Source of the DNA: Photobacterium sp. TY1-4
Lineage (GTDB): Bacteria; Pseudomonadota; Gammaproteobacteria; Enterobacterales; Vibrionaceae
Direction of reading: 5' to 3'
NCBI RefSeq assembly: GCF_025398175.1
Contig: NZ_CP099734.1
Coordinates: forward strand, 992,001-1,056,000
DNA: 64,000 nucleotides
In this document: positions 1 to 64,000 of the stretch, one piece after another
How the letters are laid out: the number at the start of each line of letters is the position of its first letter
Numbering within the stretch: position 1 is the first letter of the stretch
Made by a program: the position numbers and the translations under genes
Notes under the pieces: model-generated
What the model saw: only the letters and a program-made list of their open reading frames with translations
What the model was told of the DNA's origin: nothing
Database searches by the model: none

Positions 1-589
1 GGACCATGTTGAGCTGATCAAGATCGTAGCCGTTGCGGACCCCGTCCTGATTCATCATATTGAGCACAATCTCACCGGCGCCGCGACGCTGAACTTCCTC
101 AACCCAGTCTTTGGTCTCCCAGCGGGTAGCTTGAGTGCGTTTCTCATCCCCGGTGAATTGGTAGACCTGATACTTGCTGCTTTCGGCATCAAAGTATGAG
201 TCGATACCGACCACAATGCATTGGACGCCGAATTTATCGGCCAATTGGGTGATCAGGTTCGGATCCGCCAGGGCCGGGGAGTTGATGGACACCTTGTCGG
301 CACCGAACTGTAAGATCCGGCTGGCGTCGTCGGCGGATTTGATCCCGCCGGCAACGCAGAACGGAATATCAATGACTTCAGCAACCCGGGCAACCCAGCT
401 TTTATCGACCACCCGGCCGTCGCTGGACGCGGTGATATCATAAAAGACCAGCTCATCGGCGCCTTCTTCGGCATAGCGTTTGGCCAGCGGGACGATATCG
501 CCGATGATTTCGTGGTTGCGAAACTGGACGCCTTTGACGACCTGGCCGTCCCGGACATCCAGGCAAGGAATAATACGTTTGGCTAACAT
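1..589 (-). CDS. hisF: Imidazole glycerol phosphate synthase subunit HisF (C-terminus cut by window edge)
   Basis: This is the cyclase subunit of imidazole glycerol phosphate synthase, which uses ammonia from HisH to turn PRFAR into IGP and AICAR in histidine synthesis. The reading frame starts at the ATG on the minus strand at 589-587 and reads [15 protein letters not shown], the family's typical N-terminus with catalytic Asp11. The FCVAGGI and VSINSPAL segments that bind phosphate are visible, and the frame stays open to base 1, giving about 196 of the usual ~257 residues. It lies 18 bp downstream of hisA in the his operon. The C-terminal end lies outside the window; nothing suggests that the gene is broken. 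Confidence 0.97.
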
Positions 590-607
590 GTGACTTCTCT
601 CCGTTGG

Positions 608-1369
<762 letters not shown>

Positions 1370-1377
1370 TCACTCAG

Positions 1378-2016
1378 TCACATCGTTAAAAAGTTTTTGA
1401 TCAACTGGGCGCCGGCCTTACTGGAGCGCTCCGGGTGGAACTGAACGCCGTAATAGTTCCCGCTTTGCACGGCGGCACTGAATGGCTGCCCGTATTCACA
1501 GCGCGCAATGGTGTATCCGGCCGGGGCCTCTGCGTCAGATACCGGCATGGCATAGCTGTGAACAAAGTAGAAATAGCTGCCTGCCGGAATATTGTTGAAC
1601 AAAGGATGTCCGGCGACCGGGGTGATGGTATTCCAGCCCATGTGCGGCAGTGGCAACTCGCCGGTCTGCATTTTTTTCACCGGCGCGTCACACAAACCCA
1701 GGCAGGTCACCAGCTCGCTCCCGCTCTGGCCATGTTCTTCTGACAATACTCCGAGCAGTTGCATTCCCAGACAGATCCCGAGCATTGGTTGTTTGATCTG
1801 CTTGATCAGTTCAATCAGATCGCGATCGCGCAAATTCTGCATTGCTTCACTGGCGGTGCCGACGCCGGGCAGAAACAGTTTGTCTGCCGCTAGCACCACC
1901 TCCGGATCCTTGCTGACCGTCACCTGGTAGCCCAATCGCTCAATGGCGAAGCGCACCGAGGAGACGTTGGCGCAGCCGGTATCGATGATGACAATACGCT
2001 GAGAATTGGTATCCAT
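1378..2016 (-). CDS. hisH: Imidazole glycerol phosphate synthase glutamine amidotransferase subunit HisH
   Basis: HisH is the class I glutaminase that supplies ammonia to HisF. The catalytic Cys is in [10 protein letters not shown] near residue 82, and the His and Glu of the triad are in VQFHPERS near the C-terminus. The length of 212 residues is slightly above the ~196 of E. coli because of a few extra N-terminal residues before [14 protein letters not shown]. The start codon ATG shares its A with the hisB stop codon (TAATG), so the two genes are probably translationally coupled. Confidence 0.96.
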
Positions 2017-3086
2017 TACAGCACTCCTTTACTGCTCGGTAGCTCGTTGCCTTCAACCCGGATCGCCTGACGCAGGGTGCGGCCAAAGGCTTTGAACAGG
2101 CTCTCAACAATGTGGTGATCGTTGTCACCGGTTGATGAAAGGTGCAGGGTGCAGGCCAGCGTATCGGTCAGCGAGCGGAAAAAGTGCGACACCATTTCGG
2201 TGGACAGATCGCCGACCTGATCGCGACTGAACTTGGCCTCGAACTTCAGGTACGGGCGGCCGGACAGGTCCAGTGCGCATTGGGCCAGGCATTCGTCCAT
2301 TGGCAGGCTGAAGCCGAAACGGCCGATACCGCGTTTGTCACCCAGGGCTTCTTTCAGCGCCTGACCCAGGGCCAGCGCCGTGTCTTCGACGCTGTGGTGA
2401 TCATCGATGTGGAGGTCGCCGTCCACGCTCAGTTCCAGACGGAAACCGCCGTGGGTGGCAATCTGATCCAGCATGTGATCAAAGAAGCCCAGTCCGGTCT
2501 GGATCTGATTGCCGCCGGTCTCATCCAGGTTCACTTTCACCCGGATGTTGGTCTCTTTGGTGGTGCGGACTACTTCGGCGATCCGTGGGTTGGTGGTGAG
2601 ATCTTTGACGATCTGTGGCCAGCCCATGGTTTGCGGGTTGTACTGGATCCCGCGGATCGCCATGTTGTCTGCCAGTTGCAGATCCGTTGGGCGATCGCCG
2701 ATCACGGCCGAGTGCGCGAAATCAACCCGGCCTTTCTGGAGGTAATCTTTCACCATGCCCAGCTTGGGTTTGCGGCAGCTACAGTTATCTTCCTCGAAGT
2801 GCGGGCAGATCAGCACGTCTTCGAATTTGACTCCTTGCGAGGAGAAGATCGCCATCATCATATTGTGCGGCGCATCAAAATCGGGCTGCGGGTAGCTATC
2901 GGTTCCCAATCCGTCCTGATTGGTGACCATCACCAGTGTATAACCGGCCTCCTGAAGCTGGAGCAGCGCCGGAATAACGAACGGCTCCAGCTGGAGTTTG
3001 TCCAGCCGATCGACTTGAAAGTCGACCGGCGGCTCGACAATCAGGGTGCCGTCACGGTCGATAAAGAGTATTTTTTCCTTGCTCAC
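2016..3086 (-). CDS. hisB: Bifunctional histidinol-phosphatase / imidazoleglycerol-phosphate dehydratase HisB
   Basis: This fused enzyme catalyses two steps of histidine synthesis. The N-terminal HAD phosphatase (about residues 1-165) has the DRDGT motif (Asp10, Asp12), a zinc-binding cluster around [11 protein letters not shown], and the GDRPTD motif. The C-terminal dehydratase (about 170-356) has the metal-binding motifs [28 protein letters not shown] and [15 protein letters not shown]. The fused form is typical of gammaproteobacteria. Translation starts at a GTG (3086), giving [14 protein letters not shown]. The gene overlaps hisH by one base. Confidence 0.97.
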
Positions 3087-3113
3087 AATTTCTTCCTTCG
3101 ATGTTAATCCGGC

Positions 3114-4166
3114 TTAGCGCTGGCTCAGTTGCTTGCGAATAAAGGCCAGGGTTTTCTCACATTCATCCCGGTTTCCGACACTGATGCGGATGCAGTTTTC
3201 GATCGGTGAGCGGCGCAGAATGATGCCGTGCTCCCACAGGGCGTTAAACAGGCTGTCGCCGTCCGGGAATTTCACCAGCAGATAGTTGCCGTAGCCTTCA
3301 AAGACGGTCACACCGTCCAGCATGCTGAGCCCGGCCTGGAGGTAAGCGCGGTTGGCGTTCAGATCCAAGACCTGGAATTTGGTTTTTGCCAGTCCGGCCG
3401 GAGCAAGTGCTTGCACCGCGATGTCGCTGACCGGAACAGGCACCGGGTAAGGGGCGATGATCTTCAGCATCAGTGCGATAATTTCCGGGCTGGCCAGCGT
3501 GAAGCCGCAGCGCAGCCCGGCCAGAGCAAACGCTTTGGACAGGGTGCGCAGGATCACCAGGTTCGGATAGCGCTCGAGCAGATCGACGGTGGACGCTTCC
3601 GGGCAGAAATCGATGTAGGCTTCATCCATCACCACAATGGCCTTGTCGGCGGTCATGTCCAGCAGGGCTTCGATATCGCGGCGGTCGATCAGGTTGCCGG
3701 TCGGGTTGTTGGGGCTACAGACGAACACCAGCTTGACGCGGTCCAGGTTGTCCCGGATGGCCGGCAGATCGAGCTGCCAATCTTCGGTTAACGGGACCGC
3801 TTTGGTTGCAATATCAAATGTCTCAGCGCTGATGGCATACATCCCGTACGTGGGCGGACAATAAAGGATGCTGTCAGTGTTGGGCTCACAGAAAGTCCGG
3901 ATCAGCAGCTCGATGCCTTCATCGGCACCCCGGGAAGTCAGGACTTGCTCGGCCGAGACCTTGGCATAATCGGCATAGGCCTGGATCAGTTCCTGTGGTT
4001 GGCAGGTGCTGTAGCGGTTGAGCCGATCGCATTGCAGCTTGTATTCATTGGCAAACGGCGATTCATTGGCGTTGAGCCAGATATCCCCGCTCCCCCCGAG
4101 GCGGCGGGCAGATTGATACGGGGTCAGGTTGCGGACCGTTTTACGGGCAAGTTTTGCAATCGTCAT
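3114..4166 (-). CDS. hisC: Histidinol-phosphate aminotransferase HisC
   Basis: HisC is the PLP-dependent aminotransferase that makes L-histidinol phosphate. It has fold-type I features: the substrate-binding WLNANESPF segment, SPNNPTGN, the MDEAYIDF motif with the Asp that contacts the pyridine nitrogen, and the Schiff-base Lys in [13 protein letters not shown]. The length is 350 residues, as in E. coli. It starts at an ATG two bases after the hisD stop codon and ends 27 bp before the hisB start. Confidence 0.97.
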
Positions 4167-4168
4167 GG

Positions 4169-5494
4169 TTAGGCTTCCTTGGCCGGCGACAAATCGTCCG
4201 GCTGAGCTTGTTGTAATTTTTCAATCCGAATCGTCACGGCCCGTTTGTGGGCATCCAGGCCTTCGGCTTCAGCCATGGTAACGACCGTGGGGGCCAACTG
4301 CTGCAAGCCGCTGGCCGATAATTCCTGGACGGTCATACGCTTCGAGAAATCTGCCAGCCCGAGGCTGGAATAGGTGCGAGTATACCCGTAAGTCGGCAAC
4401 ACGTGGTTGGTTCCTGAGGCGTAATCGCCCACGGATTCCGGTGACCAGCTGCCGAGGAAGATGGAGCCGGCATTGTCGAGTTGAGATACCAGTTCACGCG
4501 GGTTACGGGTCTGTACAATCAGGTGTTCCGGACCATAGTGGTTGGAAATTGACACGCACTGGGTGAGGGTATCGGCAATGATCAGCAGGCTTGAGCCCAG
4601 CGCCTGGCGGGCGATGTCGGCGCGGGGCAGCGCTTTCAGTTGCTGCTGAATGGCATCGGCGACCCGATCGGCCAGGCTCGGATCCGGCGTGACCAGCACC
4701 ACCTGGGAGTCGGGACCGTGTTCGGCCTGGCTCAGGAGATCGGCGGCAATGAAATCGGGATCCGCGGTGGCGTCGGCGATGACCAGCACTTCGGACGGCC
4801 CGGCCGGCATGTCGATCGCCGCACCGCGAAAATCGTTGCTGACCTGGCGTTTGGCTTCGGTGACATAGGCGTTGCCCGGGCCAAAGATCTTATCCACCTT
4901 GGTGACGCTCTCTGTTCCATACGCCATGGCAGCGACAGCCTGGGCGCCGCCGACGTTATAGACTTCATCAATCCCGCACAGTTGGGCGACATAAAGGATT
5001 TCATCGGCAATCGGGGGCGGCGAGCACAGCACCACTTTGCGGCACCCGGCGATCTGGGCCGGCACGCCGAGCATCAGTACGGTGGACGGTAGCGGCGCAC
5101 TGCCGCCCGGGATATACAGGCCCACCGAATTGATGGCACGGGTGATCTGTTCGCAGACCACGCCGGGTTGGGTTTCCACTCTGAGTGGCGCTGGCTTTTG
5201 TGCCTTGTGAAACGTCTTGATATTCCGGTATGCCTGTTGCAGTGCCTGCTTCATCTCATCGCTGAGGCGTGCTGCGGCGGCTTCGATTTCATCCTGGCCG
5301 ACGCGAATGTTCGCCGGGCGTACCCGGTCGAATTTTTCAGTCAGATCCAGCAGGGCTTCATCGCCGCGCTGACGGACATCGTCGATGACACCGGTGACGG
5401 TGGCTGAGATATCGGCGCCGGCGGCAATGGCCGGGCGCTGCAGGAGTGACTCGCGTTGCGCGTCGCTGAGGGATTGCCAGACTACAGTTTTCAT
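4169..5494 (-). CDS. hisD: Histidinol dehydrogenase HisD
   Basis: HisD oxidises histidinol to histidine in two NAD-dependent steps and needs zinc. The protein has the family signature around [16 protein letters not shown], the zinc and substrate site around [10 protein letters not shown], and the active-site SNHYGPEHL segment, and has the usual length of about 441 residues. I place the start at the ATG at 5494 rather than the GTG just before it, because a GGAG Shine-Dalgarno lies 7 bases upstream of the ATG. That motif sits within the end of hisG, whose stop codon is only four bases away. Confidence 0.96.
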
Positions 5495-5498
5495 CACA

Positions 5499-6395
5499 TC
5501 ACTCCATCATCTTCTCAATCGGTAGCACCAGGATTGAGCTGGCGCCGAGCGCTTTGAGTTGCTCCATGGTTTCCCAGAACAGGTTCTCGGCACTGACCAG
5601 ATGAACGGCAACGCGCTGCTTGTCGGCGGCCAGCGGCAGAACCGTCGGATCTTCTGCACCCGGCAGCAGGGCGATAATTTGCTCCAGGCAGTCGGTCGGC
5701 GCGTGTAGCATGATGTATTTGGATTCTTTGGCCTGCAACACGCCCTGCATCCGGGTCAGCAGGCGCTCAATCAGGGCTTGCTTCTCGGCGCTGAATGCCC
5801 CGGGGCGCTGGATCAGCACGGCTTTGGAGCGCAGGATCACTTCGACTTCTTTCAGGCCGTTGGCTTCGAGAGTTGCACCGGTCGAGACCAAATCACAGAT
5901 AGCATCGGCGAGGCCGGCACGTGGCGCAACTTCCACCGAACCGTTGAGTAGACAGTGACTGAACTTCACGCCCTGCTCATCCATGTAGCGCTTGACCAAC
6001 TGCGGATAGGTGGTGGCAATGCGCTTGCCTTGCAGGTCTTGCGGACCGGTGTATTCGGCGTCTTTGTCGATCGCAATCGACAGGCGGCAGCCGCCGAAAT
6101 CCAGCCGACGCAGCAGTTCATAGTCGCACGGCTCATTCAGAGCGGCGCGCTCAAGGCCGACTTCCTCGAGTTCGTTTTCGCCAATCACGCCTAAATCAAC
6201 AACGCCATCCATGATCAGGCCCGGAATATCGTCATCACGGACCAGCAGCAGATCAATCGGCATGTTCTCGGAGTGAACGACCAGACGCTCCCCAATCAGG
6301 TTGAACTTCACACCGCAGCGGCGCAGCAGGTCCTGACACTCTTTGCTCAAGCGTCCTTTTTTCTGAATTGCGATTCGTAGTCGTTGTGTCTGCAT
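5499..6395 (-). CDS. hisG: ATP phosphoribosyltransferase HisG (long form)
   Basis: HisG catalyses the first committed step, joining ATP and PRPP, and is feedback-inhibited by histidine. At 298 residues it is the long, self-regulated form with a C-terminal ACT-like regulatory domain (about 225-298), so no hisZ is needed. The N-terminus [15 protein letters not shown] and the PRPP-binding region [14 protein letters not shown] are clear. It is the first structural gene after the attenuator and leader peptide. Confidence 0.97.
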
Positions 6396-6431
6396 TGGTA
6401 TATCCCTGTATTCAATAATTTTTATGGCCTG

Positions 6432-6470
6432 AAAACGAAAAAGCCCTCGGAAGTAAGTTCTTCCGAGGGC
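6432..6470 (-). terminator. his operon attenuator (intrinsic terminator)
   Basis: On the minus strand a 10-bp perfect GC-rich stem (arms 6460-6469 and 6444-6453, loop 6454-6459) is followed by CTTTTTCGTTTTC. It lies between hisL and hisG, 36 bases before the hisG start, where the his attenuator is expected. When the leader is translated efficiently this hairpin should stop transcription; when ribosomes stall at the histidine codons an alternative fold should let it through. Confidence 0.92.
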
Positions 6471-6497
6471 CCTGAATTTGGTGGCTTCGATTGAGCG

Positions 6498-6524
6498 CTG
6501 GAAGAGTGTGTTGTCGTCTTCCAG
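6498..6524 (-). promoter_or_regulatory. Candidate his leader pause hairpin
   Basis: An inverted repeat with 8-bp arms CTGGAAGA (6498-6505) and TCTTCCAG (6517-6524) lies just after the hisL stop codon and before the attenuator. This is the position of the 1:2 pause structure in known his leaders. The role is inferred from position; pairing with the attenuator arms was not computed. Confidence 0.6.
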
Positions 6525-6548
6525 AGTGAGGCGTATCCTCCCGAAAGA

Positions 6549-6599
6549 CTAGTCAGGATGATGATGGTGATGATGTAGGCTAACCATATTGATACGCAT
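6549..6599 (-). CDS. hisL: his operon leader peptide HisL
   Basis: The 16-codon frame reads MRINMVSLHHHHHHPD and has six consecutive histidine codons (five CAT, one CAC). It ends at a TAG 25 bases upstream of the candidate pause hairpin and about 80 bases upstream of the attenuator. Scarcity of charged tRNA-His would stall the ribosome here and favour the antiterminator. The Shine-Dalgarno is weak (AGAG about 10 bases upstream). The gene is too short for ordinary gene callers. Confidence 0.93.
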   Translation of the reverse strand: MRINMVSLHHHHHHPD

Positions 6600-6785
6600 A
6601 AATATTTACTCTGATTAAATCGTTATTTACTCGTTGCTTGTTATTCACACTAACCAAGCTGATTTCATTTTGCAACAGGATTTTTGCCGAAAGATAAAAT
6701 TAAGTGAAATCTCTGTTGCACCGGGGGAACTTCCCGGGGCATGTAATTTTCCGGGGCATGGATTCAAGGAGGGTGGGCGGGCCCA

Positions 6786-6819
6786 GGTTTCCGGCAATAT
6801 TGCTGAGCTGCCGGAAACC
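6786..6819. repeat. Inverted repeat, 11-bp perfect arms
   Basis: GGTTTCCGGCA (6786-6796) and TGCCGGAAACC (6809-6819) form a perfect 11-bp stem with a 12-base loop, in the gene-poor gap beyond the his leader. Neither strand has a U-run after it, so it is not a standard terminator. Just before it, 6732-6759 contains two near-copies of TCCGGGGCATG. Confidence 0.7.
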
Positions 6820-6846
6820 AGACTACGGGAGCAGGTTACGATGCTG

Positions 6847-6947
6847 CTAGAGCTAGAGCTAGAGCTAGAGCTAGAGCTAGAGCTAGAGCTAGAGCTAGAG
6901 CTAGAGCTAGAGCTAGAGCTAGAGCTAGAGCTAGAGCTAGAGCTAGA
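6847..6947. repeat. Hexanucleotide microsatellite (CTAGAG)16.8
   Basis: Sixteen perfect CTAGAG units (6847-6942) are followed by a partial unit CTAGA. The tract has 17 CTAG tetramers in 101 bases. One minus-strand frame has an amber codon at every second codon, another reads as a Ser run, and a plus-strand frame reads Glu-Leu repeats. Because the unit is six bases long, changes in copy number would not shift a reading frame but would change spacing. No protein resembling a known family spans it. Confidence 0.97.
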
Positions 6948-7125
6948 CATAGATATCGAGCAGCCCTTTGCGGCGACGTTTTTTCGGTGGATCATGCGGA
7001 TTGTTCTGGGTTTCCTTCTCGGGTTCGGCAACTTTTTGCTTGCGCTCGTCAATCAGGGAGGCTTGCGTCACTTTCTTCAGTTGTTTCTGCGCCGTCAGGG
7101 GCAGTCGTTGATTAGGGTGAATCAT
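6943..7125 (-). CDS. Possible small basic protein, unrecognised
   Basis: A 60-residue frame starts at the ATG at 7125. It is rich in Lys, Arg, Gln and Glu and has a PPKKRRRKG stretch near the C-terminus. Its TAG stop codon is supplied by the partial last unit of the hexamer tract. The Shine-Dalgarno is weak, and I recognise no family. The charged composition looks more like a real small protein than the competing frames through the tract (Ser runs on this strand, Glu-Leu repeats on the other), but it may be chance. The rest of 6600-7373 has nothing further that I can support. Confidence 0.35.
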   Translation of the reverse strand: MIHPNQRLPLTAQKQLKKVTQASLIDERKQKVAEPEKETQNNPHDPPKKRRRKGLLDIYV

Positions 7126-7373
7126 CTCACAGTCTCTTGTGGTGGGGTTGCTTGTTTTATCGACAATGCGGATGAAGGATTGAGTGAAAAATGACCAGTG
7201 GGCAGGGTTGAAAGGGAGAACTCAGAGATGGTCCGTAAAAACGGGTGCAAGTGAATGTAATGTCATATCGCGTTGGCGATGGAAGCATGTGTAGGCTAAG
7301 GAAGGGAAATGAAGGGGGATATGGATGGCGCCTGACGGGATCCTGCAGGCACCAGATCGTGTCGAAGGCCGGC

Positions 7374-7895
7374 TTAGCCGCAGCACTTCTTGAATTTTTT
7401 ACCGCTGGCACACGGGCATGGATCATTGCGTCCGACCTTGTTGCTCGAGGCTGGCGTTGTAGCGGCCGGGATCTCAGGCTCACCAGCGTTCGGGTAGTCA
7501 CCGTCGATGTAATACCATTGCTGACGCTCTCCGACGGGTTCGCGGACAAAGCGGGATTTTTCATGGAGGCAATAGGTCTCGTCACCGTCACGATAAGTGG
7601 CTTTGAATTCGACAAATCCCTCGCCGTTGTCAGCAATTTCGCTGCTGATCACTGCCAGTTCCAGCCACTCGCTGTGGACGGACTCTGCGATGGCGTCCCG
7701 GTGCTGTTCAGCTTCGCAGCTCGGATGATAGGTCGCAACGACAAAGTCAACCAGGCCCAGAACGTGAGCGCTGTATCGGGCGCGCATCAGTTGTTCCGGG
7801 TGCTGTGCGTGACACGGGTCGAGATGGACGGGTTGGCAGCAAGCCGATAGCGGTTGTTTGCTGCCACAAGGACAAAGTTGGGTGGATGTGGTCAT
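7374..7895 (-). CDS. YchJ-family protein with SEC-C motifs at both ends
   Basis: The protein has 173 residues. It starts with a SEC-C zinc motif ([13 protein letters not shown]), has a central YchJ/NTF2-like domain (about 25-130) including [12 protein letters not shown], and ends with a second SEC-C motif ([19 protein letters not shown]). SEC-C tails coordinate zinc and, in SecA, bind SecB; the function of YchJ itself is unknown. A Pro/Ala/Thr-rich linker joins the domain to the C-terminal motif. It starts at an ATG three bases after the stop codon of the EAL-HDOD gene, so the two are probably cotranscribed. Confidence 0.85.
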
Positions 7896-7898
7896 GTA

Positions 7899-9125
7899 TT
7901 ATTCGGCGGATGCTTTCTCAATAAAGGAACTCCATTGTAAAGATTCCAGATAGAGTTCTGCAACGACAGATTCAGCAACCGACAGGGTATTACACAGTTC
8001 AGTGACCTGCTCCCAGTCGGCTTGATCATAGGCTTGGCTGAGCTTCAGCAGTGCGCCGAGCTGGCCTTGCTGGTGGATGACGGCATCTTTCACTTCTTCG
8101 CTCAGCGGCAGTTGGGAAATGAGCTCTTCGATGGGGTGATCGAGCAGGGAATCGAGCAGGGAAAAGAGCCCGGCCAGGAACGCCTGGCTGCCGGAGACGG
8201 CTGGCGATAGTTTTTTACTGAGCCGCTCGCAAAACTGGGCCCGCTGAACCGAAAGGCCGTACAGGGAGCGGGGCTTTCTTTCCGTTGCATGCGCCGTGGC
8301 GACAAAGCTGATAAAGCGACGCAGCCGCTCTTCGCCGAGGTAAACCAACGCCTGCCGGAAGGAGGTGATCGGTTTGGCCAGCGAAGAGGTCATGTTGTTG
8401 ACATGACGCAGTAACTTGTAAGAGAGAGAGACATCATTGGCGATGATGGCCTCGACCGTCTTGTAGTCGACGTTATCCTGGCTGATTTCCTGGTACAGTC
8501 GCAGTGTCGTCAGCGCGCAGGGCGTGAGTGTTTTTCGCTGGATCATTTCCGGCCGGCTGAAGAAATAGCCCTGGAAAAAGTCGAATCCGGCTTCTCGGGC
8601 GGCCTCAAATTCCTCATGGGTCTCGACTTTTTCGGCCAGGAATTTCAGGTGCTCGACCCGCTCCCGCTGGCGACGAATAAAAAATCCGGCTTTGGCAATG
8701 GGAGTCGCCTGCACATCAAACTTGACGAAATGAACATACGGCAGGAAGCGGTTCCAGGCTTCACTGGGCACAAAGTCATCCAGTGCCAGCAGGTAGCCTT
8801 GCTGATGCAGCTCCATGATGGCTTCTAACAACTCATCCGTCGGCTCGCAGGTTTCCAGAATTTCAATGATGAAACTTTTTTTGGAGAACATCAGCGGGGT
8901 GCGTTGGATCAGGCTGCAATAGGGGAAATTGATAAACGCGAGTTTGCCCCCGGTGGCTTTTTTGGCACTGTGGGTGAAGAAATTATCGGCGAGCAACCGA
9001 TTGGTTGCCAGCTCATCTTCAACATCGGGAAAACAATTGTTGGGACCATCGCGAAACAGCAATTCGTAACCAACGGTTTCTTTGTTTCTGTTCAGAACAG
9101 GTTGTCGGGCGAGGTATGAATGCAT
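7899..9125 (-). CDS. EAL-HDOD domain signalling protein (YuxH-like)
   Basis: The protein has 408 residues. The N-terminal EAL domain (about 1-195) keeps ELLFR (matching ExLxR), the Asn in INFPY, the Glu in IEILE, the Asp pair in LALDDF, the Lys in VKFD and the Glu in EKVE, so c-di-GMP hydrolysis is possible, although DDFG is changed to DDFV. QGYFFSRP closes the domain. The C-terminal HDOD domain (about 200-390) includes DVSLSYKLLRHVN. Proteins of this architecture act on c-di-GMP or serve as signalling scaffolds; whether this one is catalytic cannot be told from sequence. No signal peptide or membrane segment is seen, so it is cytoplasmic. Confidence 0.88.
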   Translation of the reverse strand: MHSYLARQPVLNRNKETVGYELLFRDGPNNCFPDVEDELATNRLLADNFFTHSAKKATGGKLAFINFPYCSLIQRTPLMFSKKSFIIEILETCEPTDELLEAIMELHQQGYLLALDDFVPSEAWNRFLPYVHFVKFDVQATPIAKAGFFIRRQRERVEHLKFLAEKVETHEEFEAAREAGFDFFQGYFFSRPEMIQRKTLTPCALTTLRLYQEISQDNVDYKTVEAIIANDVSLSYKLLRHVNNMTSSLAKPITSFRQALVYLGEERLRRFISFVATAHATERKPRSLYGLSVQRAQFCERLSKKLSPAVSGSQAFLAGLFSLLDSLLDHPIEELISQLPLSEEVKDAVIHQQGQLGALLKLSQAYDQADWEQVTELCNTLSVAESVVAELYLESLQWSSFIEKASAE

Positions 9126-9475
9126 CTACGTTTTTGAATAATTGTGTTATACCGATGATCGCGGTGATTCTTAGGATAATGGCATTTGCATCAACCATAC
9201 TACAAAAGTTTTTGCTGCCACGGCGTGATAAAACTAGCAAACTGAGTATACAGGCTAACGCGATTATCAGCCTTTTTCCGCATAAATTATCCCTTACGCT
9301 CCCAGTTGTGACAAGGTTTGTGATGTAAAGCGCCATTCTCGCGCAATTGGCTTGCGTCTATGGATTCAGCTGCGTGAGCTGGGTGAGGCATTTACGGCCG
9401 TGAACCACAAAGGTACGCGTGCGGTACCCTTGTGAGCACGGGGAAGGTGTGGGGCGCGGCAATCTCTGCGACAGG
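9126..9475. other. Intergenic stretch between lpxH and the EAL-HDOD gene
   Basis: These 350 bases hold no convincing gene. A small stem (9409-9416 with 9424-9431, one G-T pair) lies about 45 bases beyond the lpxH stop codon and could be a weak terminator, but it lacks a U-run. The promoter of the EAL-HDOD gene is presumably near 9130-9250; I could not pick out convincing -35 and -10 boxes. Confidence 0.5.
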
Positions 9476-10207
9476 TTATGCCGGTGCAAACGTGCGGGTT
9501 TGCAGCTCGCATGTTTGCGGCGCGCAGACCAACACCGAGCCGTGATCGTACCAATCGCCCAGGACGATTCGCCGGGCTGGCTGGTCTTGCACCGTGAGCT
9601 GGTGGATAGCCGGTCGGTGGGTGTGACCGTGGATCATCGTGCTCACCTGATGCGCTGCCATGGCGTCCACGACGGCTGCCGGAGTTACGTCCATGATCGT
9701 TTGCTGTTTTTCCTGGTTTGCCGTGCTGCTGCTTTGGCGTAACCGGCTGCCGATACGGCGGCGCAGTGCCAGCGGCAGGCGCAGGAAGAGCCATTGAATC
9801 AGCGGATTGTGGACTTTCTTGCGGTATGCCTGATAGCCCTCATCCAGGGTACACAGGGTGTCGCCATGCAGGATCAGGGTTGGCTGACCGTACAGATCAA
9901 TCACCGTATGCTCTGGCAGCAGCGTCACGCCGGTCTCGCGGCTGAATTGTTTTCCGACCAGAAAATCCCGGTTGCCGTGGATGAAATAGCAAGGGATGCC
10001 CGAATCGGTCAGCTGTTTGAAGGCGGTTTTGATTTGTTGATGAAACGGCGAGTGGTCATCGTCACCCACCCACATCTCGAATAAATCGCCCAGCACATAC
10101 AGCGCATCGATCCCCTGTGTTTCCTCTTTCATAAAGGTCAGGAAGCAGTCGGTAATATCGGTGCGTTCGGCGCTGAGGTGTAGATCAGAAATAAATAATG
10201 TCGTCAT
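9476..10207 (-). CDS. lpxH: UDP-2,3-diacylglucosamine hydrolase LpxH
   Basis: LpxH removes UMP from UDP-2,3-diacylglucosamine to give lipid X in lipid A synthesis, at the inner face of the membrane. It is a calcineurin-like metallophosphoesterase with the full metal set visible: Asp8 and His10 (DLHL), Asp41 (GDLFE), Asn79 (GNRD), His114 (HGD), and His193, His195 and His197 (HGHTH). The length of 243 residues is normal. It follows ppiB on the same strand; a hairpin lies directly upstream of the ATG and I see no purine-rich Shine-Dalgarno. Confidence 0.96.
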   Translation of the reverse strand: MTTLFISDLHLSAERTDITDCFLTFMKEETQGIDALYVLGDLFEMWVGDDDHSPFHQQIKTAFKQLTDSGIPCYFIHGNRDFLVGKQFSRETGVTLLPEHTVIDLYGQPTLILHGDTLCTLDEGYQAYRKKVHNPLIQWLFLRLPLALRRRIGSRLRQSSSTANQEKQQTIMDVTPAAVVDAMAAHQVSTMIHGHTHRPAIHQLTVQDQPARRIVLGDWYDHGSVLVCAPQTCELQTRTFAPA

Positions 10208-10210
10208 AAG

Positions 10211-10237
10211 AAAGGAAGGGCGACCGGAAGGTCGCCC
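10211..10237 (-). terminator. Hairpin between ppiB and lpxH
   Basis: On the minus strand GGGCGACC and GGTCGCCC (10230-10237 and 10218-10225) form an 8-bp stem with a 4-base loop, followed by TTCCTTTCTT and then the lpxH ATG. It lies 12 bases beyond the ppiB stop codon, so it may terminate or attenuate ppiB transcripts. The pyrimidine tail is not a clean U-run. Confidence 0.6.
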
Positions 10238-10249
10238 AGAGAGTAGGAT

Positions 10250-10747
10250 TTACTCTTCGATGGTTACGTTGTTGATCACAACTTCTTCAACCGGAACGTC
10301 CTGGTGAACGTAACCCCAGTTGCCGGTTGCCACAGCTTTGATTTTGTTGACAACGTCCATGCCTTCAACCACTTCAGCGAAAACACAGTAACCCCAACCG
10401 TCCGGAGACTCTGATTTGAAGTCCAGGAATTTGTTGTCGTTGACGTTGATGAAGAACTGAGAGCTGGCTGAATGCGGCTCCATGGTACGAGCCATGGCCA
10501 GGGTGCCGACTTTGTTGCTCAGGCCATTGTTCGCTTCGTTCTTGATTGGCGCGCGTGTTTCTTTCTCAACCATGCCGGATGCCATGCCGCCGCCCTGGAT
10601 CATGAAACCGTCGATCACGCGGTGGAACAGGGTACCGTCATAAAAACCGTCACGGCAGTACTGGAGGAAGTTCGCACATGTTTCAGGCGCTTTCTCTGTA
10701 TTAAGCTGAATTTTGATATCACCGAAGGTGGTGTGAAGCGTTACCAT
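10250..10747 (-). CDS. ppiB: Peptidyl-prolyl cis-trans isomerase B (cyclophilin)
   Basis: This is a cytoplasmic cyclophilin that speeds proline isomerisation during protein folding. The active-site segments [14 protein letters not shown], the [10 protein letters not shown] motif and the [16 protein letters not shown] region are present. The length of 165 residues and the absence of a signal peptide match PpiB rather than periplasmic PpiA. ppiB is divergent from cysS, as in E. coli. Confidence 0.96.
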
Positions 10748-11167
10748 GAGCTTGTCCTTTATGGAAGTCTACTGTTTTAAACATTGGATTCTAACTGACT
10801 AAGGCAAAGCGTCAATATGATCTGCGATCAATCACTTAGTGCAGAGAACCGAAGTGGAGGTTTTCTCGTCAGTTACCGGGTGCCATGAATCATTGTGGTT
10901 GAATATCAACCTGATGACGCGTCATCTGGTATAACTATAGGTGACTCGGGGATGAAACGGGAAATTCCGCAATCACGGCACCGTGTGCTGCTTTGCAGGA
11001 TGGGGTGACGGGAGCCAGCTTGGCAGGGGAATCGCGCCGACGTTCGTTTCCGTGGATTGGCATCGGCGATGAACACCGATTTACCGCATTTTTCCTTGCC
11101 TTAACGGGTCATAACAGGTGTAATTACCTGTCTGAATGTAACCCCATAAAATGAGTAATTACGAGAC
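10748..11167. other. ppiB-cysS divergent intergenic region
   Basis: These 420 bases separate the divergent ppiB and cysS genes and must hold both promoters. The clearest structure is a pair of adjacent palindromes at 10897-10926. I find no T-box, riboswitch-like fold or small gene that I can support. Confidence 0.6.
10897..10926. promoter_or_regulatory. Two adjacent palindromes upstream of cysS/ppiB
   Basis: GGTTGA-ATA-TCAACC (10897-10911) is followed after one base by the perfect 14-bp palindrome GATGACGCGTCATC (10913-10926), with TATAAC close downstream. Two side-by-side dyads in a divergent promoter region look like operator sites, but I recognise no regulator with either sequence. Confidence 0.45.
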
Positions 11168-12550
11168 ATGTTAAAGATCTATAACTCGCTCACAAGACAG
11201 AAAGAGGAATTTCAACCCATCCAGCCTGGTAAAGTAGGCATGTACGTCTGTGGGGTTACCATTTATGATTTGTGTCACATCGGTCACGGCCGGACATTCG
11301 TCTCGTTCGATGTCGTTTCACGTTACCTGCGCTACTCAGGTTATGACCTGACGTTTGTACGCAATATTACTGATATTGACGACAAAATCATCAAGCGTGC
11401 GGCGGAAAACGGTGAAAGTTGTGACACCCTGACCGAGCGTCTGATCGGCGAAATGTATGCCGACTTTGATGCGCTGGGCATGAAGCGCCCGGATATCGAA
11501 CCGCGCGCCACCGACTATATCGCTGAAATTATCGCGATGTGTGAGCGCCTGATCGAACGCGGCTTTGCCTACGTGGCTGATAACGGCGATGTGATGTTCG
11601 AAGTCAGCAAATACGACGAGTACGGCAAGCTGTCGAAACAAGATCTGGAGCAATTGCAAGCCGGTGCCCGGGTTGATATCGACACGGCCAAGCGCAGCCC
11701 GCTGGATTTCGTATTGTGGAAAATGTCTAAGCCGGGTGAGCCGACCTGGGAATCGCCTTGGGGACCAGGCCGTCCGGGCTGGCACATTGAGTGTTCAGCC
11801 ATGAACTCCGCCATTTTGGGCGATCACTTTGATATTCACGGCGGCGGCTCGGATCTGCAATTCCCGCACCATGAAAATGAAATTGCCCAGTCTTGCTGTG
11901 CAAGCGGTGCCCAGTATGTGAATACCTGGATGCACAGCGGCATGGTGATGGTCGATCGCGAGAAGATGTCCAAATCCCTGGGGAACTTCTTTACGATTCG
12001 CGATGTGCTGGCGCATTACGATGCCGAAACCGTACGTTATTTCCTGATGTCCGGTCACTACCGCAGCCAACTGAACTACAGCGAAGAGAACCTCAAGCAG
12101 GCGCGTGCTTCACTGGAACGCCTGTACACGGCGCTGCGCGGGCTGGATAGCAGCGTGCTCGCACAAGGCGGAGACGCGTTTGTTACACGCTTTAAAGAAG
12201 CGATGGACGACGATTTCAACACCCCGGAAGCCTACTCGGTCCTGTTTGATATGGCCCGTGAGATCAACCGCCTGAAAGCGGAAGATATCGCGGCGGCTTC
12301 AGCACTGGGCGCGCAAATGCGTGAGCTGGCGGATATCCTGGGTCTGCTGAGCCAGGAGCCGGAAGCCTTTCTGCAAAGTGGCGCGGGCGCCGAAGAGGAT
12401 GCGGCTGAAATTGAAGCGCTGATCCAGCAACGTCTGGATGCGCGCGCAGCCAAAGACTGGGCGGCTGCCGATGAAGCACGTGATAAACTGACCGCGATGG
12501 GGATTATCCTGGAAGACGGCCCGCAGGGCACGACCTGGCGTCGTAAGTAA
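11168..12550 (+). CDS. cysS: Cysteinyl-tRNA synthetase
   Basis: This class Ia synthetase charges tRNA-Cys. Zinc-binding Cys28 precedes the HIGH motif (CHIGHGR, His37-His40), and the KMSKS loop is in [13 protein letters not shown] near residue 267. The GWHIECSAM segment provides the second zinc Cys, and the C-terminal helical anticodon-binding region follows. The length of 460 residues is standard. A strong terminator follows the gene. Confidence 0.98.
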
Positions 12551-12580
12551 TTCAGCCGGATTTAATTTATCTTCTTGAAA

Positions 12581-12606
12581 ACCGGAGCAAATGCTCCGGT
12601 TTTTTT
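12581..12606 (+). terminator. cysS intrinsic terminator
   Basis: ACCGGAGC (12581-12588) and GCTCCGGT (12593-12600) form a perfect stem with a 4-base loop and are followed by seven T residues, 30 bases after the cysS stop codon. Confidence 0.93.
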
Positions 12607-12805
12607 ATGCCGGTCCCGGGCCTAGAATAATAAATGTGAGGTCGGTCATTGTTTGAAGCAAACGTTGGCATCGATGTACAGAAAAGATCACATTTATGCC
12701 ATGTTTCTGTCATGAATTTTTCGTAAATCATTATTATGTTGAGCGTTTGTGAGTGTTTGTTTCGCAATCACTCAAAGTTAATCGCTCTGGTATTTGGTGA
12801 TAATA

Positions 12806-13894
12806 ATGAAGAAGCACACTATTGCTGCGCTGATTGGCGCCAGCTTGTTGACCCCGACGCTGGCTCAAGCCCAGTCCTCCGTTGCCGGCTCTGCAGATGA
12901 CAAGATTGTCGTTGCTCACCGCGGCGCATCCGGTTACCTGCCGGAGCACACCCTGCCGGCCAAGGCCCTGGCATATGCCATGAAGCCCGACTACATCGAG
13001 CAGGATGTGGTGATGACCAAAGATGATCGCCTAGTGGTGCTCCATGACCATTACCTGGATCGTGTGACCAACGTTGCTGCGGTATTCCCGGATCGTGCCC
13101 GTCAGGATGGCCGCTACTACGCAATCGACTTTACCCTGGCTGAGATCAAACAGCTGAGCGTCACCGAAGGGTTCAATATCAAAGACGGCAAGCAGGTTCA
13201 GGGATTCCCGGACCGTTACCCGATGTGGCAGTCTGATTTCAAAGTGCCGACACTGGAAGAAGAAATCGAAATGATCCAGGGCCTGAATAAGACGCTGGGT
13301 TATGATATTGGCATTTATCCTGAAATTAAGGCGCCTTGGTTCCATCACCATGAAGGCAAAGATATCAGCCGTGCGGTGCTGAAGGTGCTCAAGCAATACG
13401 GTTACACCACCAAAGCCAGCAAGGTGTACTTGCAGACTTTTGATTTTGATGAGCTGAAGCGCATTCATGATGAGCTGATGCCGGCGATGGGTATGGATGT
13501 GAAGCTGGTTCAGTTGATGGCCTATACCGACTGGAACGAAACCATGGTTTACGACAAGAACGACCAGGCCCAGCCGTATAACTATGACTGGATGTTCGCC
13601 AAAGGCGGGATGGAAGTGCTGGCCAAGTACGCCGACGGCATCGGCCCATGGAAACCGATGGTGGTTTCGGATGAGTCGACCAAAGGGAATATTAAGCTGA
13701 CCGGTTTGGTGAAAGCGGCGCATGCCCAAGGGATGCAGGTTCACCCGTATACCTTCCGCAGCGACACCGGCCGCATTCCGGCGTATGCGAATGATTTCAG
13801 CGATATGCTGGATATCTTCTATAACACCGCCGACGTTGACGGCGTGTTTACCGACTTCCCGGATAAAGCAGTCCATTTTCTGGAAGCCAAGTAA
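12806..13894 (+). CDS. glpQ: Periplasmic glycerophosphodiester phosphodiesterase GlpQ
   Basis: GlpQ hydrolyses glycerophosphodiesters in the periplasm to glycerol-3-phosphate and an alcohol. A signal peptide (MKKHTIAALIGASLLTPTLAQA) precedes the mature protein. The GDPD catalytic residues are seen in VVAHRGASGYLPEHT (His38), EQDVVMTKD and VLHDHYLDRVTN, followed by the GlpQ-type PEIKAPWFHH segment. I chose the ATG at 12806 because the signal peptide begins there; the TTG and GTG codons just upstream are less likely. The length is 362 residues. It stands alone, with a terminator on each side and no glpT nearby. Confidence 0.95.
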   Translation: MKKHTIAALIGASLLTPTLAQAQSSVAGSADDKIVVAHRGASGYLPEHTLPAKALAYAMKPDYIEQDVVMTKDDRLVVLHDHYLDRVTNVAAVFPDRARQDGRYYAIDFTLAEIKQLSVTEGFNIKDGKQVQGFPDRYPMWQSDFKVPTLEEEIEMIQGLNKTLGYDIGIYPEIKAPWFHHHEGKDISRAVLKVLKQYGYTTKASKVYLQTFDFDELKRIHDELMPAMGMDVKLVQLMAYTDWNETMVYDKNDQAQPYNYDWMFAKGGMEVLAKYADGIGPWKPMVVSDESTKGNIKLTGLVKAAHAQGMQVHPYTFRSDTGRIPAYANDFSDMLDIFYNTADVDGVFTDFPDKAVHFLEAK

Positions 13895-13927
13895 CCTGTA
13901 TTGGGTTGACTTGTTGTACTGAAAACA

Positions 13928-13954
13928 AAGCCAGTCGTTGTCGACTGGCTTTTT
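13928..13954 (+). terminator. glpQ intrinsic terminator
   Basis: AGCCAGTCG (13929-13937) pairs perfectly with CGACTGGCT (13942-13950) around a 4-base loop and is followed by a T-run. Confidence 0.9.
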
Positions 13955-13993
13955 GCGTATGGGCCGCAGATAACCGGGTTACAGATAGCTGAG

Positions 13994-14839
13994 TTACAGC
14001 TGCTCCGGTAACTTCGTGCCGCATTTTCGGCAGTAGTGGGCATCGGTTTCATGGCCGCTGGCGGAGCAGTTGGTGCACCGGATTAAACTGCGCTGGGTGC
14101 GCATTTCCTGGCTGAGCTCGGCGGTAATGATCCCGGTCGGGACGGCGATAATCGAATAACCCAGCAGCATGGTCAGTGAGGCCAGCGCTTTGCCGAGCTC
14201 GGTTTGCGGCACGATGTCGCCATAGCCGACCGTCGTGATGGTGACGATTGCCCAGTAAATACTGAGCGGAATACTGGTAAAGCCGTGTTCAGGACCTTCA
14301 ATGATGAACAGCAGCGAGCCGAGCACCGTCACCAGAATGGCCAGGGTGCTGAAAAAGACCAGAATTTTTCGCTGAGCCATCAGCAGGGAACGCAGCAGAA
14401 TGTTGGAGTCCTTGAGAAACTGCGCCAATTTCAGGATCCGGAAAATCCGCATCACCCGGATCAGGCGGATGATCAGCAGGTAGTTTGAGCTCGGGAACAG
14501 AAAGGCCAGATAGCTTGGCAAAATAGCGATCAGGTCGATGACGCCATAAAAGCTTCGGGCATAGGCCCAGGGCTTGGGCGAACAGTAGAGGCGCAGGCCA
14601 TATTCAATGGTAAACAGGACGGTAAAGACCCATTCCAGCGCCAGCAGGCTGTCGCCGTATTGCACTGCGACCGACTGAACTGAGGTGAGGATCAGGATCA
14701 GCTCGGAACACAGGATCGTCAGGATCAGGGCAATATCGAAATACTGGCCGGCCTTGGTTTGGGTACCGAAGATAATCTCAAACAGTTTCTGTTTTCGGGT
14801 GAGTGTTTCCACCGCGGTGTGCCCTTCAAAGTGCTTCAT
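13994..14839 (-). CDS. Kv-type potassium channel with C-terminal zinc ribbon
   Basis: The 281-residue protein has six predicted membrane helices. S4 carries regularly spaced positive charges (Arg125, Arg128, Arg131, Arg134, Lys137 in LIIRLIRVMRIFRILKL), and the selectivity filter is TTVGYGD (202-208), so it is a voltage-gated potassium channel subunit of the inner membrane. The C-terminus adds a CxxC-x11-CxxC zinc ribbon (Cys255, Cys258, Cys270, Cys273), which is unusual. I chose the ATG at 14839: a longer frame begins at a TTG inside the terminator of the upstream gene. A GTG nine codons further in, behind GAAGGG, is an alternative start. Confidence 0.87.
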   Translation of the reverse strand: MKHFEGHTAVETLTRKQKLFEIIFGTQTKAGQYFDIALILTILCSELILILTSVQSVAVQYGDSLLALEWVFTVLFTIEYGLRLYCSPKPWAYARSFYGVIDLIAILPSYLAFLFPSSNYLLIIRLIRVMRIFRILKLAQFLKDSNILLRSLLMAQRKILVFFSTLAILVTVLGSLLFIIEGPEHGFTSIPLSIYWAIVTITTVGYGDIVPQTELGKALASLTMLLGYSIIAVPTGIITAELSQEMRTQRSLIRCTNCSASGHETDAHYCRKCGTKLPEQL

Positions 14840-14880
14840 GGCGATAGCATATAAGGGAACGTGTTGATAAACAATGGAAT

Positions 14881-14910
14881 GAAAAGCCAAGGCGGGCAGA
14901 CATGCCCGCC
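14881..14910 (-). terminator. Intrinsic terminator after the MarC-family gene
   Basis: GGCGGGCA (14891-14898) pairs with TGCCCGCC (14903-14910) around a 4-base loop; on the minus strand TTGGCTTTTC follows. It separates the MarC-family gene from the channel gene and argues against a channel start upstream of 14881. Confidence 0.8.
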
Positions 14911-14922
14911 GAAGCGTGTGGA

Positions 14923-15564
14923 TTAAGCGGCCAGCCCGGGGAACAGGGCGCGCAGGCCGTTGGCGATGAACTCGATACCGAGTGCTGCCAGGATCAGACC
15001 CATGATCCGGGTGATGACGTTAATCCCGGTTTGGCCAAGGAAACGGACAATGATCGGTGCCGCCCGAAACAGTAACCAACATCCCAGGGCAAACAGCGCG
15101 ATGGTGGTGATGATCCCCAGCGTACTGCCGAGACCCGGATAACGTGAGCCGTAGACAATGGTGGAGCTGATCGCACCTGGTCCGGCCATCAGCGGCATGG
15201 CGAGCGGGACCACACCGACTTGCTCACGGCTGATCGATTCTGATTTTTCCTGCTTGTTCTGTTTATCTTCACCCAGCTTACCGCTCATCATCGAGAAGGC
15301 GATGCTGAGCAACAGCAGGCCGCCGGCGACCCGGAATGAATCGAGGGAAATACTGAACATATCCAGCAAAAACTGGCCGGCCAGCAGCGAGACGGTCAGG
15401 ATCACGGCGACGGCAAGATTGGCGGTAATGGCGGTTTTGCTCCGTTCCTCGGCATTCATATGGCCGGTCAGGGAGACAAAGACCGGCATGATACCGATCG
15501 GGTTGACGGCGGCGATCAGGCCGACAAAAAACTGTAAAAATATCGCGATATCGATTGTTTGCAT
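14923..15564 (-). CDS. MarC-family (UPF0056) inner membrane protein
   Basis: The 213-residue protein has about six membrane helices and the MarC-family signatures AAVNPIGIMPVF at the N-terminus and PLAMPLMAGPGAISSTIV in the centre. The transport role of this family is not established. It is divergent from adhE; the E. coli homologue ychE also neighbours adhE, so this is probably the YchE orthologue. The loop between helices (about 95-115) is unusually rich in Lys, Gln and Glu. Confidence 0.9.
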   Translation of the reverse strand: MQTIDIAIFLQFFVGLIAAVNPIGIMPVFVSLTGHMNAEERSKTAITANLAVAVILTVSLLAGQFLLDMFSISLDSFRVAGGLLLLSIAFSMMSGKLGEDKQNKQEKSESISREQVGVVPLAMPLMAGPGAISSTIVYGSRYPGLGSTLGIITTIALFALGCWLLFRAAPIIVRFLGQTGINVITRIMGLILAALGIEFIANGLRALFPGLAA

Positions 15565-16163
15565 GGTGGTTCATTTACCGGATAAGGAAGGGCTGAGTCT
15601 GAAAATCGGCGCTACTTTAAGGCAAAGTTCTAACCAGCTCCAATAAAAAAAATTATTTCTCTCCTTACGAATAATTATCAGTGAAGATTGTGTTACTTGG
15701 CTGTAAAGCGGTTGCAATATGAATTACGCTAAATGGGTAGTTGATGTGCAAGCAAGGCTGATTTTGTTGCGAACTTGATGGCGGGCTGAGTGAACCACGG
15801 CGGGAACATATGAGTAAAAATGTAGATTTATTACGAAATATTATTCTGCGGCTGTCCGTCATGATGATCAGGGAACAAACGTGCTTCAATAGGAAACAGA
15901 TGAAACCAATTCCTATTTCTTGTAAGTGGTTGTTTTATTTGTATTTGTTGTGACACGTAAATTTTGTCTGCTCCTTTAGAGGGACAACTGATCTAAATCA
16001 ATTTTTTTCACGCAGTGAAACAATATAATCAGTTTTGAAAGCAATTTACTAAGTATGTGTGTTATCGGATTGTAGAGAAAGCGTGTTGTCTGAACCCGGT
16101 AGCCTGAAGGAATGAAGACGTATCCTTATTAAAAAGTTTTCAATATTAAGTTAGGAGTTAACT
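15565..16163. other. adhE upstream regulatory region
   Basis: Some 600 AT-rich bases separate the MarC-family gene from adhE with no supportable gene. E. coli adhE also has a long, heavily regulated upstream region with several control layers, and a long leader is likely here. The one site I can name is an FNR-like box at 15988-16001. TTAGGAG lies about 7 bases before the adhE ATG as the ribosome binding site. Confidence 0.6.
15988..16001 (+). promoter_or_regulatory. FNR-like box upstream of adhE
   Basis: CTGATCTAAATCAA matches the FNR consensus TTGAT-N4-ATCAA at 9 of 10 positions and lies about 160 bases upstream of the adhE start. Oxygen control of adhE fits its fermentative role. The transcription start is unknown, so activation or repression cannot be inferred from position. 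Confidence 0.5.
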
Positions 16164-18863
16164 ATGCCTGTCACAAATATGGCTGAATTAGATGCAATGG
16201 TTGCGCGTGTCAAAGCTGCTCAGAAAGAGTTTGCGACTTACTCTCAAGAGCAAGTTGACAAAATTTTCCGTGCCGCTTCACTGGCTGCGAACAATGCACG
16301 TATTCCTCTGGCCCAACAGGCTGTTGCTGAATCCGGCATGGGTATTGTTGAAGATAAAGTGATTAAAAACCACTTTGCCTCCGAGTTTATCTACAACAAA
16401 TACAAGGACGAGAAAACCTGCGGGATCCTGGACGAAGACGATAATCTGGGTACCATGACGATTGCAGAGCCGGTCGGCATCATCTGCGGTATCGTGCCGA
16501 CCACGAACCCAACGTCGACAGCAATCTTCAAGTCTCTGATTTCCCTGAAAACCCGTAACGCGATTATTTTCTCGCCACACCCACGTGCCAAAGAATCAAC
16601 CAACGCGGCTGCGAAATTGGTCCTCGATGCGGCGGTCGCGGCGGGTGCGCCAAAAGACATTATCGGCTGGATCGATCAGCCTTCGGTTGAACTGTCCAAT
16701 GCGCTGATGAAGCATGATGACATCAACCTGATCCTGGCCACCGGTGGCCCGGGCATGGTGAAAGCGGCTTACTCTTCCGGTAAACCAGCGATCGGTGTTG
16801 GTGCGGGTAACGTGCCGGTTGTGATTGACGAAACTGCCGATATCAAACGTGCGGTGGCGTCTATCCTGATGTCGAAGACCTTCGATAACGGTGTTGTGTG
16901 TGCTTCTGAGCAGGCAGCGATTGTGGTTGATTCTGTGTATGACGAAGTGAAAGAGCGCTTTGCATCGCACAAAGGTTATGTCCTGAACAAAGCCGAAGCC
17001 GAGAAAGTGCGCAATGTGCTGCTGATTGAAGGCAACCTGAATGCCAACATCGTGGGTCAGCCTGCAACTAAGATCGCCGAAATGGCTGGCGTGAAAGTAC
17101 CGGCAGATACCAAGGTGCTGATTGGTGAAGGGCTGGGTAAAGTTTCTTACGATGATGCATTTGCGCACGAGAAACTGTCTCCGACACTGGGCCTGTTCCG
17201 TGCCACTGACTTTGAAGATGCGGTTGCCCAAGCGGTGACTATGGTCGAGATCGGCGGTATCGGTCACACCTCAGGTCTGTACACCAACCAGGATGTGAAC
17301 CAGGACCGTATCCGTTACTTCGGTGACAAGCTGAAAACAGCGCGTATTCTGGTCAACATCCCGACGACGCACGGGGGGATCGGTGACCTGTACAACTTCA
17401 ACGTTGCACCGTCTCTGACACTGGGTTGTGGTTCTTGGGGCGGTAACTCAATTTCTGAGAACGTGGGTCCGAAGCACCTGATCAACAAGAAGACAGTAGC
17501 GAAGCGAGCTGAGAATATGCTGTGGCACAAACTACCGAAATCAATTTACTTCCGTCGCGGCAGCCTGCCGATTGCCCTGAGCGACCTGGAAGGTAAGAAA
17601 CGTGCATTCCTGGTCACAGACCGCTTCTTGTTCAACAACGGTTATGCCGATGAAGTGGTTAGCCTGCTGAAAGCACAAGGCATGGAAGTTCAGACGTTCT
17701 TCGATGTTGAAGCGGATCCAACCCTGTCTGTGGTTGAGAAAGGTGCCGAAGCCATGAAAAGCTTCCAGCCTGACGTGATTCTGGCGCTGGGTGGTGGTTC
17801 ACCAATGGATGCCGCGAAAATCATGTGGGTGATGTACGAGCATCCGGAAACGCACTTCGAAGAGCTGGCGATGCGCTTTATGGATATCCGTAAACGTATC
17901 TACAAGTTCCCGAAAATGGGTGAGAAGGCCGAGCTGGTATGTATCACCACCACTTCAGGGACCGGTTCAGAAGTCACGCCGTTTGCGGTCGTCACGGACG
18001 ACAAAACGGGTGCCAAATACCCGCTGGCAGACTACGAGCTGACACCACAAATGGCGATTGTTGATGCCAACCTGGTGATGAACATGCCGAAGTCACTGAC
18101 TGCCTTTGGTGGTTACGATGCGGTGACGCACGCGCTGGAAGCCTACGTATCCGTGCTGGCGAACGAGTACTCTGACGGTCAGGCACTGCAAGCGCTGAAG
18201 ATGCTGAAAGAATATCTGCCTTCAAGCTACGCCAATGGCGCCAACGACCCGATTGCCCGTGAGAAAGTGCACAATGCCGCGACCATTGCCGGTATCGCGT
18301 TTGCCAACGCCTTCCTGGGTGTCTGTCACTCCATGGCGCACAAAATCGGTGCTGAGTTCCACCTGCCGCACGGCCTGGCGAATGCCCTGTTGATTTCGAA
18401 TGTGGTGCGTTACAACGCGAACGATAACCCAACCAAGCAGACGGCGTTCTCTCAGTATGACCGCCCACAGGCTCGCCGCCGTTATGCGGAAGTGGCCGAC
18501 CATCTGGGTCTGTCTCTGCCGGGTGATCGTACAGCACAGAAAATCGAGCGTCTGCTGGAATGGCTGGACGAGCTGAAGACAAATCTGGAAATTCCGAAGT
18601 CGATTCAGGCTGCCGGTGTACCAGAGTCTGACTTCCTGGCCAAGCTGGATGAGCTGTCTGTCGAAGCATTCGATGACCAGTGTACCGGTGCGAACCCTCG
18701 CTACCCACTGATCAGCGAACTGAAAGATGTCTTGGTTGCCTCTTACTACGGGAAGGCATACGTGGAAGGTGAAACGTTCGAAGGCACTACGGTGATCAAA
18801 AAGAAAGCCGATCAGAAGCCAGCTGAAGCACCGAAAGGGAAAAAAGCAGCTGCCACGGCTTAA
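16164..18863 (+). CDS. adhE: Bifunctional acetaldehyde-CoA/alcohol dehydrogenase AdhE
   Basis: AdhE reduces acetyl-CoA to acetaldehyde and then ethanol, regenerating NAD during fermentation, and forms filaments (spirosomes). The N-terminal aldehyde dehydrogenase half (about 1-440) has the catalytic Cys in DNGVVCASEQA. The C-terminal iron-dependent alcohol dehydrogenase half (about 450-870) has the NAD-binding GGGSPMDAAK and the iron ligands in VDANL, HALEAY, HSMAHKIGAEFHLPHG. The length of 899 residues is normal, with a Lys/Ala-rich tail. Codon use is strongly biased, as for a highly expressed gene. Confidence 0.98.
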   Translation: MPVTNMAELDAMVARVKAAQKEFATYSQEQVDKIFRAASLAANNARIPLAQQAVAESGMGIVEDKVIKNHFASEFIYNKYKDEKTCGILDEDDNLGTMTIAEPVGIICGIVPTTNPTSTAIFKSLISLKTRNAIIFSPHPRAKESTNAAAKLVLDAAVAAGAPKDIIGWIDQPSVELSNALMKHDDINLILATGGPGMVKAAYSSGKPAIGVGAGNVPVVIDETADIKRAVASILMSKTFDNGVVCASEQAAIVVDSVYDEVKERFASHKGYVLNKAEAEKVRNVLLIEGNLNANIVGQPATKIAEMAGVKVPADTKVLIGEGLGKVSYDDAFAHEKLSPTLGLFRATDFEDAVAQAVTMVEIGGIGHTSGLYTNQDVNQDRIRYFGDKLKTARILVNIPTTHGGIGDLYNFNVAPSLTLGCGSWGGNSISENVGPKHLINKKTVAKRAENMLWHKLPKSIYFRRGSLPIALSDLEGKKRAFLVTDRFLFNNGYADEVVSLLKAQGMEVQTFFDVEADPTLSVVEKGAEAMKSFQPDVILALGGGSPMDAAKIMWVMYEHPETHFEELAMRFMDIRKRIYKFPKMGEKAELVCITTTSGTGSEVTPFAVVTDDKTGAKYPLADYELTPQMAIVDANLVMNMPKSLTAFGGYDAVTHALEAYVSVLANEYSDGQALQALKMLKEYLPSSYANGANDPIAREKVHNAATIAGIAFANAFLGVCHSMAHKIGAEFHLPHGLANALLISNVVRYNANDNPTKQTAFSQYDRPQARRRYAEVADHLGLSLPGDRTAQKIERLLEWLDELKTNLEIPKSIQAAGVPESDFLAKLDELSVEAFDDQCTGANPRYPLISELKDVLVASYYGKAYVEGETFEGTTVIKKKADQKPAEAPKGKKAAATA

Positions 18864-18914
18864 GATGTAAAATCAGTTGTTATAGCTAGCGCACTTGCTG
18901 TACAACGCACGACG

Positions 18915-18941
18915 AGCCCGCCGATATGGCGGGCTTTTTTT
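18915..18941 (+). terminator. adhE intrinsic terminator
   Basis: AGCCCGCC (18915-18922) and GGCGGGCT (18928-18935) form a perfect 8-bp stem with a 5-base loop and are followed by seven T residues. Confidence 0.93.
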
Positions 18942-19026
18942 GTTTTGAAAACAGCGATGGCGGGGTGTGTGGTCGTGAGGTATTCGAGCTGGCGTTCGGT
19001 CTCAGTTTTTGGTCTGCGATGTCGGG

Positions 19027-19713
19027 TTAACCGGCCTCGGCTTCAATCATCCGGCCGTTAAAGTAATCATTAGCCACGATATATTCGGCGCAGCGGACAA
19101 TTTCATATTGCATCGGCAGGCTGAGGGCACAGTCGGTCTGACAAGGTTGGCGCTCCAGGCACAACGGCACGACGCCACCGACCCGGATATTGAATTCGGC
19201 CAGCTCTTTGGCCCAGCTTTGGGTCAGCCCGGAAATCATGGCTTTCGAGCTGCTGTTGGTGGGCTGGTCGGGGGTGAGGTAGCTGGCGGCCAGGTTGATG
19301 ATCACCCCTTCACTGTGGTGTTCGCGCATGTAGCTGGCGGTGTGTTTTCCGAAAATGAAAAAAGGCGTCGCGCCTTCGATCATTGAGCGGCAAAAGCGGT
19401 CGACGGAGGTTGGCTCGAGCAAGGAAGGCAGTTCGGCGTTGTGCCAGTAGTTAATCAACACATCAATGGCCCCGAATCGGTGGTCGATATCCCGGATCAG
19501 CTGGGCGATCGACGTTTCGTCCTGAGCCGTGAGTAAAAACGTATCGGAATCTCCACCGGCACACAGACATGCCTGTTGCACTTGCGCCAGTCGCGATGCT
19601 TCGATATCGACCAGCGCCAGTTTGGCGCCGAGGGACGCAAAGTGAAGTGAAATCGCTTTACCCATTGGGCAGCCGGCAGCCGTGACGACAATAACTGATT
19701 GCGCGATATTCAT
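19027..19713 (-). CDS. SDR-fold protein with degenerate active site
   Basis: The 228-residue protein follows the short-chain dehydrogenase/reductase fold: a Rossmann N-terminus with beta-2 acid (VDIEA), a central IDVLIN strand and a SSSKAMISGL helix. The family's key positions are changed, however. The cofactor glycine motif TGxxxGxG reads TAAGCPMG, the NNAG motif reads NYWH, and the catalytic Tyr of YxxxK is Asn153 in NSSSK (Lys157 is kept). The segment before it is also shortened, so the catalytic Ser is uncertain. Ordinary SDR catalysis is therefore doubtful, and a binding or regulatory role is possible. It is convergent with adhE and has no obvious partner gene. Confidence 0.75.
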   Translation of the reverse strand: MNIAQSVIVVTAAGCPMGKAISLHFASLGAKLALVDIEASRLAQVQQACLCAGGDSDTFLLTAQDETSIAQLIRDIDHRFGAIDVLINYWHNAELPSLLEPTSVDRFCRSMIEGATPFFIFGKHTASYMREHHSEGVIINLAASYLTPDQPTNSSSKAMISGLTQSWAKELAEFNIRVGGVVPLCLERQPCQTDCALSLPMQYEIVRCAEYIVANDYFNGRMIEAEAG

Positions 19714-20046
19714 AACCTGTCTTCCCCTCGTCGTTTCGGGTCATTATCTGAATTTAAAGGACAAAACCGTCGGTTGTTCGGGTGTCCTGTGATTTGTGCC
19801 GCTGTTGCTTTGGTCTCGGTTGACGATCATCATGATACGCTGGCCGGCACGGTACCGATCACTGCCACGCTTCAGTTTGCATCGTGACACTGACCCGGGT
19901 TGTGAACTGTGAAAAAGTGCCCAGTTCCCTTACGTCCCGTAACAATGTTAGTGAAGTGTGAGCAGGGTGCGTTTCGGGCATCACAAAGCTATGACGCCTA
20001 TCACGAAAAGAGCGGGCGTCATCGCAGGTTCACGGGGACGTCTTGT
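19714..20046. other. Intergenic stretch, no gene seen
   Basis: These 333 bases between the SDR-like gene and the 172-residue unknown gene hold no frame, hairpin or motif that I can support, apart from the unidentified promoter of the SDR-like gene. Confidence 0.5.
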
Positions 20047-20565
20047 TCAGGCGATTCGCTGCATTTCGGCGTAGCGCTTGGCCTGGATCAGGGAGATATA
20101 CAGATCCTGCGGGGAAGCCTGGATACCGGCTTCTTCTTTGGGCGGCAGCGTCCGGCGTTCATGGCCGGAAAGGTTGTGGTAGACCTCTTCGGGAAATCCT
20201 TTGGTCCCTTGCGGCGGAAAGTCGAGGGCAATGGGTTGCAGGCCCTGAAGCAGGCGGACATCACTCAGGCCGCCTTGGTGGAAGGTGGCCGCCTGTGCGG
20301 CGCTGTTCTCGTAACAGTGCTCTGAGGCTGTGAGCGGCGGTGGGGGCCGGAGCTCAAAGTAAGCCCGCAGCTCTGCTTCCGTTTTTCCCGGAGCGGGGGC
20401 GGCATCCACCGGGACAGTTTCCAGCTGATCCGGCGACAGCATGGCCAGCATCAACGCAAAGTCAGCCCGGCGACCGCCTTCAACCGCATGGTTGAGGTGG
20501 CTGCCCAGCTGTCCTTCGTGGACGAGCAGTGCTTTGTCGAGGGTATGGACCTGCATGGACGACAC
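20047..20565 (-). CDS. Conserved-looking protein of unknown function
   Basis: I do not recognise this 172-residue protein. It has no signal peptide or membrane segment, so it should be cytoplasmic. It is rich in Pro, Glu and Ala, with a PPPP stretch near the middle (about residue 75) and a hydrophilic helical C-terminus (about 145-172). A GGAG Shine-Dalgarno 7 bases upstream of the GTG at 20565 supports that start over the ATG three codons later. Third-position composition matches the neighbouring genes, so I think it is expressed. The downstream neighbour is the degenerate SDR gene. Confidence 0.65.
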   Translation of the reverse strand: MSSMQVHTLDKALLVHEGQLGSHLNHAVEGGRRADFALMLAMLSPDQLETVPVDAAPAPGKTEAELRAYFELRPPPPLTASEHCYENSAAQAATFHQGGLSDVRLLQGLQPIALDFPPQGTKGFPEEVYHNLSGHERRTLPPKEEAGIQASPQDLYISLIQAKRYAEMQRIA

Positions 20566-20672
20566 GGTTTCGCTCCGGTAAATCTGGGTTCAACTGGAAA
20601 TGAGTCTTACCTGATGTATCGGAGCGAGCCGTCAGAACTTTAAGTTTTTTTACCCGGCGTGGTTAAGCGGTG

Positions 20673-21824
20673 CTAGCCGAGCGCATCGATAGCCGCCTGC
20701 ATCCGATCCAGGGCTTCATTCAGGGTCTGGCTGGTACAGGCAAAATTGAGCCGGACAAAACCGGGGTTTCCGAAGTCTGCCCCCGGTGACAGCCCGACAC
20801 CGGCCTGCTCGAAAAATTTGAACGGGCTGGGGACGGGCAGGGCCGAGGCGTCAATCCAGGCCAGGTAGGTGGCCTCAATCGGGTGCAATTTGAGATAGGG
20901 CATGGCGTTGATGCGCGTGGTCAGCCGGTCCCGGTGCTGGCGCAGAAACGCCAGTTGCTGCTCCAGCCAGGGCTGGCAGCTTTCATAGGCTGCCTGCGCC
21001 GCAGTATACGCCAGCACGTTGACTTCGGGGACGATGCCGGCCTTGGTCTTGAGAAAGCGGCGGCGCAGTGCTGGATCCGGAATAATGGCCATGGACGCGC
21101 CCAGTCCGGCAATATTGAAGGTTTTGCTCGGAGCGATCAGGGTGACCGAGCGTTGTGCGGCGCTGTCGCTGAGGCTGGCGAAAGGGATATGCCGGGCGTC
21201 AGGATCCAGGATCAAATCACTGTGAATTTCATCGGCGCAGACAAACAGATCATGCTGCTCGGCAAACGCCAGGATGTCCTGAAGCTCTTTTCGGCGGAAC
21301 ACGGTGCCCCCCGGATTGAGCGGATTACACAGCAACATCAGTTTCGAATCCGGTGTAACGTCGGTCTGGTCCAGATCCAGCCCCCAGCGCTGATCCTGCA
21401 AGGTGACCGGGGCGATGGTAAGCGGCCGCTCGGCGAGCTTGGCTGCGGAGAGAAACGGCGGGTAAATCGGTTTGGGGCTGATCACCCCTTCCCCCGAGGC
21501 TGTGAGCGCCCGGACGGTCAGGTTAATGCCGCACACCAGGCCCGGCAGATAGACGATCCAATCCGGCTCAATACGCCACTGATAGCGTTGCCACATTCGC
21601 TCGATCAGCAATTCGGTCAGCCGCTCCGGAGCCCGGCCATAGCCAAACACGCCATGGTCGACGTGGCGGTGAAGCGCATCCGTAATGGCTTGCGGGACTT
21701 TGAAATCGCTGTCAGCCACCCACATGGGCAGGACATCCCGATCTTTGTACTTGTGCCATTTTACGCTGTTGCTGTTGCGGCGATCGACCGGTTGGTCGAA
21801 AAGCGGTTGTGGTGTCGGTGCCAT
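20673..21824 (-). CDS. PatB/MalY-family PLP-dependent C-S lyase or aminotransferase
   Basis: The 383-residue protein belongs to PLP fold-type I, PatB/MalY branch (cystathionine beta-lyase type). It has the N-terminal PMWVADSDF motif typical of that branch, NPLNPGG, ADEIHSDL and the Schiff-base Lys in APSKTFNIAGL. Relatives split cystathionine, djenkolate or other cysteine conjugates to thiol, pyruvate and ammonia; the exact substrate cannot be told. The start is the ATG at 21824. An IS4-family element now sits 127 bases upstream, in the same orientation, and may have separated this gene from its native upstream sequence. Confidence 0.88.
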   Translation of the reverse strand: MAPTPQPLFDQPVDRRNSNSVKWHKYKDRDVLPMWVADSDFKVPQAITDALHRHVDHGVFGYGRAPERLTELLIERMWQRYQWRIEPDWIVYLPGLVCGINLTVRALTASGEGVISPKPIYPPFLSAAKLAERPLTIAPVTLQDQRWGLDLDQTDVTPDSKLMLLCNPLNPGGTVFRRKELQDILAFAEQHDLFVCADEIHSDLILDPDARHIPFASLSDSAAQRSVTLIAPSKTFNIAGLGASMAIIPDPALRRRFLKTKAGIVPEVNVLAYTAAQAAYESCQPWLEQQLAFLRQHRDRLTTRINAMPYLKLHPIEATYLAWIDASALPVPSPFKFFEQAGVGLSPGADFGNPGFVRLNFACTSQTLNEALDRMQAAIDALG

Positions 21825-21941
21825 TCTGAAGATCCCGTCGGTGGCGGTGATGAGGGTCTATCTTATACCAATCCGGCGCGAGATTGACGGATTTAATGCG
21901 CCTGGATGCGTATTGGTGGAGAGGGGCGTCGAAAAAGCCCC

Positions 21942-21951
21942 GGGCGGGACC
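21942..21951. repeat. Target-site duplication, left copy
   Basis: GGGCGGGACC here is repeated exactly at 23384-23393, immediately outside the other end of the IS4-family element. A 10-bp duplication fits the family. Confidence 0.93.
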
Positions 21952-21961
21952 GCAATGCAGT

Positions 21962-23299
21962 TCACTTAAGGGGAGCTGCATGGCGATTAACCGGGTAGCG
22001 GGTCTTTGATATCTTAACTGCCCTGGGCCTAGATGGCCTGGGGCGATTTTCCTTGAAGAGCACTGACAGGTCCCCCCGTAGTGCCTTTAGCCTCTTGGGC
22101 GTGTTTCCCGGTGACAGTGCCTTACTCATTACCCTGAGCTGACTTGCAATAAACTGGCAGGCGTACTTGAAGCTTATTTCTGTGGGGGCTCTGTCATGCG
22201 CCACAGCCGCCTGGCTTGCCTCTCTCCTGACCAGGTTGTAGCCGAGAAGCAACCCCCATAACTCTTGATAAACCAGCTCGACCGTTTTGCTCCGCAAGGT
22301 AAGAGAATTGTGCTGCATGGAGCTCTTTATATCGCGGTAGCCCAGTTCAATCTCCCAGCGTTCGTGGTATAGGGTGGCAACCTGCTCGGCGCTGTACATC
22401 TCTCTTGGCAGGGAGGTGAAAACCGTTTTCTCTTTCCCGTCTACCTCATAGGTGACTGCCCGTACCTGCCATTTCTCAGGAAGGGTCGGATTCTTCTTTC
22501 TCGCTTGGGGCGAGACCTTCATCTCGATAAGGTTGTCATTGGTTTCCTCCTCGTCGAGAAGTGTGTATACCACGCCTTTTTTAGCAGGAATAAGCCAATG
22601 TCGGTTTGCCCCGCTGGCAGAGATGCCCAGCAACAGGCTTGCTCCGTAAAATCCCTTATCCAGCAAAGTCACCGAGTTATCCGGCAGCGAGTTGATAAAG
22701 GGTTGGGCCAGCGGTATTTCACCTCGGCGATAAGGGCTGATATCGGCATCAATGATGATATGGGAACGCACGTTCATCATGGTGACAAGACGGAGTACAG
22801 GGTAAGGTGTCTGGCGCTTTCCGGATGTGTTTCCCGAACCGAAGTGTTCGCGAAGCCCGGGGGTATCCGGGGTCCTGAACAGAGCCCCATCAACAGCAAA
22901 AACCTGAAGTTTATTCCAGCTGTCTTCCGGGTACCTTTCTTTACCCCATACCTGAGCACACTGTTTGAACAGCCATTTAGGCGCTTCCTTTCCCAGTCGC
23001 TGACGGGCTTGTGTCAGAGCACTCTTGGCCAGGAGTTCCTCGTTTGCCAACCCTTCGGCACAGACATTCATACGGCGGGCCACTTCAGCTATAGGCTCAT
23101 TGCGGAAAAAGGCCATACCGACAATAAGCCAGAGCACCATATCACTGGGGAGCCGTCTTCGTCTGATGGTTGCCTGAGTCGATAAAGATGTAGCTCTGGC
23201 AACCCACTCGTCGGGAACGTGTTCAGAGAAAGTGGTCAGCTGGGAGATATCGACAGGAGACTCTTCAAGAAAATCTGTGAGTGCGGAAGCTAAGGGCAT
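21962..23299 (-). CDS. IS4-family transposase
   Basis: The 445-residue DDE transposase has Asp137 (AVDGALF), Asp214 (LLDKGFY) and Glu318 within the family's Y-(2)-R-(3)-E-(6)-K signature (Tyr311, Arg314, Glu318, Lys325). The N-terminal region with RRRRLP and LTQARQRLG is typical of the IS4 subgroup. The reading frame is complete. No Shine-Dalgarno precedes the ATG at 23299; instead a terminator-like hairpin with a T-run abuts it, so expression is probably kept low. Confidence 0.95.
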   Translation of the reverse strand: MPLASALTDFLEESPVDISQLTTFSEHVPDEWVARATSLSTQATIRRRRLPSDMVLWLIVGMAFFRNEPIAEVARRMNVCAEGLANEELLAKSALTQARQRLGKEAPKWLFKQCAQVWGKERYPEDSWNKLQVFAVDGALFRTPDTPGLREHFGSGNTSGKRQTPYPVLRLVTMMNVRSHIIIDADISPYRRGEIPLAQPFINSLPDNSVTLLDKGFYGASLLLGISASGANRHWLIPAKKGVVYTLLDEEETNDNLIEMKVSPQARKKNPTLPEKWQVRAVTYEVDGKEKTVFTSLPREMYSAEQVATLYHERWEIELGYRDIKSSMQHNSLTLRSKTVELVYQELWGLLLGYNLVRREASQAAVAHDRAPTEISFKYACQFIASQLRVMSKALSPGNTPKRLKALRGDLSVLFKENRPRPSRPRAVKISKTRYPVNRHAAPLK

Positions 23300-23330
23300 A
23301 AAAAAACCGGAAACCAGTAAATGATTTCCG
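23300..23330 (-). terminator. Protective hairpin at the transposase start
   Basis: On the minus strand CGGAAATC and GGTTTCCG (23330-23323 and 23315-23308; one G-T pair) form an 8-bp stem with a 7-base loop, followed by G and seven T residues ending directly at the transposase ATG. Its position 54 bases inside the element end suits a device that stops transcripts entering from outside. Confidence 0.7.
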
Positions 23331-23383
23331 ATTTTGACGCATCAGAAGGATCAGTCAACCGATCCTTAACTGATCAGCATTGC

Positions 23384-23393
23384 GGGCGGGACC
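23384..23393. repeat. Target-site duplication, right copy
   Basis: Exact copy of GGGCGGGACC at 21942-21951, directly outside the right inverted repeat. Confidence 0.93.
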
Positions 23394-23399
23394 GGGGCT
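23392..23399 (-). terminator. Half of an intrinsic terminator split by the IS4-family element
   Basis: If the element and one target copy are removed, the joined sequence on the minus strand reads AGCCCCGG-TCCCGC-CCGGGGCT-TTTTC: a perfect 8-bp stem, 6-base loop and U-run, 17 bases beyond the stop codon of the ATP-grasp gene. Its 5' arm is at 23392-23399, while its 3' arm (completed by the target duplication) and T-run are at 21932-21943. The element therefore sits in the loop of this operon's terminator. Confidence 0.85.
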
Positions 23400-23416
23400 G
23401 AAATGGAAAGAAAAAA

Positions 23417-24400
23417 TCACTCGAACAGAGGATGGCTCCCGAATTGCTCGGCAGCGTAGTCGACCCGTTGCTCCGGGGTCAGCGGCAAATTGGGGGTGCC
23501 GAGGTTTTCAATATGGTGCAGCCGGGGCAGCAGGCCGCACCCGTTGGCGGTTTGGATCGCTAGCCCCGGACGGGCGTTGAGCTCGAGTACCATCGGACCT
23601 TTGACTTTATCCAGCACCATATCGGTGCCCATGTAGCCCAGCCCGGCCATTTCCCAGGCGCTGGCGGCCAGGGTCAGCAGCCGGTGCCAGTCCGGCACCA
23701 CCAGCTCGCTCAGTAACCGGCCGGTATCCGGGTGCCGCTCGACCGGATGGTCAAACTGGACCGCCCGGACGGCTTTGCCGGTGGCGATGTCGAGCCCGAC
23801 CCCTACCGCGCCCTGGTGGAGGTTGGCCTTGCCGTCGGATGCCGCAGTGGAGCAGCGCATCATCGCCATTACCGGATACCCTTTGAACACAATGACCCGG
23901 ATATCCGGCACCCCTTCAAAGCTGAAGCCGTCGAAGACGTCATCGAACTGGATCAGGTTTTCCACCATGGCCACATCGTTTTTCCCGCCGAGTGAGAACA
24001 GGCCGGCCAGGGTATTGGTGATGTGTCGTTCCACATCCTGCTTGTTGATCTCGACCCCGGACGGTTTCACATAAATTCCGTCCTTGTGTTTGACCACCAC
24101 CAGGATCCCTTTGCCGCCGGAGCCCTGGGCGGGTTTGATCACAAAGCCGGGCCAGTCCTTGACCATCTCATGGATACGTTTGACGTACACCTGGCTGTCG
24201 ATCACGCCGATCAGCTCGGGCACCGTGGCGCCGGCACGCTGGGCAATCCGTTTGGTTTTCAGCTTGTCATCCACCAGCGGATACAGGCTACGGTCATTGT
24301 AGCGGCCGATATAGCTGTGATTGCGCTTGTTCATGCCCATGATGCCGCGCTGGTGCAGCTTGAAGGGTGACGTGAACTGGGAAAACAGGGATGACATCAT
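23417..24400 (-). CDS. Alpha-L-glutamate ligase-like ATP-grasp protein (RimK-related)
   Basis: The 327-residue protein is an ATP-grasp ligase related to RimK, which adds glutamate to ribosomal protein S6. ATP-binding elements FVIKPAQGSGGKGIL and the metal-binding LELNARPGLAIQ are clear. It follows the 7TM/inactive transglutaminase gene by three bases and the retropepsin-like lipoprotein gene, a trio known from comparative genomics as an amidoligase system, probably modifying a protein or small molecule by peptide-like bonds. The substrate is unknown. The operon's terminator downstream is split by an IS4-family element. Confidence 0.88.
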   Translation of the reverse strand: MMSSLFSQFTSPFKLHQRGIMGMNKRNHSYIGRYNDRSLYPLVDDKLKTKRIAQRAGATVPELIGVIDSQVYVKRIHEMVKDWPGFVIKPAQGSGGKGILVVVKHKDGIYVKPSGVEINKQDVERHITNTLAGLFSLGGKNDVAMVENLIQFDDVFDGFSFEGVPDIRVIVFKGYPVMAMMRCSTAASDGKANLHQGAVGVGLDIATGKAVRAVQFDHPVERHPDTGRLLSELVVPDWHRLLTLAASAWEMAGLGYMGTDMVLDKVKGPMVLELNARPGLAIQTANGCGLLPRLHHIENLGTPNLPLTPEQRVDYAAEQFGSHPLFE

Positions 24401-24403
24401 AGC

Positions 24404-25912
24404 TTAACTCTCCGCCAGCGGTTTGAAGCGACGCAACTCGCTCAGGCGGTAGCCGGTGTAGTTCCCCAGCATCAGGATCAGCGCCAGCACAATCAGTTGA
24501 ATCCCGATAAAGTTGAAGGTGAGGTGGCGCACCAGGCCGTTGGTCATGGCCAGGTAGACCAGCACAGCCGTCAAGAGGGAGCCACCGCCCTGGATCAGCA
24601 CTTCTTTGGCGCCTTCTTCTTCCCACAGAATCGACATCCGTTCGATGGTCCAGGACAGGATGATCATCGGGAAGAAAGTGATCGACAAGCCTTCGACCAG
24701 GCCGATCTTAAAGGCGACCACGGCAAAGACGGAGATGATCAGGATCACCGTGATGATCACCGCCGAGATCCGGGCCACCAGCAACAGGTTCAGCCGGGAA
24801 AGGTAGCTGCGGATAATGAGGCCGGTGCCGACAATCAGCAGGAACCCGAGGATCCCGGGCAGTAGTTGGGTCTGGACAAAGGCCACTGCGATCAGCACCG
24901 GCATAAAGGTCCCGGAGGTCTTCAAGCCGACAATAATGCGCAGGAAGACCACCACCAAGGCCCCGATGGGGACCAGCATAATGGTCTTGAACATGGCTTG
25001 TTCTTCAACCGGCAGGCTGTGGATCGAAAAGTTCAGCAAATCTTCGGCCTGAATTTTATCCCGGGTTGCCTGCTGGGGCGTAATGTCCTGGGCGATGATC
25101 GAAAAGCTGATGTTGGAATTGCGCCCGCCGATCACATCCAGCAGGGAGTGGCCGTGCTGGTTCCAGACCAGGATGTTCTCCGGTCGGCCTTCGCGGCCGG
25201 ATTGCGGATCGAACAGGTTCCAGTTTTCACCGTCCCACACCTCCAGCATTGGGTTGATGCTCTGGCGGCGGCGGCCGTCTTCCAGCTGCAGGCCACCGAC
25301 CATCCGGGTATGGATCCCTTCGAGCGATAGCAGGTTCATGATGGCTTGCTCGCGGCTCATGCTGTTGAGCAGCAGCGACGCATTCTGGTTGGATTTGTCG
25401 TTCAGGGCTTTGATCAGCTCCCGGGTCAGGGTGACGTTGTCGGCCGACAGGCTGCGGGCGCGGCTCAGCAGGGCTGCCGCGGCGGTCTGCTGCGGGTTGT
25501 CCATGCTGACCGACAACGGAACATCGTTATTCGGGGGCTCGATACTGAAGCTGGCCTGACGGTCTACCAGCATCTGGGTTTTGTAATAAAGGACTTGCTT
25601 GCCGGATGCTTCGCGGATGGACCATTCGGCCCGGCGGCCCATATCGGTGTCAATCAGGGCGACACCGTAACCCGGCGAGGAGGTGCTCTCATCAATCAGG
25701 GTAAATCCCTGCTGGGTTTCCGGGGCGGCCATTGAGACTTTGACCGGATCGCCGATGGCATCGAATTCGATCCGGGCTTCCAGTTCCCACAGCGCACGTT
25801 TTTCACCCGGCGTCCAAGGCACGCCGTACACGTCATGGCGGTACAGGCTCAGCGCCGCGCCCGCAATAACGAGTAACGTGATTAAGAAATAAAACGGGAT
25901 TCTAGACGACAT
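24404..25912 (-). CDS. Inactive-transglutaminase / 7TM membrane protein
   Basis: The 502-residue protein begins with one membrane helix (about 6-23), then an extracytoplasmic region (about 25-295) that resembles a transglutaminase-like domain (AIMNLLSLEGIHTRMVGG, EVWDGENWNLFDPQ) but lacks a catalytic Cys at the expected place. Seven membrane helices follow (about 305-490). This is the architecture named inactive transglutaminase fused to 7TM, found beside RimK-like ligases and retropepsin-like proteases. A sensing or scaffold role is inferred; no activity is established here. Confidence 0.85.
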   Translation of the reverse strand: MSSRIPFYFLITLLVIAGAALSLYRHDVYGVPWTPGEKRALWELEARIEFDAIGDPVKVSMAAPETQQGFTLIDESTSSPGYGVALIDTDMGRRAEWSIREASGKQVLYYKTQMLVDRQASFSIEPPNNDVPLSVSMDNPQQTAAAALLSRARSLSADNVTLTRELIKALNDKSNQNASLLLNSMSREQAIMNLLSLEGIHTRMVGGLQLEDGRRRQSINPMLEVWDGENWNLFDPQSGREGRPENILVWNQHGHSLLDVIGGRNSNISFSIIAQDITPQQATRDKIQAEDLLNFSIHSLPVEEQAMFKTIMLVPIGALVVVFLRIIVGLKTSGTFMPVLIAVAFVQTQLLPGILGFLLIVGTGLIIRSYLSRLNLLLVARISAVIITVILIISVFAVVAFKIGLVEGLSITFFPMIILSWTIERMSILWEEEGAKEVLIQGGGSLLTAVLVYLAMTNGLVRHLTFNFIGIQLIVLALILMLGNYTGYRLSELRRFKPLAES

Positions 25913-25921
25913 GACAGCCTC

Positions 25922-26695
25922 TTAATTTGTTGTTGGTATTCTCTGTTCGTTCATTCCCTGGACAAATTTTTTGCCGACATCCACTAAAGCAATATCTTTG
26001 AAGAACTCGCGGCCTAACAGGACCGGATAAGTCATCTGGCTGCGATCCGCGAGGGTAAATTGCGTTTTCTCATGCAACTGTCCCAGTTTCAGCCAGGCTT
26101 CGATCACCGGCCGCCGTGTCGGCTCCTCGAGTGCGGACTGGCGGATTTTTACCCAGCGGACAATCGGGGCCTCGATAATTTCCGGTTTGGCATGCGGGTT
26201 ATCCTCAGCATGGTTTAAATTGAAGCGGACCCACTCTTTTCCGTCCCGTTCAAAGACCTGGATATCAACGGCATTGAGCGATGACGTGGTGGCACCGGTA
26301 TCGACTCTGGCTTTAAAGAACGATTGTATTGAGTCTAGCCAAACCCATTCTTCTTCGCCCAAAATCACTTTTCCATGAGCTACTTTTGCTTCCCGGGCCG
26401 GATCAGTCAGCTTGACGGAGTCCTGTTTTTTGCCTTGATAGACCGGGGCTGGCGCAGCCTGAGGTTGCGGCGGGCGGGAGAGCTCTGTAGAAATCGCTGA
26501 AAGTTCTTTTTCCAGGTTCGCAATGTACTCATTTTGCTCGTCAATTTGCTGGATCATGGTTGCAAGCTGATAGTTCACCCGGTTTTCCATCGTGTTGATG
26601 GCCTGCATGGTTTTTTCGTGTTGATTGTCGGCTTTCGTGAGTGTGCAGCCGGAAAGCAGGGCGACGGTGAACAAAGGCACATAGCGGCGCAACAT
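25922..26695 (-). CDS. Retropepsin-like lipoprotein (RimB/Zn_protease family)
   Basis: The 257-residue protein starts at the ATG at 26695 behind AGGAG. Much longer upstream frames are not supported. Residues 1-17 form a lipoprotein signal with lipobox LSGC (Cys17). A coiled coil (about 25-72) and a Pro/Gln-rich linker follow, then the protease domain with DTGA (Asp132) and YPVLLGREFF (223-232). The family was first called ATP-dependent zinc protease, but its DTGA motif and fold are those of retropepsin aspartic proteases. As an envelope lipoprotein it probably acts with the 7TM protein and ligase encoded just downstream. Confidence 0.87.
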   Translation of the reverse strand: MLRRYVPLFTVALLSGCTLTKADNQHEKTMQAINTMENRVNYQLATMIQQIDEQNEYIANLEKELSAISTELSRPPQPQAAPAPVYQGKKQDSVKLTDPAREAKVAHGKVILGEEEWVWLDSIQSFFKARVDTGATTSSLNAVDIQVFERDGKEWVRFNLNHAEDNPHAKPEIIEAPIVRWVKIRQSALEEPTRRPVIEAWLKLGQLHEKTQFTLADRSQMTYPVLLGREFFKDIALVDVGKKFVQGMNEQRIPTTN

Positions 26696-26904
26696 GAGAA
26701 CTCCTGGGCGTTTTATTATTTCTATGAGTAACAGTCGAGTATTGTGTGGTTGAAATATCGCTACCGGCGTGGGCCAATGCGGCCGCAGAGCAGAAAAAAT
26801 GGTGCAGGGGCGCTGTGGTCCATGACGCGGCATGCGGGTATTTGGATTGCTCTCGGGGGCGCCTGATATTCGATATTTCAACTACATGGCGGGTTATTTT
26901 AGCC

Positions 26905-26933
26905 TACAAAAAGGGATGCGAATAGCATCCCTT
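26905..26933 (-). terminator. cmoB intrinsic terminator
   Basis: AAGGGATGC (26911-26919) pairs with GCATCCCTT (26925-26933) around a 5-base loop; on the minus strand the T-rich sequence TTTTTGTAGG spans the end of the stem and the bases after it. It begins 9 bases beyond the cmoB stop codon. Confidence 0.9.
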
Positions 26934-26941
26934 GTCAATCC

Positions 26942-27916
26942 TCAGTCAGGATTTGTGGCAATGAGGATGGCCCGTTTCGGTGCCGGGTAGCCTTCAATGG
27001 TTTTGGACGGATCCTGCGGGTCGAGGTATTCAGGGAGTGAATTATTGGTCATCCAGTCGGTCGAGCGCTGCTCGTCGGTGGTGGTGATACATTCGTCAAC
27101 AATTCGCACGTCCACAAAACCGCATTTCTCCATCCAGACCTTCAGGGCCTTGGCGGACGGGAAGAAGAAGACGTTGTGCATCTGGGCGTAGCGGCCGGTC
27201 GGGACCAGCACCGCATTTTCATCGCCGTCGATCACCAGGGTTTCCAGGATCACTTCGCCGCCTTTGCGCAGCTGGTTTTTCAGCTGAACAATATGATCCA
27301 GCGGTGAGCGGCGGTGATACAGCACGCCCATGCTGAAGACGGTGTCAAAGGCTTTCAGCTCCGGCAGTTGCTCGATGCCGAGCGGTAGCAGGTAAGCCGG
27401 GTGTTGCTGGCCCATCAGGCGCTTGATGGCTTCAAACTGGATCAGGAACAGGTTCGACGGGTCGATCCCGACCGTCAGTGTGGCGCCTTCGCCCAGCATC
27501 CGCCACATGTGGTAGCCGTTGCCGCAGCCGACATCCAGCACGGTCCGGCCGTGTAGCGGGCTGATATGCGGCAGCAGGCGATCCCATTTCCAGTCGGAAC
27601 GCCATTCGGTGTCGATATGGATGCCGTGCATATGGTACGGCCCCTTCCGCCACGGGTGCAGCAGGCGCAACAGGCTATCCAGGCGTTTTTGCTCGCCGTC
27701 GGCCACGCCTTCTTCGTAGCTGACGCTGACCTGGGTTTTCAGATCAATGGTGTCCGGTTTGTCGGTCGGGAACTTTTTCAGCGCCCGTAGCCAGCGGCCC
27801 ATGTCGCCGTGTTCGGCGGTTTCCCAGTCGCTGAGCTGCTTCGGCAGGATGTTAAGCCATGGGCGCAAGGTGTCATGTTGTGCGATGAGTTGGTAAAACT
27901 CGGAAAAACTGAACAT
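26942..27916 (-). CDS. cmoB: tRNA U34 carboxymethyltransferase CmoB
   Basis: CmoB transfers a carboxymethyl group from carboxy-SAM to 5-hydroxyuridine at the wobble position of certain tRNAs, giving cmo5U. The 324-residue protein has the CmoB-specific N-terminal domain (about 1-115) and a Rossmann methyltransferase domain with motif [16 protein letters not shown]. It lies 15 bases after cmoA, whose product makes its unusual cosubstrate, so the pair forms a pathway operon. Confidence 0.96.
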
Positions 27917-27931
27917 AGTGAAGCAATAACC

Positions 27932-28732
<801 letters not shown>

Positions 28733-28811
28733 TCACTGGCGGAAAGGCCGCGTATTGTAGAGAAAATGCGGCCATTTGTCTTTAGCCAATTGTGCGCTCG
28801 GCCTTGCTCGC

Positions 28812-29696
28812 TCAGAGCAACTGAAATTGTGCGCTGTCGGCGGAAGGCGGCAGGGCGATGTCGGGCAGGGCAATCTGTTGCGCCATTTGTTGCCGGAGTT
28901 GGGCGTATAGCCGAACGGCCAGCTCCGGCGCCTGGTTGTTATCCGGGGTATGGATAAACAGGTAAGGTTGTTTGCCCTCACGCAGCCACAGCGGCAACCG
29001 GGCCAGCCAGTTGGCAAAGAAGGGATCGTTGCTCAAATCGTCGGGGTGGCCGATAAAGCGGATCACAGGCTGGTCGGCGGTGGCAATGGCATGCACCGGC
29101 ACCTGCGGCTTTTTCTGGTGGGCGTCGATCACCGCCTCGGAGGTCGGCGGGGCCGCAAATACCGGGCGACTGTCCATGATGATCCGGTTGGCCTGGTGTG
29201 CGATGAGCAGGCGGTTGAGGGCTTGTTCGTCCTCTCCCTTGGCGAAAAATGCCGGATGGCGCACTTCGACGCCGCAGGTGAACCGGGCCGGCAAGCGGCG
29301 CAGGAATTTCTCCAGTGCCGGCAGGGCGGCCGGTCCGAAGCTGGCCGGAAGCTGTATTTTCCAGATCCCCACTTTGTGCGCCACCGGCTCCATCACCGAG
29401 AAGAAATCGGCCAGCAGCTGATCGCAATGGCTCAGCTGGTGCTGGTGGGTGACGGCCGAAGGCAGCTTGAAGGTAAACCGGAAGCCCTCCGGGGTGGCCG
29501 CTGCCCATTTGCGTACGGTGGTGATGGCCGGGGTGGCATAAAAGGTGGTGTTGCCTTCGACGGTATCAAAGATCTCGGCATAGCGGGCCAGGCGCTCGCC
29601 GCTTTTGCAGCCCGCGCCGTATAGGCTGTGCTGCCAGTGGCTGTGTGACCACATGGCCAGGCCAAGGCGTAAAGGGCGGGCGGAAGCTGCGGGCAT
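28812..29696 (-). CDS. yecE: DUF72-family protein (YecE-like)
   Basis: The 294-residue protein belongs to the DUF72 TIM-barrel family: LRLGLAMWSHSHW at the N-terminus, the conserved FDTVEGNTTFYA segment, FTFKLPSAVTH and GVEVRHPAF. Its enzymatic function is unknown. In E. coli yecE also lies between aspS and cmoAB, and the same order is kept here, with aspS divergent. No signal peptide is present. Confidence 0.9.
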   Translation of the reverse strand: MPAASARPLRLGLAMWSHSHWQHSLYGAGCKSGERLARYAEIFDTVEGNTTFYATPAITTVRKWAAATPEGFRFTFKLPSAVTHQHQLSHCDQLLADFFSVMEPVAHKVGIWKIQLPASFGPAALPALEKFLRRLPARFTCGVEVRHPAFFAKGEDEQALNRLLIAHQANRIIMDSRPVFAAPPTSEAVIDAHQKKPQVPVHAIATADQPVIRFIGHPDDLSNDPFFANWLARLPLWLREGKQPYLFIHTPDNNQAPELAVRLYAQLRQQMAQQIALPDIALPPSADSAQFQLL

Positions 29697-29894
29697 GATC
29701 GGTGTTCCTGTCTGTGGATGACGCGTACTCAGGCGAAACCCTGATCGTACGCACGGGTCCGTGGCTTGTCGTTACCCGGACGTGAAGGGCTTATTGTGAA
29801 GAGTCTGGCCGGGTCAGGTCAAATCCGGCAAGGTGAGCGGTGTCTTTTTGCTTGATTTCCGCCCGGGGTTTTTCCTACAGTGACGTTTTTGCTT

Positions 29895-29900
29895 TATAAT
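29895..29900 (+). promoter_or_regulatory. Candidate aspS promoter -10 box
   Basis: A perfect TATAAT lies about 155 bases upstream of aspS. No good -35 sequence is seen 16-18 bases before it. The implied leader contains a small hairpin CTTTAT-TTCGG-ATAAAG (29935-29951). In the 358 bases between yecE and aspS I see no gene. Confidence 0.4.
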
Positions 29901-30054
29901 ACCTCGTTATTTTCGCCTCCCGGCGGCCTCAAAGCTTTATTTCGGATAAAGATTAACCAAAGCGGCCGGGGATTGAACCAGCCTGTGCCCCCAATCCAAT
30001 TCGCTGAGCGAAGGCGCGCACAGGAGAGTTAAGTAAACAGATCGGGAAATTCAT

Positions 30055-31836
30055 ATGCGCACCCAATATTGTGGTCACCTGAACAAGTCCCTAGCAGGAC
30101 AAACAGTAGAGTTATGCGGCTGGGTTAACCGTCGCCGTGATTTAGGCGGTCTTATCTTCATTGATATGCGAGATCGTGAAGGTATTGTTCAGGTAGTCGT
30201 CGATCCGGATATGAAAGATGTCTTCGACGTGGCAAACCACCTGCGCAACGAGTTCTGTATCCGCCTGATCGGTGAAGTGCGCACACGTCCGGAAAGTCAA
30301 ATCAACAAAGATATGGCCACCGGTGAAGTTGAAGTACTGGCCACAGGTCTGGAAATTATCAACAGCGCTGATGTCCTGCCGTTGGACTTCAACCAGAAGA
30401 ACACCGAAGAGCAGCGTCTGAAATACCGCTACCTGGATCTGCGTCGTCCGGAAATGAGCGATCGCATCAAGCTGCGTGCCAAAGCGTCAAGCTTCGTGCG
30501 CCGTTTCCTGGATAACCACGACTTCCTGGATATCGAAACGCCGGTTCTGACCAAAGCGACACCGGAAGGTGCCCGTGACTACCTGGTACCGAGCCGCGTG
30601 CACAAAGGCAGCTTCTATGCGCTGCCACAGTCACCACAGCTGTTCAAGCAGCTGCTGATGATGTCCGGTTTTGACCGCTACTACCAAATCGTTAAATGTT
30701 TCCGTGATGAAGACTTGCGTGCTGACCGTCAGCCTGAATTTACCCAGATCGATATCGAAACCTCGTTCATGAGTGCCGATCAGGTGCGTGACGTGACGGA
30801 GCGTATGATCGCGGAAATGTGGAAAGAGCTGCTGGATGTGGATCTGGGTACTTTCCCGGTGATGCCGTACGCTGAAGCGATGCGTCGTTTCGGTTCGGAC
30901 AAGCCGGATCTGCGCAACCCGCTGGAGCTGGTTGACGTTGCCGACATCCTGAAAGATGTGGACTTCAAAGTGTTCTCCGGCCCGGCCAACGACGAAAAAG
31001 GCCGTGTTGCGGTGATCCGTGTCCCAGGTGGCGCTGCGCTGACCCGTAAGCAAATTGACGAATACACCAAGTTCGTTGGCATCTACGGTGCCAAAGGTCT
31101 GGCGTGGATGAAGGTCAACGACCGTGACGCCGGATTCGACGGGGTTCAGTCACCGGTTGCGAAATTCCTCAATGAAGAGGTGGTCGCTCAACTGCTGGAC
31201 CGCACGCAGGCGCAATCTGGCGATATCATCCTGTTCGGTGCAGACAAGAAACGTATCGTGGAAGAAGCGATGGGCGCCCTGCGTCTGAAGCTGGGCAACG
31301 ATATGGAACTGACCGACACCAACGCCTGGGCACCACTGTGGGTTGTTGACTTCCCGATGTTCGAAGAAGACGACGAAGGCAACCTGCACGCGATGCACCA
31401 CCCGTTCACTTCACCACTGGGCGTGACGCCGGAAGCGCTGAAAGCGAGCCCGGCCGGAACGAACTCCAATGCTTACGACATGGTGATCAACGGTTACGAA
31501 GTGGGTGGCGGTTCGGTCCGTATCCACAACGCTGAGATGCAGTCTGCGGTCTTTGATATCCTGGGCATTGATGCCGATGAGCAACGCCTGAAGTTCGGTT
31601 TCCTGCTGGATGCCCTGAAGTTCGGGACACCACCGCACGCCGGTCTGGCCTTCGGCCTGGACCGCCTGGTGATGCTGCTGTGTGGCACTGAGAACATCCG
31701 TGACGTCATTGCGTTCCCGAAAACAACGGCGGCGGCATGTCTGCTGACCGACGCGCCAAGCGTGGCGAACCCGGCGGCTCTGGAAGAGCTGGCGATTGCG
31801 GTGAAAGAAGCAAAGAAACCACAGGAAAACGTGTAA
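30055..31836 (+). CDS. aspS: Aspartyl-tRNA synthetase
   Basis: This class IIb synthetase of bacterial type has 593 residues. The N-terminal OB-fold binds the anticodon ([22 protein letters not shown]). Class II motif 2 is in [18 protein letters not shown] and motif 3 in [15 protein letters not shown]; the bacterial GAD insertion domain lies around 290-420. A GNRA-capped terminator follows. The neighbourhood with yecE, cmoAB and yebC matches enterobacteria. Confidence 0.98.
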
Positions 31837-31856
31837 CTTAACACGACACCTTATTC

Positions 31857-31886
31857 AGACTGGCCGAAAGGCCAGTCTTCGTTTCT
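31857..31886 (+). terminator. aspS intrinsic terminator
   Basis: AGACTGGCC (31857-31865) pairs perfectly with GGCCAGTCT (31870-31878) around a GAAA tetraloop, followed by the T-rich TCGTTTCT. Confidence 0.88.
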
Positions 31887-31931
31887 AACGTGCATCTGTT
31901 TCTAACACGTATTTGTTTCTAACGTGTATAC
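31881..31931. repeat. Three imperfect 17-bp tandem repeats
   Basis: Units GTTTCTAACGTGCATCT, GTTTCTAACACGTATTT and GTTTCTAACGTGTATAC follow one another without spacers between the aspS terminator and yebC. They share GTTTCTAAC and diverge afterwards. No known family of sites is recognised. Confidence 0.75.
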
Positions 31932-31976
31932 CCAAGCAAACTCATTAAATGCGTCATCTGAGGCGGTTTGGGTATA
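31927..31976. repeat. REP-like 50-bp imperfect inverted repeat
   Basis: The ends TATACCCAA (31927-31935) and TTGGGTATA (31968-31976) are perfect complements, with a further CTCA/TGAG pairing inside. Short elements with this TATACCCAA-type edge recur in Vibrionaceae genomes as I remember them, so this may be one copy of a dispersed repeat. I found no second copy in the window. Confidence 0.55.
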
Positions 31977-32033
31977 AACCTTAAAGTTGTAAAACTTGGT
32001 CAAGAGATTGCCCAATTTAATCCGGAGAATGAC

Positions 32034-32777
32034 ATGGCTGGTCACAGTAAATTTGCCAATATCAAACACCGTAAAGCAGCACAGGATGCCAAACGCGGTA
32101 AGATTTTTACCAAGCTGATCCGTGAAATCGTGGTTGCTGCCAAAGAAGGCGGCGGCGAACCTGACAACAACCCACGTTTGCGTGCGGCGATTGATAAAGC
32201 GTTGTCCAACAACATGACCCGTGACACGGTTAACCGCGCAGTGAGCCGGGGGGCCGGTGGTGAGGGTGACGAAAACATGGAAACCGTGATCTACGAAGGT
32301 TACGGTCCGGGCGGGACGGCGGTGATGGTTGAATGTATGACCGATAACCGTAACCGCACCGTTTCCGGTGTGCGTCACGCGTTCTCCAAAGCCGGTGGCA
32401 ACTTGGGTACCGACGGCAGCGTCAATTACCTGTTCGACAAGAAAGGGGTGATCTCTTACGCACCGGGCCTGGATGAAGACGCGGTGATGGAAGCGGCGTT
32501 GGAAGGCGGTGCAGAAGACGTTGAAACCAATGATGACGGTTCGATGGATGTCTACACCACACCGGCTGATTTCGGTCCGGTGAAAGATGCGCTGGATGCG
32601 GCGGGTTTTGAAGCGCAGAACGCAGAAGTGACCCTGGTGCCGTCAACCAAAGCGGATCTGGATGCGGACACCGCACCGAAACTGCTGCGTCTGATTGACG
32701 CGCTGGAAGATCTGGATGATGTCCAGGAAGTCTACCACAACGGCGATATCTCTGATGAGGTGGCGGCGCAGCTGTAA
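32034..32777 (+). CDS. yebC: YebC/TACO1-family protein
   Basis: The 247-residue protein belongs to the YebC/PmpR/TACO1 family, starting [23 protein letters not shown], with the conserved [19 protein letters not shown] segment. Members have been described as DNA-binding regulators and more recently as ribosome-associated factors that relieve stalling. The start is the ATG at 32034 behind CCGGAGAATGAC; an upstream frame extension is spurious. The gene ends in a long-stemmed terminator. Confidence 0.95.
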
Positions 32778-32815
32778 CCGGCACAATTTGTCTGCGGTTT
32801 GTGAGCCGCATCCAA

Positions 32816-32860
32816 ACACCGCCTCTCCCCATTAGCCTTGGGGAGAGGCGGTGTTTTTTT
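32816..32860. terminator. yebC terminator, probably bidirectional
   Basis: A perfect 15-bp stem (32816-32830 with 32840-32854) around a 9-base loop is followed by a T-run to 32860. The convergent lipoprotein gene ends at 32868, and the hairpin with AAA on its other side may also stop that transcript. Confidence 0.92.
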
Positions 32861-32867
32861 ATCGGGC

Positions 32868-33734
32868 TCAGGATGACTTGAGGCGCTCAGCAATCACCCG
32901 GGCTTGCGTGGTGCCGTGTTCAAACAATGCTGCTTTATAGTCCGCTTTGTGGAACATGCCGTTGACGCAACCTTGTTGTGGAATTTCCGGCGTTTCCTCA
33001 AACGTTCCTCGGGTGTCGACAATCAGCTCGCCCCGGCGGTTGAACATTGCGACGTGGAACGCCGATTTAGTAAAGCAGTCGCCACCGCGAAACAGGCTCT
33101 GTTGGTCGGTCGCGAAGCCGGTGTCATGAACCAGCATCACAGCATCAACCTGGAGCGCCTGGGCGGTTTTCTCGACCCACAGACGAAACTCCGGGTAATC
33201 GTAATAATTGATCAGCTCACCATGGCTGTAAGGGAGCCCCAGGTTCAGGTAGCCGTCCGGGACTCCGGCGTCGCGACGGATGTTCTGCTGTAGCTGAATG
33301 CTCTGCGATTGCAACAAGCCGGCGCTCAGGCTTTGGTACTCAGGATTTGCCGCAACCTGTTCAGGAGTCAGGAACTGCCATGGTTGCTGTTGATGCAGCT
33401 CGGCGATCATAGCGGCGAGGGTCAGATTGGCCGCTTCGTTGCCGTCGATTTCCTGCTGGATGTCCGCCATGTTATCGAAAACATTCAGGACCTTTTGGGT
33501 GGTTCCACCCAGCAACTGACCGGCAATGGCTAGCGGGTCGACGGCGATGCCGATGTCTTTGTCGCCATTGATGTCGGTTGGCTTGCGCTCATCCGCAATG
33601 ATGGTTTGCGGGACTGCGTACATGACGACTGCGACCGAGTTGACCTGATCGAGTTGCGCTTGCTGAATCATGTGCCGGGCGCAGCCTGAGAGAAGCAGGC
33701 CGGCCAGCAGGGCCATGGTCATATTTTTCATCAT
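32868..33734 (-). CDS. Lipoprotein of unknown function
   Basis: The 288-residue protein starts at the ATG at 33734, giving a signal peptide with lipobox LLSGC (Cys18), so it is a predicted lipoprotein of the outer or inner membrane. I recognise no family. A beta-strand-like VNSVAVVMYAVP follows the lipobox, a helical region lies about 60-150, and a mixed domain with VDAVMLVHDTGF and FHVAMFNRRGELIVDT forms the C-terminal part, with two further Cys. It is divergent from a ToxR/CadC-like regulator, which may control it. A longer frame starting at 33893 has no support. Confidence 0.8.
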   Translation of the reverse strand: MMKNMTMALLAGLLLSGCARHMIQQAQLDQVNSVAVVMYAVPQTIIADERKPTDINGDKDIGIAVDPLAIAGQLLGGTTQKVLNVFDNMADIQQEIDGNEAANLTLAAMIAELHQQQPWQFLTPEQVAANPEYQSLSAGLLQSQSIQLQQNIRRDAGVPDGYLNLGLPYSHGELINYYDYPEFRLWVEKTAQALQVDAVMLVHDTGFATDQQSLFRGGDCFTKSAFHVAMFNRRGELIVDTRGTFEETPEIPQQGCVNGMFHKADYKAALFEHGTTQARVIAERLKSS

Positions 33735-34147
33735 TGTTCGGTTCCGTTCGTGATTATTTGAGAGGGGACACCCAAGGCGGCGTTCGTCGCGCGCTGCGCC
33801 GATGCCGGGGGCGTGGTGGCCCGGGGGTGAATATCGGTTCAGGACGGACAGGTTAGCCAGGGCTTGGCGAGAGGTGAAAACACAAACACACATGTTTCCT
33901 TAATAAATATTTAATTGATTGAAATATAAGATTTTTGTTTTCTTGTTTTACGCCCGGGTGAAGCGGGTGGATTGGATGCAGTTAGCCAAGGCCGACGGTC
34001 CGGTGGTGGGGATACCACCGGGAACAGCCCTTTCGGGGTATGCATCAAAACGGCAGGGTGTCATAATATTGACGCCTTCAAGCCAAGTTGGAAGCGGCAG
34101 AGCCGGGCAATCCGGCAGCGATTTTCACCCTAAAGTTAGTTCTCCTC
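33735..34147. other. Divergent promoter region of lipoprotein and membrane regulator
   Basis: These 413 bases should hold promoters for both genes. They include an AT-rich patch at about 33898-33950 and a stem CCGGTGGT / ACCACCGG (34000-34007 and 34014-34021) upstream of the regulator. I see no gene that I can support. Confidence 0.55.
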
Positions 34148-35755
34148 ATGCATGACATCATTCACGACGCAAAAACAACCCAGCAGCGGATTTGGATCGC
34201 GGGGCTGCAGTACGATCCCGCCTCGCGGCAGTTTTTCTCAGGAGGGACGCCGATTGATTTGGAGCCCCGCACGGCCGAGCTGGTGGAAGTGTTGCTGTCG
34301 AGTGTCGGTACGCCGCTGTCTTCCGAAGCCATGATCCAGGCGATTTGGAACAGTCGCTATATTTCGAAAAATGTGCTGACGAACCGGATATCGACCCTGC
34401 GGGCGTTACTGCAAAAACACCTGCCGGATGAAGATGCCACCAAGATTTTGGTCACCTATCCCAGAAAGGGTTATTTTTTCAGTCCGACTTATATCCGGCT
34501 GGACACCGCGCAATGCGCCACTCCGGCGGAGGTAGTGCTTCATACGCCGCAGGAAATTGAGCGACAGGAAATCGAACCGCAGGCAGATACCCTGTCACGG
34601 ATGGGCCAGGGCACAAGCGATTCAAGTGCCCCGGTTCGGTCCGGGCGATGGCCCCGGTTTCAACTGAGCCACGGCCTTTGCCTGTTACTGGCTTGCTGCG
34701 CGCTCGGCTTTGCCATGCTCTATTGGCATGAAACGCAAAGTCATGCGCAAAAATCACGGCAGCAGCAATGGATTCCCAAAGTCGAGCTGTTGCTCAACCG
34801 GATTGACGCGGTGGGGGAGCAGGCCCGGGCGCATCGCCAGAGCATCAAAGCCATTATGCTGGAGCAGCAAATTGAGTATCCGTACACGGATATCGCCAAT
34901 CAGGATGTGCCGGGTTATTTCGTCGAATTGATTGATGACTCTATGTACTGGCCTGGGGCGAGGCATATCCGGACCAGTGACTACACCCTGGACATGCGGG
35001 TGAAAGACATTCCGAACAGCGATTTCCTTCAGGCCAAGGTGCGCCTGTTATTTGCCAGCACCGAGAAGCAGGTGTTTGATGCCACCTATCAAATCAACCC
35101 CGCCGATCTCAGCGCCAGCCTGCTCCCCATTCATCAGGATTTGGCCCGTTATTTCAATCTGCCGCTGCCGATTAGCTATGACTGGCAAGCCAGGCAGCGG
35201 GAAGAGGTGATACACCTGAACGACGCGCAGGCGGTGTTGTCAGCTCCCGCCCTGGATGAGTTTTCTGCGGTTTATCTGGCCCGTCGGCTGGCGCTGCTGG
35301 AGCACGATCCTGAAGTGTTGCAAACCGCTGTGAGCCGGATCCAGACGCAGTTCACGCCGTTACCGGATGAGCTGTCGATGTGGCTGGGGATTTTGTATTA
35401 CCGGCTCGGGAATCTCGATATGGCGTATGAGCTGTTAACCGTGCCGGTCAGAAGTGCCCGGATCCAGAATACGCTGATTTATATGCTGATCTCCCAAATT
35501 GCGTATCAGCAGGGGAAGTTTGAGCAGTTTCGATTGAAATATTTAGAGTCAATGGTCGCCTTACTCCGAGTGGTGCCGTCAGAGTCGCTGTTTATCCGGC
35601 TCTCAGAATCCGAATCGAAAGAGACTTGTATGCAACCCTGGCTGAGCTTGCAACAGACGGTTGAAGATGAACAGTTGTTGGCGCCCTGGCGCGAGTTTCT
35701 GGATCACTATTGCCATGTGGTTGATCAGCAGATGGGGGCACGGCAAGTGTTCTGA
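34148..35755 (+). CDS. ToxR/CadC-like transmembrane transcriptional regulator
   Basis: The protein has about 535 residues. The N-terminal winged helix (about 15-113) is of OmpR/ToxR type, ending in ILVTYPRKGYFF. A single membrane helix follows at about 175-193, then a large periplasmic region of some 340 residues with helical, TPR-like character towards the end (about 370-500). Such proteins bind DNA from the membrane and sense periplasmic signals. The ligand is unknown. The start is uncertain: I chose the ATG at 34148, but it has no Shine-Dalgarno, and a TTG at 34088 is in frame. Confidence 0.85.
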   Translation: MHDIIHDAKTTQQRIWIAGLQYDPASRQFFSGGTPIDLEPRTAELVEVLLSSVGTPLSSEAMIQAIWNSRYISKNVLTNRISTLRALLQKHLPDEDATKILVTYPRKGYFFSPTYIRLDTAQCATPAEVVLHTPQEIERQEIEPQADTLSRMGQGTSDSSAPVRSGRWPRFQLSHGLCLLLACCALGFAMLYWHETQSHAQKSRQQQWIPKVELLLNRIDAVGEQARAHRQSIKAIMLEQQIEYPYTDIANQDVPGYFVELIDDSMYWPGARHIRTSDYTLDMRVKDIPNSDFLQAKVRLLFASTEKQVFDATYQINPADLSASLLPIHQDLARYFNLPLPISYDWQARQREEVIHLNDAQAVLSAPALDEFSAVYLARRLALLEHDPEVLQTAVSRIQTQFTPLPDELSMWLGILYYRLGNLDMAYELLTVPVRSARIQNTLIYMLISQIAYQQGKFEQFRLKYLESMVALLRVVPSESLFIRLSESESKETCMQPWLSLQQTVEDEQLLAPWREFLDHYCHVVDQQMGARQVF

Positions 35756-35993
35756 TCCCTGGGGCACGGCATGTCTTCAGGGTGACCGGAATCAACGTAT
35801 CGATTGGAATCTTTGCGGTCTGATGCAAGGTTGCTGCTATTTAAGGCGCTTGGCGGGGGCGCAATGGATTCAATGCTGAAAAAGTGTGAAAATGTTGCCC
35901 ATTATCGAGCGATTTCCTGCCTTTGTGACAGAAAAAACTGCAGCAGTTTTGGAGGAGGCACAGGGTGGCGATGCAATACAGGAGTGTGACTGA

Positions 35994-36515
35994 ATGTCAG
36001 TCATCTTAGGAATTGACCCCGGCTCTCGGATCACCGGGTACGGCGTTATCCGCCAGGCGGGGAGACACCTGGAATATCTGGGCAGCGGCTGCATTCGCAC
36101 TTCAGTCGACGATATCCCGGGCCGGTTGAAACAGATTTATGCCGGGGTGTCGGAGGTGATCACCCAGTTCCAGCCGGATTATTTTGCCATTGAAGAGGTC
36201 TTCATGGGCAAAAATGCCAGCTCGGCACTGAAGCTGGGCCAGGCGCGCGGCAGTGCGATTGTCGCGGCAGTCAATGCTGACTTACCGGTCAGTGAGTACG
36301 CGGCGCGGCTGATTAAACAGGCCGTGGTGGGTCAGGGCGGGGCGGATAAAGCCCAGGTTCAGCATATGGTGTGCTCGGTGCTTAATTTACCGGGAAAACC
36401 GCAGGCCGATGCGGCGGATGCACTGGCGGTAGCGATTTGTCACGCCCATACCCATAAAACCCTGATTGCGATGGCCGGCCGGGCCAGTGGTGCCCGTCGG
36501 GGCCGCTACCGCTGA
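35994..36515 (+). CDS. ruvC: Holliday junction resolvase RuvC
   Basis: RuvC cleaves Holliday junctions paired with RuvAB branch migration. The catalytic acids are visible: Asp7 in [12 protein letters not shown], the Glu in [22 protein letters not shown], and the Asp pair in [15 protein letters not shown]. The length of 173 residues is normal. A terminator follows, and a chemoreceptor gene separates it from ruvAB. The 238 bases upstream hold no gene that I can support. Confidence 0.97.
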
Positions 36516-36577
36516 GGGGCTCTGGACATGTGCTGATGGCATTTTTGTACGTCAGCAGAATGATACCTCGATCATAA

Positions 36578-36601
36578 AAGCAGCCCCGAGCTGCTTTTTT
36601 A
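36578..36601 (+). terminator. ruvC intrinsic terminator
   Basis: AAGCAGC (36578-36584) pairs with GCTGCTT (36590-36596) around a 5-base loop and is followed by a T-run. Confidence 0.88.
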
Positions 36602-36678
36602 CTTTGTTAATATAATGTTTCATGACTATATTGGTCAGAGGTCATACAAGTTAATAACTCTCTGGAAAGGATAATAAA

Positions 36679-38142
36679 ATGACCCCATTGGCAATATGGC
36701 GGGGCCTGTTTCTGCCTGCGGCCTCCGACTGGCAGGGCGAGCAGGCCCGCTATGTGGACACCTTGCTGTTCTTTACCCTCCTGTCTTTTTTCGTTGGCGC
36801 CTACAGCCTGATCAAGTGGTTCAGCCACGATCACCAGTTGTTGGTGATGACGTCGCTGGCGCTGATCGGCTGTGAGTTGTTTGCCGGTGCAATCCTCCGC
36901 GTGTTCCGCGCGCCGGAACTGGCGCTCAATATCGGGTTCTTCGGGATGGTGATCCACGCCACCAATATCGTTTATCAGAGTGGCGGGATTGTGGTCTCGA
37001 CCCAGTCGTTCTGGATGCCGCTGCTGATCGTGGCCTTCTTCCTGGCCGCCCGGCCGCTGATGGCTGCGTTGTGGAGTGTTGCAGTGGTGTGTGTGTCCGC
37101 CTGGATGATCACCCATCACCTGTCCGGGCAGTCATTCCCGACGTTGGTGCTGACGGAATCCGCTGCGGCCATGGAAATCTGGTCTGGGGTGCTGCTGCCC
37201 TTGGTGGTGATCGGTATCGCGCAGGCGTATACGGTGAAGCAGCGCCAGGATGCGATTCAGGCTTCCGAGCAGGCCATGCAATCGAGTGAGCAGATTGCTA
37301 CGCAGGCCAGAGAAGGCGAACGCCAGCTCTCCACGGTACTGGAGCAGGCCAGCGACAATGCGGTTCAGCTCGGCCAGGTGGCTGAGCAGTTGGAGCAACA
37401 GTCCGGGGAGTTGCACCAACAGGTGACGGATCTGAACGTGAACTGTGAATCTCAAGCCAGTGCGGCAGAGCAGATGAGCCAGCAACTGGCCCAGATGACG
37501 GCCGGGGTTGAGGAGTCTGATCGCTTTGTCACCGAGCTGACCAGTCGCAGTGATGCCATTCGTGAGCAGGCTGAGAAAAGCTCAGCGTCGCTGAGCGCCT
37601 CGACCGAGGCGATTGCCAAAATCCAGAGCAGTAATGATGAAATTATGTCGGTGGCGGATCTCATCACGTCCGTTGCCGAGCAGACCAATCTGCTGGCCCT
37701 GAACGCGGCGATTGAAGCGGCCCGTGCTGGTGAGCAAGGCCGGGGATTTGCCGTGGTTGCCGATCAGGTTCGGGAGTTGTCGGCGAAAAGTAACAGCTCG
37801 GCGGTCGAAATCCGTGCCTTGTTGGAAAAAAGCCGCCTGGAAGTGCAGCAGGGGCAGGCGGTGATTGAAGCCAGTGCCTCGGAGCTGACCCGCATTATTG
37901 ATGAGGTGGGTGGTATTTCCACCGATGTTCGCCGGCTGGCTGATATTATGAACCAACAAGTCAGCGCGCTGCAGGAGCTCAACAGTGCCAGTGGCGCGGT
38001 GGCCAGCAGTGTGGTGGAGACCAACCAAGTCTCGGATTCCGTAGCGGTGCAGGGCGCCCAGCTCGCGGAACAGGTCGAAACCCTCAAAGCGCTCGCCGAC
38101 AGCCTCAATGCCGTCGTGTCTCTGCGATCGACATTCGCCTGA
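36679..38142 (+). CDS. Methyl-accepting chemotaxis protein with multi-helix membrane sensor
   Basis: The 487-residue protein has five or six N-terminal membrane helices (about 25-182) with almost no periplasmic loop, no HAMP domain, then a cytoplasmic signalling domain (about 190-487) with the conserved hairpin tip [20 protein letters not shown]. It should form receptor arrays with CheA and CheW and respond to a membrane or intracellular cue. No CheR-binding pentapeptide is present at the C-terminus (ends STFA). It lies between ruvC and ruvA, with its own upstream terminator boundary and GGAAAGG-type ribosome site. Confidence 0.93.
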
Positions 38143-38165
38143 GTTGCTGACAGCCGTCCCCTAAA

Positions 38166-38193
38166 AAAGAGCTGGATATACATCCAGCTCTTT
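38166..38193. terminator. Hairpin between the chemoreceptor gene and ruvA
   Basis: AAAGAGCTGGAT (38166-38177) pairs perfectly with ATCCAGCTCTTT (38182-38193) around ATAC. The U-run lies inside the stem end on the plus strand, so it may be a partial terminator. On the minus strand the T-run is better, but no minus gene ends here. Confidence 0.65.
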
Positions 38194-38237
38194 ACTATCC
38201 TAAAGCCTATTTTGTGAATCAATAAAGAGATGTTGCT

Positions 38238-38858
38238 GTGATAGGCCGACTGCGTGGAATCATTATCGAAAAACAACCGCCTGAAGTGTTGCTTGAGGTG
38301 GGTGGCATTGGCTATGAAGTTCAGATGCCGATGAGCTGTTTTTATGAGTTGCCGGAAGTCGGTCAGGAAGCGGTGATTTCGACCCACTTTGTGGTGCGCG
38401 AAGATGCGCAGCTGCTGTACGGCTTCAACAAGAAAAGCGAGCGCCAGCTGTTCCGTGAAGTGATTAAAGCCAATGGTGTTGGTCCCAAGTTGGGCCTGGC
38501 CATCCTGTCGGCGATGACGGCCAGCCAGTTCGTGCTCAGTGTGGAAAATGAAGATATTACCACCCTGGTGAAAATCCCGGGGGTCGGCAAGAAAACCGCC
38601 GAGCGCCTGGTGGTTGAAATGAAAGACCGCCTGAAAGGCTGGGGCGAAGGCGATCTGTTTACCCCGGCACTGGATACTGCGGCGTCCAATGCGCCGGTGG
38701 TCGATGATTCGGCTGCGCGTGCGGAAGACGAAGCGGTCAGCGCCCTGATTGCGCTGGGCTACAAACCGCAGCAGGCCTCGAAAGTGGTTTCGCAGGTCGC
38801 CAAGCCGGACATGAGCAGCGAAGCGGTGATCCGCGAAGCGCTGCGCTCGATGGTTTAA
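38238..38858 (+). CDS. ruvA: Holliday junction branch migration protein RuvA
   Basis: RuvA binds four-way junctions as a tetramer and loads RuvB. It starts at a GTG (38238), reading [28 protein letters not shown], with helix-hairpin-helix motifs ([14 protein letters not shown] and [20 protein letters not shown]) and the C-terminal domain III (about 158-206) that contacts RuvB. The length of 206 residues is normal. ruvB follows after 40 bases. Confidence 0.97.
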
Positions 38859-38898
38859 GGGGACGGATTGAAGGTGAATGGGTTAAAGGTAATGGACC

Positions 38899-39912
38899 AT
38901 GATTGAAGCCGATCGACTGGTTGCCAGTGATTTTCCGACCACCCGTGAGGAAGAGGTAATTGACCGCGCAATCCGCCCCAAGCTGCTCCAGGATTATCAG
39001 GGCCAGGATCATGTCCGGGGTCAGATGGAAATCTTCATTCAGGCGGCCAAGCTGCGGGATGAGGCGCTGGATCATCTGCTGATTTTCGGGCCGCCGGGAC
39101 TGGGGAAAACGACTCTGGCGAACATTGTTGCCAACGAAATGGGGGTCAGTATCCGCACCACCTCCGGACCGGTGCTGGAAAAAGCCGGGGATTTGGCCGC
39201 GTTGCTGACCAACCTGGAAGAAAATGATGTGCTGTTTATCGATGAGATCCACCGCCTGAGCCCGCAGGTGGAAGAAGTGCTGTATCCGGCGATGGAAGAT
39301 TATCAGCTTGATATCATGATCGGTGAAGGCCCGGCCGCCCGCTCGATTAAAATTGATCTGCCGCCGTTTACCCTAATTGGCGCGACGACCCGGGCCGGCT
39401 CGCTGACTTCACCGCTGCGGGATCGTTTCGGGATCACCCAGCGTCTGGAGTATTACAAGGTGGACGATCTGAAAGATATCGTCAATCGGAGTGCCAACTG
39501 TCTGGGCCTGTCGATGGAAGAAGCCGGGGCGATGGAAGTGGCGATGCGTGCGCGGGGCACCCCGCGGATTGCCAACCGCCTGCTGCGTCGGGTTCGGGAT
39601 TACGCCGAAGTTAAAGGGGACGGCCATATCTCACCGGATATCGCGGCAAAAGCCCTGGATATGCTGGACGTCGACAGCAGCGGATTCGATTATATGGACC
39701 GCAAGTTGCTGATGGCGATTATCGACAAGTTTATGGGCGGGCCGGTTGGTCTGGACAACCTGGCCGCGGCGATTGGCGAAGAAAAAGATACCATTGAAGA
39801 TGTACTGGAGCCGTATCTGATCCAGCAGGGTTATTTGCAGCGCACCCCGCGGGGCCGGATTGCGACCCATCGCGCCTATCTCCACTTTGGGCTTGATCTG
39901 CCGGAATCCTGA
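38899..39912 (+). CDS. ruvB: Holliday junction ATPase RuvB
   Basis: RuvB is the AAA+ motor for branch migration. Walker A is [12 protein letters not shown], Walker [10 protein letters not shown], sensor 1 [17 protein letters not shown], and the C-terminal winged helix ends with [13 protein letters not shown]. The length of 337 residues is normal. A bidirectional terminator separates it from the convergent amino-acid-oxidase operon. Confidence 0.98.
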
Positions 39913-39980
39913 CAAAGCCGCCGCGAATGCCGTGCGGTGGGGGCATGAATTATCTACCCCGTACCGAAAATACGAAATTT

Positions 39981-40020
39981 AAAAACGCCCGGAGCGATGA
40001 TCGCCCCGGGCGTTTTGTTT
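39981..40020. terminator. Bidirectional terminator between ruvB and the oxidase/peroxidase operon
   Basis: AACGCCCGG (39984-39992) pairs with CCGGGCGTT (40006-40014), with a smaller inner GCGA/TCGC pairing. TTTTGTTT follows on the plus strand, and the A-run before it gives TTTTTAAATTT on the minus strand, so both convergent operons may end here. Confidence 0.85.
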
Positions 40021-40086
40021 GGGTCGGTGGCTGTTTTAGTTTCCGTGTTCGTTGCCGTTGCAGGTTGCCACACGAGGTAGCCGCAC

Positions 40087-40635
40087 TTAGAACTCGGGAG
40101 GTATGTCTGGATCCGGGCGGGGCACATCAAAGGAAAACACCACGGTGCTGATCATCCGGTACATGCCGCAGGCCACCACCAGATCCAGTAAACCTTCTAC
40201 GCCGATGTTATGGATCAGGGCATCCTGGGTTTTGTGGGCAATGCTGCGCTGGTGGACTACATCTTGCGCAACTTGCCAAGTATAGCGGTAGCGCGGCGCC
40301 ATGTCGGCGGTTGCGAGATCGCCGGTCAGTACCTGTTCGACCACCGATGCGGGCAGGCCCGCCCGTTCGGCCGGGCGCAGGTGCTTTTCCCAGATAAACG
40401 GTGCGCCCAACTCGCGGGCGGTAGCGAGAATCCCCAGCTCTCTCAGGTCGCCGGCAAGGCGGCTTTCGTAGCGGACATAGGTGCCCAGTTGGCCGACATG
40501 CTGGGCCAGAATGGGGTGGTTCATCAGGGTGCGGTACATGCCGGACAATCCGTCGCGCGGGCCGATTAAGGTGTCGTAGATCTGCTGGCCCTGAGCATCC
40601 AGATCGCTGCGTTCAATTAACGGAAGACTTGCCAT
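40087..40635 (-). CDS. Carboxymuconolactone-decarboxylase-family protein (operon gene 5)
   Basis: The 182-residue protein has the CMD/AhpD-like helical fold, with the Glu75, Trp82 and His85 positions in RELGAPFIWEKH and a long C-terminal helical part. It lacks the CxxC pair of AhpD, so thioredoxin-like peroxidase activity is unlikely; a proton-transfer, lyase or hydrolase role is more plausible. The start at 40635 has AAGGA 7 bases upstream. It is the last gene of a five-gene operon, 41 bases after the ThDP-enzyme gene, and is paralogous in fold to the second gene. Confidence 0.82.
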   Translation of the reverse strand: MASLPLIERSDLDAQGQQIYDTLIGPRDGLSGMYRTLMNHPILAQHVGQLGTYVRYESRLAGDLRELGILATARELGAPFIWEKHLRPAERAGLPASVVEQVLTGDLATADMAPRYRYTWQVAQDVVHQRSIAHKTQDALIHNIGVEGLLDLVVACGMYRMISTVVFSFDVPRPDPDIPPEF

Positions 40636-40676
40636 GATGGATTCCTTGTCGTGATTCAAAGGGGCATCGGCCCGGA

Positions 40677-42491
40677 TTAATCTTCAGCCCAGTTCGGGTG
40701 TTCGATTTCTGTGCGCCACGGGTTAATCGGGGTCGGGAAAGACGGATCACACCGGGCATCAATCACAAAAGGGCCTTTGGCGGCAAAGGCGCGATCCAGC
40801 GCCGGGCCCAGATCGGCCGGATCATCGACTACGACACCGTCGCCCCCCAGGGCGCGGGCAAACTCGGCCCAGTTGTGGGTGGTGAGTGTGGTCAGTGTTT
40901 TGGCGATCGGGGTCTGGGCCCGGAGAAAGACATTGCCGAGGGCGCTGTTGTTGATCACCACCACAATCAGCGGGAGCTGGTGGCGGGCAGCAGTTTGGAT
41001 CTCGATGCCGTTCATCAGCATGCATCCGTCGCCGGTCACGATCACGCAGGGACTGTCGGGATTCGCAACTTTGGCGCCGATCCCGGCCGGAATGGCCCAG
41101 CCCATCGGTGCCAGTGCGGTGGCGGTTAAATACTGGCGCGGCCCCTGGCTCTGCCAGTAATGGCCGAGAAACGCCCGGTGCGCGCCGGAATCGCCGATCA
41201 CCACGGTTTCAGGTGGGGCGATTTGCTGTAACTCACGGATCACCCGGGCCGGATGCATGGGTGAGGCATCGCTTCGCCGGTTGGCCTCGTCATAAAACCG
41301 CGGCTGCCGGGTGATGCTGTCGAGCCAGGCTTGCCGGTTGGCATTGGAGGCCAGCAAGGGGGTGAGCTGCTGTTGTTGACCGGTGGCCAGGAGCCACTCC
41401 AGCACAGTGGTGATATCGCCGTTGATGGCCACTTCGATTGGATAGTTGCGTGAAAACGCGGTCGGTTCTATATCGACCTGCACAATGCCGCATTTCGGCG
41501 TCAGGTGACCATCCCAGCGCATGGTGTCGCGCTGATTGAGACTGGAGCCGAGTACCAGCAACAGGTGGTTGTCGGCAATGGCCTGATCCGGCGCGGTTGC
41601 TTCATCCGGCGCATCGTTGAGCAGGGCCAGGGTGGCGTGGCGGGTGCCGGCATAGCCGAAGACGCCGAGCGAGAGCGGGTGGTTTTCCGGAAAAACGCCT
41701 TTGGCTTTCAGCGTGGTCGCAACCGGGATCTGATACCGCTCAGCAAAGCGGATTAGTGACTGCGTCGCGCCGGAGCGCAGGGCGCCGCTACCGGCCAGGA
41801 TTGTGACATGCGGAGCTCCTTGTTCGCAGGCCTGTACCAAGCGTTGGCATAAGCTTTGTGTGGCCCCGGGATCCAGGGTTCGTGGACACTGGGTTGATAC
41901 CAGTGATTGTGGTTGATGGAACCTGGGTTGCGAGTTGACGGTCACGGGCTGGGTCTGAATTTGTTTCGGCAGGCTGAGACTGACCGGACGCGGGGTGCGG
42001 CCGAGCATGGTACGCAGGGACATATCCAGCAGGTGGGGCACCATCCGGGCTTCGGGAATGGTTTGGGCTGAGGCGGTGACCGATGCGAGAAATCCGATAT
42101 CGTTGATCCCGGCCGCGCTGGCATCCTGGAAGCCGCCTCTGCCCATCCATTCGGTGGGGATTTCACCGGCCAGTACCAGCAGCGGGGACTCATCGCTGTA
42201 GGCCGCGGCCAGCGGGCCGACCATGTTGGCGATGCCGGGGCCGCCAATCCCCATACACACGCCGAACTTACCGCTGGCCCGGGCATAGCCGTCTGCCATA
42301 TAGGCGGCTCCGGCTTCATTGGCTGCGACGATGGCTTTCATTTGTTGCTCATCTTCACCGAATTCGTCGAGAAACGGATCGACAACGCCACCCGGTACCA
42401 TAAACAGATGCGCAACGCCGTGCCGGAGCAGGGTATCGAGGATGTAGCGGGCCGCTGTCGGACCGGATTGATGCTCAGGTTGGATGGTCAT
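40677..42491 (-). CDS. Thiamine-diphosphate-dependent enzyme, acetolactate synthase/benzoylformate decarboxylase class
   Basis: The 604-residue protein has the three-domain layout of this class: a Pyr domain with catalytic Glu59 (AANEAGAAYMADGYAR), a central domain (about 205-370) and a PP domain with the ThDP motif GDGC at 487-490 to Asn514-Asn515. Such enzymes decarboxylate or ligate 2-oxo acids. Substrate cannot be told; no regulatory subunit is encoded nearby, so a decarboxylase or dedicated carboligase seems likelier than a housekeeping acetolactate synthase. The start at 42491 is supported by AAGGAG and lies one base after the peroxidase stop codon. A frame extending further upstream is antisense-free readthrough of the peroxidase gene and not real. 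Confidence 0.88.
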   Translation of the reverse strand: MTIQPEHQSGPTAARYILDTLLRHGVAHLFMVPGGVVDPFLDEFGEDEQQMKAIVAANEAGAAYMADGYARASGKFGVCMGIGGPGIANMVGPLAAAYSDESPLLVLAGEIPTEWMGRGGFQDASAAGINDIGFLASVTASAQTIPEARMVPHLLDMSLRTMLGRTPRPVSLSLPKQIQTQPVTVNSQPRFHQPQSLVSTQCPRTLDPGATQSLCQRLVQACEQGAPHVTILAGSGALRSGATQSLIRFAERYQIPVATTLKAKGVFPENHPLSLGVFGYAGTRHATLALLNDAPDEATAPDQAIADNHLLLVLGSSLNQRDTMRWDGHLTPKCGIVQVDIEPTAFSRNYPIEVAINGDITTVLEWLLATGQQQQLTPLLASNANRQAWLDSITRQPRFYDEANRRSDASPMHPARVIRELQQIAPPETVVIGDSGAHRAFLGHYWQSQGPRQYLTATALAPMGWAIPAGIGAKVANPDSPCVIVTGDGCMLMNGIEIQTAARHQLPLIVVVINNSALGNVFLRAQTPIAKTLTTLTTHNWAEFARALGGDGVVVDDPADLGPALDRAFAAKGPFVIDARCDPSFPTPINPWRTEIEHPNWAED

Positions 42492-42492
42492 A

Positions 42493-43956
42493 TCACGCTC
42501 CTTGCGGGGGGGCGAGCTGGCGCAGGAAATCCAGGCTCGGCATAAAGAAGTATTCACCGCCGCGATTTCTGACAAAGCCGGCGAATGAGAACTCGGTGGT
42601 ATCGGCGTTCGGATTGCTCCACTTGGCGCGCCATTGCTGGGGCGCAGGTGCGGTATCGGCCGGGGACTGGCCGACCAGCGGGTCGATGCCGGTTCCCTGG
42701 CGGACGAATCCGGCATTGTTACACCAGGTGTGCTGCATAAAGATAAACTGATCGACAATGCTGGCTTGCAGGCACAGGAACAGCAGGCCGGCATCGGTCC
42801 ATTCCTGCGTCGGATTGAGCTCGGTATCGCCGTAGCTGATCCCGCGCCGGACAATCCGGCGGCTGCGCTCAATGGTGGGCGGCGAGTTAAACTGGCGTAC
42901 GGTGTCGCCGCGCGGGTTGGTTTTGCGGGTGTGGGCGTGGAGCGGGCAGCGCAGGCCATCGACGTCCTCGTCGTAGTTGAAGTTGTTAAACAGGTTGCTC
43001 CAGCCATCATTACCCTGCTCGGAAATCGGGGTACCGTCTTTGAAGCGGCCGACACACAGGGCGCCGGCATATTCGGCGTCCACTTGAGTCGGGCTGGTTT
43101 CTGATAGGTGATTAGCCAGCAGGGTCAGGTGATCCCAGAATCCCTTGATGTTCTGTTGCAGCTTGCGGTAGACCACATAGCTGCCGTAGCTGTCGGCATC
43201 GCCCCCCGGATCTTTGGTCAGCACCAGGTTCAGCGGCGCACTGGGATCATTGCGGCTGTAGCCGCCGTTGCGAAATTCTTCGTTGAGATCACTGAACAGG
43301 AACTTCGGGTTGCTGACACCGTCCACAAATCCGAAATGTTCAATCACCTGGCCTTTGTCGTTGCGCATCACATGGCCCCGCTGGATCAGCACGATGTCCA
43401 GCGTGTCGCCACAGGTGTGTTGTAACGCTTGGATTTCTGCCTCCAGCACCTGTTCGGCATGCTCGGCATCCACGCCACCGAGCGCTAGCAGGAGCATCCC
43501 GTCGATACGGCCCTGAAAGCCGGTTTCCCACTGGCGGATATCGTCATTGAGCGGATTGGCTGTCGGCGTGTGATCGCCGCGAGGCAAGGTATCGAACGGG
43601 GTTTGCAGATCTTTCATCCCGGCCCGGAAAGCCGGATCGTCCGGCCAGTCTTGTGGGTCAATATCTAACTGCTGGTAACCGCCGGCGCTGAGCATCAGGT
43701 TGACAAACAGGTGGGCCTGGCCGGTTTGTTTGAATGACATTTGTTGCTGGTGCTGATCCAGGGCCGAGGTGACTTTCTCCGCCAGTTGGCGGATCGCTTG
43801 CCGGTTCTGGCGGGCGTCGCCCCGGAGCGCAAAAAACAGATGGCGCGAATGCTCCCGGCCATGGCCTTTGAGAATGTTGCCTTGCAGGTTGTGAAACACG
43901 GCCCGGAAGTTGGGGTCATCAATTTCAATATTGGTTTGATTGAGGTTGGCCGACAT
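42493..43956 (-). CDS. DyP-type heme peroxidase, long form
   Basis: The 487-residue protein is a dye-decolourising peroxidase. It has the distal GFVDG motif (Asp212), the proximal heme His342 in RCPLHAHTRKTNPRG and the RRGISYG segment with distal Arg. The length and the NPR motif resemble the long (class C/D-type) DyPs such as those of cyanobacteria rather than the ~300-residue bacterial class B. There is no Tat or Sec signal, so it should work in the cytoplasm with H2O2 as cosubstrate. AGGAG precedes the ATG at 43956. The upstream flavin oxidase could supply its H2O2. Confidence 0.92.
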   Translation of the reverse strand: MSANLNQTNIEIDDPNFRAVFHNLQGNILKGHGREHSRHLFFALRGDARQNRQAIRQLAEKVTSALDQHQQQMSFKQTGQAHLFVNLMLSAGGYQQLDIDPQDWPDDPAFRAGMKDLQTPFDTLPRGDHTPTANPLNDDIRQWETGFQGRIDGMLLLALGGVDAEHAEQVLEAEIQALQHTCGDTLDIVLIQRGHVMRNDKGQVIEHFGFVDGVSNPKFLFSDLNEEFRNGGYSRNDPSAPLNLVLTKDPGGDADSYGSYVVYRKLQQNIKGFWDHLTLLANHLSETSPTQVDAEYAGALCVGRFKDGTPISEQGNDGWSNLFNNFNYDEDVDGLRCPLHAHTRKTNPRGDTVRQFNSPPTIERSRRIVRRGISYGDTELNPTQEWTDAGLLFLCLQASIVDQFIFMQHTWCNNAGFVRQGTGIDPLVGQSPADTAPAPQQWRAKWSNPNADTTEFSFAGFVRNRGGEYFFMPSLDFLRQLAPPQGA

Positions 43957-44052
43957 TGCGTGTCTCCTGATGAATTTTTTGTGTTGGCAAACAGGTGAAG
44001 CATGGGTTCGGATGGTCCCGGATTCGCCGGTGCCCGGCACCGGCGATACGGA

Positions 44053-44655
44053 TCACTCCGTCAGGGTCCGGTTGCTGGGGGAAGCGTGGCGATCCGGTTC
44101 CGGCAGATGCGGCCGGTTTGCCGGGGCGGCCAGCTCGGCAGCGTTCAAGATGCATGACACCATGGCGTAATAGCCAGCCAGGGCAACAATGTCGGTGATC
44201 TCGCGGGCGCTAAAATCTGCCGTCAGTGCGCGGTAGCTGGCATCGCTGATCCGTTTCTGCTCAATCAGTTCCCGAATGCTGTGGATCAGGACCGCGGCAT
44301 TGACTCCGGCAAGCTGCCCCGGGGCGATCGGCGCTTTGGCTTTGATCTGCTCAATCAGTGAGACGGGGATCCCGGCAGTTCGGGCTGCTGTTTCGTGGGC
44401 TGCCCATTCAAACTGGCACAGGTGTTCGCGCAGCGTGGTCAGGATCACCAGCTCTTTGACGGGTGGGGGTAACTGAGTTTCAAAGCGTAAGTAGCCGCCC
44501 AGCTGCGCCGTATATTCAGCCAACGATGGGCTGTTGAGCAGCAGGGCAAAAACGCCGACCACATGGCCGCGGCTCTGGTGGATCTGGTCGTAGACCCGGC
44601 AGCCTTCTGGGTCAAGTCCTTCGGGCTGGTCGAAATAGGGTAAGCGTGGGCTCAT
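44053..44655 (-). CDS. Carboxymuconolactone-decarboxylase-family protein (operon gene 2)
   Basis: The 200-residue protein has the CMD fold with Glu77, Cys80, Glu83, Trp84 and His87 in EHLCQFEWAAH. Only one Cys is present, not the CxxC of AhpD. It is distinct from the paralogue at the end of the operon. Its ATG overlaps the stop codon of the flavin oxidase gene (ATGA), so the two are translationally coupled and probably act on the same pathway. A Pro/Arg-rich tail follows the domain. Confidence 0.83.
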   Translation of the reverse strand: MSPRLPYFDQPEGLDPEGCRVYDQIHQSRGHVVGVFALLLNSPSLAEYTAQLGGYLRFETQLPPPVKELVILTTLREHLCQFEWAAHETAARTAGIPVSLIEQIKAKAPIAPGQLAGVNAAVLIHSIRELIEQKRISDASYRALTADFSAREITDIVALAGYYAMVSCILNAAELAAPANRPHLPEPDRHASPSNRTLTE

Positions 44656-46451
44656 GCGTTCACCCCCGGGGTCAGTGTCGGGAGCGGATCTTCATTGACC
44701 AGCAGCGCGGCATTGACCGCTGATTCAATAGCACCTTCAATCCAGGCGTGTTTCAGCGAGGCATGTTCGCCGGCAAAGTGCAGGATTGGGCGCTGAGTCT
44801 GGGGATCGGCCCATTCGGAACGGATGATGGCGTGGTGCAGGAGTTCCAGTTGTCCCGGATAGAAGATGGCGGCTTCGCCGAAGGCATGGGGGTTGTTCAT
44901 CCAGCTAACGGTCGCGGCGCCGACAATCCGGTCCTGATCATGGCGATAGCGCTCGGGCTGAAAGACACAGAGATCCCGGATTTTCTGCTGGGCTTTGCGC
45001 CGGGTGGCGTAATCGGCATCCGGCTCATGAATGGCGTGGGTGATGGCGACATTTTCCAGTGCATAGCAGAAGCGTTCGTACTCTGTCATGGAATCCCATT
45101 TCCGGGCATCGTCGGCCCAGGAGTAGCTGGCCAGCATTACGCCACCTTTGCCGGAGCCCATGCGCTCACTCGGGTAGTACATGAATCGGTTCGGCAGATC
45201 CGTGACTGAACCGCCGCCGTAAATCTGGTTTTCTGTTTCCCAGAAACGCTCGCGAAACTCTAGCAGCACTTTGGTCGCAGCATCATAGTGCAGCTCCCGG
45301 ATCGCCTTGTGCTTTTCCTGGCTCATTTGCGGCCAGATGTGCACCATCCGCAAACTGGAAAACGGGATCGTCACAATGGCTTCATCCCAGCTGCGGTTTG
45401 CCAGCATTTTCGCGATTTCTTGATCGCGCGTGGTTTGCTCGTTCACTTCCGAAGATACTTCGGTCGTAATTTTGACCTTGCCGGTTTGCTCGCAGCGATA
45501 AAGGTTGGTCAGGGTCTGGTTGAGAAAGGTGATGTCGTCCAGACGGTGTTTTTCAAAGTAGGCCTGGGTGAATTTGTCCGTCCCACCCTTAATGAGCCAG
45601 AAGGGGGTATCGGGGGTAATGATGGCCAGCTCGATAAAGCTCTGAATGAAGGAGTAGGACATCCGTGATTCGAGGTTCTCCAGCACCCCGATCATCTCAA
45701 TGGCATTTTCCGAAAGATCCGGCAGTTTCTCTTTCAGGAAGCGGCGCATGGAATACTCGCCATAGCGCTGGATAATTCTCGGCCAGGCCGATTTGGGGTC
45801 TTCGGCCACTTCCCGACGCAGCTCGCCGATCGCGGCCTCCAGTAATTGGCTGGCTTGCCGGTTTTCCTCGTCCTTGAGTGCGTAGTTCAGCAGTTGGCTG
45901 ACATCTTCGCTGTGCTCGTACTCGGCCCGGGTGGTATGGGCGTAGTTGACATGAATGAGGTTATTGCCGGTCGCCGGCAGGTTGCTTAAATCGACATTGC
46001 CGTCGTTGTCACGCAGCGGATGGGTGAGTTTGTCTGAGGTGGCATCGATTTTGGATATGGCGCGATTGAGAAACAGCTGCTTGTCGACGCCGGTATCTTC
46101 TATCAGAAATTGCACCAGTTTGTGCATATCCGGAATGCGCATGGCGCCGGCTTCACCCGTCAGGTTGTCATCCTCAAAGTAGCGTTTTTCCGGCGTATTG
46201 CGGAAGGTTTTGATCCGTCCGCCGACGCGGTTGGCTGCTTCGACAATGGTGACGTTGTGTCCGGCCTGTTTCAGTAGCGTGGCGGACACCATGCCGGCGA
46301 TGCCGCATCCGACGATCAGGATATTTTTCGGCACCACCTGGGTGCCGGGTAAGCCATGTTGCAAGTAGTGCATGTAGGCCTGGCTGATCTCATCCTGTTC
46401 ATAGGGGAGCAGGCCGTGGAGTTCATCTGCAAGGGAAGTGACGTCAGTCAT
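44652..46451 (-). CDS. L-amino-acid-oxidase-like flavoprotein (flavin amine oxidase family)
   Basis: The 599-residue protein has the FAD-binding GCGIAG (48-53), Glu71 for the ribose, and GGRIKTF, and a C-terminal FAGEHASLKHAWIEGAIESA that closes the FAD site as in L-amino acid oxidases and tryptophan oxidases. The family oxidises an amino acid or amine to the imine, releasing H2O2 and, after hydrolysis, a 2-oxo acid and ammonia. No signal peptide is present. It is the first gene of the five-gene operon, with AAGGA 7 bases before the ATG. Substrate is unknown. Confidence 0.87.
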   Translation of the reverse strand: MTDVTSLADELHGLLPYEQDEISQAYMHYLQHGLPGTQVVPKNILIVGCGIAGMVSATLLKQAGHNVTIVEAANRVGGRIKTFRNTPEKRYFEDDNLTGEAGAMRIPDMHKLVQFLIEDTGVDKQLFLNRAISKIDATSDKLTHPLRDNDGNVDLSNLPATGNNLIHVNYAHTTRAEYEHSEDVSQLLNYALKDEENRQASQLLEAAIGELRREVAEDPKSAWPRIIQRYGEYSMRRFLKEKLPDLSENAIEMIGVLENLESRMSYSFIQSFIELAIITPDTPFWLIKGGTDKFTQAYFEKHRLDDITFLNQTLTNLYRCEQTGKVKITTEVSSEVNEQTTRDQEIAKMLANRSWDEAIVTIPFSSLRMVHIWPQMSQEKHKAIRELHYDAATKVLLEFRERFWETENQIYGGGSVTDLPNRFMYYPSERMGSGKGGVMLASYSWADDARKWDSMTEYERFCYALENVAITHAIHEPDADYATRRKAQQKIRDLCVFQPERYRHDQDRIVGAATVSWMNNPHAFGEAAIFYPGQLELLHHAIIRSEWADPQTQRPILHFAGEHASLKHAWIEGAIESAVNAALLVNEDPLPTLTPGVNA

Positions 46452-46873
46452 AGGAAGTCCTTTTATCGATCTCGGTCATTGCGACTGACGCTCGGGCAAG
46501 GCCGGGTGGTGCTGTTGGATATCGGCCGGAAACCAAAGCAACAGCCACGGAAAAGACGGCTGAACACAACGCACGTATGGTTTGTAGTGTTACGGAGCGA
46601 ATGTCCGTCAAACTAGACTTTGGTGACGGACTTGACTCTTCATTGACCCTAGAACAGATGTCGGGTGCGACAAGCCGGGGTGCTGGTTTATCACGCCGGA
46701 CTTAAAAAACTTGGAACCGAGGTTAGATAAATATGTAATTGAGGTGAAGAAAAGTTACGGCAGGGCGTGGCATGGTCGCGGTGATGGCGGCCAAACAGGA
46801 AAGATTGCCCGGGCGGTGACGGACCCGGGCGTTTGGCGTTTTTTGGCTCGCTGAGGTTAGAGCGGCAAACCGA
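46452..46873. other. Intergenic region upstream of the oxidase operon
   Basis: These 422 bases lie between potD and the oxidase operon on the same strand. They hold the operon's unidentified promoter. On the minus strand GCCCGGG (46824-46830 on the plus strand) and CCCGGGC (46807-46813) form a stem about 45 bases beyond the potD stop codon that may end its transcript, with a poor U-run. I see no gene. Confidence 0.5.
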
Positions 46874-47908
46874 TCAGCTTTTGAGCATCTGCCAGTATTT
46901 CTGGTAGATCTGGATGGCATCACCGACTTCGTTGGTGAATTCCCCTTTATTGATGTCTTCCTCGGGTGGGAAAATCGTCGGGTTGTCCTGCACAGCCTGC
47001 GGCAGGAATTGCTTGGCTTTTTTGTTCGGGGCCGGGAAGCCGTACTCTTCGACGAGTTTTGCTTGATTTTCAGGCTGATAGATAAAGTTGATGAACTCGT
47101 GTGCCAGATCCTGATTCTCGCTGCCGGCCGGAATGATGAAATTGTCCATCCACAGGATCGAACCCTCGGTCGGATAGATAAACTCCAGTTCCGGCATTTC
47201 CTGCTTGGCGAGATAGGCGTTGCCGTTCCACTGCATGCCGACGTTGGCTTCGCCGGTCACGTAAGGGACATGCGGGGCATCGGAGTTGTAGACGATAATG
47301 TTCGGGCGTAGTTGCAGCAGGGACTCGTAGGCTTGCTTAATTTCTGACTCGTCACGGGTATTGATGCTGTGCCCCTGGGCTTTCAGCGCCATGCCGAAGA
47401 CATCCCGGACGTCATCGAGCAGCATCACCTGCAGGGCAAAGTCCTTGGCCCACAAATCACGCCAGCCTTTCACTTGGCCGGCTTTGACCATGTCGGTGTT
47501 ATACGCAATGCCCGTCACGCCCCAGACATACGGCAGGGAATAGTCATTGCTTGGGTCAAATTCCTGTTTCAGCAGGCCGGGGTAGACATCCGCCAGGTTC
47601 GGGATCTTGGATTTGTCGATTGTTGCCAGCATCCCTTCGCGGGCCATTTTTTCAATAAAATAGGTCGACGCGAACACCACATCATAGCCTTTGTTATCCA
47701 GCAACTTCAGCTTGGTGTACATCCCTTCGTTGTTTTCAAAGGTCGAATAGTTCACGGTGACCTGGTATTGCTTCTCGAATGCTTCCAACACCTCGGTCGG
47801 CATATACTCCGCCCAGTTGTAAACGTTCAGCACCTTATCTGCGGCCGAGAGAGGAAATGCGGATAATGCAAGTGTAAGTGCGGTCACCCCTTTGAGATAA
47901 TTTGTCAT
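46874..47908 (-). CDS. potD: Polyamine-binding periplasmic protein, PotD/PotF family
   Basis: The 344-residue protein has a Sec signal peptide (cleavage after AFPLSA) and the PotD fold, beginning LNVYNWAEYMPTEVLEAFEKQ. It includes FASTYFIEKM, YVWGVTGIAYNTD, VGMQWNGNAY and EGSILWMDNFIIPAGS, which line the polyamine site in PotD. No potABC genes are next to it, so it must use a transporter encoded elsewhere or be a sensor partner. It is divergent from a puuB-like oxidase gene, which fits polyamine use. Confidence 0.9.
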   Translation of the reverse strand: MTNYLKGVTALTLALSAFPLSAADKVLNVYNWAEYMPTEVLEAFEKQYQVTVNYSTFENNEGMYTKLKLLDNKGYDVVFASTYFIEKMAREGMLATIDKSKIPNLADVYPGLLKQEFDPSNDYSLPYVWGVTGIAYNTDMVKAGQVKGWRDLWAKDFALQVMLLDDVRDVFGMALKAQGHSINTRDESEIKQAYESLLQLRPNIIVYNSDAPHVPYVTGEANVGMQWNGNAYLAKQEMPELEFIYPTEGSILWMDNFIIPAGSENQDLAHEFINFIYQPENQAKLVEEYGFPAPNKKAKQFLPQAVQDNPTIFPPEEDINKGEFTNEVGDAIQIYQKYWQMLKS

Positions 47909-48092
47909 GGTTGGTCATCCTGTGACGGGTAGTCAGAAATGGATTGCGGATCATAGGAAAGGGCGGGTCGCTGTCAAAACAATCATTTCATAAATTTGAC
48001 TCGAGTCTCGATAATAAATTGCTTGTCTCCGATATGCACCCGTGACAACATTCGCGCGTTTTTTTTCAGGTTATTGGTAAGAGCAACTCGGC

Positions 48093-49370
48093 ATGTTCAA
48101 AGACAGTGATTATATCCAGAGCTATTATCAGGCGACGGTGAACCCGTTTCCCGAGCAACCTTCGCTTGATCAGAGCGTTGAAGCGGATGTGTGTATTATC
48201 GGCGGTGGCATGACCGGCCTGAGTGCGGCGATTGAATTGCGTCAGAAAGGGTATTCGGTAGTGGTGCTGGAGTCCCGCCGTCTGGCCTGGGGCGGCTCGG
48301 GCCGCAATGGCGGGCAGTGCCTGGTCGGCTATTGCCTGGGGCTGCGTGAGGTGGATGAGACCTACGGCCCGGCGTGGGGCAAGCAGTTGTGGGATCTGTC
48401 CTGTGAAGCGGTGGATATTGCCCGCGAGCGGATAGAACGTTTCAATATTGATTGTGATTTCCGCCAAGGCTATATCGAGCTGGCGCTGAACTCTGGCCAG
48501 GAAACCGAGCTTCAATCCTGGCTCGAGTTGAAACAGAGTCGTTATGACTATCCGAGTGCCAGTTGGTGGGATCAGTCAAAAATTCATCAAGTGGCGCACA
48601 CCGAACGCTATCTGGGCGGGTTGTACGATGCCAACAGTGCTCATTTGCATCCGCTGAACTACACGCTGGGACTGGCGCAGGCCGCGAAAGACCTCGGGGC
48701 CTCGCTTTATGAGCACAGCGCGGCGGTCAAGATTGAACAAGGCCAGCCCCATGTGGTCCATACCGCCAAGGGGCAAGTGAAAGCCCGGCAGGTCCTGCTG
48801 GCGTGTAATGCTTATCTCGACGGTCTGGATCGCAAAGCGCAGAGTGTGGTGTTGCCGGTGGCTTCTTATATTGCGGTGACTGAGCCGCTGGGTGAGCGCC
48901 AGCCGATCAGCAATCAGATGGCGATGTCGGACTTGAATAACTGTCTGGACTATTACCGCCCGACGGCGGATGGCCGTATTCTGTTTGGCGGGGTAAATCA
49001 TCCGTTTAACGGCGAATATGCAGACTCGATGGAGCGCTTGCGCCAACGGTTGATCACTGTGTTCCCGCAGTTGTCGGATGTCAAAATGGACTATCACTGG
49101 GGCGGCCTGTTTGCCGTGACCCGCTCTTACATGCCGCACATTGCGCATCTGGGGAAAGATATCTACGTTGCACACGGCTATACCGGGCATGGCGTCGGGC
49201 TGACCAATATTGCCGGGAAAGTTGTGGCGGAAGCGATGGCGGGTCAGTCAGAGCGCTTTGATGTATTTGCTCGGATCAAGCAAGGTTGGATCCCAACCCC
49301 GCAAGTGCTGCGGACACCGGCGTTGGCGCTGGCGATCTGGAAAGCCAAACTGGAAGATGCGCTGGGCTGA
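48093..49370 (+). CDS. FAD-dependent oxidase, PuuB-like (gamma-glutamylputrescine oxidase type)
   Basis: The 425-residue DAO-family flavoprotein has the FAD-binding GGGMTGLSAAIELRQKGYSVVVLE (37-60 region), the WGGSGRNGGQ segment typical of PuuB, and a C-terminal HGYTGHGVGLTNIAGK. PuuB oxidises gamma-glutamylputrescine in putrescine breakdown. No puuA, puuC or puuD genes are present here. The divergent potD gene supports polyamine chemistry. A strong terminator follows. Confidence 0.85.
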   Translation: MFKDSDYIQSYYQATVNPFPEQPSLDQSVEADVCIIGGGMTGLSAAIELRQKGYSVVVLESRRLAWGGSGRNGGQCLVGYCLGLREVDETYGPAWGKQLWDLSCEAVDIARERIERFNIDCDFRQGYIELALNSGQETELQSWLELKQSRYDYPSASWWDQSKIHQVAHTERYLGGLYDANSAHLHPLNYTLGLAQAAKDLGASLYEHSAAVKIEQGQPHVVHTAKGQVKARQVLLACNAYLDGLDRKAQSVVLPVASYIAVTEPLGERQPISNQMAMSDLNNCLDYYRPTADGRILFGGVNHPFNGEYADSMERLRQRLITVFPQLSDVKMDYHWGGLFAVTRSYMPHIAHLGKDIYVAHGYTGHGVGLTNIAGKVVAEAMAGQSERFDVFARIKQGWIPTPQVLRTPALALAIWKAKLEDALG

Positions 49371-49395
49371 ATGGCCCCCTGCATTGATAGGATGA

Positions 49396-49436
49396 AAAAC
49401 GGGTCTGACCGAAAGGGCAGACCCGTTTTGTTTTTT
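49396..49436 (+). terminator. Terminator of the puuB-like gene
   Basis: AAAACGGGTCTG (49396-49407) pairs perfectly with CAGACCCGTTTT (49418-49429) around a 10-base loop, followed by a T-rich run. Confidence 0.92.
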
Positions 49437-50054
49437 GGTGCGCCGTCAGCAGCAAGTTTTTTAGGCTTTGCGACCGCCAACGGCTGGAATCCATTCACAA
49501 TTTGTTGACAAATTACACAGGCTTAGCCGGGTTCATGCCGGGCATCTGAAACCGGACGAACCGCGTTTGAACACAAAATAACCGTGTTTCAGCAGTTATT
49601 TTTTGCCAGTTCGGCAAAAGCAGGTTGGTAAATTGCAATTATTTTTTTCAGCAAACGGCTCATTGCGGGTGACTCACTCATTTTGGAACGGAAACAGAAA
49701 ATTCATCGAAAGTGTGAGTTTTACCGACTCGGCGTCTCACTCAACTTTTCGGGTGAATTATAGATAATCTTTGTCATGGATGAAGCGATATAAATTGTCA
49801 GTTCGGATTAGTTTTACTAATCAGATTTCGGTCGGGTGACATTATTTTGGCAGGGATTTCATCCGGGCAGCAGTGAGTTGGGGACTATCAACCCTATTCC
49901 CATCATGGGCAAGCAAACGGGTTTTTCTAACGCAAGAGACAACACCATGTTCAAAAGAAAAACAACATTCCGTGATGGGGGAATGAGTCAATAAAATGCA
50001 TTGAGACAGTGTTTTTTTTAGCTTTTTCGGCGGGAATCACGAATTTCGTTAAAT

Positions 50055-50068
50055 TTGATCTATGTCAA
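50055..50068 (+). promoter_or_regulatory. FNR-like box 1 upstream of cydA
   Basis: TTGATCTATGTCAA matches TTGAT-N4-ATCAA at 9 of 10 positions. It lies 50 bases upstream of the second box. Confidence 0.65.
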
Positions 50069-50104
50069 CCCAAAAGCGGCTGATTAAAAAATGAGCAGGG
50101 TTTG

Positions 50105-50118
50105 TTGATATTTATCAA
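50105..50118 (+). promoter_or_regulatory. FNR box 2 upstream of cydA (perfect consensus)
   Basis: TTGATATTTATCAA is a perfect match to the FNR consensus. Together with box 1 it suggests oxygen-responsive control of the high-affinity bd oxidase. Confidence 0.8.
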
Positions 50119-50194
50119 GGCAAATTGTGCGATAAATCGATTGAGCACGGCGAATATTATCAGTAATATTAGCAATGACTTTATTAGCTGTAGC

Positions 50195-50210
50195 TTAACA
50201 ATAAGTTAAC
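50195..50210 (-). promoter_or_regulatory. ArcA-type direct repeat upstream of cydA
   Basis: On the minus strand GTTAA occurs twice with 11-bp spacing (GTTAACTTATTGTTAA), the direct-repeat arrangement bound by phosphorylated ArcA. ArcA activates cydAB in E. coli. Confidence 0.6.
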
Positions 50211-50379
50211 CGGATTGGTACACAACTGCAACATGAAGAACGCCATTGATTATAAAAATAAATGGCTGCCAGGACGGTGACTGAATTTGCGGTTTTGTTG
50301 GCTACGATTTGCTAAGCCCAACCATCGGTACACTGTGTCGTACTGTCGTCAGTCAGCCTGGCGAAAAAAGGAGTTCTCA

Positions 50380-51966
50380 ATGTTCACTGATATCGTCGAA
50401 CTATCGCGGTTACAGTTCGCATTAACTGCGATGTATCACTTTTTGTTCGTCCCATTGACTCTGGGGATGGCGTTCCTGCTTGCCATCATGGAGTCGGTCT
50501 ATGTTATGACCGGAAAGCAAATCTACAAGGACATGACCAAGTTCTGGGGTAAGCTTTTTGCCATTAACTTTGCTCTGGGTGTGGCCACCGGCCTGACCAT
50601 GGAGTTCCAGTTTGGTACAAACTGGGCATACTATTCCCACTATGTCGGGGATATCTTCGGCGCGCCGCTGGCGATCGAAGCCCTGGTTGCCTTCTTCCTT
50701 GAATCCACTCTGGTCGGCCTGTTCTTCTTTGGCTGGGACCGCCTGTCTAAACGTCAGCACCTTGCGGTGACTTGGCTGGTGGCGCTTGGCTCTAACTTCT
50801 CGGCCTTGTGGATCCTGATCGCGAATGGTTGGATGCAAAACCCGGTGGGCGCAGAGTTCAACTTTGAAACCATGCGTATGGAAATGGTGAGCTTTGCCGA
50901 AGTGGTCTTCAACCCGGTTGCCCAGGTGAAATTCGTTCACACCGTGGCTTCCGGTTATGTGTGTGGCGCGATGTTCATCATGGGGATCAGTGCTTACTAC
51001 ATGCTGAAAGGTCGTGATATCCCGTTTGCCCGCCGCTCTTTCGCGATTGCGGCATCTTTCGGGATGGCCTCGATCCTGTCTGTGATCGTGCTGGGTGACG
51101 AATCTGGCTACGAGCTGGGCGACGTGCAGAAAGCCAAACTGGCGGCGATTGAAGCTGAGTGGCACACCGAAGAAGCGCCGGCGGCATTTACCCTGTTTGG
51201 CCTGCCAAACCAGGAAGCCATGCACACCGATTACGCGATTAAGATCCCATACGTGATGGGGATTATTGCGACGCGTTCTTTCGATACCGAAGTGACCGGC
51301 CTGCGCGATCTGAAAGCGGAGCACGAAGTGCGTATCCGCAACGGGATGGTCGCTTACGGCCTGCTGGAAAAATTGCGTGCCGGTGAGAAAACGCCGGAAA
51401 ACATCGCAGCCTTCGACGCGGTGAAGAAAGATCTGGGTTACGGCCTGTTGGTGAAGCCTTATGCTGATAACGTGGTTGATGCAACAGAAGCCGATATTGC
51501 TCAGGCTGCGGATGACTCAATCCCAACGGTTTGGCCGCTGTTCTGGAGCTTCCGGATCATGGTCGCCTGTGGCTTCCTGATGCTGGGTATTTTTGCTGCG
51601 GCGTTCGTCCAGACCTGCCGTCACAAAATCACCGAGAAGCCATGGGTTCTCAAAGCAGCGCTGTACGGTATTCCACTGCCTTGGATCGCGATCGAATCTG
51701 GTTGGTTTGTTGCCGAGTACGGCCGTCAGCCATGGGCTGTGGGTGAGATCCTGCCGGTATCTATGGCGGCATCGAATCTGGCTGCGTCTGACATCATTAC
51801 CTCAATGGTGGCGATTATTGCACTGTACACCGTTTTCCTGATTGCTGAGCTGTACCTGATGATCAAATTCGCTCGTCTGGGTCCAAGCAGCCTGAAAACC
51901 GGCCGCTACCACTTTGAAACCACTGATGCCCCACACAATGTGGTGACGCGTCAGGTCGAAGCATAA
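50380..51966 (+). CDS. cydA: Cytochrome bd-I ubiquinol oxidase subunit I
   Basis: CydA holds the three hemes of the bd oxidase and the quinol site. The 528-residue protein starts at the ATG at 50380 behind AAGGAG, not at upstream in-frame codons. His20 in [12 protein letters not shown] is the b595 ligand (E. coli His19), and the GRQPW motif is in [14 protein letters not shown]. The quinol-binding periplasmic Q-loop lies around 255-390. It heads cydABX-ybgE. Confidence 0.98.
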
Positions 51967-51984
51967 ATCAGGGAGATTACGGCA

Positions 51985-53121
51985 ATGTTTGAATATGAAG
52001 TATTGCGATTCATCTGGTGGTTACTGATCGGTGTGCTTTGCATCGGTTTCGCCATCACCGATGGATTTGATATGGGTGTGGGTGTGCTGTCTAAAATTAT
52101 TGGTAAGACAGATACCGAGCGCCGCGTGATGATTAACTCGATCGCCCCGCACTGGGACGGGAACCAGGTATGGCTGATCACCGCCGGTGGTGCCCTGTTT
52201 GCAGCCTGGCCGCTGGTATACGCGACAGCGTTCTCCGGCTTCTACCTGGCGATGATTGTGACCCTGGCTGCGCTGTGGCTGCGTCCGATCGGTTTTGACT
52301 ACCGCTCAAAAATTGAAAACCCGCAGTGGCGTGAAATGTGGGACAAAGCGATCTTTGTCGGCAGTTTTGTACCACCGGTGATCTTCGGGGTAGCCTTCGG
52401 TAACCTGCTGCAAGGCGTGCCGTTTGAACTGAGCGATCTGTTGATCCCGACCTATAAAGGCACCTTCTTCGGTCTGCTGAACCCGTTTGCCCTGCTGTGT
52501 GGCGTGATCAGCCTGCTGATGATTGTGACCCAAGGCGCCGCGTACCTGCAGATGAAAACGACGGCTGAGATCCGTGGGCGTGCGCGTCGCGTGGCGATGC
52601 TGACCTCGCTGGCGATGGCGGCCTGTTTCGTGGTGGCTGGTTTCATGGCGCAAAGCATCGAGGGGTACATCATTACTTCTGAGATCGTGACCAATGCACC
52701 GTCGAACCCACTGACCAAAGAAGTGATGCGTCAGACCGGGGCACTGTTTGCCAACTATGATGCGTACCCGCTGCTGTGGATTGCCCCGGCACTGGCTGTG
52801 TTCATGCCGCTGCTGACGGTACTGGCGTCTCGTGCCAACCGAGGCGCGCTGGCATTCATTACTTCCAGCCTGACCATGGCGGGTGTGGTGCTGACCTTCG
52901 GTTTCGCACTGTTCCCGTTCATCATGCCGTCAAGCCTGGTGCCAAACCACAGCCTGACCATGTGGGATGCGACGTCTTCTGAGCTGACGCTGAATATTAT
53001 GACAGCGGTTGCGGCCGTGATGGTGCCCATTATCCTGGCGTACACCTCCTGGTGTTATTACAAGATGTTTGGTCGCCTGGATACGCAATACATCGAAGAC
53101 AACAAGAACTCACTGTACTAA
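51985..53121 (+). CDS. cydB: Cytochrome bd-I ubiquinol oxidase subunit II
   Basis: CydB is the second membrane subunit of the bd oxidase. The 378-residue protein has the conserved IGFAITDGFDMGVG and GNQVWLITAGGALFAAWPLVYA segments and about eight or nine membrane helices. It follows cydA by 18 bases, with GGGAGAT as ribosome site, and precedes cydX by 11 bases. Confidence 0.98.
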   Translation: MFEYEVLRFIWWLLIGVLCIGFAITDGFDMGVGVLSKIIGKTDTERRVMINSIAPHWDGNQVWLITAGGALFAAWPLVYATAFSGFYLAMIVTLAALWLRPIGFDYRSKIENPQWREMWDKAIFVGSFVPPVIFGVAFGNLLQGVPFELSDLLIPTYKGTFFGLLNPFALLCGVISLLMIVTQGAAYLQMKTTAEIRGRARRVAMLTSLAMAACFVVAGFMAQSIEGYIITSEIVTNAPSNPLTKEVMRQTGALFANYDAYPLLWIAPALAVFMPLLTVLASRANRGALAFITSSLTMAGVVLTFGFALFPFIMPSSLVPNHSLTMWDATSSELTLNIMTAVAAVMVPIILAYTSWCYYKMFGRLDTQYIEDNKNSLY

Positions 53122-53132
53122 GGAGACAGACT

Positions 53133-53240
53133 ATGTGGTATTTCGCTTGGATCCTGGGTGTGCTGCTGGCCTGCTCATTCGGCATCATCAATGCGCTGTG
53201 GTTGGAAACAACCGAAAACATGGATGCCGACAGTGAGTAA
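53133..53240 (+). CDS. cydX: Cytochrome bd-I small subunit CydX
   Basis: This 35-residue single-helix protein starts MWYFAWILGVLLACSFGI and has the conserved Trp-Tyr/Phe-Ala-Trp start and Asn-Ala-Leu-Trp segment of CydX. It stabilises the hemes of CydAB. AAGGAGA lies 8 bases upstream. Its 3' end overlaps the ybgE start by 17 bases. Confidence 0.95.
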   Translation: MWYFAWILGVLLACSFGIINALWLETTENMDADSE

Positions 53241-53535
53241 TCTCGATCACTGGGTGAAGCTGGTGCACCGGCCGTTGAATTTCAGCGTGTTGCGGATGCT
53301 CGGGCTGTTGATGTCGGTTGTCACTGCGGCGTTGGTCGTGTGGGAGCCGACACTGTTCGCCCAGGCGATTGGCGGGTTCGGGCCGGTTATTTCACCGGCC
53401 CTGATTTGGGCAACGTGCGCTGCCATGGTTTACGGTGTCGGCTTTGTGCCGGTCCGTTGGTACTGGCAGCTGTTCTTCACTCCATATGCCGCACTGCCGA
53501 TATTGGCTTATATCCTCTGGCTCCGGTTGCTCTGA
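53224..53535 (+). CDS. ybgE: cyd operon protein YbgE
   Basis: The 103-residue inner membrane protein has three predicted helices and the GVGFVPVRWYWQ segment typical of YbgE (GVGFRP in E. coli). Its function is unknown, but it always accompanies cydABX. The ATG at 53224 overlaps the end of cydX; a GTG at 53233 (VSNLDHW) is a possible alternative start. Confidence 0.88.
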   Translation: MPTVSNLDHWVKLVHRPLNFSVLRMLGLLMSVVTAALVVWEPTLFAQAIGGFGPVISPALIWATCAAMVYGVGFVPVRWYWQLFFTPYAALPILAYILWLRLL

Positions 53536-53579
53536 TCTGACAGAGCCTATCGAGCGCCTGGCGCGAAGCGCTGAATCTC

Positions 53580-53613
53580 ACAGCCCGTTACTTCGGTAAC
53601 GGGCTGTTTTTTA
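53580..53613 (+). terminator. cyd operon intrinsic terminator
   Basis: CAGCCCGTTAC (53581-53591) pairs perfectly with GTAACGGGCTG (53596-53606) around a UUCG tetraloop and is followed by six T residues. It separates the cyd operon from ybgC-tol-pal. Confidence 0.95.
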
Positions 53614-53766
53614 TGGTCCGTTTTTTGAATTGGCAAAAAAATCTGACGATTTGTGACGGTTGGTAAATGCGCCATTTCATAATGACAGGCAACTTAGGTA
53701 TAGTAAGCGACTAGTGAAACGAGGTCAGGACAGACACTGGCCGAGGTGTGATTGCATGGGATACCG

Positions 53767-54174
53767 ATGACAGAAGAAAATGCCTTTGAATGGCCAATCA
53801 CCATTTATTACGAAGATACCGATCTGGGTGGCATCGTTTACCACGCCAATTACTTAAAATTCTTTGAACGTGCCCGCACGGAACTCTTCCGGAGCCACGA
53901 TGTCAGTTTACAGGCATTGTTTGCGCAGCAAATCAGCTTCGTGGTACGCCATATGGACATTGATTTTCATAAAGGTGCCCGGCTGGACGATCGTCTGGTT
54001 GTCCGGACCTGGCCGGTTAAAATCCGCCGCGCCTCCATCGAATTCTGTCAGGTTTTAGTAAACAATACTGGTGAAACCTTGTGTAAAGCATTGGTTCAGG
54101 TAGCCTGTGTCCATCCTGAAACGATGAAGCCAACCCAGATCCCAGAATATATTAAGTCGGAGATATCGAAGTGA
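53767..54174 (+). CDS. ybgC: Acyl-CoA thioesterase YbgC (Tol-Pal associated)
   Basis: YbgC is a hot-dog-fold thioesterase associated with the Tol-Pal operon. The active-site segment [25 protein letters not shown] is intact. I start at the ATG at 53767 (135 residues); a TTG five codons upstream is the alternative. Its stop codon overlaps the tolQ GTG start (GTGA), so translation is coupled. Confidence 0.94.
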
Positions 54175-54857
54175 CTGCTGAACTGTCCATTTTAGATCTT
54201 TTTTTACAGGCGAGCCTGCTGGTAAAGATCGTGATGCTTATTTTGCTGGGTATGTCGATCGTCTCCTGGGCGATGATCGTGAAGCGCTCCCAGGTGCTGT
54301 CCCATGCGGCAGCCAAAGCAGAACGCTTTGAAGATCGCTTCTGGTCGGGTATTGATCTGTCTCAGTTATACCAGGAAGTACAGGCGAGAAAAGACAACCT
54401 GACCGGCTCTGAACAGATTTTTTACGCCGGCTTTAAAGAGTTTGCCCGCCTGCACCGTAGCAACGGCAAAGTGCCGGATGCGGTGATGGAAGGGACCGGC
54501 CGTGCCATGCGCGTTGCGCTGTCCCGCGAAGTCGATGAAATGGAAACCAACCTGCCGTTTCTGGCCACAGTGGGCTCGATCAGCCCTTACATCGGCCTGT
54601 TCGGCACGGTCTGGGGGATCATGCACGCCTTTATCGCCCTGGGGGCGGTGAAGCAAGCGACACTGGCGATGGTTGCCCCGGGGATTGCGGAAGCGCTGGT
54701 CGCGACGGCGATGGGTCTGTTTGCCGCGATTCCGGCGGTGATGTTCTACAACCGCTTGACCAACAAGGTGACCAAGCTCGAACATACCTACGCCACCTTT
54801 ATGGAAGAGTTTTCCAGCATTTTGCACCGCCAGGCTTTTGCTGCACATCAGGAGTAA
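54171..54857 (+). CDS. tolQ: Tol-Pal system proton-channel protein TolQ
   Basis: TolQ is the ExbB-like stator that, with TolR, harvests the proton-motive force for outer-membrane constriction at division. The 228-residue protein has three membrane helices, with the conserved [24 protein letters not shown] and [21 protein letters not shown] segments of helices 2 and 3. It starts at a GTG behind GGAG. Confidence 0.97.
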
Positions 54858-54863
54858 TAAGCC

Positions 54864-55310
54864 ATGGCTTATCAACCAAAAAAGCGCAAAATGACCGCGG
54901 AAATCAACGTGGTGCCATATATTGACGTCATGCTGGTACTGCTGATCATCTTCATGGTCACGGCACCATTCGTGACGCAGGGCGTAGATGTCGAATTGCC
55001 GGCCACCCAGAGTGCGAAAACTGCAGCGGAGCTGATGGGCGATGACAACAGCGGCTCGCCGATCATTGTCGAGGTAGACCGTGACGGCAATCTGGGCCTG
55101 AGTGTCAACAATACCGATATGGTGCGTGGTTTACCGCTCAACGATCTGCTGACCCGGATCCGGGCTGAGCTACAGCTGAATCCGGGCTCACCGGTGCTGG
55201 TCGGCGGGGATGGCCGTGTGCCGTATTCGTTTATCGTCGAGACCCTGGATGCCCTGAATCAGGCCGGGGTCGGTTCGGTGGGTCTGATGACGGAACCTTT
55301 GGAGCAGTAG
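54864..55310 (+). CDS. tolR: Tol-Pal system protein TolR
   Basis: TolR is the ExbD-like partner of TolQ. One membrane helix with the proton-carrying Asp in INVVPYIDVMLVLLIIFMVT is followed by a periplasmic domain. The length of 148 residues is normal. It lies 6 bases after tolQ. Confidence 0.97.
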   Translation: MAYQPKKRKMTAEINVVPYIDVMLVLLIIFMVTAPFVTQGVDVELPATQSAKTAAELMGDDNSGSPIIVEVDRDGNLGLSVNNTDMVRGLPLNDLLTRIRAELQLNPGSPVLVGGDGRVPYSFIVETLDALNQAGVGSVGLMTEPLEQ

Positions 55311-55319
55311 GCGAGCAGG

Positions 55320-56405
55320 ATGAAAGATAACAATTACAGTGCTGCCGTCATTATTTCGTTACTTCTTCATGGTTTACTGATAGCGGCGCTGTTATGGGGA
55401 ACGGATTTCTCCATGAGCAAGCCCCAGCCGCAAGGCAACACGATTAAGGCGGTGGTGGTGGACCCGGCGTTGGTCAACCAGCAGGCGCAGCAGATTCGTC
55501 AGCAGCGTGAAGCGGCCAAGAAAGCTGAACAAGATCGTCTGAAGCGACTGGAGCAACAGGCGGAAGCTCTGGAGCAGCAGCGACTGGCGGAAGAAAAGCG
55601 TCTGCGTGAGCTCAAAGCTAATAAGCTGAAAGCGGAAAAAGCGGCCCGTGAAGCGGAGGCCGAGCAGAAGCGGATCGCCGAAGCCAAGCGTCAGGCAGAG
55701 CAGGAAAAGCGTCGTGCCCAAGAAGAAGCCCGCCAGGCAGAGCAGGAACGACAAGCCAAGCTGGCAGCCAAGCGTCAGGCTGAAGAAGAAGCGCGTCAGG
55801 CCGAGGTTGCCCGTCAGGCAAAACTGGCCGAGAAGCGTAAAGCCGAAGAAGAAGCCCGCAAGGCCGAACAAGAACGTCAGGCGAAGCTGGCAGCGAAACG
55901 CAAAGCGGAAGAAGAAGCACGTTTGGCGGAAGAGCAACGCAAGGCTGAGCTGGCGGCGAAGAAAAAGGCCGAACAAGAGCGGCGTAAAGCAGAAGCGGCC
56001 CGAAAGGAAGCGGAGCGTAAAGCGGCGGAAGCCCGCGAACTTCAGCGCCAGCAGGAAGCGGCACTCAATGATATGTTTGCCGGCCTGGAAGCGGAAACCG
56101 AGCAGCGTGGTGGGGCCCGCGGTCAGTTTATCGAGGATGAAACCCAGCGTTACGCCATGATTTTCCAGGATCTGATCCAGCAGAAGCTCTTGGTGGATGA
56201 GAGCTTTTTCGGCAAAGAGTGTGTGATCCGGATGCGACTCGCTGCGAACGGATTACTGCTGGATGCTTCGGAAGTTGGTGGTGACGGCGCTCTGTGCCGG
56301 GCGTCAAAAGCTGCGGTGGTGAAAGTCAGCCAGTTCCCGATGCCGGAAGATGCGGCAGTGGTTGAGAAACTGCGTAATATTAGATTAACCGTAAGCCCGC
56401 AATGA
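55320..56405 (+). CDS. tolA: Tol-Pal system protein TolA
   Basis: TolA spans the periplasm between TolQR and Pal/TolB. The 361-residue protein has an N-terminal membrane helix (about 8-26), a long Ala/Lys/Glu/Arg-rich helical domain II (about 50-245) with repeated EEARxAExxRxAKLAxKR-type units, and a globular C-terminal domain III (about 260-361) with two Cys (KECVIRMRL and LCRASK). The length of the helical domain varies between species. Confidence 0.95.
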   Translation: MKDNNYSAAVIISLLLHGLLIAALLWGTDFSMSKPQPQGNTIKAVVVDPALVNQQAQQIRQQREAAKKAEQDRLKRLEQQAEALEQQRLAEEKRLRELKANKLKAEKAAREAEAEQKRIAEAKRQAEQEKRRAQEEARQAEQERQAKLAAKRQAEEEARQAEVARQAKLAEKRKAEEEARKAEQERQAKLAAKRKAEEEARLAEEQRKAELAAKKKAEQERRKAEAARKEAERKAAEARELQRQQEAALNDMFAGLEAETEQRGGARGQFIEDETQRYAMIFQDLIQQKLLVDESFFGKECVIRMRLAANGLLLDASEVGGDGALCRASKAAVVKVSQFPMPEDAAVVEKLRNIRLTVSPQ

Positions 56406-56418
56406 TTGAGGAGTAGTA

Positions 56419-57765
56419 ATGAAACGTTGGATCATGGGCTTGTGTATTGCTCTGTTGAGTTTTAGCCAAATCGCACAAGCTGAATTAGAGCTGGTGATCA
56501 CTGAAGGGGTTGATTCTGCTCGCCCGATTGGCGTGGTACCGTTCAAGTGGGAAGGCGAGGGCCGGATGCCGACCGATCTGGCGGCGGTGATTGCCTCCGA
56601 TTTGCGCCGCAGTGGCAAGTTCAGCCCGGTGGCGACCAGCAAGATGCCGCAAACGCCGTACAGCGATGAAGAAGTGGATTACACCGCCTGGACTTCGCTC
56701 GGGGTGGATGCCCTGGTGACCGGTCAGGTGACCCTGAATGCCGATGGTAACTATGTCATCAAATACCAATTGGTGGATGTGGTTCGCGGCCAGCTGACCA
56801 GCGGCGAAAGCCGGGGGCTGGATAACGGCAAGTTGGTCCTGACCAAAGATCACGTGCTGTTTACCCGCACGGCGACGGTGAAAAAGAGCCGTCTGCGTCA
56901 GTACGCGCACCGGATCTCCGATATCGTCTACGAGACGCTCACCGGCGAGAAAGGGGCCTTCCTGACCCGGATTGCGTATGTGGTGATTGACGACAAAGCC
57001 AAATATCCGTACCAGCTCCGCATTGCTGATTATGACGGCTACAACGAACAGCTGGTGCTGAAGTCGCAGCAGCCGTTGATGTCACCATCCTGGTCTCCGG
57101 ATGGCAGCAAGCTCGCTTATGTCAGCTTTGAAAATAAGCAAGCCCAAGTTTTTGTGATGGACATTTACCAGGGCACCCGCGAAATGGTCGCGTCGTTCCC
57201 GCGGCATAATGGTTCACCACGTTTTTCACCTGATGGTAAAAAACTTGCATTAGTGCTCTCGAAAAGCGGCAGTTTACAGATTTATGTACTGGATCTGGAA
57301 ACGAAGAAACTCGCCCAAGTTACGGACGGTCGTGCGAATAACACCGAGGCATTTTGGGATCCAGATGGTCAGTCTATGATCTTTACCTCAGACAGAGGTG
57401 GTAAACCCCAGATATATCGAGTAAATTTAGCAGACGGTTCGACTAAGCGTCTTACTTGGCAAGGAAGTCAGAACCTGGGTGGTCAATTGACGCCTGATGG
57501 ACGGTTCTTGGTAATGGTACACAGATCAGCCTCTGGGTATAACATTGCTAAACAAGATCTGAAAACCGGTGCGGTTCAGATATTGACGAAGACGTTTTTG
57601 GATGAGTCGCCAAGTATTGCACCCAACGGCGGCATGGTGATTTACAGCTCGGTGAATGATAAATCGAATGAGTTGTCGCTTGTGTCGATTGACGGGCGCT
57701 TTAAAGCACGATTACCTGCGACGAACGGGCGGGTTCGCGCTCCATCCTGGGGGCCGTTCTTATAA
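56419..57765 (+). CDS. tolB: Tol-Pal system protein TolB
   Basis: TolB is the periplasmic beta-propeller that binds Pal and TolA. A signal peptide (cleavage after IAQA) precedes an N-terminal domain (about 22-165) and a six-bladed WD40-like propeller with repeated [24 protein letters not shown] and TPDGRFLVM segments. The length of 448 residues is slightly above the E. coli 430. Confidence 0.97.
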
Positions 57766-57804
57766 CGTTCACCTAAAAAAATAGCGATATAAAAGGAAAA
57801 TAAA

Positions 57805-58356
57805 ATGCAACTGAATAAAGTTTTAAAGGGTTTGGCAATTGCGCTGCCAATGATCACGCTGGCTGCTTGTAGCTCGAACGAAAGTACTGACAGCGCTGCG
57901 GCATCAGAAACGACCAATGCCGGTGCGGGCACAGCAGTGACAACACCTGCGGATCAAACTACAGTTGCAACGCCAGTAGAAGCAGGCGATGCAGCCCTGT
58001 CTGAGCAAGAAGTGCGTAACCAGCAGCTGCGCCAGGAGCAGACTGTTTACTTCAAGTTTGATAACGCTGAAATTCAGCTGGATTACCAGGATATGCTGAC
58101 AGCACACGCACAATACCTGCGTGATAACGGTGCGGTGAAAGTGATTGTTGAAGGTCACGCGGATGAGCGTGGTACGCCAGAGTACAACATTGCACTGGGT
58201 GAGCGTCGTGCCAATGCGGTTGCGAAATACCTGCAGGCGCTGGGTGTTTCTGCAAGCCAAATCTCGATTGTGAGCTACGGTGAAGAGAAACCACTGGTTC
58301 TGGGCCACAGCGATTCAGATTACGCCAAGAACCGTCGTTCGGTTCTGGTTTACTAA
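57805..58356 (+). CDS. pal: Peptidoglycan-associated lipoprotein Pal
   Basis: Pal anchors the outer membrane to peptidoglycan. The lipoprotein signal ends with TLAAC (lipidated Cys22), then an Ala/Thr-rich linker (about 25-70) and the OmpA-like domain with [10 protein letters not shown] and [22 protein letters not shown], which binds diaminopimelate. The length is 183 residues. Confidence 0.98.
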
Positions 58357-58372
58357 TCTGTAGGAAACGACT

Positions 58373-59134
58373 ATGAACAGTAACACGATGCGTCGCCTCG
58401 CATTTACGTTGCTGGTTGGTGCGGCGACCCAAGTGGTCGCCGCACCTGCACCTGTTACCGAGCTGAATAGCGCTGGTAGCAACAGCCAGCAGCGTGATGA
58501 CAGCTTGACCCGCCTGGAGCGGATGATTGAGGCGCGAAATCAAATTCAGCTGGAGATGCAGCGCCAGTTGGATCAACTGGGCTCTGAGGTCAGCGAGCTG
58601 CGCGGTGCCGTAGAGCGCAATACCTATGAGCTCAACCAGATGCTGGAGCGCCAGCGTGAGCTCTACCGGGAGCTGGATACGCTGAGCCGTCAGCCGCAAG
58701 CGCAAGCCAAACCTGAGTCTGATGAGCCAGCCTCTTCGGAGACGTACAGCACCAACGTCAGTGAAAACGATGCCTACGAGAAAGCCGTCAATCTGATCCT
58801 CAAAGAGAAGGATTACAACGGGGCCGTGGCAGCGTTTCAATCCTTCCTGAGCACTTACCCGGAATCGGTTTATCTGCCGAACGCCCATTACTGGCTGGGA
58901 CAGTTGTACTTCACCCAGAATCAACTGCCGAAAGCCACTGAGCAGTTTAAAGCGGTCACCAGCTACAAAGATTCCAACAAACGGGCAGATGCGATGCTGA
59001 AGCTGGGTGTGATCGCCGAGCGCAGCAAGCAAGTGGATGAGGCGAAAAAGCTGTATCAGCAAGTGATGGAACTCTATCCGGACTCGACCAGCTCCAGCCA
59101 GGCCGAGCGGCAATTGAAAAAGCTTGCCAAGTAA
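58373..59134 (+). CDS. cpoB: Cell division coordinator CpoB (YbgF)
   Basis: CpoB links Tol-Pal to PBP1B during septal peptidoglycan synthesis. The 253-residue protein has a signal peptide (cleavage after VVA), an N-terminal trimeric coiled coil (about 38-100) and a C-terminal TPR domain (about 130-253; YEKAVNLILKEKDYNGAVAAF, LPNAHYWLGQLYF). It is the last gene before the terminator at 59149. Confidence 0.96.
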   Translation: MNSNTMRRLAFTLLVGAATQVVAAPAPVTELNSAGSNSQQRDDSLTRLERMIEARNQIQLEMQRQLDQLGSEVSELRGAVERNTYELNQMLERQRELYRELDTLSRQPQAQAKPESDEPASSETYSTNVSENDAYEKAVNLILKEKDYNGAVAAFQSFLSTYPESVYLPNAHYWLGQLYFTQNQLPKATEQFKAVTSYKDSNKRADAMLKLGVIAERSKQVDEAKKLYQQVMELYPDSTSSSQAERQLKKLAK

Positions 59135-59148
59135 AAAGAAGTTTCGCT

Positions 59149-59174
59149 AAAGGTCAGTTTTTACTGGCCTTTTT
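59149..59174 (+). terminator. tol-pal operon terminator
   Basis: AAAGGTCAG (59149-59157) pairs with CTGGCCTTT (59164-59172; one G-T pair) around a 6-base loop and is followed by T residues. Confidence 0.88.
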
Positions 59175-59297
59175 GCTATCTGAGATCCGGGCCTTGTTAC
59201 AGACTTGTCAGAACTTTGTGGGGCTGTGTATAAATTCAGCGGCGGCGGTGTATAATGCCCGGACGAGTAAGGACGAGCTGATAGAGCAATTCGAAAC

Positions 59298-60359
59298 ATG
59301 AGCCTGACATTTGATCCCTCTGAAATGGTTTACCCGTTTCCCCCGAAGCCGACGCCGTTGACTGTCGACGAGCAGCTGGCATACAAAGAAAAAATCAAAG
59401 CCCTGCTGAAGGAAAAAGATGCGGTTTTGGTTGCCCACTACTACACCGACCCTGAAATTCAGGCCCTGGCAGAAGAGACCGGCGGTTTCGTCGGCGATTC
59501 TCTGGAAATGGCCAAGTTCGGGAACCAGCACCCGGCCAAGACCCTGGTGATCTGCGGGGTGCGCTTTATGGGGGAATCAGCCAAAATCCTGACCCCGGAG
59601 AAGCGGGTGTTGATGCCGACGCTGGAGGCAGAGTGTTCGTTGGATCTGGGCTGTCCGGCTGATAAATTCTCCGAGTTTTGCGATGCCTATCCGGATCATA
59701 CCGTGGTGGTGTATGCCAATACCTCGGCGGCGGTGAAAGCGCGTGCCGACTGGGTGGTGACCTCTAGTATCGCGCTGGAAATTGTCGAGCACCTGGATGC
59801 GGAAGACAAGCCGATCATCTGGGGGCCGGATCGCCATCTGGGCGCGTATATCCAGAAGCAAACCGGCGCTGACATGCTGCTGTGGCAAGGTGAGTGCGTG
59901 GTGCACGATGAGTTCTCGGCCAAAGCCCTGCGGGAGATGAAGCATCTCTACCCGGACGCCGCCGTGCTCGTCCACCCGGAGTCACCGGCCAGCGTGGTCG
60001 CGCTGGCCGATGCTGTGGGCTCGACCAGTCAGCTGATCAAGGCCGCGAAAACCTTGCCGCATCAGAAGCTGATTGTCGCGACGGATAAGGGCATCTTCTT
60101 TAAGATGCAGCAAATGGTGCCGGAAAAAGAGTTGGTGGAAGCGCCGACCGCCGGGGCCGGCGCAACGTGCCGTAGCTGTGCCCATTGTCCGTGGATGGCA
60201 ATGAATGGCCTGAAGGCCATCGAAGAAGGTCTACGCGAAGGGGGCGCGCAGCATGAGATTTTCGTCGACCCGGACCTGCGTGAGAAATCGCTGATCCCGC
60301 TGAACCGGATGCTCGATTTTGCCGCAGCGCTGCAATTGAAAGTGAAAGGCAACGCCTGA
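59298..60359 (+). CDS. nadA: Quinolinate synthase A
   Basis: NadA condenses iminoaspartate and dihydroxyacetone phosphate to quinolinate in NAD synthesis and holds a 4Fe-4S cluster. Candidate cluster Cys residues are in the [13 protein letters not shown] and [13 protein letters not shown] segments. The [26 protein letters not shown] segment is typical. The length of 353 residues is normal. It shares a terminator with the convergent UPF0149 gene. Confidence 0.97.
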
Positions 60360-60402
60360 CGCACAAGTGCTTTATCGCCGCGATACGCAGGCATCATAAA
60401 CA

Positions 60403-60433
60403 AATGGCGGCCATTGGCCGCCATTGTTGTTTC
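60403..60433. terminator. Shared terminator between nadA and the UPF0149 gene
   Basis: AATGGCGGCC (60403-60412) pairs perfectly with GGCCGCCATT (60416-60425) around a 3-base loop. GTTGTTTCG follows on the plus strand and TTTGTTTATG on the minus strand, so it can serve both convergent genes. Confidence 0.85.
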
Positions 60434-60453
60434 GTTCACTAGCCGTTGCTGCG

Positions 60454-61032
60454 TTATTGCTGCGCGTCGACCAGCGCCTGGGCGCGTAGTGTGAGGCCGC
60501 AGACCATGGTCGGCACGGAGTGAAAGATCTCTTCAAATTGCGCCAGGTTGTCAGCGCCTTCCTGAGACAGGGCTTCCATCGCATTTTCCGGATCGTACAG
60601 CAGGCTGAAGCACAGCAGTACGCCGCCAAGCAGGGCATTGTCTTCACTGTCTTCCGGCATCAGGGTTTCCCAATCGTCACGCGCCAGTTGCCAGCCTTGC
60701 AACATCCCTTCGGAAAACTCACGGGTCGCTTCGCTGACCAACTCTTTATCGTCCAGGGCGCAATCTTCCGGCCACTGCCAGGTCCCTGTCAGCAGGGCTT
60801 CGCGAGTTTGGTTCCAAATCTCAACAATCGCATTGGCATACGTTTCCAGCTCTTCATGGCTGGCAAAAGGTGATGTTTCTTCGCCGCCCCACATAAAGGC
60901 CAACCATTCGGACGGGTTGATTAGATGTGGCGCCGCCGCCATGGCGGTGATAAAACCACGAGTTTGTGATTCAGACAGTAGTTGCTCGGCCAGCTGGCGA
61001 TCTTGCAGTAACTCACTTAGTGGGGATGACAT
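60454..61032 (-). CDS. UPF0149 (YgfB/YecA-type) family protein
   Basis: The 192-residue protein is of the UPF0149 helical fold, acidic, with the ESQTRGFITAMAAAPHLINPSEWLAFMWGG segment and a GMLQGW motif in the C-terminal half. It lacks the SEC-C tail of E. coli YecA. Function is unknown; YgfB in Pseudomonas influences gene regulation. I start at the ATG at 61032 (MSSPLSELL), which aligns with the domain; an ATG 12 codons upstream lacks a ribosome site. Confidence 0.85.
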   Translation of the reverse strand: MSSPLSELLQDRQLAEQLLSESQTRGFITAMAAAPHLINPSEWLAFMWGGEETSPFASHEELETYANAIVEIWNQTREALLTGTWQWPEDCALDDKELVSEATREFSEGMLQGWQLARDDWETLMPEDSEDNALLGGVLLCFSLLYDPENAMEALSQEGADNLAQFEEIFHSVPTMVCGLTLRAQALVDAQQ

Positions 61033-61323
61033 AATACAATCTCGTTGAACAGGATATGTGTACGTCATGGCTGCCGGATGGGTCCGCCGGGCCGCATGAC
61101 GTCTGTATAAAGTAAAAGTATAAAGCTTGCATTGTAGCAGCCAGGGCCGGGCAACACAGTAGCAACAGGGCCGGATCTATGGTTTTGATTCCGGAACTGC
61201 TGCAATATTAAGCATGCACGCCGATTTTTTTTGTTTTTTATTGACCTTGCAGAGAGCGGACACTATAGTTACGCCCCGTTGAGACGACAACCATAAACCG
61301 TTGTTGCCAACAACAATCTGATT

Positions 61324-61411
61324 GGTGAGGTGTCCGAGTGGCTGAAGGAGCACGCCTGGAAAGTGTGTATACGGCAACGTATCGAGGGTTCGAATCCCTC
61401 CCTCACCGCCA
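61324..61411 (+). tRNA. tRNA-Ser (anticodon GGA)
   Basis: The 88-base sequence folds as a class II tRNA with a long variable arm. The acceptor stem GGTGAGG pairs with CCTCACC, the discriminator is G and CCA is encoded. The anticodon loop CTGGAAA carries GGA, reading UCC and UCU. It is nearly identical to E. coli serW/serX as I remember it. A terminator follows directly. Confidence 0.97.
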
Positions 61412-61419
61412 TCTTCCCG

Positions 61420-61446
61420 AAAAGACCGCCTACAGGGCGGTCTTTT
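61420..61446 (+). terminator. tRNA-Ser terminator
   Basis: AAAAGACCGCC (61420-61430) pairs with GGCGGTCTTTT (61436-61446) around a 5-base loop, ending in a T-run. Confidence 0.9.
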
Positions 61447-61891
61447 CGTTTCTGCTACCTCTTTCACACCTTTCTATCCATTGCCAGATCTTTCTCGCCA
61501 ATACAAAAGATTTGCTGTTGTGTTTCGGGACCGGTCGTCTGCGGTGTCTGCAAACCCATGCGCTTGCGTTTGTTCATGGCTTTGCAATCAAACTTGCTGT
61601 CGTGACTTAATAGTCATTAACTCTGGTGTAAATAGCTGGTATCGTAAAGAAAAATTGGTTTATTTGGCGCCTTGTCAGGTGTCGATATCGCCTGCCACCA
61701 TACTGAGTGTCTATAGTTTTCTGTACTCATGCGCGGTGATACCATTTTTCTTTTTGTGTCGTGCCGTGAGAATGACGGGCCATTGATAATGATTCAACCA
61801 CTGTCATGCCAAGGCTTTCTTGGGCTTTATCTTGAGTTCTCAGAGAATCGGTAGCAAACAGCTCAGAAGACAGCAAACCTATACCGTAGAA
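61447..61891. other. Intergenic stretch upstream of the two-component system
   Basis: These 445 bases between the tRNA-Ser terminator and the response regulator are more AT-rich than the surroundings and hold no gene that I can support. The promoter of the regulator-kinase pair should lie in the second half. Confidence 0.5.
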
Positions 61892-62614
61892 ATGATTATG
61901 AGCCACCTAGAACGTATAAATATCCTCATCATTGAAGATGACTTAAAGCTCGCTGGATTGATACAGAATTATTTGGAACAGCAGGGGTTTACAGTCAGGC
62001 ATGCTGAAACTGGCCAGCAAGGCTTGCAGATTGCAAGAGAAATGACCCCGCAGTTAATCATCTTGGATCTGATGTTACCCGTGATGAATGGACTGGCGGT
62101 GTGTCGTGAGCTTAAATCCTGGTACAAGGAATTGATCTTGGTGCTAACCGCCAGTGATGATGATATGGACCAGGTCGCGTTATTAGAGATGGGGGCGGAT
62201 GATTTTGTGCATAAGCCTATCCATCCGCGGGTGCTACTGGCTCGCGTCCGGGCCTTACTCCGGCGTTATGAACATCAGCCAGCTTCAGCCACTAACGAGA
62301 GAGCAGAACAGTTAAACTTTGGACAATTAACCCTCCATCTCGGCCGACGTCTGGTCCAACTCAACGACAAGCCGGTTAATTTAACCGAGATGGAATTTGA
62401 ACTCTTATGGTTATTGGCCAGTAACCCCGAAAAGCCGCTCTCTCGGGATGATATCAGCTTGGCTCTGCGGGGGATTGAACATGATGGTCTGGACCGCTCG
62501 ATTGATAACCGGATCGTGTCGTTACGCCGGAAGCTTGGCGATCATTCGGGTGTGCCACGACGCATTATCACCGTGCGTGGAAAAGGCTATTTATTTGTGA
62601 CCGATCGGTGGTAA
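61892..62614 (+). CDS. OmpR-family response regulator (RstA-like)
   Basis: The 240-residue protein has a receiver domain (about 8-122) with the acid pair Glu15-Asp16-Asp17, phosphorylated Asp59 in IILDLMLP and Lys108 in HKPI, and an OmpR/PhoB winged helix (about 140-236) ending in IITVRGKGYLFV. It pairs with the kinase encoded 42 bases downstream. The start is uncertain between the ATG at 61892 and one at 61898; neither has a clear Shine-Dalgarno. Overall it is closest to RstA as I judge it. Confidence 0.88.
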   Translation: MIMSHLERINILIIEDDLKLAGLIQNYLEQQGFTVRHAETGQQGLQIAREMTPQLIILDLMLPVMNGLAVCRELKSWYKELILVLTASDDDMDQVALLEMGADDFVHKPIHPRVLLARVRALLRRYEHQPASATNERAEQLNFGQLTLHLGRRLVQLNDKPVNLTEMEFELLWLLASNPEKPLSRDDISLALRGIEHDGLDRSIDNRIVSLRRKLGDHSGVPRRIITVRGKGYLFVTDRW

Positions 62615-62656
62615 GGCCTGAGATTTTCAATGACAAAAAATGGACAAAATTAAGCT

Positions 62657-63997
62657 ATGAACCGAGCCGCTTTCGCAGCCACACTGACCCGACGTTGGCA
62701 AAGGATTTTGAGTCAAGGCATGTTGAAACAAGTTGTGAGCTTAGTTTTGGTGTTAACCACAGTCTATATATTGTATACAAGGGTGGTGGTGCCTTCCATT
62801 GGCGTTCTTTATTATCAGGAAGTGGCAGAAGACAAAGCCCGTGATTGGCGCGGTACCTACTTGCTCTTGCAGCGGTTGTACCCAACTCAGACGGCACCAC
62901 AGTGGCAAGCGTTACTGGAGCAAGTCCGCCAAACATCCAATATTCCGATTGAAGCTCGTCCTTTGGCACAGTGGCAGCTGCCGGAACAGGGGGTCAACAT
63001 ACTGCTAAAAGGTGAGATTTGGGTCGCCGACTGGCAAGAAGATATCACTTATCAGCTCATTGGCGGGGATGTTGTGGCACGTATTGGTCCCATCGGAACC
63101 ACAGATAGTGCCATGATGATTTATGCTTTCGCGACAAAGTACTTACCCCTGCTGTTCATCGTCACGATCACGCTCGGCTGGGCCCTGTGGTTGCAATATA
63201 GATTACAGCGTTTGGAACAGATTTCTGTCTCCTTTAGTCAAGGTGATTTTCATACCCGGGCCCCGGAAGGTGCGCTGGCGTTAGGAGATTTAAACCGTGC
63301 CTTTAATCGGATGGCCGAGCGGTTAAAGCGTCTTTTCCTTAGTCAGAAACATCTGACGAATGCTGTGTCTCATGAGCTGCGCTCCCCGATTGCCCGGCTA
63401 AGATTTCAACTGGAAATGCTGATCGATGAAAAAGATGAGGCCGCGATACAAAGCTATATTGCCGGCATGTCAGAAGATTTAGATGACATGGACGAGATGA
63501 TCGATGAAATGTTGACCTATGCCAAGATGGAGCGTACCGAACCTTTGGTCCAGCTTGAGCGGATTGCTATCTGTCAGTGGTTACAGTCCCAGCAGCAGTA
63601 TTTACTCGGTGAGATAGATATGGCGATGCGCCTCAAGTTACCCACTGCTGAGGTGCAAGTCGCCGCAGATCCGGCACTGTTAAGTCGTTTGTTACGCAAC
63701 TTGGTGTCGAATGCCGGACATTACGCGGTAGAAACCTTGGTTGTGGGCATCGATGTTACCGATGACAGCTGCTGTTTATGGGTTGACGATGATGGGCCGG
63801 GGATCCCGCAAGAACAACGCCAGCAGCTCTTTGAACCTTTTACTCGGCTCGATTCAAGCCGTAATAAAAATAGTGGCGGCTATGGTTTGGGGCTTGCCAT
63901 TGTCGCGCAAATCGCCCGTTGTCACCGTGGGCAGGTAGAAATACAAGAAAGCGCGTATGGTGGCACACGCATGCTCTTTCGCTGGCCACTGAAATAA
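62657..63997 (+). CDS. Sensor histidine kinase (RstB-like)
   Basis: The 446-residue kinase has two membrane helices (about 24-43 and 162-181) enclosing a periplasmic sensor of about 115 residues, a HAMP domain (about 180-230), the phospho-acceptor His239 in AVSHELRSPIARLRF, and an ATPase domain with N-box (LLRNLVSNAGHYA), WVDDDGPGIP and GYGLGLAIV. It should phosphorylate the regulator encoded just upstream. The signal is unknown. It ends four bases before the window's end. Confidence 0.92.
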   Translation: MNRAAFAATLTRRWQRILSQGMLKQVVSLVLVLTTVYILYTRVVVPSIGVLYYQEVAEDKARDWRGTYLLLQRLYPTQTAPQWQALLEQVRQTSNIPIEARPLAQWQLPEQGVNILLKGEIWVADWQEDITYQLIGGDVVARIGPIGTTDSAMMIYAFATKYLPLLFIVTITLGWALWLQYRLQRLEQISVSFSQGDFHTRAPEGALALGDLNRAFNRMAERLKRLFLSQKHLTNAVSHELRSPIARLRFQLEMLIDEKDEAAIQSYIAGMSEDLDDMDEMIDEMLTYAKMERTEPLVQLERIAICQWLQSQQQYLLGEIDMAMRLKLPTAEVQVAADPALLSRLLRNLVSNAGHYAVETLVVGIDVTDDSCCLWVDDDGPGIPQEQRQQLFEPFTRLDSSRNKNSGGYGLGLAIVAQIARCHRGQVEIQESAYGGTRMLFRWPLK

Positions 63998-64000
63998 AGC

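Follow-up and report, generated by a model that had tools for sequence, protein, structure and literature searches.

A conserved five-gene operon of Photobacterium that may couple oxidation of an acidic L-amino acid to a DyP peroxidase and a ThDP-dependent enzyme

Why do genes for a flavin amino-acid oxidase (LAAO), a long DyP-type peroxidase (DyP), a ThDP-dependent enzyme and two CMD-family proteins (CMDa and CMDb) stand together on one strand of a Photobacterium genome? The window analysed here is a stretch of 64,000 nucleotides from Photobacterium sp. TY1-4, and its relevant features are collected in Table 1. A sequence-only reading had described five tightly packed open reading frames, all of which were present on the minus strand at 40087-46451 in the order LAAO-CMDa-DyP-ThDP-CMDb, with intergenic gaps of -4, 96, 1 and 41 bases. 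The four-base overlap and the gaps of 1 and 41 bases agreed with that description; the 97 bases given between CMDa and DyP were one too many. A good ribosome site had been claimed for every gene, and such sites (AAGGA, AGGAG, Shine-Dalgarno-like) precede LAAO, DyP, ThDP and CMDb but not CMDa, which has a run of G only. The family assigned to each protein was borne out by Pfam domains, CMDb falling just below the PF02627 cut-off.

Table 1. Features of the cassette and its borders in the window.
Feature	Position	Strand	Domain or remark
LAAO, 599 aa	46451-44652	minus	PF01593 E=4.5e-49
CMDa, AhpD/CMD-fold protein, 200 aa	44655-44053	minus	PF02627
Long DyP-type peroxidase, 487 aa from ATG	43956-42493	minus	PF21105 + PF20628
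ThDP-dependent enzyme, acetolactate-synthase superfamily, 604 aa	42491-40677	minus	PF02776 + PF00205 + PF02775
CMDb, CMD-family protein, 182 aa	40635-40087	minus	PF02627 22.3 bits, just under 23-bit cut-off
Terminator-like hairpin between cassette and ruvB	39982-40016		symmetric enough for both strands
Terminator-like hairpin 3' of potF, separates potF from cassette	46807-46830	minus	consensus match only, weak T run

The hairpin next to ruvB was spotted by eye and is absent from the list of the consensus terminator scan; read on the minus strand, it has a folding energy of -29 kcal/mol (z -7.3), and its stem carries five U at the 3' edge. A single sigma-70-like match was found in the region, fewer than in shuffled sequences, so no promoter is claimed, and no Rfam family was found in 39850-48100. 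The cassette has a GC content of 0.593 against 0.546 in the rest of the window; GC3 is similar, and composition therefore says little.

The five genes are one conserved, true unit. A search for the neighbourhood across genomes, proposed with the sequence-only reading as a check on a single pathway, found orthologues of DyP, CMDa and LAAO in an identical set of 7 among 247 Vibrionaceae genomes. Gene order and strand were constant in all seven cassettes (LAAO is interrupted in one), and the cassettes lay in at least four different surroundings: ruvB and potF in two, one common neighbourhood in three, and two others. CMDb was approximately 72-91% identical to its copies in ten other cassettes, and dN/dS ranged from 0.02 to 0.14 in 14 gene/pair comparisons of cassette genes. 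The gene-distance correlation was high between LAAO and DyP (0.94) but low between LAAO and CMDb (0.19), the latter counting against the explanation preferred below. At 23 of 25 ruvB loci there was no cassette within 1.5 kb; potF was not found there either, so no empty site is defined.

More distant relatives were also sought, those of CMDa by way of genome samples, plasmids and a single GTDB-based scan with two peptide patterns. At five loci with distant CMD matches, tblastn with the five cassette and five neighbouring proteins gave CMD matches only. Near DyP-like matches, no other cassette genes were found among open reading frames of at least 90 aa in four neighbourhoods (of six phylum-sample loci other than the cassette's own), one of these lists (L074) having missed the DyP gene itself; this, too, speaks against the preferred explanation. 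At the DyP-like locus L076 a neighbouring protein has a catalase domain. Four of the eight plasmid records with ThDP relatives were inspected: those of Serratia, Aquicella and Pandoraea adjoin cupin, methyltransferase or transporter genes, and that of Paraburkholderia phenoliruptrix is paired with a CMD gene. A DyP homologue on a Gloeothece plasmid adjoins a galactose-oxidase-like protein, a GMC oxidoreductase and a PF12902 ferritin-like protein.

The closest PDB relatives of LAAO are L-glutamate oxidases (LGOX) of Streptomyces (7e0c, 8jpw and 2e1m; 306 bits). LAAO R105 aligns with the arginine of LGOX that binds the alpha-carboxylate (R124 in LGOX numbering), and R263 aligns with LGOX Arg305, a residue said to recognise the substrate side chain. 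This position was Arg in 7 of the 10 sequences compared and Phe or Ile in three other LAAOs; the Peribacillus LAAO has Phe there, and neither a DyP nor a ThDP gene adjoins it. The alignment places LAAO in the subfamily bearing the LGOX arginine. On this residue evidence the substrate would be an acidic amino acid, with L-glutamate the likeliest, and the product 2-oxoglutarate.

The residues named in the sequence-only reading were likewise present and invariant in the aligned orthologues: the GxGxxG and RxGGR motifs of LAAO, the catalytic Asp (D212, in GxxDG) and proximal heme His (H342) of DyP, and E59, GDG (487-489) and NN (514-515) of the ThDP enzyme. DyP scored 116.9 bits for TIGR01413 (cut-off 100.5), and its closest solved relative is Alr1585 (PDB 5c2i; full-length match, 337 bits), presumably from Anabaena. 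The best solved relatives of the ThDP enzyme are BbmA (290 bits) and then CsmA (194 bits). Against the acetolactate synthase model TIGR00118 it scored 325 bits, short of the equivalog cut-off of 538. Two of its arginines, R439 and R524, stand unchanged in each of the 11 cassettes. The two CMD proteins lack CxxC, as had been noted, and CMDa retains one invariant cysteine (C80). Members of the AhpD family carry the pattern CxxCxxxH; CMDa has an invariant C80-x2-E83-x3-H87, the same pattern with its second Cys replaced by Glu, and CMDb has neither CxxC nor CxxE at those places. When models were compared, the AhpD/CMD fold was clear for CMDa and a weak match for CMDb. The comparison pointed to a fold and nothing beyond it, so that the handling of an intermediate, the role given to the CMD proteins in the sequence-only reading, is a possibility.

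An amino-acid oxidase, a DyP and a ThDP enzyme also occur together in Streptomyces, where they come from other subfamilies. On Streptomyces plasmids three contiguous genes encode a DyP, a ThDP enzyme and, between these two, an LGOX homologue that scores 1104 bits against 7e0c. This trio was found in 10 of 10 Streptomyces records whose LGOX was at least 94% like the query, close strains that count as one independent case or two. Of eight other records with LGOX-like oxidases three were inspected, and neither a DyP nor a ThDP gene lay beside the oxidase. The Streptomyces ThDP enzyme is of a different kind, PDC/indolepyruvate-decarboxylase-type, with Ala and Met aligned at the positions of R439 and R524. 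These three points count against the preferred explanation. The trio is probably an independent assembly. Together with identical co-occurrence and an order kept in varied surroundings, it lends strong support to the earlier claim of one pathway.

Among 246 genomes of the Thalassomonas family, four carry a related unit, CMDa-DyP-ThDP-CMDb. Directly upstream of it, in all four loci, lie genes for a ferritin-like, a LodA-like and a LodB-like protein, the trio of a quinoprotein oxidase, and both units are preceded by a copy of one upstream element. One locus has LAAO beside the LodA-like oxidase. The other three lack it, the search in G936, G949 and G997 giving nothing better than E = 5e-5 with a query that found the orthologues in G142 and G1031. 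The LodA-like protein has the LodA_N and LodA_C Pfam domains but falls below the NCBIfam equivalog cut-offs for LodA/GoxA (272.6 bits where 600 are required, and 187.8 where 750 are). No LodA-like gene was present in the window, and none was found in its genome in a search run without a positive control.

We hypothesize that the cassette is a horizontally mobile, oxidative operon acting on an acidic L-amino acid, with the 2-oxo acid and H2O2 both used downstream; mobility and chemistry taken jointly, we give this explanation about an even chance. LAAO would deaminate the amino acid, most likely L-glutamate, to its 2-oxo acid (2-oxoglutarate), NH3 and H2O2. The ThDP enzyme would bind and decarboxylate the 2-oxo acid, ending either in protonation, to succinic semialdehyde, or in ligation to a second carbonyl compound. 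DyP would consume the H2O2, either on a substrate of the pathway or to shield the 2-oxo acid and LAAO from attack. The two CMD proteins probably pair, and may act in peroxide or redox handling or on the product of the ThDP enzyme. The division of labour among oxidase, peroxidase and ThDP enzyme follows the sequence-only reading and stands as the best one, with support gained from the second, Streptomyces assembly; its individual steps, namely substrate, direction, product, use of H2O2 and role of the CMD proteins, we infer. That reading recognised no described pathway with this set of genes, and we found none in the open-access literature.

A bolder version is improbable. It holds that oxidising an amino acid, clearing the peroxide and using the keto acid is a module that has been assembled convergently with a glutamate oxidase as its entry. 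In the marine form, the ThDP enzyme would ligate an acyl anion derived from 2-oxoglutarate to give a new metabolite, H2O2 would drive the oxidation of that metabolite by DyP, the AhpD-fold pair would be a new, Cys-x2-Glu type of enzyme, and in Thalassomonas a quinoprotein could replace the flavin oxidase. To our knowledge, the natural role of L-glutamate oxidase, a well-known biosensor enzyme, is not settled. The Streptomyces trio hints at it, and the presence of LGOX or its relatives beside DyP and a ThDP enzyme for 2-oxo acids in two unrelated lineages opens that role to testing. Few natural substrates are known for long DyP peroxidases, and to have a dedicated source of H2O2 encoded alongside one offers a concrete clue to them. 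Comparing the Thalassomonas genome that has both a flavin and a quinoprotein amino acid oxidase with the three relatives that are without the flavin enzyme amounts to a natural experiment on the requirements of the downstream genes.

The alternative that survives best, although we hold it to be doubtful, is a biosynthetic operon. Here the oxidase would supply a 2-oxo acid, the ThDP enzyme would condense two 2-oxo acids to an acyloin as CybE does, DyP would oxidise and the CMD proteins decarboxylate or isomerise the product, and a small metabolite would be secreted. Its attraction lies in BbmA and CsmA being the closest solved relatives of the ThDP enzyme. The BbmA of the PDB is, we assume, the protein called 'BpmA' in one paper on furanolide biosynthesis. 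That paper names CsmA and 'BpmA' as CybE homologues of that pathway. Directly after the unit, all four Thalassomonas loci have genes for a permease and an ABC ATPase (the ATPase of L066 is DrrA-like), and the CMD-fold protein Bmp8 acts in bromopyrrole biosynthesis. Against this, the five-gene unit includes neither a CoA ligase nor a synthase nor a tailoring enzyme, and G484 of BbmA corresponds to Arg524 here.

Unlikely, in our judgement, is that the cassette generates H2O2 for antagonism or in biofilms, with LAAO or the LodA-like oxidase as source, DyP and the AhpD-fold proteins as protection for the producer, and the ThDP enzyme removing the 2-oxo acid. Marine LAAO and LodA proteins do make H2O2, and amine oxidation with its release is what the Thalassomonas genomes have in common, whether LAAO stands beside the LodA-like oxidase (one genome) or the latter stands alone (three). 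Two reports (PMC4417212, PMC4699246) connect LodA-type proteins with antibacterial action and with the dispersal of biofilms through H2O2. However, no obvious signal peptide was seen by eye at the N-terminus of LAAO or of the Thalassomonas LodA-like protein, and release of H2O2 needs neither a dedicated ThDP enzyme nor two conserved CMD proteins.

A very small chance is left to catabolism of polyamines or lysine-type amino acids in league with the adjoining potF and puuB-like genes. PotF-type and PuuB-like proteins, named by eye, are encoded at 46874-49370 and adjoin the cassette in G000 and G142, but tblastn found them beside only one (G142) of the six other Vibrionaceae loci, and a hairpin parts potF from the cassette. 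Chance clustering of housekeeping-type enzymes with unrelated roles, which the commonness of all five families and the distant CMD homologues in unrelated contexts might suggest, is refuted in practice by three members sharing the same 7 of 247 genomes, by a gene order that stays constant from one setting to the next and recurs in a second family, and by the Streptomyces counterpart. Anti-phage defence was also considered and rejected: PADLOC gave one match, to a desaturase-type FAD domain on LAAO, and none for the other four proteins.

The preferred reading, a mobile operon oxidising an acidic amino acid, can be set against several known systems. As in LodA/LodB operons, LodA-like and LodB-like maturase genes adjoin the Thalassomonas unit, whereas the window has neither. 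LodA-type genes are associated with PF12902 ferritin-like genes in fungi, according to one study (PMC4417212). The CxxC redox motif of AhpD alkylhydroperoxidase is absent from both CMD proteins, CMDa having CxxE in its place; with AhpD/CMD proteins, CMDa shares the Glu and His positions, and its model predicts the AhpD/CMD fold that the debrominase Bmp8 has. DyP has its catalytic Asp and heme His at the same positions as Alr1585, for which we know of no amino acid oxidase context.

With acyloin synthases of the CybE/BbmA type, the cassette enzyme has in common the ThDP fold, the catalytic Glu and GDG...NN. BbmA and CsmA are C-C linking enzymes, which counts against the preferred explanation. 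The small residue G484 of BbmA has no counterpart, Arg524 taking its position, and the furanolide synthase and CoA ligase of BbmA/CsmA/CybE furanolide-type pathways are absent within the five-gene unit. A second comparison is with MaKGD, the ThDP-dependent alpha-ketoglutarate decarboxylase of Microcystis, whose Lys386 and Lys471 contact alpha-ketoglutarate in a docked model. Matched by spacing from GDG and not by alignment, these lysines would correspond to R439 and R524. By spacing only, Ala384-His385-Lys386 would match A437-H438-R439 and Ala408/Met410 A461-x-M463, whereas the substrate contacts Val382 and Leu467 would become Ser435 and Asn520, and Asp462 Asn515; no position in the cassette enzyme could be assigned to Gln254. 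The two changed substrate contacts and the missing place for Gln254 weigh against the preferred explanation. LAAO is approximately 38-42% identical to the Streptomyces plasmid LGOX homologues. It differs from LGOX in the pocket residue His312, which is Gln270 in the three cassette oxidases compared, and in lacking LGOX chain residues 438-513, the aligned chain jumping from 437 to 514 between LAAO residues 408 and 409, a gap that a second alignment also shows. Both differences count against the preferred explanation. LGOX and LAAO have in common the alpha-carboxylate Arg, the Arg at position 305, the Tyr/Trp pair (SYSW) and the FAD motifs.

The five genes of the cassette form a true unit, as the neighbourhood search across genomes proposed in the sequence-only reading now bears out. 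Presence searches with CMDa, DyP and LAAO as queries covered 247 Vibrionaceae genomes. Orthologues of CMDa (at least 45% identity) were found in seven, and the same seven carried DyP (7/247) and LAAO at 72% identity or more. At looser thresholds, any CMDa match at E ≤ 0.001 occurred in 14/247 genomes, the seven non-orthologous ones being weak (best E = 3e-17), and any LAAO match at E ≤ 1e-10 in 12/247, of which the five outside the cassette set were partial matches at 31-35%. Gene order was identical to that of the window in all six other Vibrionaceae loci, and the flanks differed. The cassette is flanked by ruvB and potF in the window's own genome and in G142; genomes G105, G072 and G152 share one neighbourhood near a 1076-aa protein that by eye looks like CarB; and G097 and G008 have two further, different surroundings. 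Among 25 genomes searched with RuvB, the cassette lay within 1.5 kb of ruvB only in the window's genome and G142.

The cassette fills 40087-46451 of the minus strand, with intergenic gaps, in cassette order, of -4, 96, 1 and 41 bases. It is set apart from ruvB, which runs convergently, by a hairpin that folds strongly (-29 kcal/mol, z -7.3), and potF is followed by a weaker site resembling a terminator. Given this packing and these two sites, the cassette looks like a single predicted transcription unit, distinct from its neighbours. A promoter for this unit could not be called. Next to the cassette, at 46874-49370, lie two proteins named by eye, a PotF-like binding protein and, divergent, a PuuB-like FAD oxidoreductase; both are its neighbours in G142 as well.

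Genes of the window cassette and of the Streptomyces plasmid trio (locus L078, plasmid NZ_CP108875.1)
Gene	Record	Position	Strand	Remarks
LAAO, flavin amino-acid oxidase	window	46451-44652	-	PF01593
CMDa, AhpD/CMD-fold protein	window	44655-44053	-	PF02627
DyP, long peroxidase	window	43956-42493	-	DyP_N + Dyp_perox_C (Pfam)
ThDP-dependent enzyme	window	42491-40677	-	three TPP domains (Pfam)
CMDb, CMD-family protein	window	40635-40087	-	PF02627 match slightly under cut-off
DyP	L078	7428-8918		contiguous with oxidase
LGOX-type oxidase	L078	8935-11046		contiguous with DyP and ThDP genes
ThDP enzyme	L078	11043-12887		contiguous with oxidase

Values of dN/dS ranged from 0.02 to 0.14 (14 gene/pair comparisons, three genome pairs). 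Gene-distance correlations between members were high for LAAO-DyP (Spearman 0.94), DyP-ThDP and LAAO-ThDP (both 0.83); agreement was moderate between CMDa and the rest (0.64-0.68) and lower when CMDb was compared to DyP (0.56) or ThDP (0.49). Because this agreement is uneven, and poor for LAAO-CMDb (0.19), individual members may have been exchanged long ago.

CMDb was also sought in 84,980 species genomes, with two peptide patterns that could miss distant copies, and four loci were returned: three Vibrionaceae cassettes and one in Thalassomonas sp. RHCl1, in whose family the gene was present in 4/246 genomes. All four Thalassomonas loci keep CMDa-DyP-ThDP-CMDb and carry, upstream on the same strand, genes for a PF12902 ferritin-like protein, a LodA-like CTQ-oxidase and a LodB-like maturase (named by family searches on locus L066, and in the other three through 72-99% identity). 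Genome G1031 has LAAO (74%) between this trio and the rest of the cassette, making eight genes. In G936, G949 and G997 LAAO was absent from the locus and the best genome-wide match reached only E = 5e-5, with a query that detects LAAO in G142 and G1031. The most economical history is loss of LAAO from an ancestor with eight genes, wherever the quinoprotein oxidase could take its place; alternatively, G1031 may have gained it. An element of about 100-120 bases 5' of the ferritin-like gene has a second copy in front of LAAO or CMDa in each locus (L066, L089, L090, L091), and its recurrence before both transcription units suggests joint control. No regulator was identified for this element; by eye, L066 has a TetR-like ORF, seemingly in divergent orientation. 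Each of the four loci continues directly 3' of the cassette, in the same orientation (10672-14599 of L066 and its equivalents), with a DrrA-like ABC ATPase, an ABC-2 permease and a KefB/KefC-like antiporter, named by family searches on L066, to which the other loci are 90-98%, 93-98% and 91-99% identical, respectively.

The LAAO was aligned with Streptomyces L-glutamate oxidase (LGOX). R105 falls at the alpha-carboxylate Arg, Y443/W445 at the pocket Tyr/Trp, and R263 at the Arg305 position, where 8jpw has Arg and 7e0c, presumably the R305E mutant, has Glu. Arg occupies the R263 position in 7/10 aligned oxidases (three cassette, four actinobacterial), and Phe or Ile in the other three. One of these three, with Ile, is a second LAAO-like protein of the window's genome (L103, on a different contig, C2, 1912850-1914097; 32% identical over the matched part). 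A Gln in place of His312 and the lack of one LGOX insert count against a strict glutamate oxidase. In G072 the LAAO is interrupted, with two pieces in different frames (L056, 6965-8775), through pseudogenization or assembly error; the cassette is otherwise intact.

CMDa and CMDb share about 30% identity. The confidence of their models is modest (pLDDT 71 and 62). Both match structures of the AhpD/CMD family, Bmp8 among these; the match of CMDa alone lies well above the chance level of helical proteins. C80, E83 and H87 of CMDa are invariant. A redox or decarboxylase-like accessory function for the two proteins is our guess.

The L078 oxidase is a close L-glutamate oxidase homologue (1104 bits to 7e0c). 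The Streptomyces trio was probably assembled separately from the marine cassette, judging by the low identity of its DyP (27%) and ThDP enzyme (22%) to the window counterparts and by the other type of the latter (pyruvate/indolepyruvate decarboxylase). LGOX-like oxidases occurred on 18 plasmid records; DyP and ThDP genes lay at adjoining coordinates in all 10 records with at least 94% identity to the query, which are close strains, and no such genes lay beside the oxidase in the three inspected of the remaining eight. A pairing is also hinted at on a Gloeothece verrucosa plasmid (L083, 5187-14249), where a long DyP (40% identical) has a GMC oxidoreductase, a galactose-oxidase/glyoxal-oxidase-like protein and a ferritin-like protein (PF12902) as neighbours: another DyP beside likely H2O2-making oxidases. 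We found no description of the five-gene combination in open-access papers, in agreement with the sequence-only reading, which recognised no described pathway with this set; within that literature the operon, its Thalassomonas variant and the Streptomyces counterpart appear undescribed, and the member families are known.

For the ThDP enzyme, PMC10418658 presents a docked model of Microcystis alpha-ketoglutarate decarboxylase (MaKGD) in which six residues lie at alpha-ketoglutarate (Lys386, Lys471, Gln254, Val382, Ala408 and Leu467) and one, Met410, at ThDP. By spacing counted from the GDG Asp, not by alignment, Lys386, Lys471, Val382, Ala408, Leu467 and Met410 correspond to R439, R524, S435, A461, N520 and M463 of the window enzyme; Gln254 could not be placed. 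R439 and R524 are invariant in 11/11 cassettes; in the alignment of ThDP relatives these positions hold Ala and Met in the Streptomyces enzyme, and Ala and Arg in that of Paraburkholderia phenoliruptrix pSYMBR3459. The latter is 42% identical to the window enzyme, and its gene is overlapped by 4 bases by a 127-aa CMD gene (L079, 8603-10698), which likewise hints at pairing; dmpG and acetaldehyde dehydrogenase genes precede the two. Carbon ligation instead of plain decarboxylation is a serious alternative, because the best solved relatives of the window enzyme, BbmA and CsmA, both link carbons, a context set out in passages of PMC12395478 (BbmA spelt there as BpmA).
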